From Flavobacterium johnsoniae UW101 (GTDB lineage Bacteria > Bacteroidota > Bacteroidia > Flavobacteriales > Flavobacteriaceae), in assembly GCF_000016645.1 (NCBI RefSeq), contig NC_009441.1:3038001-3102000 (forward strand): 64,000 bases of DNA, read 5' to 3'. A program made the position numbers and the translations under genes. Each line of letters opens with the position of its first letter. Within the stretch, counting starts at the first letter, position 1. The notes beneath the pieces are model-generated. The model was given only the letters and a program-made list of their open reading frames with translations. It did not search any database and was not told where the DNA came from. This document shows positions 1 through 64,000 of this stretch, piece by piece.

Positions 1-653
1 CGGAATTTTACCATAGTCCGCTGACGAGTTTGGTTTGTGTAGAAAACACAACAAACAAAGGCGGAGGTGCTTGTTATGAATTGCAGGATTTAAGAGATAT
101 TAAAAAAGTTTGCGACGCTAATAATTTGAAGTTCCACTTAGACGGTGCCAGAATTTGGAATGCATTGGTTGCTAAAAGACAAAACCCGAAGGAATTTGGA
201 GCTATTTTCGATACTATTTCAGTTTGTTTGTCTAAAGGATTAGGAGCTCCAATTGGTTCTGTTTTGCTTGGAAGTAAAGCTGATATTCATAGAGCGTTGA
301 GAATCAGAAAGATATTAGGTGGTGGAATGCGTCAGGTAGGTTATTTGGCTGCAGCGGGATTATATGCTTTGGCAAACAATATTGAACGTCTTGCCGAAGA
401 TCATCGCAGAGCAAAAGAAATTGGAGCAATTTTAAGCACCAAATCTTGGGTGGCTTCAGTAGAACCAGTTGAAACAAATATTTTGATTTTTTCATTAGCA
501 GAAGGCTACAGCGACCAGCTTTTGATAGAAAAATTAAAACAAAAAAATATTTTAATAAGCTCTTTAGGTCATAATAAACTTAGAATCGTTACGCATTTAG
601 ATTATAAAGAGGTAATGCATACTTATGTAGTTGAAACGCTTTCGAAGATTTAG
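1..653 (+). CDS. ltaE: low-specificity L-threonine aldolase, C-terminal part (5' truncated by window edge)
   Basis: A PLP-dependent fold-type I enzyme that splits L-threonine or allo-threonine into glycine and acetaldehyde. The reading frame is already open at base 3 and reads EFYHSPLTSLVCVENT, so the true start lies before the window; the TTG at position 30 is not a start. Family landmarks are visible: ENTTNKGGG, the Asp of FHLDGARIWNA that contacts the PLP ring, and the Schiff-base lysine in CLSKGLGAP (codon 234-236). About 217 residues are present, roughly two thirds of the usual 340. It ends in TAG and is followed by a strong bidirectional terminator shared with the convergent ybaB gene. 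Identification is confident; the missing N-terminus cannot be judged. Confidence 0.92.
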   Translation, partial: EFYHSPLTSLVCVENTTNKGGGACYELQDLRDIKKVCDANNLKFHLDGARIWNALVAKRQNPKEFGAIFDTISVCLSKGLGAPIGSVLLGSKADIHRALRIRKILGGGMRQVGYLAAAGLYALANNIERLAEDHRRAKEIGAILSTKSWVASVEPVETNILIFSLAEGYSDQLLIEKLKQKNILISSLGHNKLRIVTHLDYKEVMHTYVVETLSKI

Positions 654-786
654 GAAAGAGGGACAAAGGTTTAGAGGGGCAAAGGTTAAAAAAAAAGACG
701 CATTATTTGCGTCTTTTTTTTGATTCAAGGTTTTCATAATAAAAAACCTTTGTCCCTTTGTATCTCTGAACCTTTGTTTCTTAAAA
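654..786. repeat. flavobacterial dispersed repeat flanking a terminator
   Basis: The left part reads GGGACAAAGGTTTAGAGG and the right part contains AACCTTTGTCCCTTTG in inverse orientation, so the two sides form a loose inverted repeat around the terminator at 688-721. The same degenerate AAGGTT/GGTTCTGAG vocabulary recurs at 12.7, 22.7, 23.8, 49.0 and 59.9 kb. Function unknown. Confidence 0.5.
688..721. terminator. bidirectional intrinsic terminator between ltaE and ybaB
   Basis: Nine A residues, stem GACGCA (697-702), loop TTATT, stem TGCGTC (708-713), then eight or more T. The A and T tracts make it work on both strands, serving the convergent genes on either side. Confidence 0.85.
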
Positions 787-1107
787 TTATTTAAACAAAT
801 TATCCATTCCAGGAATAGAAGGCATGTCCATTCTGGCAACAGCATCAAGTTCTCTTTCATTTACACTTGTTGCTTTTTCGATTACTTTGTTTAGAGTTAC
901 AACTAAGTAATCTTCTAATTGTTCTTTATCTTCTAAAAGAGAATCATCGATAGAGATTGATTTTACTTTTCTATTTGCAGTAACTGTAATTTTTAATAAT
1001 CCGTCAGCGCTTTGTTCGTCAATTAAAACAGTATCAAGGCGTTTCTTTGTATCTTCAATTTTTTGCTGGGTTTCTTTAAGTTTACCCATCATTCCCATTA
1101 AATCCAT
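787..1107 (-). CDS. ybaB: YbaB/EbfC family nucleoid-associated DNA-binding protein
   Basis: A small (106 aa) nucleoid-associated protein of the YbaB/EbfC family, which dimerises into a tweezer-like shape and binds DNA. The N-terminal [20 protein letters not shown] helix, the central [22 protein letters not shown] strand region and the C-terminal helix with the final Met-rich [11 protein letters not shown] tail match the family in order and length. No recR or dnaX neighbour is present, unlike in Proteobacteria. ATG start at 1105-1107. The promoter just upstream (1136-1165) fits the Bacteroidota consensus well. Confident family call; the exact physiological role is not shown by the sequence. 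Confidence 0.9.
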
Positions 1108-1135
1108 TTTTTGTTGATTTTAATATTATTTCATA

Positions 1136-1165
1136 CAAAATTAGTATATTGCTGTATGATTACAA
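1136..1165 (-). promoter_or_regulatory. Bacteroidota-type promoter of ybaB
   Basis: Read on the minus strand: TTG (1165-1163), 19-nt spacer, TAATTTTG (1143-1136), matching the TTG-N17-23-TAnnTTTG consensus of Flavobacterium primary-sigma promoters. It lies about 28 bp before the ATG. Confidence 0.7.
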
Positions 1166-1212
1166 TAGAATATTTTATGAAAAATTTAATTTCGTTCTAT
1201 ATGTGATTGTAG

Positions 1213-1220
1213 TATTTTTG
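1213..1220 (+). promoter_or_regulatory. candidate -7 element for the S9 peptidase gene
   Basis: TATTTTTG fits TAnnTTTG and lies 37 bp before the ATG. No clear TTG at the -33 spacing was found, so this is a partial match. Confidence 0.4.
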
Positions 1221-1257
1221 CGTCTCCGAATTAAAAACCTAATGCTTAATTAAATCA

Positions 1258-3318
1258 ATGCAGAACGATATACTGGCTCCAAAGGCTAAAGAAATTCCAA
1301 AATCATTAAAGAAACATAAAGAAACAAGAATCGATAATTATTTTTGGCTGAATGACAGAGAAAATCCAGAAGTTATCGATTATCTGAATAAAGAAAACGA
1401 ATACTACCAAAAATCGACCGCTCATACAAAAGGTTTACAAGAATCTTTATATGAGGAAATGAAAGGAAGAATTAAAGAAGACGATTCGTCTGTTCCTTAT
1501 TTCTACAACGGTTATTTCTACATTACACGATTTGAAACGGGACAGGATTACCCTATTTTCGCCAGAAAAAAAGGAAGCCTTTCGGCAGATGAAGAAATTC
1601 TTTTTAATTGCAATGAATTAGCAAAAGGCCACGCGTATTTTAAATTAGGAGGTTTAAGCATAAGTCCGGATAACAAATTTGCGACTTTTGGAACCGATAT
1701 TGTAGGAAGAAGAATTTATACAATTCAAATTAAAAACCTCGAAACAGGAGAAATTCTGGCAGATAAAATCGAAAATGCTACAGGAGGATCAGTTTGGGCC
1801 AATGATAACAACACTATTTTTTATACCAAACAGGACGAAGTTACTTTAAGAGCTGATAAAATTTTCAGACATAAATTAAATACAGATTCAGCTTCTGACG
1901 TTTTGGTTTATAATGAAACCGACGATACTTTTAATGTTTCGGTAAACAAAGAAAAATCAAGAAAATATATTGTAATTAGTTCAGGAAGTACTTTAACGAC
2001 TGAATATAGAATTCTGAATTCTGATAATCCAGATGGAGAGTTTGAGGTATTTCAGCCTCGTGTACGCGGTTTAGAATACAGTATTTCTCATTACGAAGAT
2101 TCATTTTATATCTTAACGAATAAAGATAAAGCGACCAATTTTAAGCTGATGAAAACGCCTGAAAATAAAACAGGCAAAAAAAATTGGGTTGATGTGATTC
2201 CGCATAGAGAAGATGTTTTATTAGAAGATATTGAGATCTTTAAAAACTATTTAGTGGTAGAGGAGCGTTCTAATGGTTTAAACCATATTAGAATTATGCC
2301 CTGGAATGACGAACCAGATTATTATCTGCCATTTGGAAGTGAAACTTATAGTGCTTTCACTACTACAAATATTGATTTTGATACCGATATTCTGCGTTAC
2401 AGTTATCAGTCGCTGGCAACACCTTCTTCGGTAATTGATTTTAATATGAAAACTAAAACCAAAGAGATCTTAAAAGAGCAGCAGGTTTTAGGCGGAAAAT
2501 TTGATAAAGAAAATTATGTAGAAGAACGTGTTTGGGCAACTGCCAGAGATGGCGTAAAAGTGCCAATTTCGATGATTTACCGAAAAGGGTTACAGAAAAA
2601 CGGTAAAAATCCGTTACTTCTTTATGCTTACGGTTCATACGGAATTACAATGGATACTTATTTCTCATCAACTAGACTTTCTTTATTAGACCGCGGATTT
2701 GTTTATGCAATCGCGCATATTAGAGGAGGAGAGGACTTAGGAAGACAATGGTATGAGGATGGAAAACTGTTAAAAAAGAAAAATACCTTTACAGATTTCA
2801 TCGATTGCTCTAAATTTGTAATAGACGAGAAATATACTTCGCCAGAACATCTTTATGCTGAAGGTGGATCTGCAGGAGGACTTTTAATGGGTGTTATTGT
2901 AAATGAAGCACCAGAATTATACAACGGCGTTATTGCTCAGGTACCTTTTGTAGATGTTATTACAACAATGCTGGATGACAGTATTCCGCTTACAACAGGA
3001 GAATATGACGAATGGGGAAACCCAAATAATAAAAAGTATTATGATTATATGTTGTCGTATTCACCTTACGACAATGTAAAAGCGCAAAATTATCCTAATA
3101 TGTATGTGTCTACAGGATTACATGATTCGCAGGTACAATATTGGGAGCCAGCTAAATGGGTGGCCAAATTGAGAATTTTAAAAACAAATAATAATCAATT
3201 GTTTTTAGATACTAATATGGATGCCGGACATGGCGGGGCTTCAGGACGTTTTGAGGCTTTAAAAGACTTAGCAAAAGAATTTAGTTTTTTATTAGATTTA
3301 GAAAAAATTAAAAGCTAA
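1258..3318 (+). CDS. ptrB: S9 family serine peptidase (oligopeptidase B / prolyl oligopeptidase type)
   Basis: A 686-residue alpha/beta-hydrolase peptidase that cleaves short peptides; oligopeptidase B members cut after basic residues. An N-terminal beta-propeller (about residues 70-400) precedes the catalytic domain. The nucleophile elbow EGGSAGG puts the catalytic Ser at residue 538, and the catalytic His is in DAGHGGASGRF at residue 658. The family motif YAYGSYG sits before them, as in oligopeptidase B. No signal peptide is seen, so it is cytoplasmic. The ATG at 1258 is favoured because the protein begins with the family's usual N-terminal segment (PKSLKKHKETRIDNYFWLND). Single gene with no obvious operon partners. 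The symbol follows E. coli oligopeptidase B; specificity is inferred. Confidence 0.9.
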   Translation: MQNDILAPKAKEIPKSLKKHKETRIDNYFWLNDRENPEVIDYLNKENEYYQKSTAHTKGLQESLYEEMKGRIKEDDSSVPYFYNGYFYITRFETGQDYPIFARKKGSLSADEEILFNCNELAKGHAYFKLGGLSISPDNKFATFGTDIVGRRIYTIQIKNLETGEILADKIENATGGSVWANDNNTIFYTKQDEVTLRADKIFRHKLNTDSASDVLVYNETDDTFNVSVNKEKSRKYIVISSGSTLTTEYRILNSDNPDGEFEVFQPRVRGLEYSISHYEDSFYILTNKDKATNFKLMKTPENKTGKKNWVDVIPHREDVLLEDIEIFKNYLVVEERSNGLNHIRIMPWNDEPDYYLPFGSETYSAFTTTNIDFDTDILRYSYQSLATPSSVIDFNMKTKTKEILKEQQVLGGKFDKENYVEERVWATARDGVKVPISMIYRKGLQKNGKNPLLLYAYGSYGITMDTYFSSTRLSLLDRGFVYAIAHIRGGEDLGRQWYEDGKLLKKKNTFTDFIDCSKFVIDEKYTSPEHLYAEGGSAGGLLMGVIVNEAPELYNGVIAQVPFVDVITTMLDDSIPLTTGEYDEWGNPNNKKYYDYMLSYSPYDNVKAQNYPNMYVSTGLHDSQVQYWEPAKWVAKLRILKTNNNQLFLDTNMDAGHGGASGRFEALKDLAKEFSFLLDLEKIKS

Positions 3319-3333
3319 TTAGAAATTTTTTGT

Positions 3334-3341
3334 TAAATTTG
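3334..3341 (+). promoter_or_regulatory. candidate -7 element before the cysteine synthase-like gene
   Basis: TAAATTTG matches TAnnTTTG and is 48 bp before the ATG, in the short gap after the peptidase stop. No TTG lies at the expected -33 distance. Confidence 0.4.
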
Positions 3342-3388
3342 CAACCTATCAAGGTTATTTAAAAATACCTTCGATTAACTATTTTTTT

Positions 3389-4429
3389 ATGAAAGAAGAA
3401 ATAAACGCTTATAATAATGTTTTAGAGTTAATAGGTAACACCCCACTTATTAAACTAAATAAAATCACCGAAGAGTTAGAAGGAAATTTCTACGCAAAGG
3501 TAGAAGCTTTTAATCCAGGTCATTCCTCAAAAGATAGAATAGCGTTATATATTATTGAAGAAGCCGAAAGAAAAGGAATATTATCACCAGGCGACACCAT
3601 AATTGAGACAACATCTGGTAATACAGGTTTCAGCTTAGCGATGGTAAGTATAATAAAAGGGTATAATTGTATTCTGGCTGTAAGTTCAAAATCATCTAAG
3701 GACAAAATTGACATGCTGCGAAGTTTAGGAGCAAAAGTGTATGTCTGTCCGGCCCACGTTTCTGCAGATGATGAAAGATCTTATTATAATGTAGCAAAAC
3801 GTTTACACGAGGAAACAAAAGGTTCAGTTTACATTAATCAATATTTCAACCAGCTAAATATTGATGCCCACTACAACACTACAGGTCCCGAAATCTGGGA
3901 ACAAACAAAAGGAAAAATTACACATCTTATTGCTTGCAGCGGAACCGGAGGAACAATTTCAGGAACGGCGAAATTCTTAAAAGAGCAAAATCCGAATATT
4001 AGAATCTTAGGTGTTGATGCTTTTGGATCAGTATTGAAAAAATATCATGAAACAAGAGAGTTTGACAGCAAAGAAATTTACCCATATCGTATAGAAGGTT
4101 TAGGTAAAAATTTAATTCCATCAGCTACAGATTTCGATATCATCGATAAATTCATGAAAGTGACCGATGAAGAAAGTGCACACTCAGCAAGAGAAATCAC
4201 TCGTAAAGAAGGTTTATTTGTTGGTTATACATCTGGAGCAGTAATGCAGGCGATTAAACAATATGCAGAAGAAGGTGAGTTTACAAAAGACAGTAATATT
4301 ATAGCGATTTTCCCTGATCATGGTTCACGCTACATGAGTAAAGTATTCAGCGACGACTGGATGAATGAACAAGGTTTCTTTGATAGTGTTAATGAAGAAG
4401 AAGCTCAAAAAATTGAATTTGTAAAATAA
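3389..4429 (+). CDS. PLP-dependent cysteine synthase / cystathionine beta-synthase family protein
   Basis: A fold-type II PLP enzyme (346 aa). Such enzymes form cysteine from O-acetylserine and sulfide, or cystathionine from serine and homocysteine. Visible are [14 protein letters not shown] at the N-terminus, the PLP lysine in GHSSKDRIA, the substrate loop [11 protein letters not shown], the PLP-phosphate-binding glycine loop [14 protein letters not shown] and the C-terminal SGAVMQA. The PLP-lysine segment GHSSKDR differs from the usual SVKDR of CysK, and the C-terminus is longer than in CysK (about 310 aa), so a CBS-like or specialised synthase is possible; no CBS regulatory domain is attached. 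Followed by a clear terminator, hence a monocistronic unit or the end of one. Confidence 0.85.
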
Positions 4430-4448
4430 GATTTATCTTAAATATATT

Positions 4449-4482
4449 TAAAACTCCATTCGCCAAGAATGGAGTTTTTTTT
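4449..4482 (+). terminator. intrinsic terminator after the cysteine synthase-like gene
   Basis: Stem AACTCCATT (4452-4460) and AATGGAGTT (4468-4476) with a short loop, followed by a run of T. Confidence 0.85.
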
Positions 4483-4801
4483 ATTAATCATATTTATTTT
4501 ATTGTCTAAATTGTATCTTTTGTGGAGAAATCTTGTTTTTTGCAAATGTTAAATATTGGTATTTATTTAGAAATACAGTATTAATACGTAGGAAATAATG
4601 TTTTTGATTGAAATAAAATTATAATTTTAATAAAAAATCCTAAAGTATAACAATCTGATTTAGAGTCAAAATCATCAAATTTGGTTGTTTTAACGATTTT
4701 TTAGGTTACTTAACGAAGAAATTTTCGACGAACAGCATATTAACATAGATTAGCGGGTGTAAAATTAACACACTTAGTTTTAACCCTTTAAATCTATTAT
4801 C
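4483..4801. other. intergenic region upstream of the first LamG gene
   Basis: About 320 bp of very AT-rich sequence between the terminator and the LamG gene. I see no gene and no convincing TTG/TAnnTTTG pair; TATCTTTTG near 4514 has one base too many. It probably carries the regulatory region of the secreted LamG protein. Confidence 0.4.
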
Positions 4802-5722
4802 ATGAAAAAAATACTACTCTCGTTGCTGTTTGTAAGTTATTTGAATGTTGATGCTCAAAATCCAATTCAGGAGTTTAATTTCAATGGAACTTTAAATAAT
4901 ACCTCTAATACAACTTCTTTCATGGGGACAAATGATTTTGTTGCTGATAGGACTGGAGCTGTGGGAAAAGCCCAAAGACTAAACAATAAAGCGTTAGAAG
5001 CTGTAATAGATAATCTGCCTCAGGCTAATACAGCAAGAACAATAAGTATTTGGGTTAAATTTAATGATATTGCTTCGGCAAATTATATTTGGGGTTACGG
5101 CTCGGCTTATAATGCACAGTATTTTGGCTTATTGCAGCAAGGTACAACATCATCAAACTCAGATTTAAGTCTGGCAGGATGGGGAGCAAGTAATGATGTT
5201 ATTGTTTCGACTCCATTAGCAAAAGGAATTTGGTACCAATACACGATAACATTTGATGGAACTGTTTCCAAAATGTATAGAAATGGAGAATTGTTGAAGT
5301 ATATAAGCGGTTTAAAGCGTTCTACAAACGGAAATATATTTAGATTAGGAGAAATCAATACATTGGTAGGAATCAATGCTGATATAGACGATTTAAAGAT
5401 TTATAATATTGCTTTGACAGATGATCAGGTTTTGGAGTCTTATAATAGCTCAAAACCACTTATTCCGGCGATTTCAGAAACAACAACTACAGCAAAAGCA
5501 GTAAAGGGAATAGCAAAAACTAAAACCAATATTAAATCAGCAGGATCAGGTTCAATAATTGCAGCTGCTGATTTAAATGCGGGTTCAAAAAATATCGAAG
5601 TGTTTTCACAAGGGCAGAAGGTACTGGGGAATAATAGTTCAATTACTATGAGCGATCTTCCGGAAGGAACTTATCTGTTGAAAATAACAAATACACCAGG
5701 CAAGAAAATTACTTCGAAATAA
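4802..5722 (+). CDS. secreted LamG (concanavalin A-like) domain protein, degenerate type IX secretion tail
   Basis: A 306-residue exported protein with an N-terminal signal peptide (MKKILLSLLFVSYLNVDAQ, cleavage after DAQ). Residues about 22-220 form a laminin-G-like jelly roll: TARTISIWVKFND, WYQYTITFDG, KMYRNGELL and ADIDDLKIYNIALTDDQV are the strands typical of LamG_3 carbohydrate- or protein-binding domains. A low-complexity Thr/Ala/Lys linker follows. The last 45 residues (IEVFSQGQKV...LPEGTYLLKIT) resemble the second half of the type A sorting domain of type IX secretion substrates but lack the early YPNP block. No catalytic domain is visible, so the role is probably binding or adhesion. 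The next gene is a clear paralogue. Confidence 0.8.
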   Translation: MKKILLSLLFVSYLNVDAQNPIQEFNFNGTLNNTSNTTSFMGTNDFVADRTGAVGKAQRLNNKALEAVIDNLPQANTARTISIWVKFNDIASANYIWGYGSAYNAQYFGLLQQGTTSSNSDLSLAGWGASNDVIVSTPLAKGIWYQYTITFDGTVSKMYRNGELLKYISGLKRSTNGNIFRLGEINTLVGINADIDDLKIYNIALTDDQVLESYNSSKPLIPAISETTTTAKAVKGIAKTKTNIKSAGSGSIIAAADLNAGSKNIEVFSQGQKVLGNNSSITMSDLPEGTYLLKITNTPGKKITSK

Positions 5723-5795
5723 GGCATTACTTTAATTTTAAATAGTTAGTTAGTTTTTTTATATTTTTTAGCAGCAATCAGGTTTTGGAATACGA

Positions 5796-5828
5796 AAAAA
5801 GCCTTCTGGAATTTCAGGAGGCTTTTTG
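5796..5828 (+). terminator. intrinsic terminator after first LamG gene
   Basis: AAAAAGCCTTCTG paired with CAGGAGGCTTTTT across a short GAATTT loop, ending in T. The stem is almost the same as that of the terminator after the second LamG gene, as if duplicated with it. Confidence 0.8.
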
Positions 5829-6066
5829 ATTTTTGAGTATTCAAATAACTTCATGCTTCGTTAAAATGATTCAGAAAAAGGTGTGTTTTTATTTTTGTGA
5901 GAATTCTATATTTGTGTGTAAGAATTGCTTGGTGATGTTGAATTAAAATTATAGTTTTAACAAAATTTGTAAAAATATAATTAATATTTTAAGAAGCAGA
6001 AGGCTTTTACTGTGACTTATATTATTGAAAAACATATAAAATATACCATATAATCTCTTTTTGCAT
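5829..6066. other. intergenic region upstream of second LamG gene
   Basis: About 240 bp of AT-rich sequence. No coding potential and no clear consensus promoter seen. It separates the two LamG genes, which therefore appear to be transcribed independently. Confidence 0.35.
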
Positions 6067-6960
6067 ATGAAAAAAACATTACTCACTTTCTTGTTTGTGA
6101 GTTTTTTAAGCGTGAACGCTCAGAATCCCGTTCAGGAATTTAATTTTAATGGAAATTTAAATAGTGCTGACAATTCTATTTCGTTTTTAGGCTCGCCAAC
6201 TTTTGCTCCAGACAGGCTGGGTGTGGCAAACGGAGCTTTACGATTAAATAATAAAGCATTTCAGGCTGTAGTTGGCGATCTTCCGCAAGCTAATAAACCA
6301 AGAACAATTTCTGTTTGGGTTAAATTTAATACCATAACACTGCCTAATTATGTTTTAGGTTATGGTACAGCAGTAAACGGACAGTATTTTGGTTTGTCAC
6401 AGCAAACAGCGGCAGGAGGAAATTCAGATGTAAGCCTGATAGGCTGGGGAGATGCAGGTAATGTTGTGGCTTCTGTTCCGCTTGCAAAAGATACTTGGTA
6501 TTTTTATAGTATTACCTATGACGGAAATGTTTCAAAAGTATATCGTAACGGAGTATTAATAAAAACTGCTGAAGGAATTTCGCGTGCTACAAAAGGTTAT
6601 ATTTTAAATATCGGAAAACTGAATACATCGACAAGTATTAACGCTGATATTGATGATTTAAAATTATATACTGTAGCAATGACAGATGAACAGGTTATGG
6701 AATCGTATAACAGTTCAAAGCCGGTTCCTGCGGTAACTGAAACTGCACCAATTTCTACTGCAAGAAAAGTAACTATTCTGCCTGCTAAGACCTCATTGTC
6801 TTCAAGTGCTGCTCCTCCGGTTGAATCTTATAAAATGAGTAAAAATGTTGAGGTTTTCTCACAAGGCAAACAAATTCCAGGAATTAACGCTTCTAATATC
6901 ACCGATTTACCAGAAGGTACTTATTTGATTAAAGTGACAAATGGCGCTCCAAAAAAGTAA
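6067..6960 (+). CDS. secreted LamG domain protein, paralogue of the preceding gene
   Basis: A 297-residue exported protein built like its upstream neighbour: signal peptide (MKKTLLTFLFVSFLSVNAQ), LamG-like jelly roll (RTISVWVKFN, WYFYSITYDG, KVYRNGVLI, ADIDDLKLYTVAMTDEQV), a Ser/Ala/Pro-rich linker and a tail IEVF/VEVFSQGKQ...LPEGTYLIKVT like the end of a type IX sorting domain. The ATG at 6067 is chosen over the TTG at 6061 because it starts exactly at the signal peptide. Similarity runs the full length including the tail, so the two genes are a tandem duplication. Ligand unknown. Confidence 0.8.
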   Translation: MKKTLLTFLFVSFLSVNAQNPVQEFNFNGNLNSADNSISFLGSPTFAPDRLGVANGALRLNNKAFQAVVGDLPQANKPRTISVWVKFNTITLPNYVLGYGTAVNGQYFGLSQQTAAGGNSDVSLIGWGDAGNVVASVPLAKDTWYFYSITYDGNVSKVYRNGVLIKTAEGISRATKGYILNIGKLNTSTSINADIDDLKLYTVAMTDEQVMESYNSSKPVPAVTETAPISTARKVTILPAKTSLSSSAAPPVESYKMSKNVEVFSQGKQIPGINASNITDLPEGTYLIKVTNGAPKK

Positions 6961-6978
6961 TTGGTAATTTTTATATAT

Positions 6979-7012
6979 AAAAAAGCCTTCTGAAATTCAG
7001 AAGGCTTTTGTT
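6979..7012 (+). terminator. intrinsic terminator after second LamG gene
   Basis: AAAAGCCTTCTGA paired with TCAGAAGGCTTTT, loop AAT, followed by T-rich sequence. Confidence 0.85.
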
Positions 7013-7177
7013 TTTCTAGCTGATTACGCTGATTACTATAAATAGAACTACTAGTAATATTACAGCGTATCGTGTGATTTTTGAGGTTTGCATAAAATTA
7101 TATTTAGTTAAGTTTATTGCTGAGATTAGCAAATATAATTTTTTATTTGATTTAAAAAAGCCAAAGCGTGCTAAAAC

Positions 7178-7207
7178 AAAAAAAGCTCCAGAAAAATCCG
7201 GAGCTTT
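7178..7207 (-). terminator. intrinsic terminator of yebC
   Basis: On the minus strand AAAGCTCCGGA and TCTGGAGCTTT form the stem, followed by seven T (7184-7178). It lies just past the yebC stop. Confidence 0.8.
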
Positions 7208-7229
7208 AATAATGTATTTTCAGAAAAAA

Positions 7230-7943
7230 CTATTCTTCTTTCATAGTATGATAAACGTTCATAACGTCATCATCTTCTTCGATTTTTTCGATTAATTTTT
7301 CAACATCAGCGATTTGGGCTTCTGTTAATTCTTTTGTGATTTGAGGAATGCGCTCAAAACCAGAAGATAAAATTTCAAGACCTCTGTTTTCTAATTCTTT
7401 TTGTAAAGCACCAAAACTTCCAAAAGGAGCGTAGATCAAGATTCCATCTTCGTCTTCAAAAACTTCTTCGGCACCAAAATCAATTAATTCAAGTTCTAAT
7501 TCTTCAGCATCGATGCCATCTTTTGCAATTCTGAAATTACAAGTATGATCGAACATAAATTCAACAGAACCCTGAGTTCCCATTGTACCGTTGCATTTAT
7601 TAAAATAGCTTCTAATGTTTGCTACTGTTCTGTTATTGTTATCAGATGCAGTTTCGATCAAAATAGCAATTCCATGAGGAGCATATCCTTCAAATAAAAT
7701 CTCTTTATAGTTTGCAGTATCTTTGTTACTTGCATTTTTTATTGCACGCTCAACATTGTCTTTTGGCATGTTGGCTGCTTTCGCGTTTTGTATAACAGCT
7801 CTTAATCTAGAATTGGCGTCAGGGTTAGGACCGCCTTCTTTAACAGCCATAACGATGTCTTTACCAATTCTGGTAAATGTTTTGGCCATTGCAGACCAAC
7901 GTTTCATTTTTCTTCCTTTTCTAAATTCGAACGCTCTTCCCAT
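7230..7943 (-). CDS. yebC: YebC/PmpR family translation or transcription regulator
   Basis: A 237-residue member of the YebC/TACO1 family. Members were first described as DNA-binding regulators and more recently as factors that relieve ribosome stalling. The N-terminal GRAFEFRKGRKMKRWSAMAKTFTRIGKDIVMAVKEGG, the NMPKDNVERAIK helix and the acidic domain ending YAPFGSFGALQKELE follow the family order, and the length is standard. ATG at 7941-7943. A good consensus promoter lies 24 bp upstream and a terminator directly downstream, so it is monocistronic. Family call is firm; which molecular role applies here is not shown. Confidence 0.92.
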   Translation of the reverse strand: MGRAFEFRKGRKMKRWSAMAKTFTRIGKDIVMAVKEGGPNPDANSRLRAVIQNAKAANMPKDNVERAIKNASNKDTANYKEILFEGYAPHGIAILIETASDNNNRTVANIRSYFNKCNGTMGTQGSVEFMFDHTCNFRIAKDGIDAEELELELIDFGAEEVFEDEDGILIYAPFGSFGALQKELENRGLEILSSGFERIPQITKELTEAQIADVEKLIEKIEEDDDVMNVYHTMKEE

Positions 7944-7966
7944 TTCTAATTTTTAGTTTTGTGTTG

Positions 7967-7997
7967 CAAAAATAAAGGTTATTCCTTATTTATCCAA
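7967..7997 (-). promoter_or_regulatory. Bacteroidota-type promoter of yebC
   Basis: Minus strand: TTG (7997-7995), 20-nt spacer, TATTTTTG (7974-7967), about 24 bp before the ATG. Confidence 0.7.
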
Positions 7998-8080
7998 AAT
8001 CAAAATTTAAGTTTTTTCTATTTGTTTCAGGTTTGCAGTCTCAGTTTTTAACTTGAAACCTCAAACTTGAAAAAAAGAGC

Positions 8081-10111
8081 TTACTTCGAACCGTTAAACT
8101 CATTAATAATATTTACGGCTTCGTTTAGATAAGGATTTGTTTTCAAATTATCCATTTGATATTGGTTGATTGTTTTGTCGTTTGGATAAACGCCTAATAA
8201 AAGCTGATTTACAGAAGAGTTGTAAACATCCAGCGGATTGTTCTCGTCATTAAAAGTGTTAATCTCAGTCCAAAGTGAATTCACAACTTTTTTCTGTTTA
8301 AAAACAGCATCTAAAGTCATCGGAATTTCTGCTTTTGGAGTATTAACCAGCTGATCTATTTTTTGATTGATTTTTTTAATTCCGTTAAAATAATAATTGT
8401 CAGCTAGCCTCAAAGTACTGTTTTTAGCTATTTTATCAATCAGGCTGCGTTTTACATAAGGGCGGTATTTTAGAACAGATTCAATACTGTCATTTTTAAT
8501 AGCAGTAGGAAAATCACTTTCTTTTTGATAAACATCTTCATAAAATTCCGGAAGAACAACATCTGGAGTAACGCCAATATATTGATGACTTTTTCCAGTA
8601 ACGCGATAAAACTTATTGATTGTAATTTTTAAGAAATCTGTATTTTTAGTTTCGTCCAGCGAAAGAATCGTCTGCATGGTAGCTTTTCCAAGCGTACTGC
8701 TTCCAAGTAAAAGCGCTCTATTGTAATCCTGCATGATAGAAGAAAAGAATTCACTTGCCGAAGCCGTGTTGCTATTTACCAAAACCACAATTGGACCTCT
8801 GTAAATTAGACCTTTGTATGGATCGTTTATTACTGATTTTTCTTTAGTATGATCGACTACTATCGAAAGAGGCCCGTAATCAATAAACATTCCGGCCAGT
8901 TTTATAGCCTCTTCCATAGAACCACCGCCATTATCAATTAAATCAATAACGAGACCTTTAATATTATCTCTTTCGAGTTTAATAACTTCGCGTGCTACAT
9001 CATCGGCGCAGCCTTTACGGCTGTTTCCATCTAAATCAGCATAAAAACTCGGAATTTTTATGTAACCTATTTTACTTTCTTTACCTATTATAAAACTGAA
9101 AACCGAATTTTCTTCGTCTTTCATAACTTGCTTTTCAATATGCACGTCAAAGTTTTTGCCTGAGTTTCTTTTCAGCGTAAGCGTAAGGCTTTTATTAGCT
9201 TCAGACATAATCATTGTAGAAATAGATTCTAATGAAGCACACGATACCTGAAGCGTTTCTTTATGGTTAGAAACCGAAATAATCTGATCTCCTTTTTTTA
9301 TCAATCCTGTTTGGTAAGCTGGACCATTTGGGTCAATTTCGTGTACAATAATTTCATTTTTTTCGTTTAAATTAACGGTCATTCCTAAAGATAAATGTTC
9401 TTTTGATAATGACGCTACAAAACTCGATTTAGAATCATTGCTAAAATAAGCTGTATGCGGATCAAAATAAGTGCAAAAGAAATTATACAGATTTTCGTCT
9501 TGTTTTGTTTTAGTTTCCAAAAGCGTGCTTATACGGCATATTTCATTTGACAAAATCAGTTTTCTGGATTTTGCTTCAATCGAATTAAAGTTGGTTTTTA
9601 TGGAATCTAAATTGTTACTTACTTCGGCTATATCATCCAGGATTTGATAGCGGAGTTTTTTACGCCATACTTTTTCCAGATCTTCTTTTTTAAGGTAAAA
9701 AGCGAATGATTTTTTATAAAATCGAATAGTATCTTTCTTCGTATAATCAAAAGCGGTCGACTGAATCTTTTCGAGAACTTCCTTTGTTCTTATTAATCCA
9801 TTTATATACTTTGCCGTAATATCAGTCAAAAAACTGCAGTCATTTTCAAGTATTAAATCGTCAATATTTAAACGATATTTAGCAGCTAATTCGTCATATT
9901 CACTTTTAAAGAAAATGTTTCGGGACGGATCTAATTCGTTGATTAAATTATCAAAAACAAAAACAGACAAGCTGTCATCTACAGGTTTTGGTCTTAGATG
10001 TTCAGTTTGGATAACTGCATTTATTTTGTTCAGTATTTCGCATGTCTCCGCGCTATTTTGACTAAATAGGAAAGAGGTAATCAGTAAAAACAGCGGCGAA
10101 AATTTTCTCAT
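8081..10111 (-). CDS. prc: carboxy-terminal (tail-specific) processing protease, S41 family
   Basis: A 676-residue exported protease with a Ser/Lys dyad that trims C-termini of periplasmic proteins. Signal peptide MRKFSPLFLLITSFLFSQNS. An N-terminal helical domain (to about 235) is followed by a PDZ domain (LGMTVNLNEKNEIIVHEIDPNGPAYQTGLIKKGDQIISV, about 240-335) and the S41 core (about 345-540). VNSNTASASEFFSS contains the catalytic Ser and GSSTLGKATMQ the catalytic Lys. A C-terminal helical domain follows as in Prc/Tsp of E. coli, with similar length. ATG at 10109-10111. Flanked by yebC and gcvT on the same strand but with gaps of 137 and 209 bp, so probably its own unit. Confidence 0.9.
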   Translation of the reverse strand: MRKFSPLFLLITSFLFSQNSAETCEILNKINAVIQTEHLRPKPVDDSLSVFVFDNLINELDPSRNIFFKSEYDELAAKYRLNIDDLILENDCSFLTDITAKYINGLIRTKEVLEKIQSTAFDYTKKDTIRFYKKSFAFYLKKEDLEKVWRKKLRYQILDDIAEVSNNLDSIKTNFNSIEAKSRKLILSNEICRISTLLETKTKQDENLYNFFCTYFDPHTAYFSNDSKSSFVASLSKEHLSLGMTVNLNEKNEIIVHEIDPNGPAYQTGLIKKGDQIISVSNHKETLQVSCASLESISTMIMSEANKSLTLTLKRNSGKNFDVHIEKQVMKDEENSVFSFIIGKESKIGYIKIPSFYADLDGNSRKGCADDVAREVIKLERDNIKGLVIDLIDNGGGSMEEAIKLAGMFIDYGPLSIVVDHTKEKSVINDPYKGLIYRGPIVVLVNSNTASASEFFSSIMQDYNRALLLGSSTLGKATMQTILSLDETKNTDFLKITINKFYRVTGKSHQYIGVTPDVVLPEFYEDVYQKESDFPTAIKNDSIESVLKYRPYVKRSLIDKIAKNSTLRLADNYYFNGIKKINQKIDQLVNTPKAEIPMTLDAVFKQKKVVNSLWTEINTFNDENNPLDVYNSSVNQLLLGVYPNDKTINQYQMDNLKTNPYLNEAVNIINEFNGSK

Positions 10112-10261
10112 AAGTTTGATGTCAATATCTACATTAAAGTTACGCTAATTTTGTGATACGATTTTATATTATTTCTAAAAAATCTTACAGATAAATACTC
10201 GATCTAAACTTTAATGATTGAAATATGTAAAGAATTAACTTTAAAATGAATTAATCTGCCA

Positions 10262-10298
10262 TAAAAAAATGCATTACAATTTGACTTGTAATGCATTA
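10262..10298 (-). terminator. intrinsic terminator of gcvT
   Basis: AATGCATTACAA (10268-10279) pairs with TTGTAATGCATT (10286-10297). The minus strand continues into seven T (complement of 10262-10268). Confidence 0.85.
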
Positions 10299-10320
10299 TG
10301 AAAATTATATGTTTAAAAAA

Positions 10321-11403
10321 TTATTTCTTGTAAAAAGGTAATTTTACCACTTTAGCAGGAACATCATTTTTTCTGATTCTAATAAAAATATCGCTGTCAA
10401 CAGCACTGTTTGCCACCGTTACATATCCTAAACCAATCCCTTTATTCATAGAAGGCGACATAGTTCCAGAAGTTACAATTCCTATAACATTTCCTTCACC
10501 GTCTACAATTTCATAATCGTGTCTTGGCACCGCACGCTCCTGCATTTCAAAAGCAATTAATTTTCTGGCAACACCAGCTTCTTTTTGTTTTTTAAGAGCT
10601 TCAGAGTTTGTAAAATCTTTGGTGAATTTAGTAATCCATCCTAGACCAGCTTCAAGTGGAGAAGTAGTATCGTTAATATCATTTCCGTATAAACAGAATC
10701 CCATTTCAAGACGCAAAGTGTCACGTGCCGCAAGACCAATAGGTTTGATTCCGTAAGCAGCTCCAGCTTCAAAAACTTTATTCCAGATTTGTTCTACTTC
10801 GTTGTTTTTACAGTAAATTTCAAATCCGCCAGAACCAGTATAACCTGTAGCAGAAATAATTACATGTTCGATTCCGGCAAAATCGCCTACCTCAAAATGG
10901 TAATACGTAATTGCAGACAAGTCTACAGAAGTTAAAGCCTGCATAGCTTCAACTGCTTTTGGTCCCTGAATTGCCAATAAAGAATAGTCATCAGAAAGAT
11001 TTCTCATTTCAACTCCCAAATCATTATAAGAAGAAATCCAGTTCCAGTCTTTTTCAATATTCGAAGCATTTACAACTAGCAAATACTGCTCTTCTTTCAT
11101 TTTATAAATAATCAAATCGTCAACGATTCCGCCTTCATTATTTGGCAGACAAGAATATTGCGCTCTTCCAATTGTCAACGTCGAAGCATCATTTGAAGTT
11201 ACTTTTTGAATCAATGCCAATGCATTAGGACCAGTCAGCAAAAATTCTCCCATGTGCGAAACATCAAAAACTCCCACACCATTACGAACCGTTTCATGTT
11301 CAGCATTTACACCTTCGTATGTAATAGGCATGTTATAACCTGCAAAAGGCAGCATTTTCGCTCCCAGACTCTCATGTATGTGCGTAAGCGCAGTATTTTT
11401 CAT
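10321..11403 (-). CDS. gcvT: glycine cleavage system aminomethyltransferase (T protein)
   Basis: Transfers the methylene group from the aminomethyl-lipoyl H protein to tetrahydrofolate, releasing ammonia, in glycine catabolism. The 360-residue length is standard. Visible are the N-terminal [31 protein letters not shown], the folate-binding region [13 protein letters not shown], the [20 protein letters not shown] motif and the C-terminal [17 protein letters not shown]. gcvH and gcvP are not in the window, so the system is scattered, as is common in Bacteroidota. ATG at 11401-11403, about 25 bp after a TAGATTTG element. Confident. Confidence 0.96.
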
Positions 11404-11428
11404 TGTGTTGTTTTATAAAATTGTTTTG

Positions 11429-11436
11429 CAAATCTA
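11429..11436 (-). promoter_or_regulatory. candidate -7 element of gcvT
   Basis: Minus strand TAGATTTG matches TAnnTTTG, 25 bp before the ATG. No good -33 TTG at the expected spacing. I looked for a glycine riboswitch in the leader and see no room for one. Confidence 0.45.
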
Positions 11437-11484
11437 TTCAAAAAATATCTAATTAGAATGCCTTAAATTATAAATTTCGCAATA

Positions 11485-11580
11485 ATTAGGAGCTATTTCC
11501 TGCTATCCGCTATATCTTTTTGTTTTTAAAGAAAAAACAAAAAGGATGCCGCTGCTATCAGGGCTAGGGGTGACCGTTAG
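11485..11580. repeat. flavobacterial hairpin repeat (CCTGCTATCCGC ... GGATGCCGCTGCTATCAGGG)
   Basis: A central long stem, CTTTTTGTTTTT with AAAAAACAAAAAG, is bracketed by CCTGCTATCCGCTATA on the left and GGATGCCGCTGCTATCAGGG on the right, which are partly complementary. From memory this layout is a frequent intergenic element in Flavobacterium genomes. No ORF. Mobility mechanism not visible. Confidence 0.6.
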
Positions 11581-11733
11581 AAAGTAACGTTTATGCTTTC
11601 GATTTTTTATGTAACTTTAATATATATAAAGTCATACTTTTTCAAGTTTAGCTATGTTTATTAAACAAGTGAAACGCCTTTATCCGCAAAGAAAAAACTA
11701 TGATTCTATGTGTTTAAAATAAAAAGCCATCAA

Positions 11734-12579
11734 ATGAAGTCTCCGTTTTTAATCAACAAAGAAGAAATTGTAAAGATTTATAAACCCGTAAATCCGCACA
11801 CACATAAGGGAATTCAAGGACATGCCGTGATTATTGCCGGAAGTTATGGCAAAATTGGAGCAGGAGTTCTGGCCTCAAAATCCTGCTTAAAATCTGGCTG
11901 CGGACTCGTAACGACTTTTATACCAAAATGCGGTTATCAAATCCTTCAAATTTCCATTCCAGAAGTGATGACTGTGACAGACGAAAATACCAATTTTATA
12001 ACCAGTATTCATTTACCATTACAGCCGCAGGCTGTTGGAATTGGACCCGGAATAGGAAAAGAACTCGGAACACAAAAAGCTTTATTCGAATTTTTAAGAA
12101 TCAACAAAGCGCCATTAGTTATAGATGCAGACGCATTGAATATTTTAGCAGAAAACCAATCCTGGTTAGAATTAGTTCCCGAAGACACAATAGTAACACC
12201 TCATCCAAAAGAATTAGAACGCCTGATAGGCAAATGGAATTCTGAAGCTGAAAAATTTCAAAAAACAATCGCCTTTTCAGAAAAATATAAAATCATTGTT
12301 GTCATGAAAGGCGCACCAACATTCATTATAAACAGAACTTCAGTCTACGAAAATACAACCGGAAACGCGGCACTTGCAACAGCAGGAAGCGGCGATGTCT
12401 TAACCGGAATCCTCACCAGTCTTTTAGCGCAAGGTTATGAACCTAAATACGCTTCAAAATTAGGAGTTTATCTTCATGGATTAACAGCTGATTTAGCTTT
12501 ACCCAAAACAGGTTATGAGTCTTTTACGGCTTCTACCATTATTAAATATCTTGGAAAAGCGTTTTTGAGTTTAGTTTAA
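11734..12579 (+). CDS. nnrD: ADP/ATP-dependent NAD(P)H-hydrate dehydratase
   Basis: Repairs damaged NADHX/NADPHX by nucleotide-driven dehydration. 281 residues with the ribokinase-like YjeF C-terminal fold. Visible motifs are [19 protein letters not shown] near the N-terminus, the GPGIG turn, [22 protein letters not shown] and the catalytic/nucleotide loop [12 protein letters not shown] with its Asp. Only the dehydratase (YjeF C-terminal) domain is present; the epimerase domain fused in many bacteria is absent. The ATG at 11734 is preferred over the GTG at 11710 because homologues begin near the conserved [21 protein letters not shown] segment. Confident. Confidence 0.9.
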
Positions 12580-12715
12580 CCGCAAAGTACGCAATCCCGA
12601 TAGCTATCGGGAACGCAAGGTTCGCAAGGTTTTTTAGACATAGCTTTGCGAACTTTGCGATTTTGTAAAATCCTCATTAAATAAAATCTTAGCGAACTTT
12701 GCGGTTAAATAAAAA
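12578..12715. repeat. GCAAAG-type dispersed inverted repeat
   Basis: Begins AACCGCAAAGTACGCAA and ends GCGAACTTTGCGGTTAAA, which is its inverse, with several GCAAGGTTCGCAAGG and CTTTGCGAACTTTGCG blocks between. It encloses the palindrome at 12595-12612. The same vocabulary occurs at 42271-42371, 60150-60174 and 60654-60712. Confidence 0.65.
12595..12612. repeat. perfect 18-bp palindrome TCCCGATAGCTATCGGGA
   Basis: A perfect 18-bp palindrome inside the GCAAAG repeat. A copy with one extra T is at 16289-16307. It recurs across flavobacterial intergenic regions from memory; probably a repeat component and not an operator. Confidence 0.6.
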
Positions 12716-12794
12716 ATCAAAAATTGTAAGTTTGTAATATCAAAGATTAGAAACTTAGCAACTCAGTACCTTAGCATCTTTGAACCTTTAAAAA

Positions 12795-13577
12795 ATGAAA
12801 AACAACTTCGATCTTAGAACAGTAAATGTCATGCGTTATATAACGCCGCTGCGCGAAGGAGGTTCTTTACCTGCTTTGGCAGAAGCCGATGACGATTTTA
12901 AATACGTATTAAAATTCAGGGGAGCCGGTCACGGTGTAAAAGCCCTTATAGCCGAATTAGTAGGCGGACAAATTGCAAAAGCTTTAAAACTACAATTACC
13001 AGAATTAGTATTCGCAAATCTCGACGAAGCTTTTGGAAGAACCGAAGCCGATGAAGAAATTCAGGATTTACTGCAGGGAAGTCAGGGATTAAACCTGGCA
13101 CTTCATTTTTTATCCGGCGCGATAACTTTTGATCCTGCCGTAACAACAGTCGATGCAAAATTAGCTTCGCAGATTGTCTGGCTTGATGCTTATATTACAA
13201 ACGTAGACAGAACTTTTAAAAATACCAATATGTTGATCTGGCATAAAGAATTATGGCTTATCGACCACGGAGCGTGTTTGTATTTCCATCATTCATGGAA
13301 CAACTGGGAACAGCATGCCAAAAGTCCGTTTGCATTGATAAAAGATCACGTTTTACTGCCTCAGGCTTCACTTTTAAAAGAAGTAGACGCTGAGTTTAAA
13401 GCCATTTTAACGCCGGAAATTTTAGAAGAAATTGTAAACACAATTCCGCTTGACTGGCTGCAGTGGGAAGATGCAGATGAAACACCAGAAGGCTTACGAA
13501 ACGTTTATTTACAGTTTTTAAAAACAAGATTAGAGAATTCAGAAATATTTGTAAATCAGGCTCAAAATGCAAGATAA
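12795..13577 (+). CDS. HipA-like kinase family protein
   Basis: A 260-residue protein with a compact HipA/PI-kinase-like fold. After VMRYITPLREGGSLPALAEADD, the strand YVLKFRGAGHG carries the likely ATP-contacting Lys. Later LDAYITNVDRTFKNTNML resembles the HipA catalytic loop (NxDR...N), and LWLIDHGACLYFHHSW the metal-binding Asp loop. HipA kinases phosphorylate tRNA synthetases, but this short family lacks the HipA N-terminal subdomain and its target is unknown to me. It overlaps the start of the DUF3037 gene by 11 bp, the usual pairing for this family. No HipB-like antitoxin is adjacent. Called as a kinase-like protein; toxin activity is not implied. Confidence 0.75.
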   Translation: MKNNFDLRTVNVMRYITPLREGGSLPALAEADDDFKYVLKFRGAGHGVKALIAELVGGQIAKALKLQLPELVFANLDEAFGRTEADEEIQDLLQGSQGLNLALHFLSGAITFDPAVTTVDAKLASQIVWLDAYITNVDRTFKNTNMLIWHKELWLIDHGACLYFHHSWNNWEQHAKSPFALIKDHVLLPQASLLKEVDAEFKAILTPEILEEIVNTIPLDWLQWEDADETPEGLRNVYLQFLKTRLENSEIFVNQAQNAR

Positions 13578-13950
13578 TCACTTATACGAATATGCTGTGA
13601 TTCGTGTTGTGCCAAGGGTAGAACGCGAAGAATTCCTAAATATCGGAATCATTTTATTCTGCAAAAAAGCCAAGTTTATTAAAGTGCTTTTTCATCTTAA
13701 TAAAGAAAAAATACAAGCGCTTTCTTCTGATTTTGACATCGAACAATTAGAATGCAATTTAACATCATTAGAAAAAATTGCAAACGGAGCCAAAGATGGC
13801 GGTCCAATTGCTGAATTTGAGATTCCAGAGCGTTTTCGCTGGTTAACAGCTATTAGAAGTTCTGCAATACAAACTTCAAGACCTCATCCGGGATTGTGTC
13901 AGGATTTAGAGAAAACCATTCAGAGATTGTTTGAAGAGTTGGTGCTTTAA
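13567..13950 (+). CDS. DUF3037 domain-containing protein
   Basis: A 127-residue protein whose start (LYEYAVIRVVPRVEREEFLNIGIILFCKKAKF) is the signature of DUF3037. The C-terminal part, RSSAIQTSRPHPGLCQDLEKTIQRLFEELV, is also typical. Function not known. It is translationally coupled to the HipA-like kinase gene (11-bp overlap), which suggests a kinase plus partner or substrate module. ATG at 13567. No other neighbours in the unit. Confidence 0.8.
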   Translation: MQDNHLYEYAVIRVVPRVEREEFLNIGIILFCKKAKFIKVLFHLNKEKIQALSSDFDIEQLECNLTSLEKIANGAKDGGPIAEFEIPERFRWLTAIRSSAIQTSRPHPGLCQDLEKTIQRLFEELVL

Positions 13951-14037
13951 AAGGGGCTAAGATTCTAAGGTTTTCTGTGATGCACTCCAATGCGTTTAGG
14001 TATTTGCCACAGATTAAAGGGATTAAAATGATTTTAG

Positions 14038-14127
14038 TTTCACGCAGATTTTCCAGATTTACGCAGATTTAATTTAATAAATTCATCTATTTAAAATCTG
14101 CTTAAATCTTTTTAAATCTGCGTGAAA
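14038..14127. repeat. inverted repeat of the CACGCAGATT family
   Basis: TTTCACGCAGATTT (14038-14051) and AAATCTGCGTGAAA (14114-14127) are perfect inverted ends. Internal blocks (ACGCAGATTTAA, AAATCTGCTTAAATC) repeat the same motif. The 340-bp gap between the DUF3037 and pectate lyase genes holds only this and the terminator. Confidence 0.65.
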
Positions 14128-14210
14128 AATCTTTTCTCCTCTCTATCAACGCTTATCGTGATTACAAGATTAAATAAAAACTTTATGTCCTTGTGTCTTA
14201 GTAAAAAAAA

Positions 14211-14247
14211 TAAAAAACCACGAACTGCCTTACTGCAATCCGTGGTT
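14211..14247 (-). terminator. intrinsic terminator of the pectate lyase gene
   Basis: AAACCACG and CGTGGTTT form the stem with a 15-nt loop. On the minus strand it runs into TTTTTT and lies 44 bp past the stop. Confidence 0.75.
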
Positions 14248-14290
14248 TTAGAAACTAAAACTAACTCATTTTTTTGCTATCCAGAGTTTA

Positions 14291-15397
14291 TTAGAAAGAG
14301 CCGCAAATGTTACCGCCCAAAGTTGCTCCTGCGTTAGCAGAAATATCGGCTTTTACAGCTGTTTTATTAAGCTTTACAATAGAATAAGGCGGTGTAAAAG
14401 CTGTACCGCTTCCAGCCTGATTTCCTGATACACTTGTAAATACGTTGTCGGTTGCTGTAACTGCAGTATAACCTGTCATTAAATCGATTGGTGTTTTTAC
14501 ACCTTCAAAAACATTGCTTTCTACGCGAATATCAGCTTCAAAACCTGCAGCGATGCATTTGTTGCTTACCGTACTGTTAAAGAAACTGTTTACGATATGT
14601 ACTTTCCCAAAACGAACTCTCGGCATTCTTTCTTTACATCCAGGAGCCCACCAGCATCTTGCAAAAGTGATTCTCAATTTTCCGCGGTCGCCTGTTGCAC
14701 CGTCGCTTGAACCAATTAAGTTTGAATATCTGTGATCATCAGATCCTCCAGAACCTCCAGCTTTTGGCGGTTTTAAATAATGGAATTTAGAATACGTAAC
14801 CGAAATATAATCAGATTTGTTTTTAATGTCGAAGTTTCCATCAACACCATCTCTAAATTCGCAGTGGTCAACCCATACATTTGTACATTCGTCCAAAATT
14901 GCATTGTCCCATCCGTCAGTATCATAAGCACCCGGGCCTTCAAAAATTAGGTTTCTAATGATAATGTTTTTACATCTTTTGATGTTGATGATTCCAGAAG
15001 CATCTTTTGTCTGATTAGTCGAAACCAACTTTGCACCGTTTGCACCATAAATAGTTTTACCGGTTTGATCCTGAAATGACAATCTGGTCGTAACTGTAAT
15101 AGTTCCTGAAATTTTAATAACTTTTACAGAGCTGTTTTCAATAGCCGATTTCAGCTGAGCATAAGTAGTAACCGTAGTTTCAGCAGCAGAACCTCCGCCG
15201 GTTGTTCCGCCGTTTTGAGAAGCCCAGCCCGGAACTTCGGCACAGTTTCCAATTTTAGCAGTTAAATTGCCTGAAGGAGTTTCGGTTACTGCTTCAGTTT
15301 TTGCTTCTGTGTTCGAAGCAATTTCTTCAGAGTTACATGCTGTAAATCCGAAAGTCAATGTTAGTAAAAACATTGAAAGTTTTAATTTTAAGTTCAT
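14291..15397 (-). CDS. pectate lyase, polysaccharide lyase family 1, lipoprotein
   Basis: A 368-residue right-handed beta-helix enzyme that cleaves pectate by beta-elimination. Signal peptide II with lipobox FTAC (lipidated Cys21) predicts outer-membrane anchoring. An 80-residue Thr/Glu/Gly-rich linker precedes the lyase. Core motifs are VIKISGTITV, IIIRNLIFEG, NAILDECTNVWVDHCEF (calcium-binding region, vWiDH) and MPRVRFGKVHIVNSFFN, with the catalytic Arg of the RxPxxR-like segment. Divergent from a Crp-like regulator; an imperfectly spaced LacI-type palindrome lies between them. No SusC/D pair is adjacent, so this is not a full pectin locus. Confident family call. Confidence 0.9.
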   Translation of the reverse strand: MNLKLKLSMFLLTLTFGFTACNSEEIASNTEAKTEAVTETPSGNLTAKIGNCAEVPGWASQNGGTTGGGSAAETTVTTYAQLKSAIENSSVKVIKISGTITVTTRLSFQDQTGKTIYGANGAKLVSTNQTKDASGIINIKRCKNIIIRNLIFEGPGAYDTDGWDNAILDECTNVWVDHCEFRDGVDGNFDIKNKSDYISVTYSKFHYLKPPKAGGSGGSDDHRYSNLIGSSDGATGDRGKLRITFARCWWAPGCKERMPRVRFGKVHIVNSFFNSTVSNKCIAAGFEADIRVESNVFEGVKTPIDLMTGYTAVTATDNVFTSVSGNQAGSGTAFTPPYSIVKLNKTAVKADISANAGATLGGNICGSF

Positions 15398-15554
15398 AAT
15401 AAGTTTGGTTATTTATAAAAGTTTAACAACGCAAAACTCAGAATTATCTGTAGAAAAAAAATTGAACAAGTTCAAACTTTTGTAAAAAAATCTTGTAAAT
15501 GTGTTTTTTTAACAGTTGTAAATTTACAAAAATGCATGAATAGTGTATTTTTAC

Positions 15555-15566
15555 GTAATCGATTAC
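15555..15566. promoter_or_regulatory. LacI-type palindromic operator candidate
   Basis: GTAATCGATTAC is a perfect 12-bp palindrome with the AATCGATT core typical of LacI-family operators that control sugar and pectin genes. It sits between the divergent pectate lyase and Crp-like genes, 158 bp before the lyase start. No LacI regulator is in the window. Confidence 0.5.
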
Positions 15567-15631
15567 ATTATTTAAGCCCCTAATTAATAATGAATTGAGT
15601 AACCACTTTTATTCCTTAAACAAAACACAAA

Positions 15632-16201
15632 ATGTACAACCTACTACGAAAAAACATTGAAAGGAAAGTTCCGCTCACTGATGAAGAATGGAACATTATT
15701 GTTTCAAAAGCAGAACTTGTAAAATTAAAGAAAAATCAGTTCTTGCAGATTCAGGATTCTCATAACAGTTATGAAGGATTCATTTTAAAAGGATCGTTTA
15801 AAACCTACATCGTAAACGAAAACGGAACAGAAACCGTAATTTTCTTTTCCTTTGAAGACGAATGGATGTGTGACCTGGAAAGTTTTTACCATCAAAAACC
15901 AACGACCTACAACATTAAAGCCATTGAAGACAGCGAAATTTTGGTTATCAGTAAAATCAAAAAAGCGCAGCTGTTTCAAGAAATTCCAAAAATTATGCAG
16001 TTTCACGTTCTTATGATTGAACGTGCTAATGTTGCCATCCAGCAAAGACTATTGGATGTTCTTAATAAAACTTCGAAACAGCGTTATCTTGATTTTAAAG
16101 AGCGTTATCCGCAAAAGGTAAGTTCGATAAACAATAAGAATTTGTCTTCGTATTTGGGAGTTTCTCACGAGTTTCTTTCGAAGATAAAAAGGAGGTGCTA
16201 A
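15632..16201 (+). CDS. Crp/Fnr family transcriptional regulator
   Basis: A 189-residue cyclic-nucleotide-binding-fold regulator. The N-terminal cupin-like domain spans about residues 20-120 (QDSHNSYEGFILKGSFKTYIVNENGTETVIFFSFEDEWMCDLESFY). A long dimer helix and a short C-terminal helix-turn-helix follow (NNKNLSSYLGVSHEFLSKIKRR). The cAMP phosphate-binding RxS motif and the Fnr cysteines are absent, so the ligand, if any, is unknown. Bacteroidota carry many such proteins, often controlling small local regulons. Divergent from the pectate lyase gene, which is a possible target. ATG at 15632. Confidence 0.85.
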   Translation: MYNLLRKNIERKVPLTDEEWNIIVSKAELVKLKKNQFLQIQDSHNSYEGFILKGSFKTYIVNENGTETVIFFSFEDEWMCDLESFYHQKPTTYNIKAIEDSEILVISKIKKAQLFQEIPKIMQFHVLMIERANVAIQQRLLDVLNKTSKQRYLDFKERYPQKVSSINNKNLSSYLGVSHEFLSKIKRRC

Positions 16202-16345
16202 GATGTTAAGGTTCAGAGTAACAAAGTGACAAAGGTTTTCTTTAGAGACGCACTGTAGTGCGTCTCACTTTACATGAAAATCTCACAATCCCGATAGCTA
16301 TTCGGGAGCTGAGACGGGAAGATTTTATATAAAGTTCCCTTGCAG

Positions 16346-16476
16346 TTTGTCATTTCGACGAAGGAGAAATCCTAGCAAGTAACTCCGCAACGATAATCCA
16401 ATCTTTGTAGAGCTTCTAGTGGAGATTTGCTTCGCCTGTTCGCTATCGCTTGGGTCTCCTTCTTCGAAATGACAAA
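16346..16476. repeat. 131-bp MITE-like element with GTCATTTCGACGAAGGAG termini
   Basis: The left end contains GTCATTTCGACGAAGGAG; the right end contains CTCCTTCTTCGAAATGAC, its inverse with one mismatch, over about 22 bp. The interior carries GCTTCGCCTGTTCGCTATCGCTTGGG. A half copy of the right arm lies at 60016-60069. No ORF. Looks like a non-autonomous mobile or repeat element. Confidence 0.65.
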
Positions 16477-16517
16477 TCTTACCAAAAACTTTAAACTTTA
16501 AACCTGAAATAAATAAA

Positions 16518-17024
16518 CTAAATTTTCTTCTCTAAATATATAAACTCCAAAGGTTCTTCTGAAACCGTTACATGAATTTCACTCTCAGGAAAAGCTTCAC
16601 GTTTTCCTGTATCTACATAACCATGACGTTTGTACCAAGCTACAAGTTCATCACGCACCGAAATTACTGTCATAATAATACTTGACAATCCTAGAGATTT
16701 TGCATGATTTTCGGCTTCAGCCAAAAGTTTTTTCCCGATGCCGCTATTTTGAAGTTCAGGTGAAACGGTCAGCATTCCTAAATACAATTGATGACCTTTT
16801 TCAACCAATAAAACCGAACCAATAATCTTGTCATTCTCTGTAAATTTCAGAATTGTATTTTTTGAATCCAGAAAGATTTCGGTCATTTCTTGTTCGTCGG
16901 TTCTTTTTCCTTCTAATAAATAGGCTTCGGTTGTCCAGCCTTTTTTTGAGGTTTCGCCTCTGTAGGCTGAGTTTATTAAGATGGTTAATGCTGGAATATC
17001 TTCGATTGTTGCTTTTGTAATCAT
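16518..17024 (-). CDS. GNAT family N-acetyltransferase
   Basis: A 168-residue acetyltransferase of the GNAT fold that moves an acetyl group from acetyl-CoA to an amine. The acetyl-CoA pyrophosphate loop is visible as LTVSPELQNSGIGKKLL (Q/RxxGxG/A), followed by AENHAKSLGLSSIIMTVI and the C-terminal YKRHGYVDTGKREAFP. Length and order are standard. The substrate cannot be read from the sequence. Single gene between two repeat elements; ATG at 17022-17024. Confidence 0.85.
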   Translation of the reverse strand: MITKATIEDIPALTILINSAYRGETSKKGWTTEAYLLEGKRTDEQEMTEIFLDSKNTILKFTENDKIIGSVLLVEKGHQLYLGMLTVSPELQNSGIGKKLLAEAENHAKSLGLSSIIMTVISVRDELVAWYKRHGYVDTGKREAFPESEIHVTVSEEPLEFIYLEKKI

Positions 17025-17055
17025 GTTAATCTGATTGTATTATAAATATAAATGG

Positions 17056-17215
17056 TTTCCAGTTTTAACTGGAGAAAAATTTGAATTGCCTCCAGCTTTA
17101 GCTGGGGGAACAAAATTAAATAAGAAAAATGGCTTTAGCCTAATCTTTTATATATTTTGGCTAAAGCCTCTTATTGTGCAAAACAAAACCTCCAGCTAAA
17201 GCTGGAGGCAATTGA
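17056..17215. repeat. nested inverted-repeat element (CCTCCAGCTTTAGCTGG ends)
   Basis: Terminal inverted repeats of 24 bp with 23 matches lie at 17082-17105 and 17192-17215 (core TTGCCTCCAGCTTTAGCTGG). Each end is itself a short hairpin (CCAGCT/AGCTGG). Inside, GGCTTTAGCC (17131) and GGCTAAAGCC (17159) form a second inverted pair. A related hairpin TCCAGTTTTAACTGGA sits just left at 17058. REP/MITE-like; no transposase in the window. Confidence 0.7.
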
Positions 17216-17246
17216 TTTTATTGTACACATTTGCTAGCATGAGAAA

Positions 17247-17480
17247 CTAATTGTTTTTCTGTGATTCAATCAAATCTAAACGATTTTTGATTCGTTCAAT
17301 AATATCTAAGTCATTGTCACCATGAATATCTCTTATATTATAATTTGGATTTCTTGGGTCAGTTGTTTTCTGAAATTCATTAATATTAAGATTGAACAAT
17401 GCCTGTCCAAATCTCTGACTTGGATTCTTTTCTAAATAAGATTCTAGTAATTCAAGGATAAGTTTATGTTCTTGTTTCAT
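17247..17480 (-). CDS. hypothetical protein, 77 aa, paired with the next gene
   Basis: A small, charged, soluble protein (KQEHKLILELLESYLEKNPSQRFGQALFNLNINEF...NIRDIHGDNDLDIIERIKNRLDLIE), predicted mostly helical. No signal peptide or membrane segment. I do not recognise a named domain, although similar 75-80 residue proteins occur widely in Bacteroidota, often near toxin-immunity or other accessory genes. It overlaps the end of the upstream gene (17464-17988) by 17 bp, so the two are co-transcribed and probably work together. Coding is likely given the tight overlap and ATG start. Confidence 0.6.
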   Translation of the reverse strand: MKQEHKLILELLESYLEKNPSQRFGQALFNLNINEFQKTTDPRNPNYNIRDIHGDNDLDIIERIKNRLDLIESQKNN

Positions 17481-17988
17481 CTGAATTATTTTTACTTAAA
17501 TCTTCAAAAAAATGTATTGGATCATTTAAAAATCGTGTTGCATTTGAGGCTTTAATACTTCCTAAAACATCTTCTAATTTTGGTTGAAAAATTTTTCCTT
17601 TTAAGTCAATTAATACAAGATTGTGCTTCTCACAAAGATTCAATATTGATTGAAGAATATTGGTAATATTGGATGGTTTCCTCAAATCAATTCTAAATTG
17701 AAATTCTTCGATTTTTGTTTTATCATCACTTAAACAAATGCATGCATCATTATCTTCTTCATTTTGTCCATTTCCTTTCCAGTTTAAATAAGTTTCATTT
17801 CCCCAATTCGCTTTAGGGATAATTTGATCAAGTCCGGAAATGATTGAAGGAATGTTGCCATTAAAATTTTTCCAAAAAACATCAGTCTCTGGTAAAAATT
17901 CTGTTTTGTTATTTTTAAAAATGCATTCGTAATTATTACCGATTGAATCTTTTGGAACTACGATTAAAAGATATTGCCAAACTGCCAT
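17464..17988 (-). CDS. hypothetical protein, 174 aa, first gene of a two-gene unit
   Basis: A soluble 174-residue protein of unknown function beginning MAVWQYLLIVVPKDSI. Mixed alpha/beta composition with motifs TYLNWKGNGQNEEDNDACI, IEEFQFRIDLRKPSN and a C-terminal NATRFLNDPIHFFEDLSK. No signal, membrane span or known catalytic motif. The architecture and its small partner recall bacterial immunity-type proteins, but I cannot assign a family. The stop overlaps the start of the 77-residue gene by 17 bp. It lies between a MITE-like element and an XRE regulator in the most accessory-looking part of the window. Confidence 0.65.
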   Translation of the reverse strand: MAVWQYLLIVVPKDSIGNNYECIFKNNKTEFLPETDVFWKNFNGNIPSIISGLDQIIPKANWGNETYLNWKGNGQNEEDNDACICLSDDKTKIEEFQFRIDLRKPSNITNILQSILNLCEKHNLVLIDLKGKIFQPKLEDVLGSIKASNATRFLNDPIHFFEDLSKNNSDETRT

Positions 17989-18112
17989 TTTACAATAAGA
18001 TTAATAATTGGTAATTCCTGTTGAGCTGGCTAATATAGAAATAATGAAAATAGTATCTTACAAAAACAGTTTTGTTTTTTACAGAAATTTATTTTCGTTT
18101 AAGAATTTTAAA

Positions 18113-18120
18113 TATCTTTG
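18113..18120 (+). promoter_or_regulatory. -7 element directly before the XRE start (leaderless arrangement)
   Basis: TATCTTTG (TAnnTTTG) ends 4 bp before the ATG at 18125, so the predicted transcription start falls on or next to the start codon. The identical arrangement TATCTTTGAATTATG occurs at the paralogue at 62258. Confidence 0.6.
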
Positions 18121-18124
18121 AATT

Positions 18125-18520
18125 ATGAGTACAGCAACAAAACCAAAACATATCGGCAGAAATATAAGCCGTATCAGAGAGCTTAAAGATATGAAGCAGG
18201 AAGCTCTGGCAGATGCTTTAGGAATAACCCAGCAGACCATTTCGAATATTGAAAACAGCGAAACGGTTGACGAGCAAAGATTAATTGAGATTGCAAAAGC
18301 TCTTGACGTTTCTGTTGAAGCAATTAAAAACTTTTCGGAAGAAGCAGTTTTTAATATTATCGGAAATACCATTCAAGATCATGGTACGCTTTCAACTACC
18401 ACAGGTAATTACAATTGTACTTTTAATCCTTTAGATAAAGTTGTTGAACTTTACGAACGTTTGGTGCAAGCTGAAAAAGATAAAGTTGAGTATTTGGAGA
18501 AGTTGTTGAACGGGAAATAA
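18125..18520 (+). CDS. XRE family helix-turn-helix regulator
   Basis: A 131-residue DNA-binding protein. Residues 9-70 form a Cro/C1-type HTH (HIGRNISRIRELKDMKQEALADALGITQQTISNIENSE), followed by a short linker, the motif NCTFNPLDKVVELYERLVQ and a C-terminal coiled coil (AEKDKVEYLEKLLNGK), probably for dimerisation. A close paralogue lies at 62270 with the same promoter context. It precedes the HD-GHKL gene, but a terminator lies between, so the two are not a simple operon. Target genes unknown. The ATG is favoured over alternatives by the shared start context of the paralogues. Confidence 0.85.
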   Translation: MSTATKPKHIGRNISRIRELKDMKQEALADALGITQQTISNIENSETVDEQRLIEIAKALDVSVEAIKNFSEEAVFNIIGNTIQDHGTLSTTTGNYNCTFNPLDKVVELYERLVQAEKDKVEYLEKLLNGK

Positions 18521-18548
18521 ACGTTTTTGAAGATATAATAAATTGAGA

Positions 18549-18577
18549 AGAGACCTTTGCTGAGGTCTCTTTTTTTG
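18549..18577 (+). terminator. intrinsic terminator after the XRE gene
   Basis: AGAGACCT (18549-18556), loop TTGCTG, AGGTCTCT (18563-18570), then a run of T. Confidence 0.85.
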
Positions 18578-18709
18578 TTTTTTATATTGTAGTAGTGTGA
18601 TTTGTATATTTTGACATTTATATTAAATTTTCGATAAAATTACTTTTTTACAAATATAAAAAAAACAATAAAATACTTACATTAGCCAAAAAACTATTAA
18701 GTGAAATTT

Positions 18710-21355
18710 ATGAATAGATTAGAATTAAAGCTAAGAGAATTAAATCCACATTTATTTGGAAAATTAAACGACACTAGAGAAGAAGTAAAATTATTATTGA
18801 ATCAATATATAAAGAATTTTCCTGATTATACAGATCATTCTATTCATCATACAGAAAAGGTGTTTGAAATTGTAAGTGAAGTATTGACTGACGAAGAAAT
18901 CGAAAACTTGAATGAAGATGAGATTTATATTCTCTCAATGGCAAGTTATCTACATGATATCGGAATGTGCATTCCTGAGGAAAAAATAGGAGAAATTGCA
19001 GATACGGAAGAATTAGTAAAAGAGAGGAAATTGCATCCAGAAATAAGTAGGGAAAAATACCTACGAGATCATCACCATACCTTAAGTAAAAAATTCATTC
19101 TTGAAGAGTGGGAGAATTTAAAAATTCCAAATGAAAAATATGCAGAAGCAATTGCTCTTGTATCTGAAGGGCATAGAGTAGTTGATATAGGTAATCCAGA
19201 TATTTATAAACCAAAGTATACGGTTAAAAGTGGAAGAAGTTTTGTTTGTTTACCATATTTATCTGCAGTTTTAAGAATTGCTGATGAACTTGATATAACA
19301 AATATTAGAACACCTGGTTTGCTTACTAAATATTATATGCCAGATAATGAAAAGAGTGTTTTAGAATGGAATAAACATATTGCTAATACTTTAATGTTTA
19401 TTTCTGAAAATTTTGTTCAATTTGAAGTAAAATGTTCAAATCATAGTATGTTAGCGGCACTTGAGGAACAATTTAATAAAATTGCAATTGTAATCAATTA
19501 TTGTCAGAAAGTAATTAGAAACATTAGCAATACAGAACAGAGACGTTTTAGCTTAAAGCTTGAACAAATTAAAAATGATGTAAAATATATAGATTTTGAT
19601 CCAAAGGGAATTAAATATTCTTTTGATGTTGATAATGTAATTAATGCTTTTGTAGGGGAAAATCTTTATAATGATAAATTAACATCTCTCCGCGAGCTAA
19701 TTCAAAATTCTATTGATACTTGTCGATATAAAAAAGTTCTAAATCCAACTTATACACCTGAAATAAAACTTTTCATTGAGAAAAATAAAATCAAAATAGA
19801 AGATAATGGATTGGGGATGGACGAGTTTATCATTAAGAATTACTTTGGTAAATTATGTAGTAGTTTTTATCAACAAGAAAGTGTAAAAAAAGATTACGAT
19901 GCTATAGGTCAATTTGGAGTTGGGGTCTTTTCATATTTTTTAATGGCAGATTTTATTGATATCGAAACAAAAACTGAAAGATCGGAAACTTTGCGCTTTA
20001 GATTAGATAAAGATCCTAAAAACTATTTTCATTTTTTTAATAAATTTGATAGGAAGGCATCAGGGACCTCAATAATTTTGAATTTAAAAAAAGAGTATGA
20101 AAATTATTCAAGTAAAGATTATTTTGATTATATAAAAGATAAATTTAGATATATTGAATTCCCTATTATTATTGATTGTGAAGGTGAAATTGTTGAGATC
20201 AAAAAGCAAGACTATACAGAAAAAAGAGTGAAGGAAAAAATTACTGAGTCCCTAAAATATCAATATAAATCCTTTTCGGATAAAATAGAAGTATTTGATT
20301 ATGATTTTAGTAATCAAAGCTATGAGGGGGCAATTTCATTTTTTTACTTTAATGATTATTCATTTAATAAAATTTATTATTTGATGAATGATGATTTTAT
20401 TAATAAAACAACTAGAGGAAATGAGATAAATTTGAGCCAAAAAGGTGTTCTTGTAAGTAAAGTTTATGATCATATTAATTTTAATGACATATTTTGTAAT
20501 ATCAATTTAAAAGAAAAATTAGCTTTACAAATTAGTAGAAATAATTTTTCTAATGATATTGAGATATATGGATTGTTAAATGAAGTGATTAATAATTTAT
20601 CAATTGCATTTTTCAAAAAACTAAATAATGAAAATACAGGAGAACAATTAGCCAAAATTAGCTATAATTTTATAGAAAAAAATTATACTAATTTCAGAAA
20701 AGAAATTTACCCATATTTCTATCTGAAATTAAATAATACAGAAAACGCATATGAATTTGTTAACTATAAACAGTTTATAGATAAAAAGCTAATCAGTTTT
20801 ATAATATCTTATAATGAAGAAAATACCATTTTCATAAATTCTAAAATATCAGATCAATTTATTGTTGAATATTATTTAGAAAATAGTGAAGAAGATTACT
20901 ATTTAGCGAGAGGATCGATGAGTTTGTTAAATAAAAATAATTATATAGAGAATTTAATTAAAGAAGATGATTTTTATTACATTGAAATGATAAAAAGTGT
21001 TGAAAATAAAGATGACATGGACTTTATACAACATTTTAGCTTTATGAATACTAAAAATATAGATTCTATAAATCTAAAACTTAATAAGTTATTAAAATAT
21101 AGCAATTCTAATTTTAGTACTTATGAAAATGAAATAAATAAGAGCCATCCTTTTGTAAAAAGTATATTTATGTACAAAGAATCTGATTTGAATCCAACTT
21201 CTAAAAATTTGATTGATGAGATTTTTCAATTAATAGAGAGTTTTGACGTGGAAGAAGATAAAGGTGAAGATTTTTCTGCTATTAAAGTAATTGAAAAAGA
21301 ATTGAAAAAAAACATAATAATTGACTATGAATTGACTTTAAATGATTTTATGTAG
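18710..21355 (+). CDS. HD-domain phosphohydrolase fused to an Hsp90-like (GHKL) ATPase; candidate defence or conflict protein
   Basis: A large soluble protein (881 aa from the ATG at 18710; a GTG lies at 18701). Residues about 40-260 form an HD-type metal-dependent phosphohydrolase: H43 in YTDHSIHH, H82-D83 in YLHDIGM, H121-H123 in DHHHTLSKKF, and RIADELD further on. Residues about 310-480 form a GHKL ATPase: N-box E329/N333/D336 in RELIQNSIDT, DNGLG (365-369) and GQFGVG (400-405), then GTSIILNL. The remaining 400 residues have no fold I recognise. HD plus Hsp90-like ATPase fusions have been proposed as bacterial conflict proteins. Codon use (AAT, ATA, AAA) is more AT-rich than neighbouring housekeeping genes, which suggests transfer. 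No partner effector is adjacent. Confidence 0.8.
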   Translation: MNRLELKLRELNPHLFGKLNDTREEVKLLLNQYIKNFPDYTDHSIHHTEKVFEIVSEVLTDEEIENLNEDEIYILSMASYLHDIGMCIPEEKIGEIADTEELVKERKLHPEISREKYLRDHHHTLSKKFILEEWENLKIPNEKYAEAIALVSEGHRVVDIGNPDIYKPKYTVKSGRSFVCLPYLSAVLRIADELDITNIRTPGLLTKYYMPDNEKSVLEWNKHIANTLMFISENFVQFEVKCSNHSMLAALEEQFNKIAIVINYCQKVIRNISNTEQRRFSLKLEQIKNDVKYIDFDPKGIKYSFDVDNVINAFVGENLYNDKLTSLRELIQNSIDTCRYKKVLNPTYTPEIKLFIEKNKIKIEDNGLGMDEFIIKNYFGKLCSSFYQQESVKKDYDAIGQFGVGVFSYFLMADFIDIETKTERSETLRFRLDKDPKNYFHFFNKFDRKASGTSIILNLKKEYENYSSKDYFDYIKDKFRYIEFPIIIDCEGEIVEIKKQDYTEKRVKEKITESLKYQYKSFSDKIEVFDYDFSNQSYEGAISFFYFNDYSFNKIYYLMNDDFINKTTRGNEINLSQKGVLVSKVYDHINFNDIFCNINLKEKLALQISRNNFSNDIEIYGLLNEVINNLSIAFFKKLNNENTGEQLAKISYNFIEKNYTNFRKEIYPYFYLKLNNTENAYEFVNYKQFIDKKLISFIISYNEENTIFINSKISDQFIVEYYLENSEEDYYLARGSMSLLNKNNYIENLIKEDDFYYIEMIKSVENKDDMDFIQHFSFMNTKNIDSINLKLNKLLKYSNSNFSTYENEINKSHPFVKSIFMYKESDLNPTSKNLIDEIFQLIESFDVEEDKGEDFSAIKVIEKELKKNIIIDYELTLNDFM

Positions 21356-21365
21356 ATGTGAAAAT

Positions 21366-21400
21366 AAAAGACAGCTAAAAATAATTATAGCTGTCTTTTA
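21366..21400. terminator. bidirectional terminator between the HD-GHKL gene and thrC
   Basis: AAAAGACAGCT pairs with AGCTGTCTTTT around an AT-rich loop, with A and T tracts on both sides, serving the two convergent units. Confidence 0.85.
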
Positions 21401-21407
21401 TTTTTTA

Positions 21408-22697
21408 CTACCCCAAGAAACTCTTCAACTCCTCATAAGTCCTAATCTTCACACTAACTTTCTCCTCATTAATAACACTCTCAATTTGAGCAGGAATAGG
21501 AAGTGTAATTCCTAGCGCCGGTTCAACAACATCTAAGAATTTAATAGGATGCGCTGTTTCTAAGAAAACACCAATTGCGTTGGGGTGTTTTTCTAGTTCT
21601 TTTTTCAAACCTAAATAACCAACAGCGCCGTGCGGTTCTGCAATGTAACCATCTGCGTTATAGATTTTCTTTAGCGCTTCAAGCGTTTCTTCATCGGTAT
21701 AACTATAAGAAGAGAAATCTTTTTCGAAAGCTTTTAAGTCATTATTGTACAATTCCTGAATTCTAATAAAGTTGCTTGGGTTTCCAACGTCCATGGCGTT
21801 AGAGATTGTTGCTTTAGAAGGTTTCGGGTCGTATTTTCCGTTTTCTAAGAATCTTGGCACGGTGTCGTTTACGTTTGTAGACGCAACGAAATGTTCAATC
21901 GGCAAACCTAATTTTTTTGCCATAATTCCGGCGCAGATATTCCCGAAGTTTCCGCTTGGGCAAGAGAAAACTAAAGGTTTGTTTTGGCTTTTTAATGCTT
22001 TGTAAGCAAAGAAGAAATAAAACATTTGCGGTAACCAGCGCGCAATATTAATAGAGTTAGCCGAAGTCAGGTTTTTATGCGCTAAAGTTTCGTCTAAAAA
22101 CGCTTTTTTCACCATATCCTGACAATCGTCAAAAACACCGTCAACTTCAAGTGCTTTAATGTTTTGCCCTAAAGTCGTCAATTGTTTTTCCTGAATATCG
22201 CTCACTTTTCCTGACGGATATAAAATGACAACATCAACGCCGTCAACGCCAAGAAATCCGCTTGCAACAGCTCCGCCTGTATCTCCGGATGTAGCTACTA
22301 AAACGGTGTTTTTAGCGTCTTTTTTGTCTTTATTGAAATAGCCCAGACAACGCGACATAAAACGCGCTCCAACGTCTTTAAACGCCATTGTCGGCCCGTG
22401 AAATAATTCTAACGAATAGATTCCGTTTTCGACTTTCACAACTGGAAAATCAAAAACTAAAGTTTCAGCAATGATTTCTTTTAGTTTTTCTGCTGGAATT
22501 TCGTCGCCAACAAATTGTTTAATCGCTTCAAAAGCAATTTCTTCATGGCTTAAACTTTCGATTTTATCAAAAAATGAAGGATCAAGCGGTGTAATGCTTT
22601 CTGGGAAATATAATCCTTTGTCAGTTGCTAATCCTTGTATAACAGCTTCCTGAAAAGAAACTTTTGGGGCATTATGGTTTAAACTGTAGTATTTCAT
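21408..22697 (-). CDS. thrC: threonine synthase
   Basis: Last step of threonine synthesis: O-phosphohomoserine to threonine and phosphate with PLP. The 429-residue length fits the E. coli-type class. Visible are MKYYSLNHNAPKVSFQEAVIQGL at the start, the PLP-lysine motif HGPTMAFKDVGARFM, VATSGDTGGAVASGF, the phosphate-binding SCPSGNFGNICAGIMAKKLGLP, and GYIAEPHGAVGYLGL near the end. Third gene of the thrABC cluster, 94 bp after thrB with an inverted repeat in the gap. ATG at 22695-22697. Confident. Confidence 0.96.
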   Translation of the reverse strand: MKYYSLNHNAPKVSFQEAVIQGLATDKGLYFPESITPLDPSFFDKIESLSHEEIAFEAIKQFVGDEIPAEKLKEIIAETLVFDFPVVKVENGIYSLELFHGPTMAFKDVGARFMSRCLGYFNKDKKDAKNTVLVATSGDTGGAVASGFLGVDGVDVVILYPSGKVSDIQEKQLTTLGQNIKALEVDGVFDDCQDMVKKAFLDETLAHKNLTSANSINIARWLPQMFYFFFAYKALKSQNKPLVFSCPSGNFGNICAGIMAKKLGLPIEHFVASTNVNDTVPRFLENGKYDPKPSKATISNAMDVGNPSNFIRIQELYNNDLKAFEKDFSSYSYTDEETLEALKKIYNADGYIAEPHGAVGYLGLKKELEKHPNAIGVFLETAHPIKFLDVVEPALGITLPIPAQIESVINEEKVSVKIRTYEELKSFLG

Positions 22698-22703
22698 TTT
22701 TAT

Positions 22704-22787
22704 TAGTTCTTAGTAATTAGTCCTTAGTCCTTAGCTGCTAGTCTTAGTCTTTTGCGACTAATTACTAAGGACTAGGAACTAAGCACT
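22704..22787. repeat. TTAGTCC/GGACTAA inverted repeat in the thrB-thrC gap
   Basis: TTAGTAATTAGTCCTTAG on the left is mirrored by CTAATTACTAAGGACTAG on the right. Another member of the degenerate CTTAG/CTAAG-based intergenic repeats. It would form a long hairpin inside the thr transcript. Confidence 0.6.
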
Positions 22788-22791
22788 CATT

Positions 22792-23712
22792 TTAAATAAT
22801 TCTTACGCCGTCTGGGTTAATCTTCGAAACGTGAATTTCATACGGCAAATTCATTTTTTCGTAAACGTCGCTCATGGCTTTTGCGATTTGGTCGGCGGTT
22901 TCTTTTCCTCTGCTTAAAGCGAAAATAGACGGACCAGAACCTGAAATTCCAGAACCTAAAGCGCCGTTTTCGTAAGCCGTTTGTTTGATTTGGTCAAAAC
23001 CAGGAATTAAAACACTTCTTAATGGCTCAACGATTTCATCATGAAGCGAACGTCCAATTAATTCGTAATCTTTAGTGTAAAGACCTGCTACTAATCCGCC
23101 CACATTTCCCCATTGCATAATGGCACTTTTTAGGGAAACATTTTGTTTTAAAACCGAACGCGCGTCAGAAGTTTTTAACTCAATTTGCGGGTGAACCACT
23201 GTTGCGTACAATTCCTCTGGACTGTCAATTCTGATAATGTCAAGCGGGGCATAACTTCTTACCAAAGTAAAGCCGCCTAAAAGGGCAGGAGCAACGTTGT
23301 CGGCATGTGCGTTTCCGCTGGCTAATTTCTCGCCCTGCATCGCAAACTGAACCAAATCTTTACGCGAATACGGTCTTCCTAATAATTCATTAATTCCGAA
23401 AACCGCTCCCGCAGAACTTGCAGCACTGCTTCCAATTCCGCTTCCCGCTTTTATGTGTTTATAAATTTCGATTTCGAATCCAAAATCTAGTTCGTCCAAA
23501 GTTTCTAACATTGCCAAAGCAGCAACTCCGGAAACGTTTTTCTCGGTTTCCAAAGGTAAATCGGCACCTACAATTTTAGTGATTCGAACTCCTTTTTGAT
23601 CGACTTTTCGAACAATCATTTCATCGCCCGCATTGTCTAAGCAAAGTCCCAATACGTCAAATCCGCATGAGAGGTTTGCGATTGTAGCGGGACAGAATAA
23701 TTTTATTTCCAT
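22792..23712 (-). CDS. thrB: homoserine kinase
   Basis: GHMP-family kinase that phosphorylates L-homoserine to O-phosphohomoserine. 306 residues. Motifs: N-terminal KLFCPATIANLSCGFDVLGLCLD, the GHMP phosphate loop AGSGIGSSAASSAGAV, and the C-terminal glycine-rich GALGSGISGSGPSIFAL. Length and order match the family. Second gene of thrABC, 167 bp after thrA with a repeat-filled gap. ATG at 23710-23712. Confident. Confidence 0.96.
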   Translation of the reverse strand: MEIKLFCPATIANLSCGFDVLGLCLDNAGDEMIVRKVDQKGVRITKIVGADLPLETEKNVSGVAALAMLETLDELDFGFEIEIYKHIKAGSGIGSSAASSAGAVFGINELLGRPYSRKDLVQFAMQGEKLASGNAHADNVAPALLGGFTLVRSYAPLDIIRIDSPEELYATVVHPQIELKTSDARSVLKQNVSLKSAIMQWGNVGGLVAGLYTKDYELIGRSLHDEIVEPLRSVLIPGFDQIKQTAYENGALGSGISGSGPSIFALSRGKETADQIAKAMSDVYEKMNLPYEIHVSKINPDGVRII

Positions 23713-23715
23713 TTC

Positions 23716-23879
23716 TTTTTAAAGGTTCTAAGGTTCTGAGTTGCTAAGGTTCTAAGGTTTTTGCTTTGCAAACTATCACCATTTTTTTTTAAGGTTTTGA
23801 GACTCTGAGTTGCTGAGGTTCTAAGGTTTAGTAGATAAAAAAACTTAGAACCTTAGCACCTTAGTATCTTAGCACCTCA
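23716..23879. repeat. GGTTCTAAGG / CCTTAGAACC repeat array in the thrA-thrB gap
   Basis: Repeated AAGGTTCTAAGGTTCTGAG blocks on the left, then AACCTTAGCACCTTAGTATC blocks on the right, giving an imperfect inverted arrangement that fills the whole gap. The same vocabulary occurs at 654-786, 12740-12791, 48966-49050 and 59902-59992. Confidence 0.6.
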
Positions 23880-26327
23880 CTAAATGTTTCCTATTCGAAT
23901 AACGTCAGCAAAAATTCCTGATGCTGTCACAGCTGCTCCGGCACCGGCTCCTTTGATTAATAAAGGCTGATCTACGTAACGATCTGTGTAGAAAAGCACG
24001 ATATTATCTTTTCCTTCTAAATTGTAGAAAGGATGCTCTTTTGGGATGAATTGCAGACCTACGCTTGCTTTTCCGTTTTCGAATTGTGCCACGTATTTCA
24101 ATCTTGAATCTTTGGCTAAAGCTTCTTTATAAATACCTTCAAAATGAGCAGCGTGTTTGATTAACGATGCGAAGAAATCTTCGTTGTTTGTTGTTGCTAA
24201 ACATTCTGCCGGCAGGAACGATTCGTTTGCAATGGCATCAATATCCATTTCGTAACCGCTTTCGCGAATTAAGATCAGGATTTTACGAGCCACGTCGATT
24301 CCGCTTAAGTCGATTTTTGGATCTGGTTCTGTAAATCCTTGTACTCCGGCTTCTTTTACCACGTCGTGGAAAGAGTTATTTTCGTCAAAATTGTTGAAAA
24401 TAAAGTTCAAACTTCCTGATAAAACCGCTTGGATTTTATGCACTTTATCGCCAGATGCAATCAGGTTTTTTACCGTATCGATAATTGGCAGTCCTGCACC
24501 AACATTCGTTTCAAACAAAAACGGAGCGTTGTATTGGCGGGATAAGCTTTTTAGTTTTTTATAATTGTCGTAAGCAGATGAACAAGCAATTTTATTACAA
24601 GTTACAACGGCAATACTTTCTTTTAAAAATTTCTCGTACATTTCAGATACACTTGCATTTGCTGTAATGTCTACGAAAATACTGTTACGTAAATTGAGTT
24701 CTTTTGCACGGGCGATAAATTCTGCCGCAACTGCATTTTCTCCTTTTTCCAAAGTCGACTGCCAGTCTTTTAAAGATATTCCGTCTTCATCAAAAATCAT
24801 TTTTCTTGAGTTTGATAAAGCAATTACGCGAACATTAATTTTTAAAACATCTTTTAAGAATTTCTTTTGGCTGTGAATCTGCTCGATGAATTTTTCTCCC
24901 ACATTTCCAACTCCCATTACAAATAAGTTGAGCTGTTTTGTGTTTTCTTCAAAGAAGTTTTCATGTAAAGTATTCAGTGCTTTTTTAACATCTCTTTCGT
25001 TAATTACAGTCGAAATGTTTCTTTCAGAAGCACCTTGCGCGATTGCACGAATATTTACGTTGTTTTTTCCTAAAGTACTGAACATTCTTCCGCTCAATCC
25101 CTGGTGATTTTTCATGTTTTCACCCACCAAAGCAATAATGCAAAGGTCTTTTTCTACATAACAAGGATCGATTTTGTTTTGCGAAATTTCGATTTCAAAA
25201 GCTCTGTTAATTGCAGCTTCGGCTTTATCAGCATCAGAATTCAGGATTCCGATACAAATTGAATGCTCAGAAGAAGCCTGAGTAATAAAAATCACGTTGA
25301 TTTTTTCCTGAGACAATACTTCAAACAAACGTCTTGACGAACCCGCAACTCCAATCATTCCCGGACCTTCAAGAGTTACAAGTGAAATATTATCGATATG
25401 GCTTATTCCTTTTACAACGGTATCTTTTGATACAACCGTGTCAGAAATTAAAGTTCCAACAGCTTCCGGCTCAAAAGTATTTTTGATTAAAATAGGAATG
25501 TTTTTTCTTAAAACCGGCTGAATTGTTGGCGGATATAAAACTTTGGCACCAAAATGCGACAATTCCATCGCTTCCTGATATGAAATGTTTGCAATTGGCT
25601 GTGCTTGTTTTACGATTTTTGGGTTTGCAGTAAACATTCCGTTTACGTCAGTCCAGATTTCCAATTGTTCAGCATCTAAAGCTCCTGCTATAATTGCAGC
25701 AGTATAATCAGAACCGCCGCGTCCTAAAGTCGAAGTAATTCCGTCTAAAGTCTGCGCAATAAATCCTGGAAGAATATTGATTTTTGCTTTATTTCCAGCA
25801 AAATATTCTTTAATCAGCTGATTTGAAACTTCAAAATTAACAGCTGCTTTTCCAAAATTATTATCAGTTTTAATTAATTCACGACTGTCTTTATAAACGG
25901 CATCTTTTTCAGTTTGCTGAAATGCCTGAGCAATGATGAATGATGAAAGTAATTCTCCAAAACTTAAAATAGTATCGGCAGTTCTTGGAGACAATTCGCC
26001 TAATAAGAAACAACCGTCTAATAAAGTTTCTAAATGATTAATAATTCTTTTTACATGGCTTAAAAGACTGCTTTGTTCACTTACAGGAATTAGTTCTTTT
26101 AAAGTATCAAGGTGTTTTTTCTCGATTTCGGCAACAACTTCTCTAAAGCTTTCATCGTTTGCCGCTGCTTTTGCTGCTGCAGATTGAAGTAAATCGGTCA
26201 CTTTGCTCAGTGCAGAAACTACAACAACAAGTTTGTCATTTGCAGCTTTTTTATTAACAATTTCGAGAACAAGTTTTATATTTTGAGCATTGGCTACAGA
26301 AGTTCCGCCAAATTTTAATACTTTCAT
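23880..26327 (-). CDS. thrA: bifunctional aspartate kinase / homoserine dehydrogenase I
   Basis: Catalyses the first and third steps from aspartate to homoserine. 815 residues from the ATG at 26325-26327, chosen because MKVLKFGGTSVAN is the family N-terminus; a longer frame upstream adds 16 unrelated residues. Aspartokinase domain about 1-290 (KFGGTSVA, GRGGSDYTAAIIAGAL), two ACT domains about 310-450 (SLVTLEGPGMIGVAGSSRRLF, CIIALVGENMKNHQGLSGRMF), homoserine dehydrogenase about 465-815 (MGVGNVGEKFIEQI, SGSLNFIFNNFDEN, GFTEPDPKIDLSGIDVARKILIL). The ACT domains predict feedback inhibition by threonine. First structural gene of thrABC, preceded by a threonine-rich leader ORF 186 nt upstream. 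Confidence 0.96.
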   Translation of the reverse strand: MKVLKFGGTSVANAQNIKLVLEIVNKKAANDKLVVVVSALSKVTDLLQSAAAKAAANDESFREVVAEIEKKHLDTLKELIPVSEQSSLLSHVKRIINHLETLLDGCFLLGELSPRTADTILSFGELLSSFIIAQAFQQTEKDAVYKDSRELIKTDNNFGKAAVNFEVSNQLIKEYFAGNKAKINILPGFIAQTLDGITSTLGRGGSDYTAAIIAGALDAEQLEIWTDVNGMFTANPKIVKQAQPIANISYQEAMELSHFGAKVLYPPTIQPVLRKNIPILIKNTFEPEAVGTLISDTVVSKDTVVKGISHIDNISLVTLEGPGMIGVAGSSRRLFEVLSQEKINVIFITQASSEHSICIGILNSDADKAEAAINRAFEIEISQNKIDPCYVEKDLCIIALVGENMKNHQGLSGRMFSTLGKNNVNIRAIAQGASERNISTVINERDVKKALNTLHENFFEENTKQLNLFVMGVGNVGEKFIEQIHSQKKFLKDVLKINVRVIALSNSRKMIFDEDGISLKDWQSTLEKGENAVAAEFIARAKELNLRNSIFVDITANASVSEMYEKFLKESIAVVTCNKIACSSAYDNYKKLKSLSRQYNAPFLFETNVGAGLPIIDTVKNLIASGDKVHKIQAVLSGSLNFIFNNFDENNSFHDVVKEAGVQGFTEPDPKIDLSGIDVARKILILIRESGYEMDIDAIANESFLPAECLATTNNEDFFASLIKHAAHFEGIYKEALAKDSRLKYVAQFENGKASVGLQFIPKEHPFYNLEGKDNIVLFYTDRYVDQPLLIKGAGAGAAVTASGIFADVIRIGNI

Positions 26328-26508
26328 TTTGTGATATTTTTTAATAAGGTGCAATTTTGAGTAACAAAGGTTCAAAGGCTATTAACTGTGAGCTGAAACT
26401 GAAAACTGCGGCTATTTTTTTTCTTTTCTAAATGTTTTTCATGTATCCAATAACTCTCTTCTTTCAAGAAAAAAGTATAGGTAACCTAGGATTATATGTA
26501 AAAATGTA

Positions 26509-26523
26509 TACCCCTAAGGGGTA
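26509..26523 (-). promoter_or_regulatory. hairpin overlapping the end of the thr leader ORF
   Basis: TACCCC and GGGGTA arms separated by 3 nt. On the minus strand the 5' arm includes the last Thr and the Pro codon and the loop holds the stop, so a ribosome stalled on the Thr run would mask the arm. It is followed by a T-rich stretch. The full attenuator fold was not resolved by eye. Confidence 0.5.
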
Positions 26524-26618
26524 GTAGTTGTTGTAGTAGAAATTGTGGCAGCAGCAATTGCAGCTCCTGTTTGAGCTGTAATAATTGTAGATTGATATTT
26601 TATGCTGTTACTTTTCAT
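26514..26618 (-). CDS. thrL: threonine operon leader peptide (attenuator), 34 codons
   Basis: A short ORF, too short for routine ORF calling, on the same strand as and 186 nt before thrA. It starts ATG AAA AGT AAC AGC and encodes 34 residues with ten Thr and five Ile, including six consecutive Thr codons followed by Pro and TAG (residues 28-34). Enrichment in exactly the end product of the operon (Thr) and its derivative (Ile) is the signature of a translation-attenuation leader such as E. coli thrL. A TAnnTTTG element lies 10 bp before the ATG and a hairpin overlaps the stop codon. The symbol is by analogy; no homology to E. coli thrL is claimed. Function is inferred from composition and position. 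Confidence 0.8.
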   Translation of the reverse strand: MKSNSIKYQSTIITAQTGAAIAAATISTTTTTTP

Positions 26619-26628
26619 TTTGGTTTTC

Positions 26629-26636
26629 CAAAAGTA
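26629..26636 (-). promoter_or_regulatory. -7 element of the thr operon
   Basis: Minus strand TACTTTTG matches TAnnTTTG, 10 bp before the leader ATG, so the leader ORF would begin almost at the transcript 5' end. A TTG lies at 26665-26663, but the 26-nt spacing is longer than usual. Confidence 0.55.
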
Positions 26637-26639
26637 CAG

Positions 26640-26970
26640 CTTTTTATAAAAGTTAAAAACTTCAAAAGCCTTTTTACGAATATTTTAATAATTCAAATCT
26701 CTGCAATTCAATATTGAGCATTTGTTAAAATTAGATATGTTAAGTTGAGTTTTTAATATATTTCAGAATTCATTTATTAAAGAAACAGGATTGGCAGTGT
26801 TTTGATTTTTAATAAAAACTGCCGGAAAAAGTACTAGCTGACACCATTTTACTATTGTTAAAAAAATAAAAGTATAGAAATGTGCAGGTTAAATTTTTAA
26901 TTATTGTGATAAAATGTTGCTTTTTAATGTTGATTTGTTGAATTTTGACGTTTTAAAATTTGAAATCATC
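26640..26970. other. divergent regulatory region between the thr operon and hutH
   Basis: About 330 bp of AT-rich DNA between the thr leader promoter and the ammonia-lyase start. I see no gene. TTTTAAAATTTG about 15 bp before the hutH ATG resembles a -7 element with one base too many; no certain promoter for hutH. Confidence 0.35.
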
Positions 26971-28485
26971 ATGAGAGAAATCCATTATATAAGTACAGAA
27001 ACGATAACTTTAGAAACACTTCACGAAATTTTATCAAATAACAAAACACTTGAACTGTCTGAAGAAGCTAAAGTAAACGTTCAAAAATGCCGTGATTATT
27101 TAGATAAAAAAATGGCAACGCATACAGCGCCCATTTATGGTATTAATACTGGTTTTGGATCTCTTTACAGCGTAAAAATCTCGAATGAAAATTTATCTAA
27201 ACTTCAGGAAAACCTTGTAAAATCTCACGCCTGCGGAACAGGGGAGGAAGTTCCTGCTGAAATTGTAAAAATGATGCTTTTGCTAAAGATTCAATCTTTA
27301 AGCTACGGGTATTCTGGAATTCAGTTAATTACATTACAGCGTTTGGTTGATTTTTATAATAATGATGTTTTACCAATAATTTATACTCAGGGTTCACTTG
27401 GAGCTTCTGGAGACTTGGCACCTTTAGCACATTTATCTTTGCCTTTAATTGGTGAAGGAAAAGTGTATTTTGAAGGAAAAAAAACAGAATCAGCAGAAGT
27501 TTTAAAACATTTTAACTGGGAACCAATTGTTTTACAGTCAAAAGAAGGTTTGGCTCTGTTAAACGGGACTCAGTTTATGAGTGCTTATGGTGCTCATATT
27601 TTAATTAAAGCATATAAATATTCGTATCTGGCAGATTTAATTGGAACCATTTCTTTAGAAGGTTTTGATGGAAGAATCGAGCCATTTAACGAATTGATAC
27701 ATTATATTCGTCCGCACAAAGGACAGATCGTAACCGCGCAGCGAATTACAGAGTTTTTAGACGGAAGCGAAATCATTGCTCAGGAAAAGAAACATGTTCA
27801 GGACCCGTATTCTTTCCGTTGTATGCCTCAGGTTCACGGCGCTTCAAAAGACGCAATAGATTATGTTAGAAAGGTTTTCAAAACAGAAATCAATTCAGTA
27901 ACCGATAATCCTAATATATTTATTGAAGCCGATCAGATTATTTCAGGCGGTAATTTCCATGGTCAGCCTTTGGCTTTGGCTTTAGATTTTATGGCGATTG
28001 CTTTGGCAGAATTAGGAAGTATTTCTGAAAGAAGAACGTATCAGTTAATTTCTGGATTGCGTAATCTTCCTGCGTTTTTAGTTGATAATCCGGGATTAAA
28101 TTCTGGATTTATGATTCCGCAGTATACTGCTGCAAGTATTGCCAGCCAGAATAAACAATTGGCAACTCCTGCCAGTATTGACAGTATTGTTTCGAGCAAC
28201 GGACAAGAAGATCACGTAAGCATGGGAGCAAACGGCGCAACAAAAGCCTTACGAATTTTAGATAATTTAGAGCGTATTTTAGCAATCGAATTATTAAATG
28301 CTTCGCAGGCAATTGCCTACAGAGAGCCTTTAAAATCAAGTGATTTTATTGAAATGTTTTTAAGCAGTTACAGAGAAGTAGTGCCTTTGGTAAAAGAAGA
28401 CAGAATCTTACATAATGATATAGAAAACACAGTGTTATTCCTGGAGAGTTTCCAAATAGAAAACGATTTGTTAACAATGGCTTAA
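26971..28485 (+). CDS. hutH: histidine ammonia-lyase (HAL/PAL family)
   Basis: Deaminates L-histidine to urocanate without cofactors other than the self-made MIO group. The MIO-forming Ala-Ser-Gly is in GSLGASGDLAPLAH. Substrate-side motifs are YGINTGFGSLY, KSHACGTGEEVP (His typical of histidine-specific enzymes), EGLALLNGTQFM, SFRCMPQVHGASKDAI and GNFHGQPLALALD. 504 residues from the ATG at 26971 (MREIHYIS), preferred over the ATG at 26914, which adds 19 hydrophobic residues not seen in the family. No hutU, hutI or hutG is adjacent, so the pathway is scattered or the enzyme serves another role; tyrosine or phenylalanine specificity seems less likely from the motif. Confidence 0.85.
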   Translation: MREIHYISTETITLETLHEILSNNKTLELSEEAKVNVQKCRDYLDKKMATHTAPIYGINTGFGSLYSVKISNENLSKLQENLVKSHACGTGEEVPAEIVKMMLLLKIQSLSYGYSGIQLITLQRLVDFYNNDVLPIIYTQGSLGASGDLAPLAHLSLPLIGEGKVYFEGKKTESAEVLKHFNWEPIVLQSKEGLALLNGTQFMSAYGAHILIKAYKYSYLADLIGTISLEGFDGRIEPFNELIHYIRPHKGQIVTAQRITEFLDGSEIIAQEKKHVQDPYSFRCMPQVHGASKDAIDYVRKVFKTEINSVTDNPNIFIEADQIISGGNFHGQPLALALDFMAIALAELGSISERRTYQLISGLRNLPAFLVDNPGLNSGFMIPQYTAASIASQNKQLATPASIDSIVSSNGQEDHVSMGANGATKALRILDNLERILAIELLNASQAIAYREPLKSSDFIEMFLSSYREVVPLVKEDRILHNDIENTVLFLESFQIENDLLTMA

Positions 28486-28487
28486 CA

Positions 28488-28515
28488 TTGCAAAGTATTA
28501 ATGGAAGTAATTTTG
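28488..28515 (+). promoter_or_regulatory. Bacteroidota-type promoter of the DUF47-pit unit
   Basis: TTG (28488-28490), 17-nt spacer, TAATTTTG (28508-28515), 19 bp before the ATG and just after the hutH stop. A complete consensus match, so the phosphate genes are transcribed independently of hutH. Confidence 0.75.
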
Positions 28516-28534
28516 CGCTATCAAAAATATAAAA

Positions 28535-29179
28535 ATGTCAATAAACAGTATTTTCCAATTTTTAGTGCCGAAAGACAAGAAATTCTTTCCACTTTTTGAA
28601 GAAGCTTCAAGCAATTTAATTGAATTAGCTTCTAACTTACACGAAGCTGTAAACCTTCCATTAAAAGAAAGAGAAATTCTTTTTCAAAAGATTGACGAAT
28701 TAGAACAAAAAGGCGAAGACATTACACGTCAGACCAATTTGGAATTAAGCAGAAACTTTATTACTCCATTTGATAGAGAGGATATTCATACATTAATTAC
28801 TTCTATTGATAACGTTGCTGATTACCTTCATGGTGCAGCAAGCCGTATGAGATTATATCAGGTTGATAAGATTACAAAGTCTATCAGAAAAATGACAGAG
28901 ATTAATCTTGAAGCTTGTCAAAACATTGACAGTGCGGTAAAAGAGTTAAGAAATTTACAGAATTTTAAAATCATTAAAGATGCTTGTGCCAGAATTAATA
29001 AACTGGAGAACAAATCTGATAATGTTTATAATAAAGCAGTTTTTGAAATTTTTGAAAACGAAACAGACGCTAAAAACATCATTAAATATAAAGAAGTGTT
29101 ATCTGTTTTAGAATCAGCAACAGATAAATGTAAAAGTGTTGCAAACATACTAGAATCTATTTCTGTAAAACATTCTTAA
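28535..29179 (+). CDS. DUF47 family (PhoU-like) phosphate transport regulator
   Basis: A 214-residue all-helical PhoU-like protein (DUF47) that usually accompanies and modulates Pit-type phosphate transporters. The run FFPLFEEASSNLIELASNLHEAV, EDITRQTNLELSRNFITPFDREDIHTLITSIDNVADYLHGAASRM and ESATDKCKSVANILESI are family landmarks, including the acidic E/D-x3-D metal-cluster motifs in each half. Lies 30 bp before the transporter gene on the same strand, so the pair forms an operon. ATG at 28535. Confidence 0.92.
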   Translation: MSINSIFQFLVPKDKKFFPLFEEASSNLIELASNLHEAVNLPLKEREILFQKIDELEQKGEDITRQTNLELSRNFITPFDREDIHTLITSIDNVADYLHGAASRMRLYQVDKITKSIRKMTEINLEACQNIDSAVKELRNLQNFKIIKDACARINKLENKSDNVYNKAVFEIFENETDAKNIIKYKEVLSVLESATDKCKSVANILESISVKHS

Positions 29180-29209
29180 TTCAATTTTTCAATCTGAAGT
29201 TATAACTTT

Positions 29210-30544
29210 ATGACGCTACTTATATTAATTATAGTATTAGCCTTAATTTTTGATTACATCAATGGTTTTCATGATGCGGCAAATGCTATAGCGACTGTTG
29301 TTGCAACAAAGGTTTTAACACCTTTTCAGGCGGTTGTCTGGGCAGCATTTTTTAACTTTTTGGCTTATTGGGTTTTCGGATTTGGTGTTGCAGATACTGT
29401 TGCCAAAACTGCGCACACCATGGAAATTAACCTGGTTGTAATTCTCGCTGGAGTAATTGCAGCAATCTGCTGGAACTTATTGACTTGGTGGTTAGGAATT
29501 CCTTCAAGTTCTTCACATACATTAATTGGAGGTTTTGCCGGAGCAGCTGTTGCACACGCAATCGCAGTTCACGGTTTTTCTGGTTATGTTGGAGAAGACG
29601 GTGCAACACATTATTGGTATGAAATTGTAAGCTGGTATAAGGCAGGAAAAGATGGCGCAATGCCCTCCGGAGTCCTTATTATTATTGCTTTTATAGTTCT
29701 TGCGCCATTATTAGGAGCTTTGGCTTCATATTTAATTTCTATCTGGTTATTAAATGCTTCTCGAAAAAGTATTGGACCTAAAATTTTTACTGGAGCATTA
29801 ATGATTGCTACAATCGTATTTGTATACTATCAGATGATTCCTTATTCAGAGATTGATAAACCAAGATTTGATTCTCATTTTTGGAGTGTTGCTTTTGAAG
29901 CCCACAATATTAAATGGTTTTTAGTTGCTTTCATTGTCTTGACAGTTAGTGGTTTTTGTATGATATTCAGTAGTTTGAATCTTCATCAGGCTGATGCTGC
30001 TTTGAAAAAAATGCAATTATTATCTTCTGCGGCGTTTAGTTTAGGACACGGAGGAAATGATTCTCAAAAAGTAATGGGAATTATTGCTGCAGCTGTTGCT
30101 GTTTATATCAATACTAATCACGGTGTACATATGGATGCCTGGTTAGATGTTGTTCTGCCAAATGAAGATTTAGGAATTAAAGGACAAATGCCAAGCTGGA
30201 TTCCGTTAGCATGTTATTCTGCAATTGCAGCCGGAACCTTAAGCGGTGGATGGAAAATTGTAAAAACAATGGGATCTAAAATCACAAAAGTAAGTTCGTT
30301 TGAAGGTGTTGCCGCTGAAACTGCAGGAGCTTTGACACTTTACTTTACAGAGCATTTAAAAATCCCGGTAAGTACAACGCATACTATTACAGGATCTATT
30401 ATTGGTGTTGGATTAACAAAACGTGTTTCTGCAGTTCGCTGGGGAGTTACTGTAAGTTTAGTCTGGGCCTGGATTTTGACTATTCCAATTTCGGCTATAT
30501 TAGCAGGTTTGGTTTATTTTATACTAAGTGTATTTATTTCATAA
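29210..30544 (+). CDS. pit: inorganic phosphate transporter, Pit family
   Basis: A 444-residue inner-membrane permease with about ten to twelve hydrophobic segments. Two inverted copies of the family signature are visible: DYINGFHDAANAIATVVATKVL with GIPSSSSHTLIGG in the N-half, and SLGHGGNDSQKVMGIIAAAV with KIPVSTTHTITGSIIGVG in the C-half. Pit proteins carry metal-phosphate with protons. A hydrophilic stretch of about 60 residues in the middle holds unusual inserts (YVGEDGATHYWYEIVSWYKAG and the MIPYSEIDKPRFDSHFWS segment), typical of the Bacteroidota subgroup. Co-transcribed with the DUF47 gene and closed by a terminator. Confidence 0.93.
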   Translation: MTLLILIIVLALIFDYINGFHDAANAIATVVATKVLTPFQAVVWAAFFNFLAYWVFGFGVADTVAKTAHTMEINLVVILAGVIAAICWNLLTWWLGIPSSSSHTLIGGFAGAAVAHAIAVHGFSGYVGEDGATHYWYEIVSWYKAGKDGAMPSGVLIIIAFIVLAPLLGALASYLISIWLLNASRKSIGPKIFTGALMIATIVFVYYQMIPYSEIDKPRFDSHFWSVAFEAHNIKWFLVAFIVLTVSGFCMIFSSLNLHQADAALKKMQLLSSAAFSLGHGGNDSQKVMGIIAAAVAVYINTNHGVHMDAWLDVVLPNEDLGIKGQMPSWIPLACYSAIAAGTLSGGWKIVKTMGSKITKVSSFEGVAAETAGALTLYFTEHLKIPVSTTHTITGSIIGVGLTKRVSAVRWGVTVSLVWAWILTIPISAILAGLVYFILSVFIS

Positions 30545-30592
30545 TATGAGTATTGCAAAATGTGATATATAATCACATTTTAAAAAATATCT

Positions 30593-30628
30593 TAAAGCCG
30601 ATTTCAATTTGAAATCGGCTTTTTTTGT
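30593..30628 (+). terminator. intrinsic terminator of the DUF47-pit operon
   Basis: AAAGCCGATTTCAA paired with TTGAAATCGGCTTT, then seven T. The same AAGCCGATTTC stem is used again at 32700-32735. Confidence 0.9.
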
Positions 30629-30782
30629 TTGTATTTATAAATGAATATTTTGTCTTAAAATGAAAGTTTAAAAACTTTTAGTGGATATTTTAAAAATGAA
30701 ATAAAAAGACCTTTGCAAAAAAATAAGAGCAGTAATAAACTTTGATTTACGGCTCAATTATGTAATATTAAATTAAATACAA

Positions 30783-31295
30783 ATGCAAAGAATTAATCGT
30801 TTCGCGGCTTCAGTTGCTGCTTTAATGTTTATGGGTATCACTTTTTATTCATGTGACAGTAAACCAGATGATAAGAGAAAGGTTTATTTATTGGAGGATA
30901 AAAAGAAAGTTACTGATACTCCAGATCAAAAAACAGATTCTATTTCTTATTTCTTAAAAGAATGTGTAAACAGAACACTAACAGGTATTAAGACAGATGA
31001 ATTAAAATATTTTTCAAAAGAAAAAAACGATACAGTTCTGGTAATTGTTAAAGTTGGAGATATGAAAGGTATTGAAAAATCTTCAAGAAAAGAATTATTG
31101 TTTGCTGTTGAAGACTGCCTAAAAGCGGTTGACTATTTTAAAAATAAGAAAATTTATATTGATGTTGAAGGAAGATTTAATACGTTATTAGTAAAAACAC
31201 CTGTAAAAGCTGATTTAGACGGTAAATTTGCAGATAGTGATTTGATTTTACCATTTTACGGAAAAAATATAATTCCTAATAAAGAAACTAAGTAA
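30783..31295 (+). CDS. putative lipoprotein of unknown function
   Basis: A 170-residue protein with an N-terminal signal and a lipobox-like ITFYSC (candidate lipid-modified Cys24), followed by a Lys/Asp-rich linker (DDKRKVYLLEDKKKVTDTPDQKTD). The rest is a mixed alpha/beta domain (DTVLVIVKVGDMKGIEKSSRKELLFAVEDCLKAV, KIYIDVEGRFNTLLVKTP). I do not recognise a family. It lies 34 bp before the SMI1/KNR4-HEAT gene, so the two may be co-transcribed. ATG at 30783; coding is supported by sequence character and the signal peptide. Confidence 0.7.
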   Translation: MQRINRFAASVAALMFMGITFYSCDSKPDDKRKVYLLEDKKKVTDTPDQKTDSISYFLKECVNRTLTGIKTDELKYFSKEKNDTVLVIVKVGDMKGIEKSSRKELLFAVEDCLKAVDYFKNKKIYIDVEGRFNTLLVKTPVKADLDGKFADSDLILPFYGKNIIPNKETK

Positions 31296-31329
31296 TTTAG
31301 CACACTTAATTTTCTCGTTTTAATAAAAT

Positions 31330-32697
31330 ATGAATTCTGAAATAACATATCAAATACAAAGAATCAAAAAGAAGCTGCTTTTAGCAAAAGAAATTGATAA
31401 GGATTTAGAAGTTTTTGGAGCAGATAGTCATGTATATGTTCTAAGTGAAACGGCAGCTGTTGATGATATTTTTGAATTTGAAAAAAAGTACAATGTTTCT
31501 CTTCCAGATTGTTATAGGGCTTTTTTACTGCACATAGGAAATGGCGGGATATCATATCAAAATTCTGCAGCGGGGCCTGGTTATGGAATATTTCCTTTTG
31601 GTGAAAATGTTGATGAATTTGTTTATTCTAATCCAGAGAATTGTTTAAGTCAGGATTGTTTCATTTATCCAAAAATGAGTGATGAATTTTGGGAAGAATC
31701 AATCAAAAATATTGAAGAGAACGATGATATTTCCGAGGAAGATTTTGAAGCTGAACTAGGCAGAATATTTGCAGGAATTTTGCCTCTTGGAACAGAAGGC
31801 TGTACTTACTATTATGGTCTTGTTTTAAATGGAAAATTTAAAGGAAGGGTTGTAAATGTAGATTTAGACAGACAGAAACCTTTTTTTGCTTTTGAGTCTA
31901 ATTTTTTAGATTGGTACGAACGCTGGTTAGACGGAATTACGGCAGAAACTGCAATAGATGAAAAAGATTTGTTTAATTATACTTTGGGCGGATCGACAGC
32001 ACATATTTTAGATGTATTTGTTACTACTGAAGATGAGGAAACAAAATTAGAATGTTTACAAGGTTTTTTAAAAAAGAAAAAGATTGATTCTCAAACATTA
32101 GATATTTTAGAAAAAGAATATAGTTTAAGTGCGGGTAAAATCCAGAAAAAACTTCTTCAAATACTTGTAAAGTTCGATTATAACCGCGCATATCCTTATT
32201 TAATAGATTGGGTTCAAAAAGATTTATTAAGTGTTTTTCAATTTGTATACTGGTATGCCAAAGACAGAAGTCTTGACTGGCTGGAAGTAATTAAAGAAAA
32301 TGCTTCAAAAATTAACGACGATGAGACTTTTAACTTCTGTACGTATTTATTAAAAGAAACAGGTACAGATTATAGTTCAGTTATAATTTCATTCACTTCG
32401 CATAAAAATGCATCAATACGAGTAACTGCCTTTTTTGCGCTTGGGCAGTTAAAAAATAAGGTTGATTATTTAGAAACTTTTATTTTGGGTTTAAATGATG
32501 AAGTAAACAGAGTTGTTCATATTACATTACAAGCTTTAGAAGGTGTCAACGAAAAAAAGCTTTTGCAGCATTATAAAAATATTGCTATACGGTTTCCAAA
32601 AGAACAAGATTATATTTTAACAAATCTAAATCATAGACTTAAAGCTTTTGGATTAACAAATAAAACAATAAAAGGAATAGATCCTGATAACTATTAA
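31330..32697 (+). CDS. SMI1/KNR4 family domain with C-terminal HEAT-like repeats
   Basis: A 455-residue soluble protein. Residues about 35-205 are an SMI1/KNR4 (SUKH) domain: DDIFEFEKKYNVSLPDCYRAFLLHIGNGG, GPGYGIFPFGE, GCTYYYGLVLNGKFKGRVVNVDLD and FLDWYERWLDG. SUKH domains often act as immunity proteins to polymorphic toxins but also occur in housekeeping roles. The C-terminal half is helical with HEAT-like units (KIQKKLLQILVKFDYNRAYPYLIDWV, NASIRVTAFFALGQLKNK, VNRVVHITLQALEGV). No toxin gene lies next to it. It may form a unit with the lipoprotein upstream. Function not known. Confidence 0.75.
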   Translation: MNSEITYQIQRIKKKLLLAKEIDKDLEVFGADSHVYVLSETAAVDDIFEFEKKYNVSLPDCYRAFLLHIGNGGISYQNSAAGPGYGIFPFGENVDEFVYSNPENCLSQDCFIYPKMSDEFWEESIKNIEENDDISEEDFEAELGRIFAGILPLGTEGCTYYYGLVLNGKFKGRVVNVDLDRQKPFFAFESNFLDWYERWLDGITAETAIDEKDLFNYTLGGSTAHILDVFVTTEDEETKLECLQGFLKKKKIDSQTLDILEKEYSLSAGKIQKKLLQILVKFDYNRAYPYLIDWVQKDLLSVFQFVYWYAKDRSLDWLEVIKENASKINDDETFNFCTYLLKETGTDYSSVIISFTSHKNASIRVTAFFALGQLKNKVDYLETFILGLNDEVNRVVHITLQALEGVNEKKLLQHYKNIAIRFPKEQDYILTNLNHRLKAFGLTNKTIKGIDPDNY

Positions 32698-32699
32698 AA

Positions 32700-32735
32700 C
32701 AAAAGCCGATTTCTAATTTGAAATCGGCTTTTTGA
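32700..32735. terminator. terminator between the SUKH-HEAT and DUF421 genes
   Basis: AAAAGCCGATTTC (32701-32713) pairs with GAAATCGGCTTTT (32720-32732), convergent position. Same stem sequence as the terminator at 30593. Confidence 0.85.
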
Positions 32736-32744
32736 TGTCTGCAA

Positions 32745-33263
32745 TTAAAATTTTTGAAGATTTTTATGATTGTGTTTTCGCTTATAATGCGATTGCTTAA
32801 GATGTTTTTGATCTGCAGAAATAACACTTATCGTTCCGTCCATTTCCAGCATAGCAAGTTTGATGTCGGTAAGATGTTCTAAACCGTGTTCGCGTGCTGC
32901 TTCCTTTAATTCTTCGTGCGAAATATCTAGTCTGCTCAAAGCTTTGAAATCTAATACTCCGTCATGAATTAAAACTTCAGGTTTGTCAAGTATCAAATCG
33001 CCTAAGATTTTGGATCTCTTAGTTAGTTTTTTAATAGCAAAGTTAATTACAAATAAAACTAAAGCTGCAACCAAACCGCCAACAAGGCTAGTGTCTGGAC
33101 CCACCATTGCGTTTTGAACAGAATTACTGATTAGTAAAATCAGAATAATATCGGCAGTATTTAATTGTGAAAGTTCTTTTTTACCGAAAATGCGAAGAGC
33201 AATTGTCATGAAAAAATAAACAGCAACACTTCTAAAAATAATATCTAAATAAGGAAATGACAT
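32745..33263 (-). CDS. DUF421 (YetF-like) membrane protein
   Basis: A 172-residue inner-membrane protein with three N-terminal transmembrane segments (about 8-25, 38-55, 60-78) and a C-terminal cytosolic domain. FMTIALRIFGKKELSQLNTADIILILLISNSVQNAMVG is the family signature, and ILDKPEVLIHDGVLDFKALSRLDISHEELKEAAREHGL is the YetF-type domain. In Bacillus these proteins affect spore or membrane properties; no role is known here. The C-terminus ends in a Lys/His-rich stretch (KHLKQSHYKRKHNHKN). Same strand as rimK but separated by a terminator. Confidence 0.85.
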   Translation of the reverse strand: MSFPYLDIIFRSVAVYFFMTIALRIFGKKELSQLNTADIILILLISNSVQNAMVGPDTSLVGGLVAALVLFVINFAIKKLTKRSKILGDLILDKPEVLIHDGVLDFKALSRLDISHEELKEAAREHGLEHLTDIKLAMLEMDGTISVISADQKHLKQSHYKRKHNHKNLQKF

Positions 33264-33283
33264 AACTTTTTATTTTAAAGTTA

Positions 33284-33325
33284 AATAAAAAAGCTTTGTC
33301 AAAGGTTTTAAACTTTGACAAAGCA
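33284..33325 (-). terminator. intrinsic terminator of the RimK fusion gene
   Basis: Perfect 12-bp stem GCTTTGTCAAAG (33293-33304) with CTTTGACAAAGC (33313-33324). On the minus strand it ends in TTTTTTATTT. Confidence 0.85.
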
Positions 33326-33365
33326 GCTAAATTATTTTGAGATGATTAAGTTAAAATGAACTTAA

Positions 33366-34733
33366 TTATAGTTTGAAATTTTTCTCAATCGCTTTAATCA
33401 TTTCTCCAGCAACGTCTTTGTTTGTTGCGCCCTCAATTCCTTCAAGCCCTGGAGAAGAGTTTACTTCAAGCAATAAAGGTCCTTTTGAAGAACGAATAAT
33501 ATCAACTCCGGCTACTTTTAAATCCATTGCTTTTGCGGCTTTTATGGCAATCTTTTTTTCTTCGGCAGTTACTTTGATTACAGATGCTGTTCCGCCAAGG
33601 TGTATATTAGCTCTAAATTCGCCCGGCATTGCTTCGCGCTGAATAGCGGCAACTACTTTTCCGTCGATTACAAAACAGCGTATATCTTTTCCGTTTGCTT
33701 CTTTAATAAATTCCTGAACTAAGATGTTGGCATTTAAACTTTTAAAAGCATTGATTACACTTTCTGCAGCTTTTTTGGTTTCGGCTAAAACAACGCCTTT
33801 TCCTTGTGTTCCTTCTAATAATTTTACAATTAGAGGTGAACCGCCCACCATTTTAATTAAATTGTCTGTATCAAGCGGAGAATTGGCAAATCCTGTAGTT
33901 GGAATATCAATTCCGCTGTTCAAAAGAAGCTGTAATGAATATAATTTATCTCTGGATTGTGTAATAGCTGTGGCAGAATTTAAAACAAAAACCTTCAAAG
34001 CCTCAAACTGACGTGTTAATGCGCAGCCGTAAAAAGTAATACTCGGACGGATTCTTGGAATAATAGCGTCAAATTCGTTTAGAATTTTTCCGCCTCGATA
34101 GTGAATTTCGGGCTTTTTAGCATCAAGTTTCATGTAGCATTCCTTTATGTTCAGAAAGTGCATTTCGTGGCCGCGCATTTCGCCGGCTTCCATAATACGT
34201 TTGTTACTGTATAATTCAGGATTACTGGCCAAAAGACCAATTCTTAAACCTGTAGTTGCTTTTTCAGAGTTTTGGTATAATTCTTTTAAAGTTTCCGGAG
34301 AAGGCTGTCCTAAAAGATATTTTTGTTCAGGATCTACCAAAACTCTTCCGCTCATGGCCTCGCGTCCAAGAAGCATACGGAAACCCATCGAATCACGATT
34401 GGTCAAAGTCATTTCAATCGGCCATTTTGCATCGCCAATTTTTAAATGCGTCTGAATAACATAACGATGTTCTCTGTAACCACTAGAACTTTTTACAATT
34501 CGTTTATCAACCAGCGGGGCTTCACAGTGAATAATGGTTTTAATGTTATTTTGAATTGGGTTAATATCAAATTTTACCCAATTAGCATCATTTTTTATAA
34601 AAGGAGCAATATTGATTGCATGCATTGCCGAAGTTTTGGCACCAGAATCGACACGAGCTTTAATTGTCGGGATTCCAAGTTCTGGAAATGAGCACCATTC
34701 TTCACTGCCTAAAATGACTTTGTTTTGAAGCAT
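33366..34733 (-). CDS. rimK: RimB-like retropepsin domain fused to RimK ATP-grasp glutamate ligase
   Basis: A 455-residue two-domain protein. Residues 1-150 match the RimB/DUF785 group of retropepsin-like proteins ([12 protein letters not shown] with the Asp-Ser-Gly at 29-31, then [14 protein letters not shown]). Residues about 165-455 are a RimK ATP-grasp enzyme ([90 protein letters not shown]). RimK adds glutamates to the C-terminus of ribosomal protein S6, and RimB is a protease of the same pathway in Pseudomonas. Here both activities would lie on one chain. ATG at 34731-34733, own terminator. Domain calls firm; substrate inferred. Confidence 0.88.
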
Positions 34734-34804
34734 ATTTTGTTTTTTATTATAGAATTTGAATTCAAAAATAGCTATTTGCTTTTACTAAAGATAGTGATTT
34801 TTGC

Positions 34805-34845
34805 AAAAAAAATACCCGTTATGTTATGAAAACGTAACGGGTAAA
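34805..34845 (-). terminator. intrinsic terminator of clpC
   Basis: TACCCGTTA (34813-34821) and TAACGGGTA (34835-34843). The minus strand continues into eight T (complement of 34805-34812). Confidence 0.85.
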
Positions 34846-34872
34846 TTATTTTTGTTATAAATTTTAACTAAT

Positions 34873-37419
34873 TTATTGATTAGTCGGCTCTTCGGCTTTA
34901 TGAATTTCTACTGATAGTTCTTGCGAATCATCTTTTAGATCCATCATAATTTCATCACCTGAATGTATTTTTGAAGTGATGATTTCTTCAGCCAGCAAAT
35001 CTTCAACATATTTCTGAATTGCTCTTTTAAGCGGTCTTGCTCCAAACTGTTTATCGAAACCTTTTTCAGCAATAAAAGCTTTTGCTTTGTCAGTTAAGCT
35101 TAACTTGTAGCCTAACTCTGCAATACGAGAATATAGTTTTTTCAATTCGATTTCGATAATCAAATCGATATCAGCTTTTTCTAGTGCATTAAATACAATT
35201 ACGTCATCAATTCTGTTTAAGAATTCAGGAGCAAAAGTTTTCTTTAATGCATTTTCGATAATGCTTTTTGAGTTTTCATCAGCCTGAGCTGTTCTTGCAG
35301 CAGTACCAAATCCAACACCTTGTCCAAAATCTTTTAACTGACGTGCACCAACGTTAGAAGTCATGATAATGATAGTGTTTTTAAAGTCAATTTTACGACC
35401 TAAACTATCCGTTAAATATCCGTCATCTAAAACCTGAAGCATCATATTGAATACATCTGGGTGTGCTTTTTCGATCTCATCTAAAAGAACTACACAATAT
35501 GGTTTTCTACGAACTTTCTCAGTCAATTGTCCGCCTTCTTCGTACCCAACATATCCCGGAGGCGCTCCAACTAAACGAGAGATAGCAAATTTTTCCATGT
35601 ATTCACTCATGTCGATACGAACCAATGCATCTTCAGAATCGAATAATTCTTTTGCTAATACTTTTGCCAGCTGTGTTTTACCAACACCAGTCTGACCTAA
35701 GAAAATAAACGAACCAATTGGTTTGTTTGGATCTTTAAGTCCGGCTCTGTTACGCTGAATAGAACGTGCAATTTTAAGAACGGCATCATTTTGACCAATT
35801 ACTTTGTTCTGAATTAATTCAGGTAATTTGGCTAATTTATTGCTTTCTGTCTGTGCAATTCTGTTTACAGGAATTCCGGTCATCATTGAAACAACATCGG
35901 CTACATTATCTTCTGTAACTTCAATTCTGTTGTTTTTAGAATCTTCTTCCCATTGTTCTTGTGCAGCAGCAAGATCTTTTTCTATGCGTTTTTCGTCATC
36001 GCGAAGTTTGGCAGCTTCTTCATATTTTTGTTTTTTAACTACCATATTCTTCATTTCGCGAACTTCTTCTAACTGACGCTCTAAATCTAAAATTTGTTTA
36101 GGAACATCAATATTGGTAATGTGAACACGAGATCCGGCTTCGTCAAGAGCATCAATCGCTTTGTCTGGTAAGAAACGCTCAGACATATAACGATCTGTAA
36201 GTTTAACACAGGCTTCAATAGCTTCTTGTGTATAAGTTACATTGTGGTGATCTTCGTATTTGTCTTTTACGTTATTTAAAATAGCGATTGTTTCTTCAAC
36301 AGAAGTTGGTTCTACAATAACTTTTTGGAAACGTCTTTCTAATGCACCGTCTTTTTCAATATATTGTCTGTACTCATCAAGAGTAGTAGCACCAATACAT
36401 TGGATTTCACCTCTTGCTAAAGCAGGTTTGAACATGTTAGACGCATCAAGTGAACCTGTTGCTCCTCCAGCTCCTACAATAGTATGGATTTCATCAATAA
36501 AAAGAATGATATCGTCGTTTTTCTCAAGCTCGTTCATAACGGCTTTCATTCTTTCCTCAAATTGTCCTCTGTATTTTGTTCCGGCAACTAAACTAGCCAG
36601 ATCCAGAGTAACAACACGTTTGTGGAAAAGAATACGTGATACTTTCTTTTGAATAATACGTAATGCAAGTCCTTCTGTAATTGCAGATTTACCAACCCCG
36701 GGTTCTCCAATAAGAAGCGGGTTGTTCTTTTTTCTTCGGCTTAAAATCTGCGAAACACGTTCAATTTCTTTTTCGCGTCCCACAACAGGATCTAGTTTTC
36801 CTTCCTCAGCCATTTCTGTTAAATCTCTCCCAAAATTATCTAAAACCGGAGTCTTAGATTTTTTGTTTGACTTATTGGCGGGATTATTAAAACTACTTTC
36901 CTTTAAACTGTCATCTTGTCCTGAATCGTCATTATACGATTCGTTTCTTGGCAAGTTTTCTAAGAATTCTTCTTCGTTTGGCGTCATATTTAAATATTGT
37001 TCTTTAGCCACGTCATAATCTATTTTAAGTTTATTCAGCAGCTTGGTTGTTGGATCGTTTTCGTTTCGTAAGATACACAGAAGCAGGTGAGCAGTGCTTA
37101 TCGACGAGCTTTGAAATACTTTAGCTTCAAGAAAAGTGGTCTTCAGGGCTCTTTCGGCCTGTCGGGTAAGATGAAGGTTTTTCTTTTCTGTATTTACCTC
37201 AACGCTGTGATTTGCCGGGCTCAGTATTTCTACTTTCCTGCGTAAATGATCTAAATCAACTGCTAGGTTATTAAGTATATGAATAGCTTTTCCGTTACCA
37301 TCTCTTAAAATGCCTAGCATAAGATGTTCTGTACCAATAAAGTCGTGTCCTAAACGAAGGGCTTCTTCCTTACTGTACGTAATAACATCTTTTACTCTTG
37401 GTGAAAAATTATCATCCAT
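34873..37419 (-). CDS. clpC: ATP-dependent Clp protease ATP-binding subunit ClpC
   Basis: An 848-residue Hsp100 unfoldase that feeds substrates to ClpP. N-terminal double Clp_N repeat (about 1-150: FSPRVKDVITYSKEEALRLGHDFIGTEHLMLGILRDG). First AAA+ domain with Walker A GEPGVGKSAI and Walker B ILFIDEIHTI. A UVR-type coiled-coil (KKQKYEEAAKLRDDEKRIEKDLAAAQ) marks ClpC and not ClpB. Second AAA+ domain has Walker A GQTGVGKTQLAK, VVLLDEIEKAHPDVF and a C-terminal D2-small region. An acidic/basic insert of about 40 residues (NESYNDDSGQDDSLKESS...) follows the N-domain. Divergent from gyrA with a 258-bp gap. Monocistronic with terminator. Confidence 0.95.
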   Translation of the reverse strand: MDDNFSPRVKDVITYSKEEALRLGHDFIGTEHLMLGILRDGNGKAIHILNNLAVDLDHLRRKVEILSPANHSVEVNTEKKNLHLTRQAERALKTTFLEAKVFQSSSISTAHLLLCILRNENDPTTKLLNKLKIDYDVAKEQYLNMTPNEEEFLENLPRNESYNDDSGQDDSLKESSFNNPANKSNKKSKTPVLDNFGRDLTEMAEEGKLDPVVGREKEIERVSQILSRRKKNNPLLIGEPGVGKSAITEGLALRIIQKKVSRILFHKRVVTLDLASLVAGTKYRGQFEERMKAVMNELEKNDDIILFIDEIHTIVGAGGATGSLDASNMFKPALARGEIQCIGATTLDEYRQYIEKDGALERRFQKVIVEPTSVEETIAILNNVKDKYEDHHNVTYTQEAIEACVKLTDRYMSERFLPDKAIDALDEAGSRVHITNIDVPKQILDLERQLEEVREMKNMVVKKQKYEEAAKLRDDEKRIEKDLAAAQEQWEEDSKNNRIEVTEDNVADVVSMMTGIPVNRIAQTESNKLAKLPELIQNKVIGQNDAVLKIARSIQRNRAGLKDPNKPIGSFIFLGQTGVGKTQLAKVLAKELFDSEDALVRIDMSEYMEKFAISRLVGAPPGYVGYEEGGQLTEKVRRKPYCVVLLDEIEKAHPDVFNMMLQVLDDGYLTDSLGRKIDFKNTIIIMTSNVGARQLKDFGQGVGFGTAARTAQADENSKSIIENALKKTFAPEFLNRIDDVIVFNALEKADIDLIIEIELKKLYSRIAELGYKLSLTDKAKAFIAEKGFDKQFGARPLKRAIQKYVEDLLAEEIITSKIHSGDEIMMDLKDDSQELSVEIHKAEEPTNQ

Positions 37420-37677
37420 AATATATAATTGGTAGTGTAAATTTAATTATTTACTGGTTGAAAAACAAAAATCATACCTATCGAGATCTGCTGTCAGCTA
37501 ATTGACAAAAAAAATAACAATAAAAGCGTTAAAAAACGCTTAATTTATTAACTAAAAGCGAAATTAAAGTTGTTAATAAATCATTTAAATAAGTGTAAGG
37601 AAATAGCTGAAAAAATTTTAAAAAAACGTATCTTGGCACGCTTTGAAACTAATATAATTATTTAAACATAACAACTT

Positions 37678-40317
37678 ATGTCTGAAGGAGAAAAGTTAAT
37701 TCCTATTAACATTGAAGATGAAATGAAATCAGCTTACATCGATTATTCGATGTCAGTAATTGTATCGAGAGCGCTTCCTGATGTTAGAGATGGCTTGAAA
37801 CCAGTACATCGAAGAGTACTTTATGGAATGTATGATTTAGGTGTAACTTCAAGATCTGCCCATAAAAAATCTGCGAGAATTGTGGGAGAGGTTCTGGGTA
37901 AGTACCACCCGCATGGAGATACTTCTGTTTATGATGCAATGGTGCGTATGGCACAGGAATGGAGTATGCGTTATTTATTAGTGGATGGTCAGGGTAACTT
38001 TGGGTCTGTTGATGGTGACAGTCCGGCAGCGATGCGTTATACTGAGGCCAGAATGCGCAAAATTTCAGAAGAAATTATGGCAGATATCGAAAAAGAAACA
38101 GTTGATTTTCAATTGAACTTTGACGATACAATATATGAACCAAAAGTAATGCCTACAAGAGTTCCTACTTTATTAGTAAATGGAGCTACCGGTATTGCAG
38201 TTGGTATGGCAACTAATATGCCGCCACACAATTTAACAGAAGTAATCAATGGTACTTTAGCTTATCTTGATAATAATGATATCGAAGTAGATGAGTTAAT
38301 GACTCACATTAAAGCTCCTGATTTCCCAACGGGAGGTATCATTTACGGTTACGAAGGTGTTCGTGAAGCTTTTAAAACAGGTAGAGGACGTATTGTAATG
38401 CGTGCTAAAGTTGGTTTTGAAGAAGTTGAAGGAAGAGAATCTATCATCGTTACCGAAATTCCATATCAGGTTAACAAAGCCGAAATGATTAAACGTACGG
38501 CAGATTTAGTTAACGAGAAAAAAATTGAAGGTATTGCTAATATCCGTGATGAATCGGATAGAAATGGTATGCGTATCGTTTATATCCTAAAACGTGACGC
38601 TACACCAAACGTAGTTTTAAATACCTTATATAAGTATACTCAATTACAATCTTCTTTTAGTGTAAATAATATTGCATTAGTAAAAGGACGTCCTCAATTA
38701 TTGAATCTAAAAGATATGATTCACTATTTTATTGAGCACCGTCATGATGTAGTAGTAAGAAGAACGCAGTTTGAATTGCGTAAAGCAGAAGAAAGAGCGC
38801 ATATTTTAGAAGGTTTAATTATCGCTTCTGATAATATTGACGAAGTAATTGCGTTAATTAGAGGGTCTAAAAACACAGATGAAGCAAGAGAGAAATTAAT
38901 CGAAAGATTTAAATTGTCAGATATTCAGGCTCGTGCAATTGTTGAAATGCGTCTGCGTCAGTTAACAGGTCTGGAGCAGGACAAATTAAGAGCTGAGTAT
39001 GATGAATTGATGAAATTAATCGAGCATTTAAAAGCTTTACTTGCAGATGTTAATCTTAGAATTGACTTGATTAAAGAAGAACTTACTGAAATTCGTGATA
39101 AATACGGAGACGATCGTCGTTCTCAAATCGAATATTCTGGTGGAGATGTAAGCATCGAAGATTTAATTGCCGATGAAAATGTAGTAATTACAATTTCACA
39201 TGCAGGTTATATTAAGCGTACAAACTTATCAGAATACAAAACTCAGAATAGAGGAGGAGTTGGTCAAAAAAGTGCAGGAACAAGAGATCAGGATTTCTTA
39301 GAGCATATGTTCGTTGCAACAAACCACCAGTACATGATGTTCTTTACTCAAAAAGGAAAATGTTTCTGGATGCGTGTTTATGAAATTCCGGAAGGAAGTA
39401 AAACGGCAAAAGGAAGAGCGATTCAAAACCTTATCAATATCGAAAGTGATGATAAAGTAAAAGCTTTCATTTGTACACAAGATTTAAAAGACAAAGATTA
39501 TATCAATACTCATAACCTTGTAATGGTAACAAAACAAGGACAGGTTAAGAAAACTTCTTTAGAGAAATACTCTAAACCTCGTGCTAATGGAGTTGCTGCT
39601 ATTACTATTAAAGAAGGAGATGAATTGCTTGAAGCAAAATTAACCGACGGAGAAAGTCAAATTATCCTGGCAGTTAAATCTGGTAAATTGGTTCGTTTTG
39701 AAGAAACAAAAACACGTCCGATGGGAAGAACAGCTTCTGGAGTTCGTGGAATTACTTTAAAAGACGATACTGATGAAGTAATTGGTATGGTTACTGTTGG
39801 TAAAAATGATGTCGCTGATTCTCAAATTTTAGTTGTAACTGAAAACGGATACGGAAAACGTACAAAATTAGTTGATGATGATGGTGAAGACGTTTACAGA
39901 ATTACAAACCGTGGCGGTAAAGGAGTTAAAACCTTAAATATTACAGATAAAACAGGAAAACTGATTTCTATTAATGCTGTAACAGATTCAGATGATTTAA
40001 TGATTATCAACAAATCTGGATTGACAATTAGAATGGCAATTGAGGATTTACGTGTTATGGGACGTGCTACTCAAGGTGTTAGATTGATTAACCTGAAAGG
40101 AAAAGATTCTATTGCGGCTGTTACAAAAGTAATGAAAGATGACGCCGAAGAAGTTGTAGTTGACGAAGATGGTAACGTTGTAGAATCTGCTATTGAAAGA
40201 GTTAAACCGGATCTTGATGAAGTTCTTGAAGATGATGGAACTGCTGACGATGACGATGACGACTCTGATGATGTAGTTGAAGATGAAGACGATTCAGAAG
40301 AAGAATCTGAGGAATAA
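37678..40317 (+). CDS. gyrA: DNA gyrase subunit A
   Basis: An 879-residue breakage-reunion subunit of gyrase, which introduces negative supercoils. The winged-helix QRDR reads [16 protein letters not shown], with Thr82 at the position of E. coli Ser83 and Asp86 at that of Asp87, the residues I regard as wild type for flavobacteria. The catalytic Tyr121 is in [10 protein letters not shown]. The GyrA box is degenerate ([11 protein letters not shown]), and the C-terminal beta-pinwheel follows (about 500-840). The last 30 residues are almost entirely Asp/Glu, a tail that in other gyrases modulates DNA wrapping. ATG at 37678. A TPR gene follows 50 bp after the stop and may be co-transcribed. Confidence 0.97.
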
Positions 40318-40367
40318 ATTTAAATTAGTCCACAAGAAAATTAAATTAAATATACAAATTGAACATT

Positions 40368-41642
40368 ATGAAAAGTAAATATGTTATACTAGCATCAGCA
40401 TTACTGATTTCTGTAGCTACATTTGCTCAAAAAGATCAAATTAAAAATGCAGAAAAAGCGTTAAAAAGCGGTGATGCACAAGGAGCTCTTGCACAATTAA
40501 AAGATGCAGAGAACTTAATTGTAAATGCAAAAGATACTGAGCAGGCACAGTACTATTTCGTACAAGGAAATGCTTATTTAGACCTTGCAAACAAAAAAGT
40601 TGAAGAAAGCAAAAATTTAAGTGCTGCTGCTGACAGCTACAAAAAATTAATTGATGTTGAAAAAGCTTCTGGAAAACAGAAATATTCAACTCAGGCTGCA
40701 GCATCTATCACAAACATCAAAGGATTATTAATTAATTCTGCTATTGCTGATACTCAGGCTAACAAGCATTCAGAAGGAGCTAAGAAATTGTATGATGCTT
40801 ATTTGTTAGACAAAAACGATACAATTAATCTTTATTATGCAGCTTCTACAGCTGTAAACGCTCAGGATTTTGATACTGCGCTTCCTATGTACGAAGAGTT
40901 AAAAAAATTAAACTATTCTGGAAAAGGAACTTTATACTTAGCTGTAAACAAAGCAAATAATAACGAAGATAACTTCGCTAATGCAAAAGAAAGAGATTTA
41001 GCTGTAAAATTAGGAACTCACGAAAAACCTAAAACAGAAGCTATTCCTTCAAAAAGAGGAGAAATCTACAAAAACCTGGCTTTGATTTTAGTTCAAAAAG
41101 GAAAAATTGAAGAAGCTAAGAAAGCAATTGCAGATGCAAGAAAAACAAATCCAGATGACAGCTCTTTAATTCTTACTGAAGCTAATTTATATCTTGAAAC
41201 AAAAGACTACGATCAGTACAAAAAATTAGTTGGAGAGGCTTTACAAAAAGACCCAAACAATGCTGATTTAGTATTTAATTTAGGTGTATTGAGTGCAAAT
41301 GCAAAAAACAATGCTGATGCTGAGAAATACTACTTAAAAGCAATCGAAATTAACCCTAACTACACAAATGCTTATTTAAATCTTGCTGCATTAAAATTAG
41401 AAGCTGAGAAACCAATCATTGATGAAATGAACAAATTAGGTACATCAGCTAAAGATATGAAGCGTTACGATGTATTAAAAGCACAAAGAGAAGATGTTTT
41501 TAAAGGTGTTATCCCTTACCTTAAAAAAGCAAATGAGTTAGATCCTAAAAATGATGATGTTGCAAAAACATTATTAGGGGTTTACAAAGCGTTAGAAATG
41601 ACAGCTGAGGCAAAAGCTCTAAAAGCTACAATGAACCAATAA
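40368..41642 (+). CDS. exported tetratricopeptide repeat protein
   Basis: A 424-residue protein with a signal peptide (MKSKYVILASALLISVATFAQ, cleavage after FAQ). The ATG at 40368 is preferred to the TTG at 40359 since it begins the signal. At least six TPR units are seen: one near QIKNAEKALKSGDAQGALAQLKDAE, others around EIYKNLALILVQKGKIEEAKKAIADA and DLVFNLGVLSANAKNNADAEKYYLKAIEINPNY. Lys/Ala-rich and probably periplasmic, acting as a protein-binding scaffold. It follows gyrA by 50 bp on the same strand, an arrangement that recurs in flavobacteria from memory. Specific partner unknown. Confidence 0.85.
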   Translation: MKSKYVILASALLISVATFAQKDQIKNAEKALKSGDAQGALAQLKDAENLIVNAKDTEQAQYYFVQGNAYLDLANKKVEESKNLSAAADSYKKLIDVEKASGKQKYSTQAAASITNIKGLLINSAIADTQANKHSEGAKKLYDAYLLDKNDTINLYYAASTAVNAQDFDTALPMYEELKKLNYSGKGTLYLAVNKANNNEDNFANAKERDLAVKLGTHEKPKTEAIPSKRGEIYKNLALILVQKGKIEEAKKAIADARKTNPDDSSLILTEANLYLETKDYDQYKKLVGEALQKDPNNADLVFNLGVLSANAKNNADAEKYYLKAIEINPNYTNAYLNLAALKLEAEKPIIDEMNKLGTSAKDMKRYDVLKAQREDVFKGVIPYLKKANELDPKNDDVAKTLLGVYKALEMTAEAKALKATMNQ

Positions 41643-41660
41643 TATTGGCTGTAATAATAA

Positions 41661-41693
41661 AAAAAAACCATTCACACTGTGAATGGTTTTTTT
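41661..41693. terminator. bidirectional terminator between the TPR and OsmC genes
   Basis: AAACCATTCACA and TGTGAATGGTTT around a 1-2 nt loop, with A and T tracts on both sides. Confidence 0.85.
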
Positions 41694-41711
41694 ATGCCTT
41701 ATAATTACTTT

Positions 41712-42131
41712 TTAGCTCACTAATGAAGCTGATAAAGTAATTGTTGTGTTTAAAAGTTTTGAAATCGGGCAGATTTCTTTTGCTTTAGCTGCTGTTTTTT
41801 CAAATTCTTCTGCTGATATAGAAGGCACTTTTCCTTTTAAATCTAAATGAATTAAAGTAATCGAGCCGTCTTCAAAAGTTACTGTGGCTTCTGTAGACAG
41901 ATCATCAGCTGTAAAACCTGCTTCGTTAAGCAAGAAGCTTAATTGCATTGTAAAACAGCCTGAATGAGCTGCAGCAACCAATTCTTCCGGGTTAGTTCCA
42001 ACTCCGTCAGCAAATCTTGTTTTAAAAGATAATTGAGCGTTATCTAAAGTTGTACTCTGAGTACTTATAGTTCCTTTTCCTTCCATGCCGGTTCCTTTCC
42101 AGTTGGCATTTGCTTTTCTTGTAAATTTCAT
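41712..42131 (-). CDS. osmC: OsmC family peroxiredoxin
   Basis: A 139-residue OsmC/Ohr-fold protein that reduces organic hydroperoxides with two cysteines. The Glu-Glu-Leu-x10-Cys motif reads NPEELVAAAHSGCFTMQLS, with the first catalytic Cys, and the second is in AKEICPISKLLNTT. Close in length and order to E. coli OsmC (MFTRKANANWKGTGMEGKGTIST). ATG at 42129-42131. Single gene convergent with the TPR gene. Confident. Confidence 0.92.
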   Translation of the reverse strand: MKFTRKANANWKGTGMEGKGTISTQSTTLDNAQLSFKTRFADGVGTNPEELVAAAHSGCFTMQLSFLLNEAGFTADDLSTEATVTFEDGSITLIHLDLKGKVPSISAEEFEKTAAKAKEICPISKLLNTTITLSASLVS

Positions 42132-42270
42132 TGTCTTTTAATTTAAAAATTAATATTAAATGTTATTTGTTGTTAATAGTGGTAACTCAAATATAATCAA
42201 TATTTTGCAGAATAGTTTTATAGAATTTAATTAGAATGTTAAGTTTGGTGTTGAAATAGCGTGAAGGTTT

Positions 42271-42371
42271 AACCGCAAAGTGTGCGAGGTTTTTTCTATA
42301 GCTGAATTCTATTAAAACGCAAAGTTCGCAAAGCTAATTAATAAAAAGCTTTGCGAACTTTGCGGTAAAAT
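42271..42371. repeat. GCAAAG-type dispersed inverted repeat
   Basis: Starts AACCGCAAAGTGTGCGAGG and ends CTTTGCGAACTTTGCGGT, with AACGCAAAGTTCGCAAAG between. Same family as 12578-12715 and 60654-60712. Otherwise the 292-bp gap before DUF349 holds only the DUF349 terminator. Confidence 0.65.
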
Positions 42372-42378
42372 GCACACA

Positions 42379-42412
42379 TAAAAAAACTGCAATGAAAAAT
42401 TCACTGCAGTTC
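42379..42412 (-). terminator. intrinsic terminator of the DUF349 gene
   Basis: AACTGCAATGA (42385-42395) with TCACTGCAGTT (42401-42411) including one G-T pair; the minus strand runs into TTTTTT. Confidence 0.7.
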
Positions 42413-42423
42413 TTATATTTTAA

Positions 42424-44403
42424 TTACTCCTGACCTAAGTTTCGTAATTGTTTCAATTTGTCTTTCCAAACCTCAAGGCTTTCTTTGTGAATAGCAATGT
42501 TTTTGCGTACTTCTGTAACAATTGAATTCTCTTTTTTGGCATTTTTAGTGTTGGTAAAGAACTGAATGTTATTTTCTAATTGGAAAATTTCATTCTGTAC
42601 TTCTTCAATTTTACGCATAATAAAGATTTTTTCATTATCTAATTTGCGTGTATCGTTACTGTCAGATAAAGAATCTATTCTGTTTGTAAAACGCATCATT
42701 TCAGATTCTTTTTTGCTTAAACTTAGTTTTTCAAAAAGAGCATCTAAAATTTTATTGAATTTACCTTCAATATGACGTCTGGAAAAAGGAACTTTTCCAT
42801 AACCTTTCCAGATTTCAATATGCTGTTTAATTGCATCAAGATCTGTTTTATGATCTCCAGTTAACTGGTAAGCTCTTAAAGTCTCTAAATATGCTTTTTT
42901 ATTATCAAAAGCGGCAACCTCATCAGCGTTTTCTTCTGATTTGTGCTCTTTTAATTTATCAAAATAATGATTGCATGCATCTTTAAACTCTTTCCAGATT
43001 TTATCTGAATATTTCTTAGGAACGTGTCCAATTTGTTTCCATTCTTCCTGAATTTGTTTCATTACTGGAGTAGTAGAACCAAAATCAGTGCTTTCTTGTA
43101 ATTCTTTAGCTTTTGCAACAAGAGCCATTTTCTTGTTCAAATTATCGTTTTGATCTTTTTTGATGTCTTTATAAAACGAGTTTTTGAATGCGTTGAAATT
43201 TCTAACTGCAGTTTTAAAGGCAGCCCAGGTTTCTTCGTTTACTTCTGATGGAACTTTTCCTGCTGCAAAAAAATCATTTCTTAAGGCTTCAACTTTTTGA
43301 ATCTGAACCAGCCATTGAGAATGAGAATTCACTTTTTCAGTTCCTAAAACCTCAATTTTAGCAATGATTTCTTTTTTAGCCTCAAGATTTTGCTGTTCGT
43401 TAGCTCTTTGGCTTTCAAATAAAACTTCTCTCTTATCGTGGATTTTTTTAGTCAGTTCGCTGAATTTATTCCAGATAGAATCACGATGTTCTTTTGAAAC
43501 CGGACCAATGTCCTCTTTCCATAAACGGTGTAAATCTTGTAATTCGCGGAAAGCTTTATTTACATCAGTTTCGTTTACAAGTTCTTCAACCCTTGCAATG
43601 ATTTTTTGTTTTTGATCAAGATTGTGTTTAAAATCTAAATCGCGGGCTTCACGATCTAAATGCAGATAATCATAGAAATTTTCTACATGAAAGTGATAAT
43701 TATTCCAAACGTGATTGTACTTGTCTTTTGGAATTGCTCCTGCATTTTTCCATCTTTCTCTTAAATCGTTAAAATGTTTAAGAGTATCTTTTATGTTTTC
43801 CTGCGGATTTATAAGTTCTTTTAGTTCCTCAACAATCGCAAGTCTGTTTTCCAGATTTGATTTTAGATTGGTTTGTAAATGCTTAAAGTGTGCATTTCTT
43901 TTCTCTCTAAAAACATTGTAATATTCATCAAATTTTGATTTTAAAGGAGAATGATACTCAAACTCTTCGTTTGGATCTTCTTTAGATGCATTAAATTCAT
44001 CTCTTTTTTCATCTAAAAAATGATTGTATTGTAGTAAAAATGATTTTTTGATTTCTTCAATATGATCTTTTACAGACATAATTTTGTCTATATTGATCAG
44101 CTTTTTAAGTTCATCAACAAGAGCATCTAAAGAAAAAGTATGATAGTCCTTCATAGGAATGTCATGACGTTCTTTTAGTGTCTCATCTTCGCTTTCTTCA
44201 GCATTTGAATTTGTTATGGCATCTAATGCATTTTGATGATCTGGCTGTTCTGTTTCAACGGTTTCTGCTGCTGTGTTTTCAACAGCTGCTTCAGCTTTTT
44301 CAGAATCTGAGTTTTCAATTGCATTACTTTGCGTAGAATCGCTTATTTCGATTCCTGATTTTCCGTCTGCTTCTTGCAGGTTATCATTCTTTTCTTCTAA
44401 CAT
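42424..44403 (-). CDS. DUF349 domain-containing protein
   Basis: A 659-residue, strongly charged, helical protein. An acidic Glu/Ser/Asn-rich N-terminus (about 1-85) is followed by at least five DUF349 units of about 70 residues, each with a W-K or R-W core: NDLRERWKNAGAIPKDKYNHVWNNYH, QDLHRLWKEDIGPVSKEHRDSIWNKF, VEALRNDFFAAGKVPSEV, IQEEWKQIGHVPKKYSDKIWKEF and IEIWKGYGKVPFSRRHIEGKFN. The function of DUF349 is not settled; it is a conserved cytoplasmic protein in Bacteroidota. A C-terminal coiled coil follows. ATG at 44401-44403. Single gene. Confidence 0.88.
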   Translation of the reverse strand: MLEEKNDNLQEADGKSGIEISDSTQSNAIENSDSEKAEAAVENTAAETVETEQPDHQNALDAITNSNAEESEDETLKERHDIPMKDYHTFSLDALVDELKKLINIDKIMSVKDHIEEIKKSFLLQYNHFLDEKRDEFNASKEDPNEEFEYHSPLKSKFDEYYNVFREKRNAHFKHLQTNLKSNLENRLAIVEELKELINPQENIKDTLKHFNDLRERWKNAGAIPKDKYNHVWNNYHFHVENFYDYLHLDREARDLDFKHNLDQKQKIIARVEELVNETDVNKAFRELQDLHRLWKEDIGPVSKEHRDSIWNKFSELTKKIHDKREVLFESQRANEQQNLEAKKEIIAKIEVLGTEKVNSHSQWLVQIQKVEALRNDFFAAGKVPSEVNEETWAAFKTAVRNFNAFKNSFYKDIKKDQNDNLNKKMALVAKAKELQESTDFGSTTPVMKQIQEEWKQIGHVPKKYSDKIWKEFKDACNHYFDKLKEHKSEENADEVAAFDNKKAYLETLRAYQLTGDHKTDLDAIKQHIEIWKGYGKVPFSRRHIEGKFNKILDALFEKLSLSKKESEMMRFTNRIDSLSDSNDTRKLDNEKIFIMRKIEEVQNEIFQLENNIQFFTNTKNAKKENSIVTEVRKNIAIHKESLEVWKDKLKQLRNLGQE

Positions 44404-44648
44404 TTTTAAATGTATAAGGTTTTTACTTTAAACAGTGCGAAAGATAGTAAAGGTGTTTCTAACTACAAAATAAATCGTTTGTTTATGCAGTATTTTACGA
44501 TAAAATTCTTATTCATAATAGAATAATGCATATAGATATATAAAATTTTATCCCTTTTTTAGAAGAAATAGAAATTTCAAATCATTACATTTTTTAGTAA
44601 TTAACTAAAATAAAATCATGTTTTTTGAACGTTTTTCTGATTTTCTGC

Positions 44649-45395
44649 TTAGAATAAAATCAAAATTCCTGCCTCTAATCCGTAATTGTATGTTTTTTGG
44701 CCTCCAAATGCAACGCTGGGATGAATGTAAATTAAATTATCCGGAGTAATTTTTCTTCCAAATTCTAAAAATGCATTGTTTTGAAATCCTTTTACAGTGT
44801 TATTATACCGAAATGCAGCATCGACAGCAATCCAGTTTCTTCCAAAAAACCATAGAATAACATTTTCAAATGCCGTTACATTTATATCATTTCGGCTGCT
44901 TGAACCCGCAAAACTTGTTTGGTACTCAAGAGACGAAATCCATAAATACCTTTTTGATTGTAAATAACGGCCATAAAAAACGGTGGGAATAAAAACCCAT
45001 TTTCCGCTTCCAAAACTGGGATCAGAGGCTGAATTTGAAACAACTCTTGCTCTTAAGGCAATGCCGTTATTTCTTTCCATATACGGTATAAAACTTATCC
45101 CGGCGCTGACGTCGCCAATTCCGGTTTTATTATCAGAATTAGTATTTGCAGATATTAAAGGAAGATCAAAACGAAGGTTCCAGGCTTTATTTCCTATTGG
45201 ATAAAGGAAACGCAATTGAGTAGTATTGTATGATCCATTTTCAGTATCTAAATACTCATTAAAAAATAAAATAGTTTTTAGAAAATAATGATATCTGGCT
45301 TCTGAAAATGGATTATTATATTGAATAGTATCTTGTGCTTTAACAGCAGATGAAAAAAGAAAAATTATGCAGAAGTAAAATTGTGATATTTTCAT
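44649..45395 (-). CDS. outer-membrane beta-barrel-like protein of unknown function
   Basis: A 248-residue exported protein with a signal peptide (MKISQFYFCIIFLFSSAVKAQ). The mature part alternates hydrophobic and polar residues in short strands (TTQLRFLYPIGNKAWNLRFDLPLISA, IGDVSAGISFIPYMERNNGIALRARVVS, WIAVDAAFRYNNTV, YNYGLEAGILILF) and ends in Phe, as expected for an outer-membrane beta-barrel. The pattern is like the MetA/phenol-degradation or 'transporter' barrel family, but I cannot assign substrate. It precedes aroE on the strand but with a 64-bp gap after aroE stop, so co-transcription is possible. Function unknown. Confidence 0.7.
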   Translation of the reverse strand: MKISQFYFCIIFLFSSAVKAQDTIQYNNPFSEARYHYFLKTILFFNEYLDTENGSYNTTQLRFLYPIGNKAWNLRFDLPLISANTNSDNKTGIGDVSAGISFIPYMERNNGIALRARVVSNSASDPSFGSGKWVFIPTVFYGRYLQSKRYLWISSLEYQTSFAGSSSRNDINVTAFENVILWFFGRNWIAVDAAFRYNNTVKGFQNNAFLEFGRKITPDNLIYIHPSVAFGGQKTYNYGLEAGILILF

Positions 45396-45459
45396 AACTA
45401 TCTACAAATGAGTAGACTAAATTACGAAAATTACTTTAACTTCTTGAAAATCAGCTTTT

Positions 45460-46209
45460 TTATTTGTTCCAGATCTTCCAGGCTTTCTCTGCCTGAAAAA
45501 TAAGCATATCGTATCCGTTTTTGATTACTGCGCCTCTTTCTTTTGCATTTTTTAGAAATTGAGTTTCTGCAGGATTGTAAATCAAATCGTAAGCAATATG
45601 TTTTTCTGTAAAAAACTCATAAGGCAGATCCGGATAGGCTTCTACGTTAGGACTTGTGCCAACAGGAGTGCAGTTAATGATAATTTGAAAATTATCAAAA
45701 GTCGTTGCGTTGATTAAATTATAATCGATAATATTTTCTTTGGCTTCTCTCGAAACAAAAGTATATGGAATATCAAGTTCATCAAGTGCAAAAGCAACAC
45801 CTTTTGAAGCGCCTCCGGTTCCTAAAATCAAAGCTTTTTTATGGTGAGGCTCCAGTAATGGTTTTAATGATTTTTTAAAACCGTAATAATCGGTGTTGTA
45901 GCCTTTTAATTTTCCGTTTTTGGTAAATTTAATAGTATTTACAGCACCAATTAAAGCCGCTTTTTTTGAAAGTTTATCCAGAAAAGGAATAATTTGCTCT
46001 TTGTATGGAATTGTAACATTTAAACCTTTCAAATCAGGATTGTTTTTTAATAATCCGGTAAAATGGCTGATTTCAGAAATATCGAAGTTTTCGTAGCTGT
46101 TGCCTGCGAAAATTTCATCGTTGAATTTTTCTGTAAAATAACCTTTTGAAAATGAGTAACTAATATTACGGCCCAATAAGCCAAATCTTCTCTTTAAAAC
46201 TCCAATCAT
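45460..46209 (-). CDS. aroE: shikimate dehydrogenase
   Basis: Reduces 3-dehydroshikimate to shikimate with NADPH in aromatic amino acid synthesis. 249 residues. Substrate motifs are FGLLGRNISYSFSKGYF (shikimate-binding Ser) and GLNVTIPYKEQIIPFLD with the catalytic Lys, then GAVNTIKF and NTDYYGFKKSL with the catalytic Asp. The NADP loop is ILGTGGASKGVAFAL. C-terminal NGYDMLIFQAEKAW. It starts 2 bp after the stop of the upstream TPR gene, so the two form an operon. ATG at 46207-46209. Confidence 0.95.
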   Translation of the reverse strand: MIGVLKRRFGLLGRNISYSFSKGYFTEKFNDEIFAGNSYENFDISEISHFTGLLKNNPDLKGLNVTIPYKEQIIPFLDKLSKKAALIGAVNTIKFTKNGKLKGYNTDYYGFKKSLKPLLEPHHKKALILGTGGASKGVAFALDELDIPYTFVSREAKENIIDYNLINATTFDNFQIIINCTPVGTSPNVEAYPDLPYEFFTEKHIAYDLIYNPAETQFLKNAKERGAVIKNGYDMLIFQAEKAWKIWNK

Positions 46210-46211
46210 TC

Positions 46212-47606
46212 TTATTTTCTGTGTTTTTCGATGTAATTTCTAACTGTCTTTTTTGTCCATACTACAGGGAATAAATCTTCGATAAGTATATAATTATCAA
46301 AGTTTAAACGCAAACCATTACTTAAGTGGAATTTTGCTTTTGTATTGTCCTGAATCATGAAATATAATCCTGCTAAACGATATTCGATTTCGTTTTCTTC
46401 CGGAAAGTATTCTGAAGCTTGTAATAAGGTTTGAATAGCACTTTCAAATTCTCCTAAAAACTGCAGTATATCAACCCAGTATAACCAGGTATCAAGCGCA
46501 TAATCTCCAAATTCTACTGCTTTTCTGTATCCAAACTCAGCCTCTTCAAAAAAGTTCATTTGTTTGTTGATCGTTGCATAACGTTTCCAATACAAACGAT
46601 TTTGATTGTCAATTGCTAATGCTTTATTGACAAAAAATAAGGCTTTTTGAAAGTTTTTCTGGCGAACATGGAAATCTGTAATTGCGATCCAGCCTTTATC
46701 TAAAAGCGGGTCTTCGTGTACAGTCTGGTTGTAATATTGAAGTGCTTTTACGGCATTTCCCAGTTTTTCATAACATTTTCCTATACGAAGTAAAGCATAA
46801 GATGTTGCGTCGTCTAATTCGATTGTACGATTATAACTTTCAATTGCTTCATTGTATTTTTTAAGACGCTCATAAGCTTTTGCTTTTTCCATAAAAGCGC
46901 CCAAAAATTCATCATCGATTAAAGTTGCATAATCAAAAGCACGTATAGCTTCCTCATATTCTTTTACTCCATAGTGAAGCCTGCCAAGCTGATGCCAGGC
47001 AATTTCGCTGTAAGGATTTTTGTTTATATAGTCGTTTAAATATACAATAGCTTCTTTGTTTTGATCTAAAAACTCAAAACAATACACTACGTTATATAAG
47101 GCAGATTGATCTTCAAAATCTTCTTCAAGACATTTAATGAAGCTTTCCTTTGCCAGTTCAAGATTATCCATAAAAAGATATTCCATTCCAATTAAGTTGT
47201 ACACGTCAGCATAATCATCTGTATACTGCAGAGCAATTTTAAGTAATTCTACAGCTTTTTCGTGTTGATCTCTTTTAGAGCAGATATTGGCTTTCTGGAT
47301 ATAAATTTCCTCGTTGTTAGGTTCAATTGCATACAACTCGTTTAAAAGCTTCTCAGCGATTTCAAGTTTGTCTTCGTAAACCAGCATTTCTACTTGTACT
47401 AATTTTAAGCCCGTAGATTTTGGATGCTGATCTAATGCAAGTTTTAAGGCCTTTTTTGCTAAATTAGCCTTACCTATATCTAAATAATGAAGAATAATTT
47501 CTTCAAATTCTTCAGAATCAAAAAAGAGTACTTTGTTAGTTTTTAACATCGACTCAAATTTTGATAAGGATAGGTTATAATCTTCTTCTTCGTTGCTTAA
47601 TTGCAT
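46212..47606 (-). CDS. tetratricopeptide repeat protein
   Basis: A 464-residue cytoplasmic protein made of about eleven TPR units (IYIQKANICSKRDQHEKAVELLKIAL, DVYNLIGMEYLFMDNLELAKESFIKCL, IAWHQLGRLHYGVKEYEEAIRAFDYA, FMEKAKAYERLKKYNEAIESYNRTIE, ALLRIGKCYEKLGNAVKALQYYNQ and more). No signal peptide or enzymatic domain. TPR superhelices bind partner proteins; the partner here is unknown. It directly precedes aroE with a 2-bp gap, a conserved pairing in flavobacteria from memory. ATG at 47604-47606. Confidence 0.88.
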   Translation of the reverse strand: MQLSNEEEDYNLSLSKFESMLKTNKVLFFDSEEFEEIILHYLDIGKANLAKKALKLALDQHPKSTGLKLVQVEMLVYEDKLEIAEKLLNELYAIEPNNEEIYIQKANICSKRDQHEKAVELLKIALQYTDDYADVYNLIGMEYLFMDNLELAKESFIKCLEEDFEDQSALYNVVYCFEFLDQNKEAIVYLNDYINKNPYSEIAWHQLGRLHYGVKEYEEAIRAFDYATLIDDEFLGAFMEKAKAYERLKKYNEAIESYNRTIELDDATSYALLRIGKCYEKLGNAVKALQYYNQTVHEDPLLDKGWIAITDFHVRQKNFQKALFFVNKALAIDNQNRLYWKRYATINKQMNFFEEAEFGYRKAVEFGDYALDTWLYWVDILQFLGEFESAIQTLLQASEYFPEENEIEYRLAGLYFMIQDNTKAKFHLSNGLRLNFDNYILIEDLFPVVWTKKTVRNYIEKHRK

Positions 47607-47773
47607 ACTTTGTTTTATTTGAAATTAGCCTGTTATAAATTTAGGCAACCATATTATTGATGCGGGGAAGGCAAATTAATTGTTTTGAACAATTTAATTA
47701 ACAATAAGGACAGAATTTTTATTCTGTTTTTAGATTTAATCTTTTGATTTTTAAAAGATTAATTTGGTTGATA

Positions 47774-48967
47774 TTAAGCTTGCTGTTTTCTCATTATTTC
47801 GTCCATAACTTCTAAAATTATAGAACAGCCTTCCTTTATTTCTTCTTCGGAAATGGTTAATGGCGGTGTTATTCGAATTGCACATCCTTCAAACAGAAGC
47901 CAGAACAGTATTAAACCTTTATCTTGACAATTTAAAATCACTTCATTGGTTATATCTGCTGTTTCGGTCATTGCGGCCAGCATTAATCCTTTTCCTCTAA
48001 CTTCTTTTATCAAAGGATGTACCAAAAGCGATCTGAACAGTTTTTCCTTTTCCAGCGCTTCGTTCATTAAATTTGTTTCAGTTAATTCCTGCAAAGTAGC
48101 CAGGCAAGCTGACGCAATGACAGGATGGCCTCCAAAAGTGGTTATATGACCTAATTTTGGATTTTCTGTTAAAAGGTCCATTTTTTCTGCCGAAGCTGTA
48201 AAAGCTCCAACCGGCATACCGCCTCCCATACCTTTTCCCATAACCACAATATCTGGAATAACATCATAGTTTTGAAAACCAAAAAGCTTTCCTGTTCTTC
48301 CAAAACCCGGCTGAATTTCATCAACAATCATCAAGGCTCCAACTTCATCACAACGCTTGCGGACTTTTTGCAGAAAGTTATTTTCCGGCTGAATAAATCC
48401 GGCACCTCCCTGAATGGTTTCAAGAAGAATTGCTGCGGTTCTGGTTGTTATTTTTTCAAGATCGGCTTCGTTGTTAAAAGTAATAAAATCTACATCCGGA
48501 AGCAAAGGTCTAAAAGCTTGTTTGCGTTCTTCAAATCCCATTACGCTCATAGAACCCATTGTGTTTCCATGATAAGCATTGTGACATGAAATAAGCTGAC
48601 TGCGTCCTGTTGTTCTTTTAGCGAGTTTTAAAGCACCTTCTATCGCTTCTGTACCCGAATTGACTAAATAGGTTTTATTTAAAGATTCCGGAAGGAGAGA
48701 GGCCATTAATTTGCAATATTGCACAGCCGGACTTTGCGAATATTCTCCGTAAACCATTACATGCGAATATTTGTCTAACTGGTCTTTAATTGCCTGGTTC
48801 ACTCTCGGATGCTGATGCCCAAGCGTGCAAGCCGAAACTCCGGCAACAAAATCTAAATATTTTTTATTGTTTGTATCGTATATGTAAGATCCAACAGCAT
48901 GTGAAACTTCCATTCCTAAAGGATAAGGAGAAGTTTGTGCCTGGTATTTTATAAAATCTGGGTTCAT
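47774..48967 (-). CDS. class III PLP-dependent aminotransferase (aspartate/ornithine aminotransferase family)
   Basis: A 397-residue fold-type I aminotransferase of the acetylornithine/ornithine group. Motifs: YIYDTNNKKYLDFVAGVSACTLGHQHPRV, the PLP phosphate loop NSGTEAIEGALKLAK, SCHNAYHGNTMGSMSV, the Asp of MIVDEIQPGFGRTGKLFGF and the Schiff-base Lys in VVMGKGMGGGMPVGAF. C-terminal RITPPLTISEEEI is standard. The exact substrate (N-acetylornithine, ornithine or other) is not readable, and no arginine genes are nearby. Between the OstA-like gene upstream and the TPR-aroE pair downstream on the same strand, separated by gaps of 239 and 167 bp. ATG at 48965-48967. Confidence 0.88.
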   Translation of the reverse strand: MNPDFIKYQAQTSPYPLGMEVSHAVGSYIYDTNNKKYLDFVAGVSACTLGHQHPRVNQAIKDQLDKYSHVMVYGEYSQSPAVQYCKLMASLLPESLNKTYLVNSGTEAIEGALKLAKRTTGRSQLISCHNAYHGNTMGSMSVMGFEERKQAFRPLLPDVDFITFNNEADLEKITTRTAAILLETIQGGAGFIQPENNFLQKVRKRCDEVGALMIVDEIQPGFGRTGKLFGFQNYDVIPDIVVMGKGMGGGMPVGAFTASAEKMDLLTENPKLGHITTFGGHPVIASACLATLQELTETNLMNEALEKEKLFRSLLVHPLIKEVRGKGLMLAAMTETADITNEVILNCQDKGLILFWLLFEGCAIRITPPLTISEEEIKEGCSIILEVMDEIMRKQQA

Positions 48968-49195
48968 TTTTTTAAAGGTTCAAAGTAGCAAAGGTACTAA
49001 GGTTCTGAGGGTTATCTTGTTTCAGGTTTAAAGTTTCAGGTTTTATAAACTGAGATTGAATACTGAAAACTGCAACTAATTCTACCGCAAAGATCGAAAA
49101 GATTTATGCAAGTTTGTAAGCTTAAAATTAAGATTACATTTTAATTGCAAGATCTTAATGTTAGACAAACTGAAAACTGTGCCTGCGGCTGAAAA
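48966..49195. repeat. degenerate AAGGTTCAAAG / GGTTCTGAGG repeat region
   Basis: The gap between the aminotransferase and OstA-like genes holds AAGGTTCAAAGTAGCAAAGGTACTAAGGTTCTGAGGG and blocks of TTTCAGGTTTAAAGTTTCAGG with GAAAACTGCAACT, GAAAACTGTGCC and GAAAACTAAAA. These are members of the same loosely conserved intergenic families as at 22.7, 23.8 and 59.9 kb. No gene. Confidence 0.45.
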
Positions 49196-49206
49196 CTAAA
49201 AATAAA

Positions 49207-50886
49207 CTACTTCTTTTTATCTTTTGCTTCTGTCTTTGGCGCCGGTTTTTTCTTGTCGTAATTCAAAGTTTCTTTCCTTACTTTCAGCGGAACATTTTTG
49301 TTTTTCTCTTCCTGTTCTTTGCCTTCTTTTATTAATTTTTCATTCAGTTCATTATCTTCTTCTGTAAAAATATCATCTTTCGATTTTATTCTTTCATCTC
49401 CGCGCCAGACAAAACCACGCAGTTTACGGGCATTTTCAGGCAAATCGGTTTCTGGATAAATATCGCCGTCAACTTTATTAAAGAAAGTAATAGTTTCAAT
49501 TAGATTATTTTCTAAAATCAAATTGATTTTACTGCTCACATTTTTATTAATCCCGATAAGTTCATTATCGTCGTTCCGCATAAAATAGACGACTTCGGTA
49601 TTTTTGATAACGTCGACATCATGGAGTTTTCCTTCTTTAAACTTCCCAAATAAATTGATGCCCTTGACCTGATTATAACCTGTTCCGAGGGTATCCTTCG
49701 ATATTATAAAAGTGTTATTGAGGACTTTTAAAGAGTCTAATTTCTTGGTATTATTATCGCCTATTAAATGCATTATATCTCCGGTAATCTGACTTTCTCC
49801 GTTCCAGATAATTGGATTTCCAATTAGTTTAGTTAATGCCGTTTTTGAGTTTGAATGTATCGAATCGCATTTTCCGCTCATATCCGTTTTATAGAAACGA
49901 ACATTATTAAAAGCTCTTAAAATTCGTTCGCCTTCTTTTCCGGTTACCATCAGTTTTTTTCCGTGAATATAAACCGAGTCATTTTCAACTAAATTAATGG
50001 CAACAGCTCTTTTGGTAACAAACATCGAATCTTTCAGTTTGAAAATTTCGGCATAATGTCCTTTTACGATACCTTTATTTATAGAATCGGTAATTTTTAC
50101 ATTTCGTGTTGCCGAAGCAAATTCGGTATTTCGATTGTAATATAAACTATCGCCTTCAATAAGCCTGTCATCATATTTTATATACGATTTCCGTAAAAAA
50201 TGGGCGAGATTCTTCTTCGTGTCATAAAAACCTCTTTCGGTATAAATATAATTGGCTTTACTTGTAATAGTCGATGGACCAAGTAAATAAGTATGTCCAG
50301 AATTGCTGTAATAATCTAAATGATTTGATTTAATAACATATTTTGGGTTTGTAATCGTAACTTCAGTCAGGAATTGAAACTTTTTTTCTGCTGCAAAATA
50401 TCTTCCAGATTTACTCACTAAAGTATTTTCTTTGTTTACGATTGTTCCTTTTGTGTTATAATAAGCCTGCTGAATATTACGGTCAAAATGAATGGTATCT
50501 GTCTGCAAAGTAGCGTCAGGAGAAGTCATAACAGCATCTCCGGTAGCAAAAGCCTGTTTTAAATTACCACTGTATTCGGCATATTTACTGTTCAAAAACA
50601 AAGTATCACCCTGTACCAGCTGTACATTTCCAAAAGCTTTTAGATAATTTTCTCCTTCAAAAATATAAGCTTTATTACAAGTCAGAACGATTCCGTCGTG
50701 ATCTACTTTTACATTACCGCTCAAAAGCACTGCACCCGGCACCAAAGGTTCGTTACGTTCAAAATTATCGGCATGTTCTACATGAATCTGTTTCGGAGCA
50801 GTTTTTGCTGATTTTGCTGCTTGCGCAAAAGTAGATTGGACGCTTAAAACAAGCACGCAAAATATAAAAAAGAGTAATTTCTTCAA
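49207..50886 (-). CDS. OstA-like (LptA/LptD N-terminal type) periplasmic protein
   Basis: A 559-residue exported protein built from repeated beta strands of the OstA/LptA type. Signal peptide MKKLLFFIFCVLVLSVQSTFAQ. The first OstA unit is LVPGAVLLSGNVKVDHDGIVLTCNKAYIFEGENYLKAFGNVQLVQGDTL, followed by further strands. LptA-fold proteins carry lipopolysaccharide across the periplasm. The C-terminus is highly charged (KEQEEKNKNVPLKVRKETLNYDKKKPAPKTEAKDKKK). The start codon is TTG at 50886-50884: no ATG lies upstream in frame and the signal peptide begins there. A TAAATTTG element is 17 bp upstream. A role in LPS transport is inferred. Confidence 0.8.
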   Translation of the reverse strand: MKKLLFFIFCVLVLSVQSTFAQAAKSAKTAPKQIHVEHADNFERNEPLVPGAVLLSGNVKVDHDGIVLTCNKAYIFEGENYLKAFGNVQLVQGDTLFLNSKYAEYSGNLKQAFATGDAVMTSPDATLQTDTIHFDRNIQQAYYNTKGTIVNKENTLVSKSGRYFAAEKKFQFLTEVTITNPKYVIKSNHLDYYSNSGHTYLLGPSTITSKANYIYTERGFYDTKKNLAHFLRKSYIKYDDRLIEGDSLYYNRNTEFASATRNVKITDSINKGIVKGHYAEIFKLKDSMFVTKRAVAINLVENDSVYIHGKKLMVTGKEGERILRAFNNVRFYKTDMSGKCDSIHSNSKTALTKLIGNPIIWNGESQITGDIMHLIGDNNTKKLDSLKVLNNTFIISKDTLGTGYNQVKGINLFGKFKEGKLHDVDVIKNTEVVYFMRNDDNELIGINKNVSSKINLILENNLIETITFFNKVDGDIYPETDLPENARKLRGFVWRGDERIKSKDDIFTEEDNELNEKLIKEGKEQEEKNKNVPLKVRKETLNYDKKKPAPKTEAKDKKK

Positions 50887-50902
50887 GTGATTAAATTTTT
50901 GT

Positions 50903-50910
50903 CAAATTTA
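50903..50910 (-). promoter_or_regulatory. candidate -7 element of the OstA-like gene
   Basis: Minus strand TAAATTTG, 17 bp before the TTG start, supports the start call. No matching -33 TTG found. Confidence 0.45.
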
Positions 50911-50959
50911 TGAAAAAGGATATAACCTTAGATTGTTATTAGCATTAATTTATATTTTT

Positions 50960-51080
50960 AGGTTTAGAGGCGCAAAGAGGTAAAATTTCAAAGGAAGAAA
51001 TTGATTTTTTTTGCATTTTTAAGATATTTAAAAAAGCTTTGTTCTTTTGAAACTTTGCTTCTCTGCACCTTAAAATTTAT
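50960..51080. repeat. loose inverted repeat upstream of the GH13 gene
   Basis: GGTTTAGAGGCGCAAAGAGGTAAAATTTCAAAGG on the left is roughly mirrored by TTTTGAAACTTTGCTTCTCTGCACCTTAAAATTT on the right. It belongs to the same degenerate families. The remaining 350-bp gap has no gene or clear promoter. Confidence 0.5.
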
Positions 51081-51239
51081 CAACAAAACCCTGAACTCTT
51101 ACGTTGTAGTTCACGATTTCTGAATCAGGAAAAAACAAATCAGGCTTACTGTATTCTGAGTTTTAAAAAATAAACTAAATTTAAGAATTGGTTTTGGATT
51201 AAACTTTCATTTCCATATCGTTAAGTTAGATTAAAAAAT

Positions 51240-53114
51240 ATGATAAAAAGTAAATTTGTTGCCACAGGAATAGCTGTGACAATGTTGTTTTCGGCTTGTA
51301 AAACAAAAGATTTAAAAATGAGTGAAGTAAAACAGGAAAATTCAAAAGAACAAAAAGTTGTAGTCTATCAGGTTTTTACCCGTTTGTTTGGAAATAAAAA
51401 TAAAACCAATAAACCTTGGGGAACAATTGAGGAAAACGGAGTTGGAAAGTTTAATGATTTTACAGATAAAGCACTTCACGAAATTAAAGATTTAGGTGTA
51501 ACTCATATTTGGTACACTGGTGTTCCTCATCACGCTTTGGTTCGGGATTATACAGCTTACGGAATCTCAAATGACGATCCCGAAGTAGTAAAAGGACGTG
51601 CAGGTTCGCCTTATGCCGTAAAAGATTATTACAATGTAAACCCGGATTTAGCTGTAAATCCTGCAAACCGACTTCAGGAATTTGAAGATTTAATTGCACG
51701 TACACACAAAGCAGGACTGAAATTGCTTATTGATATTGTTCCCAATCATATTGCGAGAAAATACGAAGGGAAAAACAATCCTGAAGGTGTAAAAGATTTT
51801 GGTGCCGATGATGATATAACGGTTGAATATAAAAGAGATAATAATTTCTATTATATCCCAAATTCACATTTTGAAATTCCTGAAGGAGATATTCCATTAA
51901 ATGGAGAAAAAAATGCTCTTGTTGATGGTGTTTTTGATGAAAATCCGGCAAAATGGACAGGAAACGGCTCACGAAAAGTAAAACCGGATCAAAACGATTG
52001 GTATGAAACTGTAAAAGTAAATTACGGTGTTCGCCCTGACGGAACCAAAGATTTTCCTGAACTTCCGGCTGGTTTTGATCAAAAATCATACAAAGAACAT
52101 TTTGCTTTTTGGCAGGATAAAGATGTTCCGGATTCGTGGAAAAAGTTTAAATCGATCGCTTTGTACTGGACCGCAAAAGGTGTTGATGGTTTTCGTTACG
52201 ATATGGCCGAAATGGTTCCGTACGAATTTTGGAGTTACATGAACTCGGCAGTCAAAATGAAAAATCCTGATGCATTTTTACTGGCAGAAGTTTATAATCC
52301 TAATGAATATCGCAATTATATTCGTTTAGGAAAAATGGATTATTTATATGATAAAGTAGAAACGTACGACAAATTGAAAGATATCATTCGCGGAAAATCG
52401 TCTCCTGACGGATTATCAGATATTCAAAAAGGAATGGAGGATATCGAACATCATATGCTTCATTTTTTAGACAATCATGACGAACAGCGTTTGGCTTCGC
52501 CGGAATTTGCCGGAACGCCAGAAAGAGGAAAACCTTTAATGGTTGTTTCGACAACTTTAAGTACTTCGCCAACGATGGTGTATTTTGGGCAGGAAGTAGG
52601 AGAGGCCGGAAATGAAAATGCTGGTTTTGGAACGCGTTCCAGAACTTCGATTTTTGATTATATTGGAGTACCAAGTCATCAAAAATGGATGAATGAAGGT
52701 AAATTTGACGGCGGACAATTGTCTGATTCTGAAAAAGCTTTGCGTGATTTTTATAAACGATTATTGAATTTCTCTCTAAAAAGTTCGGCTTTAATGGGAA
52801 GTTTTCAGGAAATCCAATCAGTAAACCGTCAAAATACGGCTGGTTACGATGAATTAATTTATTCTTATGTTCGCTGGTCTGAAAACCAAAAGTTAATTGT
52901 TACAGCTAATTTCTCTTCAGAAAAAACAAGCGAGTTTGATTTGAAGATTCCTGCCGATGTCATTTCAAAATGGAATTTTAAAGATGGAGAATATCAGCTT
53001 ACAGATCAATTGTACAAAACAACTTCGGTAAAACTAATTGTGAAGAACGGAGAAGGAAGCGCCAGAATAAAAATCCTGCCTTCTGAATCGTTTATTTTTG
53101 AATTAAAAATCTAA
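51240..53114 (+). CDS. GH13 alpha-amylase family lipoprotein
   Basis: A 624-residue glycoside hydrolase family 13 enzyme that acts on alpha-glucans. Signal peptide II with lipobox FSAC (Cys20) predicts membrane anchoring. GH13 regions are visible in order: IDIVPNHIARKY (region I), DGFRYDMAEMVP with the nucleophile Asp (II), LLAEVYNP with the acid/base Glu (III) and HFLDNHDEQR with the transition-state Asp (IV). A C-terminal beta domain follows (from about 520). No SusC/D genes are near, so it is not in a classical starch locus. Its 3' end overlaps the convergent gene 53103-53432 by 12 bp. ATG at 51240. Substrate not certain. Confidence 0.9.
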   Translation: MIKSKFVATGIAVTMLFSACKTKDLKMSEVKQENSKEQKVVVYQVFTRLFGNKNKTNKPWGTIEENGVGKFNDFTDKALHEIKDLGVTHIWYTGVPHHALVRDYTAYGISNDDPEVVKGRAGSPYAVKDYYNVNPDLAVNPANRLQEFEDLIARTHKAGLKLLIDIVPNHIARKYEGKNNPEGVKDFGADDDITVEYKRDNNFYYIPNSHFEIPEGDIPLNGEKNALVDGVFDENPAKWTGNGSRKVKPDQNDWYETVKVNYGVRPDGTKDFPELPAGFDQKSYKEHFAFWQDKDVPDSWKKFKSIALYWTAKGVDGFRYDMAEMVPYEFWSYMNSAVKMKNPDAFLLAEVYNPNEYRNYIRLGKMDYLYDKVETYDKLKDIIRGKSSPDGLSDIQKGMEDIEHHMLHFLDNHDEQRLASPEFAGTPERGKPLMVVSTTLSTSPTMVYFGQEVGEAGNENAGFGTRSRTSIFDYIGVPSHQKWMNEGKFDGGQLSDSEKALRDFYKRLLNFSLKSSALMGSFQEIQSVNRQNTAGYDELIYSYVRWSENQKLIVTANFSSEKTSEFDLKIPADVISKWNFKDGEYQLTDQLYKTTSVKLIVKNGEGSARIKILPSESFIFELKI

Positions 53115-53432
53115 ATATAACCAATCATCAATTATATTTCCTTTCTGGTCTACATCAAGAGAATAATATCCTGAACGAAAAGTTTTTATTTCTAAAGATA
53201 AATCATAGGTAGTCTTAATTATAAAATGATCGTCATTATTAGAATCAGGTGAAATTATTATAGATTGGTTTTTTTTATAAAACACAAAATCATCTAATTT
53301 GAGATTAGATGATTCTGTGTTATTATTATCTTTGAGATAGTTTTGTATGCATTCTATACCATGAATTTTTGTAAGATTCCAAAGGTCATTTTTTTCTGAA
53401 AATTTTTTTAAGATCTCTTTTATTGTATTCAT
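53103..53432 (-). CDS. hypothetical protein, 109 aa
   Basis: A small soluble protein (MNTIKEILKKFSEKNDLWNLTKIHGIECIQNYLK...), acidic/polar, with C-terminal strands HFIIKTTYDLSLEIKTFRSGYYSLDVDQKGNIIDDWLYLDF. No signal or known domain; composition and the ending recall small immunity-type proteins, but I cannot assign a family. It lies 14 bp after the superoxide dismutase stop on the same strand, so it may be read from the same transcript, and its last 12 bp overlap the end of the GH13 gene. Coding is probable, function unknown. Confidence 0.6.
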   Translation of the reverse strand: MNTIKEILKKFSEKNDLWNLTKIHGIECIQNYLKDNNNTESSNLKLDDFVFYKKNQSIIISPDSNNDDHFIIKTTYDLSLEIKTFRSGYYSLDVDQKGNIIDDWLYLDF

Positions 53433-53446
53433 TTTATTCTTTTACG

Positions 53447-54229
53447 TTATACTTTCTTAACCTTTTTGAGGGCTTCGATATAATATTCGTTTACTTTTTC
53501 CCAATTTATATGTTCGTAAAAAGCATCAATATAACTTCCTTTTCTGTTTTGATAATCCAGATAATAAGCATGTTCCCATAAGTCGATGCCTAAAATTGGC
53601 GTTCCCGGAATCAAAGCGTTTTTCATCAGCGGGTTGTCCTGATCTTCAGTAGTTGTTATTTGAAGTTTTCCGTATCTGTCAACCACTAACCAAACCCAGC
53701 CAGAACCAAATTGTTTTTCGGCTTGTCCTTTAAACTGTGTTGTAAGGTTGTTAAACGAGCCAAATTCTTTATTAATTGAGCCGGAAAGCGTATCTTTTGG
53801 TGTCTGCTCTTTTGGTGTCAGAATATTAAAATAGAGAGTATGATTGTAATACCCTCCGGCATTCTGACGCAGTTTTGCATTGTTTAAATCTAATTTCTTT
53901 AAAATATCCTCAATTGGCATATTTTCAAACTCAGTCGAAACAATAGCTTTGTTAAAATTATTGGTATACGACAAATAATGTTTAGAATAATGCGTCTCCA
54001 TTGTAAGAGATCGTAAAGCAGGGCTTAGTCCGTCATAAGCAAAAGGCAGTTTGGTAAGTTCAAAAGAACCGGGATCTGCTTTTACATCATTTGGTGATCC
54101 AATTACTATTTTTTCTTCCTTTGTAGGAAGAGGAACTTCCACAACTTCAGTCAGTTTGTTATTATCATTGCAGGAAAATAATAATATGAATGAAGGTAAA
54201 ATGCTGAAAAGAACAATGATTTTCTTCAT
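53447..54229 (-). CDS. sodA: Fe/Mn superoxide dismutase with lipoprotein signal
   Basis: A 260-residue superoxide dismutase (the core is about 200) with an N-terminal signal and lipobox LLFSC (Cys20), and a 40-residue linker, so it is predicted to be exported and anchored to a membrane. Metal ligands fit the family: His in SKHYLSYTNNFN, His in GGYYNHTLYF, then Asp and His in DLWEHAYYLDYQNRKG. SOD converts superoxide to peroxide and oxygen. GSGWVWLVVD is also typical. An extracytoplasmic SOD is unusual outside pathogens; it is probably protection against external superoxide. It lies 9 bp after the acyl-CoA-binding protein gene. Fe or Mn preference not resolved. Confidence 0.88.
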   Translation of the reverse strand: MKKIIVLFSILPSFILLFSCNDNNKLTEVVEVPLPTKEEKIVIGSPNDVKADPGSFELTKLPFAYDGLSPALRSLTMETHYSKHYLSYTNNFNKAIVSTEFENMPIEDILKKLDLNNAKLRQNAGGYYNHTLYFNILTPKEQTPKDTLSGSINKEFGSFNNLTTQFKGQAEKQFGSGWVWLVVDRYGKLQITTTEDQDNPLMKNALIPGTPILGIDLWEHAYYLDYQNRKGSYIDAFYEHINWEKVNEYYIEALKKVKKV

Positions 54230-54238
54230 AATATTAAT

Positions 54239-54508
54239 TTATTTTGATGTTAGCGAATTGATAATTTCTATGTAATTCTCCTTAGCTTCATCTGTCGATA
54301 AATGACTAATCTGCATCCAGGCATTAGTTTTAAAAGCATTTCTTAAATCAAAATTCTCTGACTGATTGTAAACAGCAGTTCCAAAAGTGGCCTGTTTGTA
54401 AAATGCATAAAGTCTTAGCTGCACATCTTGCGGCAGCGAGGCCTGAGTCATATTCATTGCAATCTCTACAGCCTCAGAAAAACGTTTATCTAAATCTTTG
54501 TCTGCCAT
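54239..54508 (-). CDS. acyl-CoA-binding protein
   Basis: An 89-residue ACBP-fold four-helix protein that binds medium- and long-chain acyl-CoA esters in the cytoplasm. Landmarks: DLDKRFSEAVEIAMNM, DVQLRLYAFYKQATFG (the conserved YxxYKQAT segment) and AFKTNAWMQISHLSTDEAKENYIEII (KxxAW). Length matches eukaryotic ACBP; bacterial examples are uncommon but regular in Bacteroidota. The stop codon of psd abuts its ATG (54508/54509), and it precedes the SOD gene. Its place in the lipid gene block suits a role in acyl-CoA handling for phospholipid synthesis. Confidence 0.88.
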   Translation of the reverse strand: MADKDLDKRFSEAVEIAMNMTQASLPQDVQLRLYAFYKQATFGTAVYNQSENFDLRNAFKTNAWMQISHLSTDEAKENYIEIINSLTSK

Positions 54509-55162
54509 TTATGCTTTTGTAGCAATAATAGTTTTACCGCCAATTGCTTTTTGTCCTAAAACAACATTTATTGGTGTACCTAAAGGTAAAAATAAATCTA
54601 CTCTCGATCCAAATTTAATAAATCCTGCATCTGTTCCTTGTACAACCTGCATTCCTTCTTTAGCATAATTTACAATTCGTCGTGCCAAGGCTCCTGCAAT
54701 TTGTCTGTAAAGAATAGCGCCAAAAGTATCGTTTTCGATAACTACAGTCGTTCTTTCATTTTCTTCGCTGGCTTTTGGGTGCCATGCAACCAAAAATTTT
54801 CCAGGATGATATTTACTGAATTTTATAATTCCGTCCATCGCATAACGTGTAACGTGAACGTTGATTGGCGACATAAAGATAGAAACCTGTAAACGTTTAT
54901 CTTTAAAATATTCACCTTCGTAAACTTCTTCAATAACTACAACTTTTCCATCTACCGGAGCAAGAACATGCTCGATATTTCTAACAGCGATTCTTTTAGG
55001 ATTTCTAAAAAATTGCAGAATGATAATTAAAATTACTAAAGCAAAAATCTGCACTAGTTTTTGCAGCCAATAGATATCAATAAACTGGTCAGCTAATAAA
55101 ACCACAACAACAGTGAAAATTACACCTAATAAAATAGACGGGCCTCCTTCTTTATGAAACAT
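54509..55162 (-). CDS. psd: phosphatidylserine decarboxylase family protein
   Basis: A 217-residue pyruvoyl-type decarboxylase that makes phosphatidylethanolamine from phosphatidylserine. Two N-terminal transmembrane segments (about 10-24 and 33-50), then FFRNPKR, VLAPVDGKVVVIEE, SIFMSPINVHVTRYAMDG and the processing site FIKFGSRVDLFLP (Gly-Ser self-cleavage). It is the short, archaeal/Bacteroidota-type enzyme and not the 320-residue E. coli type. Overlaps cdsA by 11 bp. ATG at 55160-55162. Confidence 0.92.
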   Translation of the reverse strand: MFHKEGGPSILLGVIFTVVVVLLADQFIDIYWLQKLVQIFALVILIIILQFFRNPKRIAVRNIEHVLAPVDGKVVVIEEVYEGEYFKDKRLQVSIFMSPINVHVTRYAMDGIIKFSKYHPGKFLVAWHPKASEENERTTVVIENDTFGAILYRQIAGALARRIVNYAKEGMQVVQGTDAGFIKFGSRVDLFLPLGTPINVVLGQKAIGGKTIIATKA

Positions 55163-56042
55163 AATATAAAATTTGATAAAATAAAAATATAATTGGTGCT
55201 ACAAATATAACACTATCTAATCGATCTAGTATACCTCCGTGTCCGGGCATAATTGAGCCGCTGTCTTTTACGCCGGCAATTCTTTTAAATTTTGATTCGA
55301 TCAAATCGCCAATCGTTCCAAAAATACTCACGATTAAAGCAATAATGGTCCATATTAAGATCGATTTGCTGCTAAAAGCCGGATTAGGCTGTATGTAAAA
55401 TTTTGAAATTAAAAAGCCTGCAAAAGCTGCGAAAATCATTCCGCCTACAAATCCTTCTATCGTTTTTTTAGGAGAAACACGTTCAAATAATTTGTGTTTT
55501 CCCATAGATTTTCCAACTAAATAAGCAAAAGTGTCGTTTGTCCAGATTAGAACAAACAGTCCTAAAATAATTTTCGGATTATAATCGTTGGTTCCAAAGG
55601 AAATTTTGACAATAAAAATAAATGGAAGTGTAATATATCCTAAAAGGTATAAGTATTTTGAAGAGATGCTTACTTTTTGAACTGAATCATAAAATAAGAA
55701 TATGATGCATTTAATAGATACTACAAGTGTAATTGCTAATAATACAAGGTCTAATTGCTGAATATTGGTTTCTAAGCTTATATTCGATTGAAATGTCTGG
55801 TTTAGATAAGCAGCAGTTTGTTTGTTGTAATGGCTTATGAGAATTACAATGCTGTACAGTAAAGTGCCAAATAAAATCGAGAAGACTTTATTCAGGTTTA
55901 CGATATTCGAAAACTCATAAATAGTAATGATTAGAAAAATACCAAAAAGAAGGATGAAGCTCTCGGTAGAAAACAGGATTGAAGTTAACAACAGAGCAAT
56001 ATAAACAGCACCAGAAATGGTTCTCTTAAGCGTTTCGTTCAT
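55152..56042 (-). CDS. cdsA: phosphatidate cytidylyltransferase
   Basis: A 296-residue integral membrane enzyme making CDP-diacylglycerol from phosphatidate and CTP, the entry to phospholipid synthesis. About eight hydrophobic segments. The family signature is at the C-terminus: [45 protein letters not shown], with the conserved Asp residues and the GHGGxLDRxDS motif. Its stop overlaps the psd start and it begins 2 bp after the LUD gene. ATG at 56040-56042. Confidence 0.94.
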   Translation of the reverse strand: [296 protein letters not shown]

Positions 56043-56043
56043 C

Positions 56044-56649
56044 TTAAAGATCTTCTAAGAGCAGTAAATAAAGGTTTTTGGCAACACTTCCGTACTGCGT
56101 AAAATCTTCTTCTTTTGCTTTTTCGAAATATTTTATTGTAGTGATATTAGTTGGGATATCTCTATCGTATTTGCGTTTAATGGCGCTTAAGCCATCGCTT
56201 TTCATTGGGAGAATCTGGCTTGTTGTAGCAATAATTACAATATTTGCCGGTAAATCGTTTGGTTTGTTTTGTCTGATTTGTTTAGATGAAAACAAAATAG
56301 AACCTTCGTCTGCAATTAAATTTTCGCAGCTTGCCAATAAAAATTTTGGATGAGAAGGAGCAATGTAAAATAATTTGTTTTCTTCGAGTAAATGAAAAAG
56401 AGCCGACTCGTAGCATAAAACTTCGTTTTCAAACCAGTCGTTTTCTTCTAAAATATTTTCGAATTGTTCTGCAACTTCCTGCGTGTTTTCACAATACAAA
56501 AATTTACCGCCATTTTTCTTAAAGTTGAAAATGAATTGTTCGTCTAAAGATAAATGACTATTCGGGACAGGAGTTCCTGCGTATTCACTTTCGTGCTCTT
56601 CGTCAGAAGCAGATTCGCCGGAACCAAATATTTTTTTAAAAAAATTCAT
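56044..56649 (-). CDS. LUD domain (LutC-like) protein
   Basis: A 201-residue soluble protein of the lactate-utilisation LUD family, whose members act in the lactate oxidation complex LutABC. The LUD fold is seen as GGKFLYCENTQEVAEQFENIL, ADEGSILFSSKQIRQNKPNDLPANIVIIATTSQIL and the C-terminal helices. lutA and lutB are not adjacent, so function here is uncertain. It starts the unit that reads LUD, cdsA, psd, ACBP, SOD, separated from ftsH by a terminator. A charged N-terminal extension (GSGESASDEEHESEYAG) precedes the domain. Confidence 0.8.
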   Translation of the reverse strand: MNFFKKIFGSGESASDEEHESEYAGTPVPNSHLSLDEQFIFNFKKNGGKFLYCENTQEVAEQFENILEENDWFENEVLCYESALFHLLEENKLFYIAPSHPKFLLASCENLIADEGSILFSSKQIRQNKPNDLPANIVIIATTSQILPMKSDGLSAIKRKYDRDIPTNITTIKYFEKAKEEDFTQYGSVAKNLYLLLLEDL

Positions 56650-56693
56650 TTTTTATATGAAATACTTTACATGTTAATTGAAAACGTTCAAAG

Positions 56694-56736
56694 ATAAAAA
56701 AATCTTAATTCAAAAGCCTGTTTTGAATTAAGATTT
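56694..56736 (-). terminator. intrinsic terminator after ftsH
   Basis: Perfect 15-bp stem AATCTTAATTCAAAA (56701-56715) with TTTTGAATTAAGATT (56721-56735), and T-rich on the minus strand. It separates the rsfS-ftsH unit from the LUD-cdsA-psd unit. Confidence 0.85.
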
Positions 56737-56765
56737 TAAAAAATATTACATATTTATTGAGTAAT

Positions 56766-58691
56766 TTACGAAACGACCTCTTCTAAATTTTTATCCCAGG
56801 TACGTTTTCCGAAAATTGTTTCAAGATCATCTTTAAAGATTACTTCTTTTTCGATTAAGATATCAGCAAGCTGATTTAATTTATCTTTATTTTCTTCAAG
56901 AATTTCAATTGCTCTCTGGTATTGGCCTTCAATTAATTCTGAAATTTCAGCATCAATAATTTTTGCTGTTTCATCAGAATAAGGTTTAGAGAAATTATAT
57001 TCGCTTTGTCCTGTTGAATCGTAATAAGTAACGTTTCCAATTTTATCATTTAAACCGTAAATGGTTACCATAGCACGAGCCTGACGCGTTACTTTTTCTA
57101 AATCGCTTAATGCTCCAGTCGAAATTCTGTCAAAAGTTACTTTTTCTGCAGCTCTTCCGCCCATAGTTGCACACATTTCGTCAAGCATTTGGTCTGTTCT
57201 TACGATTTGTCTTTCTTCTGGTAAATACCATGCAGCTCCTAAACTTTGTCCGCGAGGAACAATTGTTACTTTAATAAGCGGTGCAGCGTGCTCTAACATC
57301 CAGCTTACAGTTGCGTGACCCGCTTCGTGAATTGCAATTGCTCTTTTCTCTTCTGGAGTAATGATTTTATTTTTCTTTTCAAGACCGCCAATAATTCTGT
57401 CAACAGCATCAAGAAAATCTTGTTTGTCTACAGCAGGTTTGTTATTACGTGCCGCGATAAGTGCAGCTTCGTTACAAACGTTAGCAATATCAGCACCAGA
57501 GAATCCCGGAGTTTGTTTAGCTAAGAAATCAAGATCAAGACCTTCAACTTTTTTAATAGGAGCTAAGTGAACTTTAAAAATTTCAGCTCTTTCGCGAATG
57601 TCTGGTAAGTCAACAAAAATTTGTCTGTCAAAACGTCCTGCACGCATTAAAGCTTTGTCAAGAACGTCGGCTCTGTTTGTTGCAGCTAAAACAATTACGT
57701 TAGAGTTTGTACCAAAACCGTCCATTTCTGTTAGTAACTGGTTCAAAGTGTTTTCTCTTTCGTCGTTTCCGCCAGACATATTACTTTTTCCTCTTGCTCT
57801 ACCAACTGCATCGATCTCGTCGATGAAAATAATAGCAGGAGATTTTTCTTTTGCCTGTTTAAACAAATCACGTACACGTGATGCTCCAACTCCCACAAAC
57901 ATCTCTACGAAATCAGAACCTGATAACGAGAAGAAAGGCACTTGTGCTTCGCCGGCAACAGCTTTAGCTAATAAGGTTTTACCAGTTCCCGGAGGTCCTA
58001 CAAGTAAAGCTCCTTTAGGAATTTTACCTCCAAGATTTGTATATTTTTCAGGGTTTTTAAGGAATTCTACAATTTCCTGAATTTCTTCTTTTGCACCTTC
58101 TAAACCAGCTACATCTTTAAAAGTAGTTTTGATATCTGTTTTTTCATCAAAAAGTTTAGCTTTCGATTTTCCGATATTGAAAATCTGTCCGCCTCCGCCA
58201 GCGCCTCCGCCAGACATTTTACGCATAATGAAAATCCATACACCAATAATGATGATGATAGGAAGTAAGCTGATTAAAATATCGCTCCAGTTATTTTTCT
58301 GGATGAAATTGAAGTCTTTTAATTTTCCTTCGTTAACCGCTTTTTCAAGTTTAGTTTGAAAAATCTGGTCGTTACCAATTTCTAAAGTATAGTGAGGGCC
58401 TTTGTTAGCTCTGTCAAAAATATCTTTTGCAACTTTTTTATTAGCCGGGTCTTTAAGTGCGGCAGCATTTAAGTATACCTCAGCTTCAGCTTTATTATAA
58501 ACGATAACTTTTTCAATTTGTCCTTTTTCTAATAAAGTGTTGAATTTAGAAGAAGTTAATTGAGCAGGTTCGCTTAAGTTAGATCCACCGGTAGCAAAAC
58601 TTATAAATAAAAAAACTAAAAGTATTGCGGTATATATTAACCAGGGACTTATTTTAAATTTACTCGGATTTGGATTATTATCTTTAGCCAT
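56766..58691 (-). CDS. ftsH: ATP-dependent zinc metalloprotease FtsH
   Basis: A 641-residue membrane AAA+ protease for quality control of membrane and some soluble proteins. Two N-terminal transmembrane segments (about 12-32 and 128-148), Walker A GPPGTGKTLLAKAVAGEA, Walker B IIFIDEIDAVG, SRH ATNRADVLDKALMRAGRFDRQI and the zinc site HEAGHATVSW with the third ligand further on. 16 bp after rsfS. ATG at 58689-58691. Terminator downstream. Confident. Confidence 0.97.
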   Translation of the reverse strand: MAKDNNPNPSKFKISPWLIYTAILLVFLFISFATGGSNLSEPAQLTSSKFNTLLEKGQIEKVIVYNKAEAEVYLNAAALKDPANKKVAKDIFDRANKGPHYTLEIGNDQIFQTKLEKAVNEGKLKDFNFIQKNNWSDILISLLPIIIIIGVWIFIMRKMSGGGAGGGGQIFNIGKSKAKLFDEKTDIKTTFKDVAGLEGAKEEIQEIVEFLKNPEKYTNLGGKIPKGALLVGPPGTGKTLLAKAVAGEAQVPFFSLSGSDFVEMFVGVGASRVRDLFKQAKEKSPAIIFIDEIDAVGRARGKSNMSGGNDERENTLNQLLTEMDGFGTNSNVIVLAATNRADVLDKALMRAGRFDRQIFVDLPDIRERAEIFKVHLAPIKKVEGLDLDFLAKQTPGFSGADIANVCNEAALIAARNNKPAVDKQDFLDAVDRIIGGLEKKNKIITPEEKRAIAIHEAGHATVSWMLEHAAPLIKVTIVPRGQSLGAAWYLPEERQIVRTDQMLDEMCATMGGRAAEKVTFDRISTGALSDLEKVTRQARAMVTIYGLNDKIGNVTYYDSTGQSEYNFSKPYSDETAKIIDAEISELIEGQYQRAIEILEENKDKLNQLADILIEKEVIFKDDLETIFGKRTWDKNLEEVVS

Positions 58692-58707
58692 TTAGAAAAA
58701 TTTTTCT

Positions 58708-59079
58708 TTAGTATTTGTTTTCGATTGTAGTTATTTTGGCGTCACCCCAAAGGCTTTCGATATTGTAATATTCACGAATGTGTTTTTGGAAAACATGTAC
58801 CACAATATGCACATAATCCATAAGAACCCATTCTGCATTATCGGTTCCTTCTACGTGCCATGGTTTATCTTTTAAGTCTTTAGATACTGTTTTTTGAATT
58901 GAGTTTACAATGGCGTTAACTTGGGTGTTTGAGCTACCGTTGCAAATGACAAAATAGTCACAAACTGCTGTGTCTATATCTCTTAAGTCAAGAATGTCAA
59001 TATCATTTCCTTTTACTTCCTCAATCCCTTTGATTATGTTCGCCAATAGAACATCATTATTAATAGTCTTTTTCGCCAT
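58708..59079 (-). CDS. rsfS: ribosome silencing factor RsfS
   Basis: A 123-residue protein that binds L14 and keeps 50S and 30S apart in stationary phase. Motifs: ILDLRDIDTAVCDYFVICNGSSNTQVNAIVNSIQKTV and WHVEGTDNAEWVLMDYVHIVVHVFQKHIREYYNIESLWGDA. Length and order standard. First gene of the rsfS-ftsH unit, 16 bp before ftsH, divergent from birA with a 92-bp gap. ATG at 59077-59079. Confidence 0.95.
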   Translation of the reverse strand: MAKKTINNDVLLANIIKGIEEVKGNDIDILDLRDIDTAVCDYFVICNGSSNTQVNAIVNSIQKTVSKDLKDKPWHVEGTDNAEWVLMDYVHIVVHVFQKHIREYYNIESLWGDAKITTIENKY

Positions 59080-59171
59080 GAATTATTTTATATGAATTTG
59101 TAAAGTTACCAAATTTTGTGATTATTTTTGAACCTTAACAAAATATTAAATTAAGATATTTAAATTATTTA

Positions 59172-59900
59172 ATGAAACTAATCAAACTCGATGCCATAGA
59201 TTCTACAAATGATTTCCTAAAATCAATGTCAAGTCAGGATGAACAGGAGAATTTTACAGTGGTAACGGCTGAAAATCAGACAAAAGGCAAGGGGCAAATG
59301 GGCGCTGTTTGGAAATCTGAAACCGGTAAAAACTTAATTATGAGTGTATTGGTAAAGGATTTTCTTTTTGATAATGAAAAGGTTTTTAACTTAAATATTA
59401 TCGTTTCGTTATCTGTTTTAGAAGTTTTAAAATCTTTAAATATTCCTGATTTATGTATAAAATGGCCAAACGACATTATGTCATACAATAAGAAAATTGG
59501 TGGCATACTTATAGAAAATACTCTAAAAAGTGATGGCAGAATCGTGTCAGTTGTCGGGATTGGGCTTAATGTCAATCAAACCAATTATACTGAACTGCCA
59601 AATGCTTCTTCGCTGGCTGTAATTTCTGGGAAAACTTTTGATAAGAACGCTTTGGTTGTTTCTATAGTTGAAAAAATGAAGGAAAAAATCGAATTATGGC
59701 AGACTAATACAGCAGCTTTTTGGGAAGATTATTTTAATTCACTTTTTAAAAAAGGAGTTCCAATGCCGTTTAAAAATCTCCAGAATACAAACTTTATGGG
59801 AATTATTCAGGGCGTTTCTCCGGTAGGGAAACTGCAGGTTTTACTTGAAGATGATTCGGTTGCTGAGTTTGAGATTAAAGAGATTCAGATGCTTTATTAA
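59172..59900 (+). CDS. birA: biotin-[acetyl-CoA-carboxylase] ligase
   Basis: A 242-residue class I biotin protein ligase that attaches biotin to acetyl-CoA carboxylase. Motifs: LDAIDSTNDFLK, VVTAENQTKGKGQMGAVWKSETGKNLIMSVL (biotinyl-adenylate GRGRxGR-like loop, here GKGQMG), LCIKWPNDIMSYNKKIGGILIEN and GIGLNVNQ. The N-terminal repressor HTH of E. coli BirA is absent. ATG at 59172, no Shine-Dalgarno. Single gene followed by repeats. Confidence 0.95.
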   Translation: MKLIKLDAIDSTNDFLKSMSSQDEQENFTVVTAENQTKGKGQMGAVWKSETGKNLIMSVLVKDFLFDNEKVFNLNIIVSLSVLEVLKSLNIPDLCIKWPNDIMSYNKKIGGILIENTLKSDGRIVSVVGIGLNVNQTNYTELPNASSLAVISGKTFDKNALVVSIVEKMKEKIELWQTNTAAFWEDYFNSLFKKGVPMPFKNLQNTNFMGIIQGVSPVGKLQVLLEDDSVAEFEIKEIQMLY

Positions 59901-59901
59901 G

Positions 59902-59992
59902 ATGCTAAGGTTCTGAGATGCTAAGATTCTAAGGTGCTAAGGTTCTGAGTTTCTAAGATTCTAAGATTTTGAGTTTCTAAGATGCTAAGGTT
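59902..59992. repeat. AAGGTTCTGAG tandem-like repeat block
   Basis: About eight imperfect units such as GATGCTAAGGTTCTGAG and TTTCTAAGATTCTAAG follow each other from the birA stop. Same family as in the thrA-thrB gap. The 339-bp gap to the SRPBCC gene holds this, a half MITE-like copy and a GCAAAG fragment. Confidence 0.6.
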
Positions 59993-60015
59993 TCTACAGA
60001 GATTTAAACGTGCTG

Positions 60016-60069
60016 TTTGTCATTTCGACGAAGGAGACTCGAGCGATAGCGAACAGGCGAAGCAAATCT
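60016..60069. repeat. half copy of the GTCATTTCGACGAAGGAG element
   Basis: GTCATTTCGACGAAGGAG followed by GCGATAGCGAACAGGCGAAGC matches the inverse of the right arm of the element at 16346-16476. The opposite terminus is absent, so it is a truncated or single-end copy. Confidence 0.6.
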
Positions 60070-60149
60070 TCGCAAGCAGCTCTACCATCTAAATCACTAA
60101 TTTTTGTCGAGTTTTTTACTAAGATCTGCTTTGTTTGTTAACTATGACT

Positions 60150-60174
60150 AAAACTCTTTGCGGACTTTGCGGTA
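60150..60174. repeat. GCAAAG repeat fragment
   Basis: CTCTTTGCGGACTTTGCGGT, a single-arm fragment of the GCAAAG family, directly before the terminator of the SRPBCC gene. Confidence 0.5.
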
Positions 60175-60206
60175 AAAAAAAATGTCCAACAATAGTCGGA
60201 CATTTC
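60172..60206 (-). terminator. intrinsic terminator of the SRPBCC gene
   Basis: AAATGTCC and GGACATTT form the stem. On the minus strand it is followed by a run of T (complement of 60172-60180). Confidence 0.75.
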
Positions 60207-60239
60207 AATTTATAATTCACAATTAACAATTCACCATTA

Positions 60240-60632
60240 TTAAAGTTTGTGCATATTGTTTGCTAAAGTTTCAATAAACTTACCAATTGGACCTTTAACC
60301 ATCATTGCCATCATAGCGTTAAATTCGCCTTCGAAAAACAATTGTACGGCACTTTCTGAGTCAGAAACGCTGTCGATGTTTGATGTTAAAGTAAACGGAA
60401 GTTTATCACTTGCAGCGCCCAGAACAATTTTGTTTGGAGCTGTTTTGTCTTTCATTTTTAATTTGATTTCCGGCATGCCTTTCAATCCAAAAATAAAAGA
60501 GTCTTCGCCAGTAACCTCAAATTTTGCAATGTTATCCGGCATTAATTTTTCAAAATTCTTAACATCAGTCAATTGATCGAATAAATCCTGTGCTGATTTC
60601 TGAACAGTAACTTTTGGACTTTCTAAGTTCAT
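60240..60632 (-). CDS. SRPBCC family protein
   Basis: A 130-residue START-like/SRPBCC fold protein, a cavity for a hydrophobic ligand. VTVQKSAQDLFDQLTDVKNFEKLMPDN is the usual start, followed by alternating strands (FIFGLKGMPEIKLKMKDK, KLPFTLTSNIDSV, SAVQLFFEGEFNAMMAMM) and the C-terminal helix GPIGKFIETLANNMHKL. Ligand and function unknown. It follows pyrE on the same strand with a 175-bp repeat-bearing gap. ATG at 60630-60632. Confidence 0.8.
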   Translation of the reverse strand: MNLESPKVTVQKSAQDLFDQLTDVKNFEKLMPDNIAKFEVTGEDSFIFGLKGMPEIKLKMKDKTAPNKIVLGAASDKLPFTLTSNIDSVSDSESAVQLFFEGEFNAMMAMMVKGPIGKFIETLANNMHKL

Positions 60633-60653
60633 ATAATATTTTTTAATTTTTAT

Positions 60654-60712
60654 TTAACCGCAAAGGGCGCAAGGTTTTTTACTAAGTTATGTATAATTGC
60701 GCAAAATTCGCA
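60654..60712. repeat. GCAAAG-type dispersed repeat
   Basis: AACCGCAAAGGGCGCAAGG on the left and AAAATTCGCAAAGTTGAAA on the right. Related to 12578-12715 and 42271-42371 but less complete. Nothing else in the gap but short poly-AT repeats (ATCAACAATCAACAATC). Confidence 0.5.
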
Positions 60713-60807
60713 AAGTTGAAACTTTAAATAAACTCCAAAATCCAAAAAGAGCAGAGCGATTTTTAGAAAATCAACAATCAACAATCAACAATCTAAAATC
60801 TAAAATC

Positions 60808-61452
60808 TTATTCCTGTCCCCAAGTCGATGGGCTTACGCTCCATTCTTGTAATGTAGACTGCTGGTCTTCTGTGATGTATTGTTTTTGAACGGCTAAATC
60901 TAATAGATTTTCGTAGTTGCTTAATGTGAATAAATCAACATTAGCTTCTTTGAAGTTTTCTTCGGCAACGCCAAAACCATAAGTAAAAACGGCAGCCATT
61001 CCTTTAATGTTGGCACCTTCGTTTCTTAAAGCTTCTACAGCTAATAAACTGCTTTTTCCGGTGCTGATTAAATCTTCAACCACGACAACATTTTGTCCTT
61101 TTTGTAAAAAACCTTCAACTTGGTTTTGTCTTCCGTGTTTTTTTGGTTCCGGACGTACGTATACGAATGGAAGTCCTAGGCTTTCGGCAACCAAAATCCC
61201 AACTCCAATGGCTCCAGTGGCAACACCGGCAATGACATCAGGCTTTCCAAATTGTTTTTCGATGTTCTTCGCAAACTCGTCGCGAACGTAGTTTCTAATG
61301 CTGGGAAATGAAAGAATTAACCTATTATCACAATAAATAGGAGATTTCCATCCAGAAGCCCATGTAAAAGGATTTTCTGGATTCAATTTAATTGCATTTA
61401 TTTGCAAAAGCAATTCAGCTGTTTTTTCGGCAGTATCTTTATTAAAAATCAT
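60808..61452 (-). CDS. pyrE: orotate phosphoribosyltransferase
   Basis: Adds PRPP-derived ribose-5-phosphate to orotate in pyrimidine synthesis. 214 residues from the ATG at 61450-61452; a longer frame adds 11 unrelated residues and overlaps the promoter, so the internal Met is used. Motifs: FTWASGWKSPIYCDNR, VTGAIGVGILVAE and the PRPP loop VVVVEDLISTGKSSLLAVEALR (13-residue PRPP signature with two acidic residues). Divergent from the NUDIX gene with 7 bp between the ATGs. A TTG-N18-TACATTTG promoter overlaps the NUDIX start, so pyrE appears to be transcribed as a leaderless mRNA. Confidence 0.95.
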   Translation of the reverse strand: MIFNKDTAEKTAELLLQINAIKLNPENPFTWASGWKSPIYCDNRLILSFPSIRNYVRDEFAKNIEKQFGKPDVIAGVATGAIGVGILVAESLGLPFVYVRPEPKKHGRQNQVEGFLQKGQNVVVVEDLISTGKSSLLAVEALRNEGANIKGMAAVFTYGFGVAEENFKEANVDLFTLSNYENLLDLAVQKQYITEDQQSTLQEWSVSPSTWGQE

Positions 61453-61456
61453 AGTA

Positions 61457-61485
61457 CAAATGTATAAAGTTTTTGTAAACGACAA
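61457..61485 (-). promoter_or_regulatory. pyrE promoter overlapping the NUDIX start codon
   Basis: Minus strand TTG (61485-61483), 18-nt spacer, TACATTTG (61464-61457). It is a full consensus match whose predicted start point falls about at the pyrE ATG (61452). The -7 element covers the first codons of the divergent NUDIX gene. Confidence 0.75.
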
Positions 61486-62110
61486 ACCACTTTTTTTGAC
61501 AAATGAAATCTCGAAAGAAACAGATTTCCAATTGTTCTTGTTGGAGAGTATTGATATCGAACAGCTTATAGTTAAAATTTTTCAAAATAAAATTCAAAAA
61601 GCCATTTTATATCATCCCGACGAAAGTGAAATAATGAAAACCCTTAAGGCCAAAATTCCGGTAAATAAAGCGGGCGGAGGCTTTGTGTATAATAAGAAAG
61701 GCGAGGTTTTATTTATCTTTAGAAACGGAAAATGGGACCTGCCAAAAGGCGGAATCGAAAAAGGGGAAGACATTGAAGCGACGGCTATGCGTGAGGTAGA
61801 GGAGGAGACAGGGGTAAACAAGCTTCGTATTACGAGTAAACTTCAAAAAACCTATCATATCTTTAAACGTAACGGAAAATACAAACTTAAAATCACACAT
61901 TGGTTCGAAATGTTTTCTGATTTTGAAGGAACGCCGCACGGGCAGATTGAAGAAGGAATCGAAAAAGTGGCGTGGTTAAATCCTGAACAGATTAAAGAGG
62001 CTTTGACGAACTCTTATGAAAATATCAAGTTGTTGTTTGAGGAGAAAGAAAAACCATTGGAAAAGCTTGCTTCGCCTATTGCGTATCGATCTGGGCCAGA
62101 ATCTAAATAA
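61460..62110 (+). CDS. NUDIX hydrolase
   Basis: A 216-residue phosphoanhydride hydrolase. The Nudix box reads GGIEKGEDIEATAMREVEEETGV, meeting GX5EX7REUXEEXGU. An N-terminal domain of about 65 residues with no assigned function precedes it. The region after the box (LRITSKLQKTYHIFKRNGKYKLKITHWFEMFSDFEG) is like ADP-ribose or diadenosine-polyphosphate hydrolases, but specificity is not clear. ATG at 61460, 7 bp from the pyrE ATG on the other strand. TATCTTTA (61434-61441) is a near-match -7 element for this gene inside pyrE. Confidence 0.88.
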   Translation: MYKVFVNDKPLFLTNEISKETDFQLFLLESIDIEQLIVKIFQNKIQKAILYHPDESEIMKTLKAKIPVNKAGGGFVYNKKGEVLFIFRNGKWDLPKGGIEKGEDIEATAMREVEEETGVNKLRITSKLQKTYHIFKRNGKYKLKITHWFEMFSDFEGTPHGQIEEGIEKVAWLNPEQIKEALTNSYENIKLLFEEKEKPLEKLASPIAYRSGPESK

Positions 62111-62238
62111 CGAGTAATTTTAAAATAGAAATTTAATATTTCGTGTATTAAAAATCGTACTTTTGTTTGGTAAGCAAAAAATGATTATAATACGTTTTGA
62201 TGGTAGGATACAATTTAATTTTGTTTTTTACCAGTTAC

Positions 62239-62265
62239 TTGATATTGCCATTAATATTATCTTTG
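62239..62265 (+). promoter_or_regulatory. promoter of the second XRE gene (leaderless arrangement)
   Basis: TTG (62239-62241), 16-nt spacer, TATCTTTG (62258-62265), which ends 4 bp before the ATG at 62270. Same TATCTTTGAATTATG junction as at 18113. Confidence 0.65.
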
Positions 62266-62269
62266 AATT

Positions 62270-62659
62270 ATGAGCACATTTACAAAACCAAGCCATATAG
62301 GGCGAAAAATAAGCCGAATTCGTGAACTTCGTGACATGAAGCAAGAAGCTTTGGCACAAGCTTTAGGAACGAGCCAGCAGACTATTTCTGCTTTGGAAAA
62401 TAGTGAAGAAATTGATGATGAAAAGCTAAAACAAATTGCAAAAGCCTTAGGAGTAAGTGTTGAAGCACTGAAAAACTTTTCAGACGAAGCAGCAATTAAT
62501 TATTTCAATAATTTCTATGATAATAGTAACGGGACTAATTTCGGAACTAATAATAATTGCACTTTTAATCCTTTAGATAAATTGATTGAAGCTTATGAAG
62601 AAAATAAAAAGCTTTACGAGCGTTTGGTTCAAGCTGAAAAAATAAAGTGGAGTATTTAG
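62270..62659 (+). CDS. XRE family regulator, paralogue of 18125-18520, with a 3' frameshift
   Basis: A 129-residue Cro/C1-type HTH protein, closely similar to the other XRE gene (HIGRKISRIRELRDMKQEALAQALGTSQQTISALENSE; later NNCTFNPLDKLIEAYEENKKLYERLVQAEK). After AEK the frame ends in IKWSI-stop, while the paralogue continues DKVEYLEKLLNGK. Adding one base after the A6 run at about 62637-62642 gives KVEYLEKILKDK and a stop at 62680-62682. So the annotated end is probably the result of a one-base deletion (or a sequencing slip in the A run) that removes the end of the coiled coil. DNA-binding part intact. Leaderless-type promoter upstream. Confidence 0.8.
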   Translation: MSTFTKPSHIGRKISRIRELRDMKQEALAQALGTSQQTISALENSEEIDDEKLKQIAKALGVSVEALKNFSDEAAINYFNNFYDNSNGTNFGTNNNCTFNPLDKLIEAYEENKKLYERLVQAEKIKWSI

Positions 62660-62705
62660 AAAAAATATTGAAGGATAAATAAGTTTTTTATTCCTTCTTA
62701 AATTT

Positions 62706-62746
62706 AAAAAAGCCTAATAAAAGTTGTTTTTATTAGGCTTTTTTTG
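62706..62746 (+). terminator. intrinsic terminator after the second XRE gene
   Basis: AAAAAGCCTAATAAAA and TTTTTATTAGGCTTTTT with a GTTG loop, then seven T. Confidence 0.85.
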
Positions 62747-62774
62747 TTGTTTTTAGGTTTTATCTTTTTGCTGG

Positions 62775-62801
62775 CACGAGCATCTCGCTCGTGTCTTTTT
62801 T
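62775..62801 (+). terminator. second hairpin with T run (CACGAGC/GCTCGTG)
   Basis: CACGAGC (62775-62781), loop ATCTC, GCTCGTG (62787-62793), then TCTTTTTT. Terminator-like. The GCTGGCACGAGC string also resembles a common flavobacterial repeat, so it may be a repeat fragment. Confidence 0.6.
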
Positions 62802-62965
62802 ATTGTATTGATTTTGATTGTGTTAAGAGCAGATAATTAACTTAAGATTATGCTTAAGAATAATAAATGCATCTATTTCTTGTGTTAAAATTTAAAAAAT
62901 TGAAAGAAAATATTTATATATTTTATTTTTAATTAAGTAAAAAGATTACATTTAACCTTTGATTA

Positions 62966-63001
62966 AATTGTAGATTATAATCTACAATTGCTTTGCAATT
63001 G
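62966..63001. promoter_or_regulatory. 24-bp perfect palindrome and overlapping second hairpin
   Basis: 62966-62989 is a perfect palindrome with half-site AATTGTAGATTA. Its right arm overlaps a second inverted repeat, CAATTGC TTT GCAATTG (62985-63001). Both cannot form at once as hairpins. It lies 36 bp before the small ORF at 63026 that heads the DUF4280 cassette, so it is either an operator or an RNA switch-like element. No known consensus recognised. Confidence 0.6.
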
Positions 63002-63025
63002 AAATTAATAACCGCTGTTAATGAT

Positions 63026-63175
63026 ATGGAAAAAGACGAAGACAAAGAAAAAAGGAAACAACAAGTTTTATTTGTAAACCAGGATTATGTACTGCCGTTT
63101 CGGCCTCTTGAACTCAATCACCAGTATTCAGTTTTGTACACAAATCAGTATAGACAATGGAATATCTCTTTTTAG
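63026..63175 (+). CDS. small hypothetical ORF (49 aa) heading the DUF4280 cassette
   Basis: The frame reads MEKDEDKEKRKQQVLFVNQDYVLPFRPLELNHQYSVLYTNQYRQWNISF from the ATG at 63026; a TTG at 62993 lies inside the palindrome and is unlikely. Highly charged start, then a Tyr/Asn-rich end. Lies 24 bp before the DUF4280 gene, on the same strand, which suggests a shared transcript. No domain recognised; could be a small adaptor of the effector cassette or a chance ORF. Confidence 0.45.
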   Translation: MEKDEDKEKRKQQVLFVNQDYVLPFRPLELNHQYSVLYTNQYRQWNISF

Positions 63176-63199
63176 TATAAAAATAAAACCTAACACATT

Positions 63200-63685
63200 A
63201 TGAAAAAACATGTTGTTGTAGACGGTGCTTTGTGCAAGTGTAAGTTTAGCGAAGATCAAAAAGCCACAGATATTTTACTGGTAAAATCGCAGAAAAAGCA
63301 TTTTGCAAATGATAAAGGAGCTGATAAAAAACTTATTGCCACAACAAAAGACGTCAATCAAACCTTAAAGAAAGGCACATTTGGCAAATGCACTTTGCAG
63401 CCAACATCAGGAGGGAATGCTCCTTGTGTAGCAGTGCCACTAAAATGGGATAATCCCTATGAAAAAATTACACTGAGCAATCAGGGGAAAATTTTAACCG
63501 AAGACAGTAAAGCGGCATGTAATATAGGCGGACCGGGCTGTATTGAGATTTTTAAACACGGACAGACAGCCGAAGTTGGAATGCAGCAGATACAGAAAGC
63601 AGATCGTGATGCATTAAAACAAATAAATCCGCTGTTAAATCCCGATGATTTAGATGAAAACGATATTTGTTTTTTTATAAAATAA
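63200..63685 (+). CDS. DUF4280 (PAAR-like) protein
   Basis: A 161-residue PAAR-like protein of the DUF4280 family. The signature MKKHVVVDGALCKCKFSEDQKATDILLVKSQKK, then ANDKGADKKLIATTKD, KKGTFGKCTLQPTSGGNAPC, KWDNPYEKITLSNQGKILTEDSKAACNIGGPGCIEIFKHGQ, with conserved Cys and Gly. PAAR-like proteins cap the spike of type VI secretion or related contractile systems and carry or pair with effectors. No VgrG is in view, but a cut-off ORF follows 8 bp later. The sheath and baseplate genes of such systems would be elsewhere. Confidence 0.85.
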   Translation: MKKHVVVDGALCKCKFSEDQKATDILLVKSQKKHFANDKGADKKLIATTKDVNQTLKKGTFGKCTLQPTSGGNAPCVAVPLKWDNPYEKITLSNQGKILTEDSKAACNIGGPGCIEIFKHGQTAEVGMQQIQKADRDALKQINPLLNPDDLDENDICFFIK

Positions 63686-63693
63686 GAAGAATT

Positions 63694-64000
63694 ATGGCAA
63701 AACTAAAAATATTTGGAAAAGCCAATCCTGTGGTTGGTACTAAAGAATTTTACTCAATTAAAGATCTTTTTGGAAATTTAGCTTCTGCTCAATTCAACGA
63801 ACCAAATTTTGAAAGCATATCAGATGATCAGGTAAAATGGAGTGTCTGGGTATTAAACGGTAAAACCTGGAAAAAAACTACTGAAAATAATGAAACCGGC
63901 ATAACAGTATGTTATATGTTTTCTCAAAAAAGTTTAAAGAGAAAAAGCATAAGAATGCTCGTTGAAGTCAATGGCGAAAAAGCAGTTCTTGATATTGTAA
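63694..64000 (+). CDS. start of a large ORF downstream of DUF4280, cut by the window edge
   Basis: An open frame of 102 codons to the window end with no stop: MAKLKIFGKANPVVGTKEFYSIKDLFGNLASAQFNEPNFESISDDQVKWSVWVLNGKTWKKTTENNETGITVCYMFSQKSLKRKSIRMLVEVNGEKAVLDIV. The N-terminus (KIFGKANPVVGTKEFYSIKDLFG, then an Ig-like run KWSVWVLNGKTWKKT and RMLVEVNGEKAVLDI) is what I would expect of Bacteroidota proteins that follow DUF4280, including type VI-type effectors. It starts 8 bp after the DUF4280 stop. The effector domain, if any, is beyond the window. Confidence 0.7.
   Translation, partial: MAKLKIFGKANPVVGTKEFYSIKDLFGNLASAQFNEPNFESISDDQVKWSVWVLNGKTWKKTTENNETGITVCYMFSQKSLKRKSIRMLVEVNGEKAVLDIV

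Follow-up and report, generated by a model that had tools for sequence, protein, structure and literature searches.

A conserved threonine-rich leader with paired box-hairpin modules, a putative threonine sensor, precedes thrABC in Flavobacterium johnsoniae

The window analyzed here, a stretch of 64,000 nucleotides of the Flavobacterium johnsoniae UW101 genome, carries a thrABC operon on its minus strand. The first operon gene, thrA (23880..26327, minus), is an ORF whose homologues are named bifunctional aspartokinase/homoserine dehydrogenase. It is followed by ORFs read as thrB (homoserine kinase, 22792..23712, minus) and thrC (threonine synthase, 21408..22697, minus), names that are presumptive and were assigned from sequence and gene order. 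A second ThrA, a paralogue (locus L002), lies directly after another ORF, and no leader was seen before it by eye. With Rfam at gathering score the window gives a single hit, a Flavo-1 RNA (RF01705, 79.9 bits, 11492-11569, minus).

Direct reading of the sequence upstream of thrA places a leader ORF of 34 codons plus stop at 26514..26618 (minus; ATG at 26618-26616, TAG at 26516-26514), which is also conserved in relatives. The encoded peptide, MKSNSIKYQSTIITAQTGAAIAAATISTTTTTTP, contains ten Thr and five Ile codons. Six of the Thr codons form an uninterrupted run (26520..26537, minus), followed by the Pro codon CCT and then TAG, and 186 nt lie between the leader stop and the thrA ATG (26327). 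The octamer TACTTTTG (26629..26636, minus), located 10 nt before the leader ATG, fits TAnnTTTG, which we take to be the Bacteroidota-type promoter consensus and on that basis call promoter-like. Hairpin H1, TACCCC-TTA-GGGGTA (26509..26523, minus), spans the last Thr codon, the Pro codon and the stop, and is seen in the sequence, in the fold and in relatives. The ORF with its codon counts and its distance to thrA, the TAnnTTTG element at 26636-26629 and the 6-bp hairpin at 26523-26509 had each been named in an original prediction made from this DNA, and all are present as described. When the leader was folded as a whole (26430-26636), its stability was above that of 199 of 200 shuffles (z -2.74), and the piece 26460-26550 folded alone did no better than shuffles (z 0.07). 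Across 197 leaders, the nearest TAnnTTTG ends 9-11 nt before the leader ATG in 120, and the motif is absent within 60 nt of the ATG in 24.

To assess conservation within the genus, 199 Flavobacterium genomes were searched, which gave 30 thrA loci; to these were added 80 named contigs, the top 80 of 327, and a wide set of 100 further upstream regions taken from the thrA places listed in the 199-genome search. ThrA identity to named contigs reaches 96%, in keeping with a Flavobacterium. A start-codon pattern oriented 109 of the 110 close-set loci, yielding 91 distinct regions; it missed L110, though the leader is visible there. The strict pattern of Thr run, Pro and stop occurs in 90 of these 91 regions. 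The remaining one (L069, F. johnsoniae CI04) has the run without the stop: its H1 loop reads TTCG where TTAG is found elsewhere, and its ORF extends 28 codons further, so that a ribosome would continue through H1 and through the box2 and H2 elements described below. L069 is a natural variant worth testing for expression. The Thr run is kept in most leaders of the wide set while the rest of the peptide diverges. In 89 of 90 dereplicated leaders, which were chosen by the presence of H1 and box2, Thr and Ile account for 370 of the 445 codons that precede the H1 ACC codon (320 Thr, 50 Ile), and mean entropy at codon positions 1, 2 and 3 is 0.65, 0.78 and 1.48 bits. Because third positions vary most, the Thr run appears to be kept as amino acids, with selection on the peptide. 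Alignment of thrA upstream regions across Flavobacterium had been proposed as the check on the original prediction, and it returned conserved Thr/Ile runs within variable surrounding peptide; the loss of the ORF in close relatives, which would have told against that prediction, was not seen, as all 91 distinct close regions hold the leader (one without its stop). A chance ORF overlying a structured untranslated RNA would accommodate the nucleotide-level elements box2, H1 and H2, but it is hard to reconcile with the codon-position pattern, the Thr/Ile content and the retention of the Thr run amid a varying peptide, and we regard it as extremely improbable.

H1 was examined in 187 distinct Flavobacterium regions selected on thrA only. 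A 5-bp CCC-stem hairpin is found in 179 of them versus 13 of 1870 Markov resamples, and H1 followed 9-12 nt on by an exact CATATMA in 171, versus none of the 1870 resamples. By group, H1 and exact box2 are both found in 91/91 close and 80/96 wide regions; one or the other is missing in the remaining 16 wide regions. The combination CCCC-GGGG-CATATMA occurs at one place in the F. johnsoniae genome. Covariation on H1 is weak, as it was in an earlier count: among 57 sequences three of the five pairs are invariant and one pair fails in 10, and letters as well kept as these leave covariation little to show. In three loci of family f8 (L396, L399, L402), an H1-like hairpin over the last Thr codon and the stop has G and C swapped between its arms (ACGGG...CCCGT), hinting from sequence that pairing matters there.

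These leaders tend to carry two copies of an 11-nt box, ACATATMATYC, one near the leader ATG and one after H1. In the window, box1 (AAATATCAATC, 26590..26600, minus) matches the consensus at 9 of 11 positions, lies 18 nt after the A of the leader ATG and is followed, inside the leader ORF, by hairpin H0 (CAGCTC-AAACAG-GAGCTG, 26561..26578, minus). Box2 (ACATATAATCC, 26489..26499, minus) lies 10 nt after the GGGGT of H1 and is followed by hairpin H2, ACTTTTTTCT-TGAA-AGAAGAGAGT (26453..26476, minus). Box2, in the form ACATATMATCC, stands 10-11 nt after H1 in 166 of 171 regions. Box1 scores at least 9/11 in 129 of 196 leader regions versus about 19 expected, the consensus having been noticed in the same data on which it was scored. 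With the leader ATG placed, the count is 130 of 197 leaders (77/82 close, 41/85 wider Flavobacterium, 12/30 other loci), and 121 of these 130 boxes are at +17 to +19. The other 67 leaders, including 44 of the 85 wider Flavobacterium loci, fall below 9/11. The offset is +18 in 113 of the 121; the eight at +17 or +19, all outside Flavobacterium, shift the box into the two remaining frames, which makes box1 look like a nucleotide element. The boxes are predicted to be mostly unpaired (mean 0.68 versus 0.53 over the leader, 64 leaders); in this analysis and in the box1 counts, H1 was indexed one base off for some of the leaders, which we judged immaterial.

The hairpins that follow the boxes are kept in position. 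Of 90 dereplicated leaders, 83 have an H2, which in 57 of them begins 8-12 nt after box2; its mean energy is -4.0 kcal/mol versus -1.3 in resamples, and 79 of 90 leaders beat their own control mean. For H0 the figures are similar (found in 59 of 62 dereplicated leaders, 48 of the 59 starting 8-12 nt after box1; mean -5.2 versus -1.6 kcal/mol in resamples; 58 of 62 beating their own control mean). Stem sequences of H2 differ among loci (GUCAUUCC/GGAAUGAC, CGUGUA/UACACG, GUCUUUUUU/AAAAAAGAC and others), and the H0 stem is CAGCTC/GAGCTG in the window versus CAACTC/GAGTTG in relatives such as L027. From the H0 and H2 data, many leaders hold the same module twice, a box, about 9 nt and a hairpin, flanking the sensing codons. 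The original prediction did not mention this repeated module. The preferred spacing between box and hairpin suggests an RNA-level element, and on sequence grounds we put at about even the chance that the boxes act as RNA elements bound by a factor. Lambda nut-type sites consist of a single-stranded box, a short spacer and a hairpin. The thr modules share that order and the presence of two copies, a comparison of layout only, but the thr box sequence is unrelated, the hairpin sequence is not conserved and any role of Nus factors would be hypothetical. Pairing of box2 with downstream GGGGUAUA or GGAUACAU was visible by eye in the F. johnsoniae-like clade, and was rejected as it was not seen in the more distant loci.

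The boxes might instead be RNA polymerase pause signals that act as downstream DNA and synchronize ribosome and polymerase, with a first pause as the AUG leaves the enzyme and a second as H1 forms in the exit channel. The preferred distances from ATG to box1 (17-19 nt) and from H1 to box2 (9-12 nt, mostly 10-11) are compatible with how much RNA the polymerase encloses and with the spacing between hairpin and RNA 3' end at hairpin pauses. Such signals leave the hairpin about 9 nt after each box unexplained, and the 11-mer is in none of the 20 Bacteroid-trp leaders of Flavobacterium. ACATATMATYC was also rejected as a motif of other F. johnsoniae leaders: it occurs 18 times in the genome (4 times when read backwards), and all places but the thr one and L341 fall within a stop-to-stop frame longer than 100 codons on one strand or the other, a distribution that likewise speaks against pause signals. 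We consider the pause reading possible, though somewhat unlikely.

E. coli thrL (Rfam RF00506) is the gamma-proteobacterial leader/attenuator of the thr operon. The Flavobacterium leader resembles it in encoding a peptide rich in Thr and Ile immediately ahead of the thr operon, and differs in being almost without an intrinsic terminator and in its repeated box-hairpin modules. At gathering score no part of the window matched the Rfam models for Thr_leader (RF00506), Bacteroid-trp (RF01692) and the T-box, and neither did 26330-26660 at E<=10. A strict terminator scan (stem of at least 5 with at least 3 G-C pairs, followed by 8 bases with at least 6 T) scored in 14 of 187 thr upstream regions and in 4 of 935 resamples. 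At or after H1, it scored in only two (L075, L152) of the 179 regions with H1; L213, which lacks H1 by the CCC-stem test, has a strict terminator as well. As a positive control, the same scan found a terminator in all 20 Bacteroid-trp leaders of Flavobacterium. The one in the F. johnsoniae genome, identified by its Rfam match (MRTIMNNTWWWNNLRQTS, G000:C1:5912047-5912172, corresponding to L360 1501-1626), has a strong terminator; it is likewise an amino-acid leader peptide of the same phylum and genome, with a run of three Trp, and the trp leaders are set apart from the thr leader by their strong terminators and by the missing box. A consensus terminator scan flagged H1 with its tail as weakly terminator-like, the sole such hit at this leader. 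In folds of 17 loci and the window, H1 and the later hairpin form mostly side by side, and no alternative (antiterminator) pairing common to the loci was found in the 17. An intrinsic terminator formed by H1 or H2 was rejected as a general feature on the scans of relatives, and a thrL-like pair of terminator and antiterminator, as implied by the original prediction, was not supported as such (2/179 for thr versus 20/20 for trp).

The distribution outside the genus was examined with two models, R1 (E<=0.1) and R2 (E<=0.05), run against 395 genomes of the phylum. R1 matched 43 and R2 44 genomes, once per genome at those cut-offs. R2 was built on an alignment in which a second match of L123 is doubtful and the L330 row is weak. 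Matches with both models are in the own family, in another family of the order (f2), in f4 (of the class) and in f21; a single f3 match with R1 was lost with R2. Among 30 fetched loci (L303-L332, from model matches and pattern hits), tblastn located thrA in 27, and the other three (L322, L325, L331), which have no thrA, were taken as chance matches. Family f21 is probably Balneolaceae, since the ThrA of its locus L306 has homologues at 63-72% identity named Balneolaceae, Balneola and Gracilimonas.

A separate scan covered 60 thrA regions outside Flavobacterium, drawn from 113 genomes with ThrA after nine genomes known to bear the element were left out. A Thr/Ile leader at cut-off was found in 15 of the 60, compared with 0/300 resamples and 0/60 antisense regions. 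The other 45 regions, including 8 of 9 from f21 and all eight from f15, had none at cut-off. Thr/Ile leader peptides thus precede thrA in several Bacteroidota families. A strong terminator accompanies the leader in five of five f3 loci (L389, L392, L393, L395, L403) and in one of six f14 loci (L414), and is absent from the nine Thr/Ile leaders of f1, f4, f8 and f21. The f3 and f14 leaders (e.g., MIFNTSIITTIIITTG) belong to the same operon and use the same regulatory codons as the box type, but have a strong hairpin and U-run after the leader and no box by eye. Leader control of the thr operon would accordingly be wider than the box type, and judging from these sequences the phylum holds both a terminator type and a box type of putative threonine leader, each in at least part of it. 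Five f15 loci (L417, L419, L420, L423, L424) have strong terminator-like hairpins before thrA without a Thr/Ile leader at cut-off; these could mark the end of the preceding gene or another control. At locus L225 the gene behind the leader element is thrB, not thrA, the protein being identified by eye.

These loci bear on whether the Flavobacterium leader is a classical ribosome-mediated attenuator whose intrinsic terminator was overlooked by simple scans. The candidates would be H1 with the following UACAUUUUUA, or GGGGUAUA...UAUAC before a U6 run in the clade. In keeping with this are the terminator-like mark that the consensus scan gave to H1 with its tail, the strong terminators at the thr operon in the f3 loci and the one f14 locus, and f8 locus L399, which by eye shows a 4-bp hairpin with six U, below the stem limit of the strict scan. 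Set against it are the strict-scan counts for thr and trp leaders given above, H1 tails that are not U-rich in L151, L311 and L330, and sequence after H2 that is mostly A-rich in the loci inspected. The missing terminator argues against classical switching, and we judge an overlooked one quite improbable.

Between the leader and thrA the sequence is less constant. The distance from H1 to thrA ranges from 90 to 276 nt across loci, and after H2 some close relatives have about 78 nt (window ~26415-26335, minus, CGCAGTTTTCAGTTTCAGCTCACAG...) that others lack before thrA; this stretch is possibly an inserted repeat. Translational attenuation could also make use of hairpins and a leader ORF ahead of a gene, with the structures determining whether ribosomes can reach the thrA start codon or reinitiate at it, and nothing more specific points to it. 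The variable H1-to-thrA distance and the extra sequence in part of the clade argue against masking of the thrA start, and translational control seems to us very doubtful. Rho-dependent attenuation is unlikely. There, release of the leader ribosome would let the G-poor stretch before thrA load Rho, and a stalled ribosome or the modules would prevent it. In its favor, 63 Flavobacterium loci have a C/G ratio after H2 of 1.65 and 21 distant loci one of 2.75, compared with 1.24 in the 70 nt before 37 window ORFs; within the genus, though, the C excess is small, and the control comes from the F. johnsoniae window, with none for the distant loci.

Leader-peptide attenuation in flavobacteria is already published: strong clues for it before amino-acid operons were described in F. 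psychrophilum, with pheA and hisG 5' elements named, and thrA does not occur in the main text of that article (PMC9723704). Bacteroid-trp is listed in a table of PMC2864571, leader-like sORFs in B. thetaiotaomicron are mentioned in PMC7366714, and a gamma-proteobacterial origin of known attenuator motifs is suggested in PMC3766115. Amino-acid leader peptides of Bacteroidota are therefore less undescribed than the original prediction supposed, given the F. psychrophilum article, as far as its main text goes, and the Rfam Bacteroid-trp family. No account of a threonine leader of Bacteroidota, or of the thr box-hairpin element, is among the titles listed, a scope that takes in few subscription papers; Lopatovskaya et al. 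(2010) may bear on it. A histidine leader, sought by a His-codon pattern, gave nothing convincing by eye.

We favor, as the probable explanation, a translated Thr (and Ile) sensor that controls thrABC transcription and is of a terminator-less, box-hairpin type. A ribosome-read sensor best explains a conserved Thr/Ile run near the predicted RNA 5' end, and that the leader has such a role, with the ribosome reading threonine supply, is very probable. The idea of attenuation at the thr operon survives in the conserved Thr/Ile leader close behind a promoter-like element, and not in a thrL-type terminator switch. As the leader ORF begins near the predicted RNA 5' end, which the promoter-like element would put near 26622, translation would start at once. 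When Thr-tRNA is scarce the ribosome would stall in the Thr run, and when it is plentiful the ribosome would reach the stop; its position would then decide whether H1 and the two flanking box-hairpin modules are free or covered. The box1-H0 and box2-H2 modules would take the place of a classical intrinsic terminator. When free, they would act on RNA polymerase elongation, by pausing, antitermination or relief of Rho, and starvation would raise thrA expression if the assumed polarity is right. We lean toward a read-out at transcription elongation. Our more specific proposal, that a factor or the polymerase reads the pair of boxes bracketing the stall codons and so lets transcription enter thrABC, is tentative.

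If true, the leader would represent an antitermination or pause element gated by its leader peptide, and so differ from a switch between terminator and antiterminator. Should the boxes function in this way, control of an operon by a leader peptide could dispense with an intrinsic terminator, and the 11-nt motif could be used to search for the factor that recognizes it.
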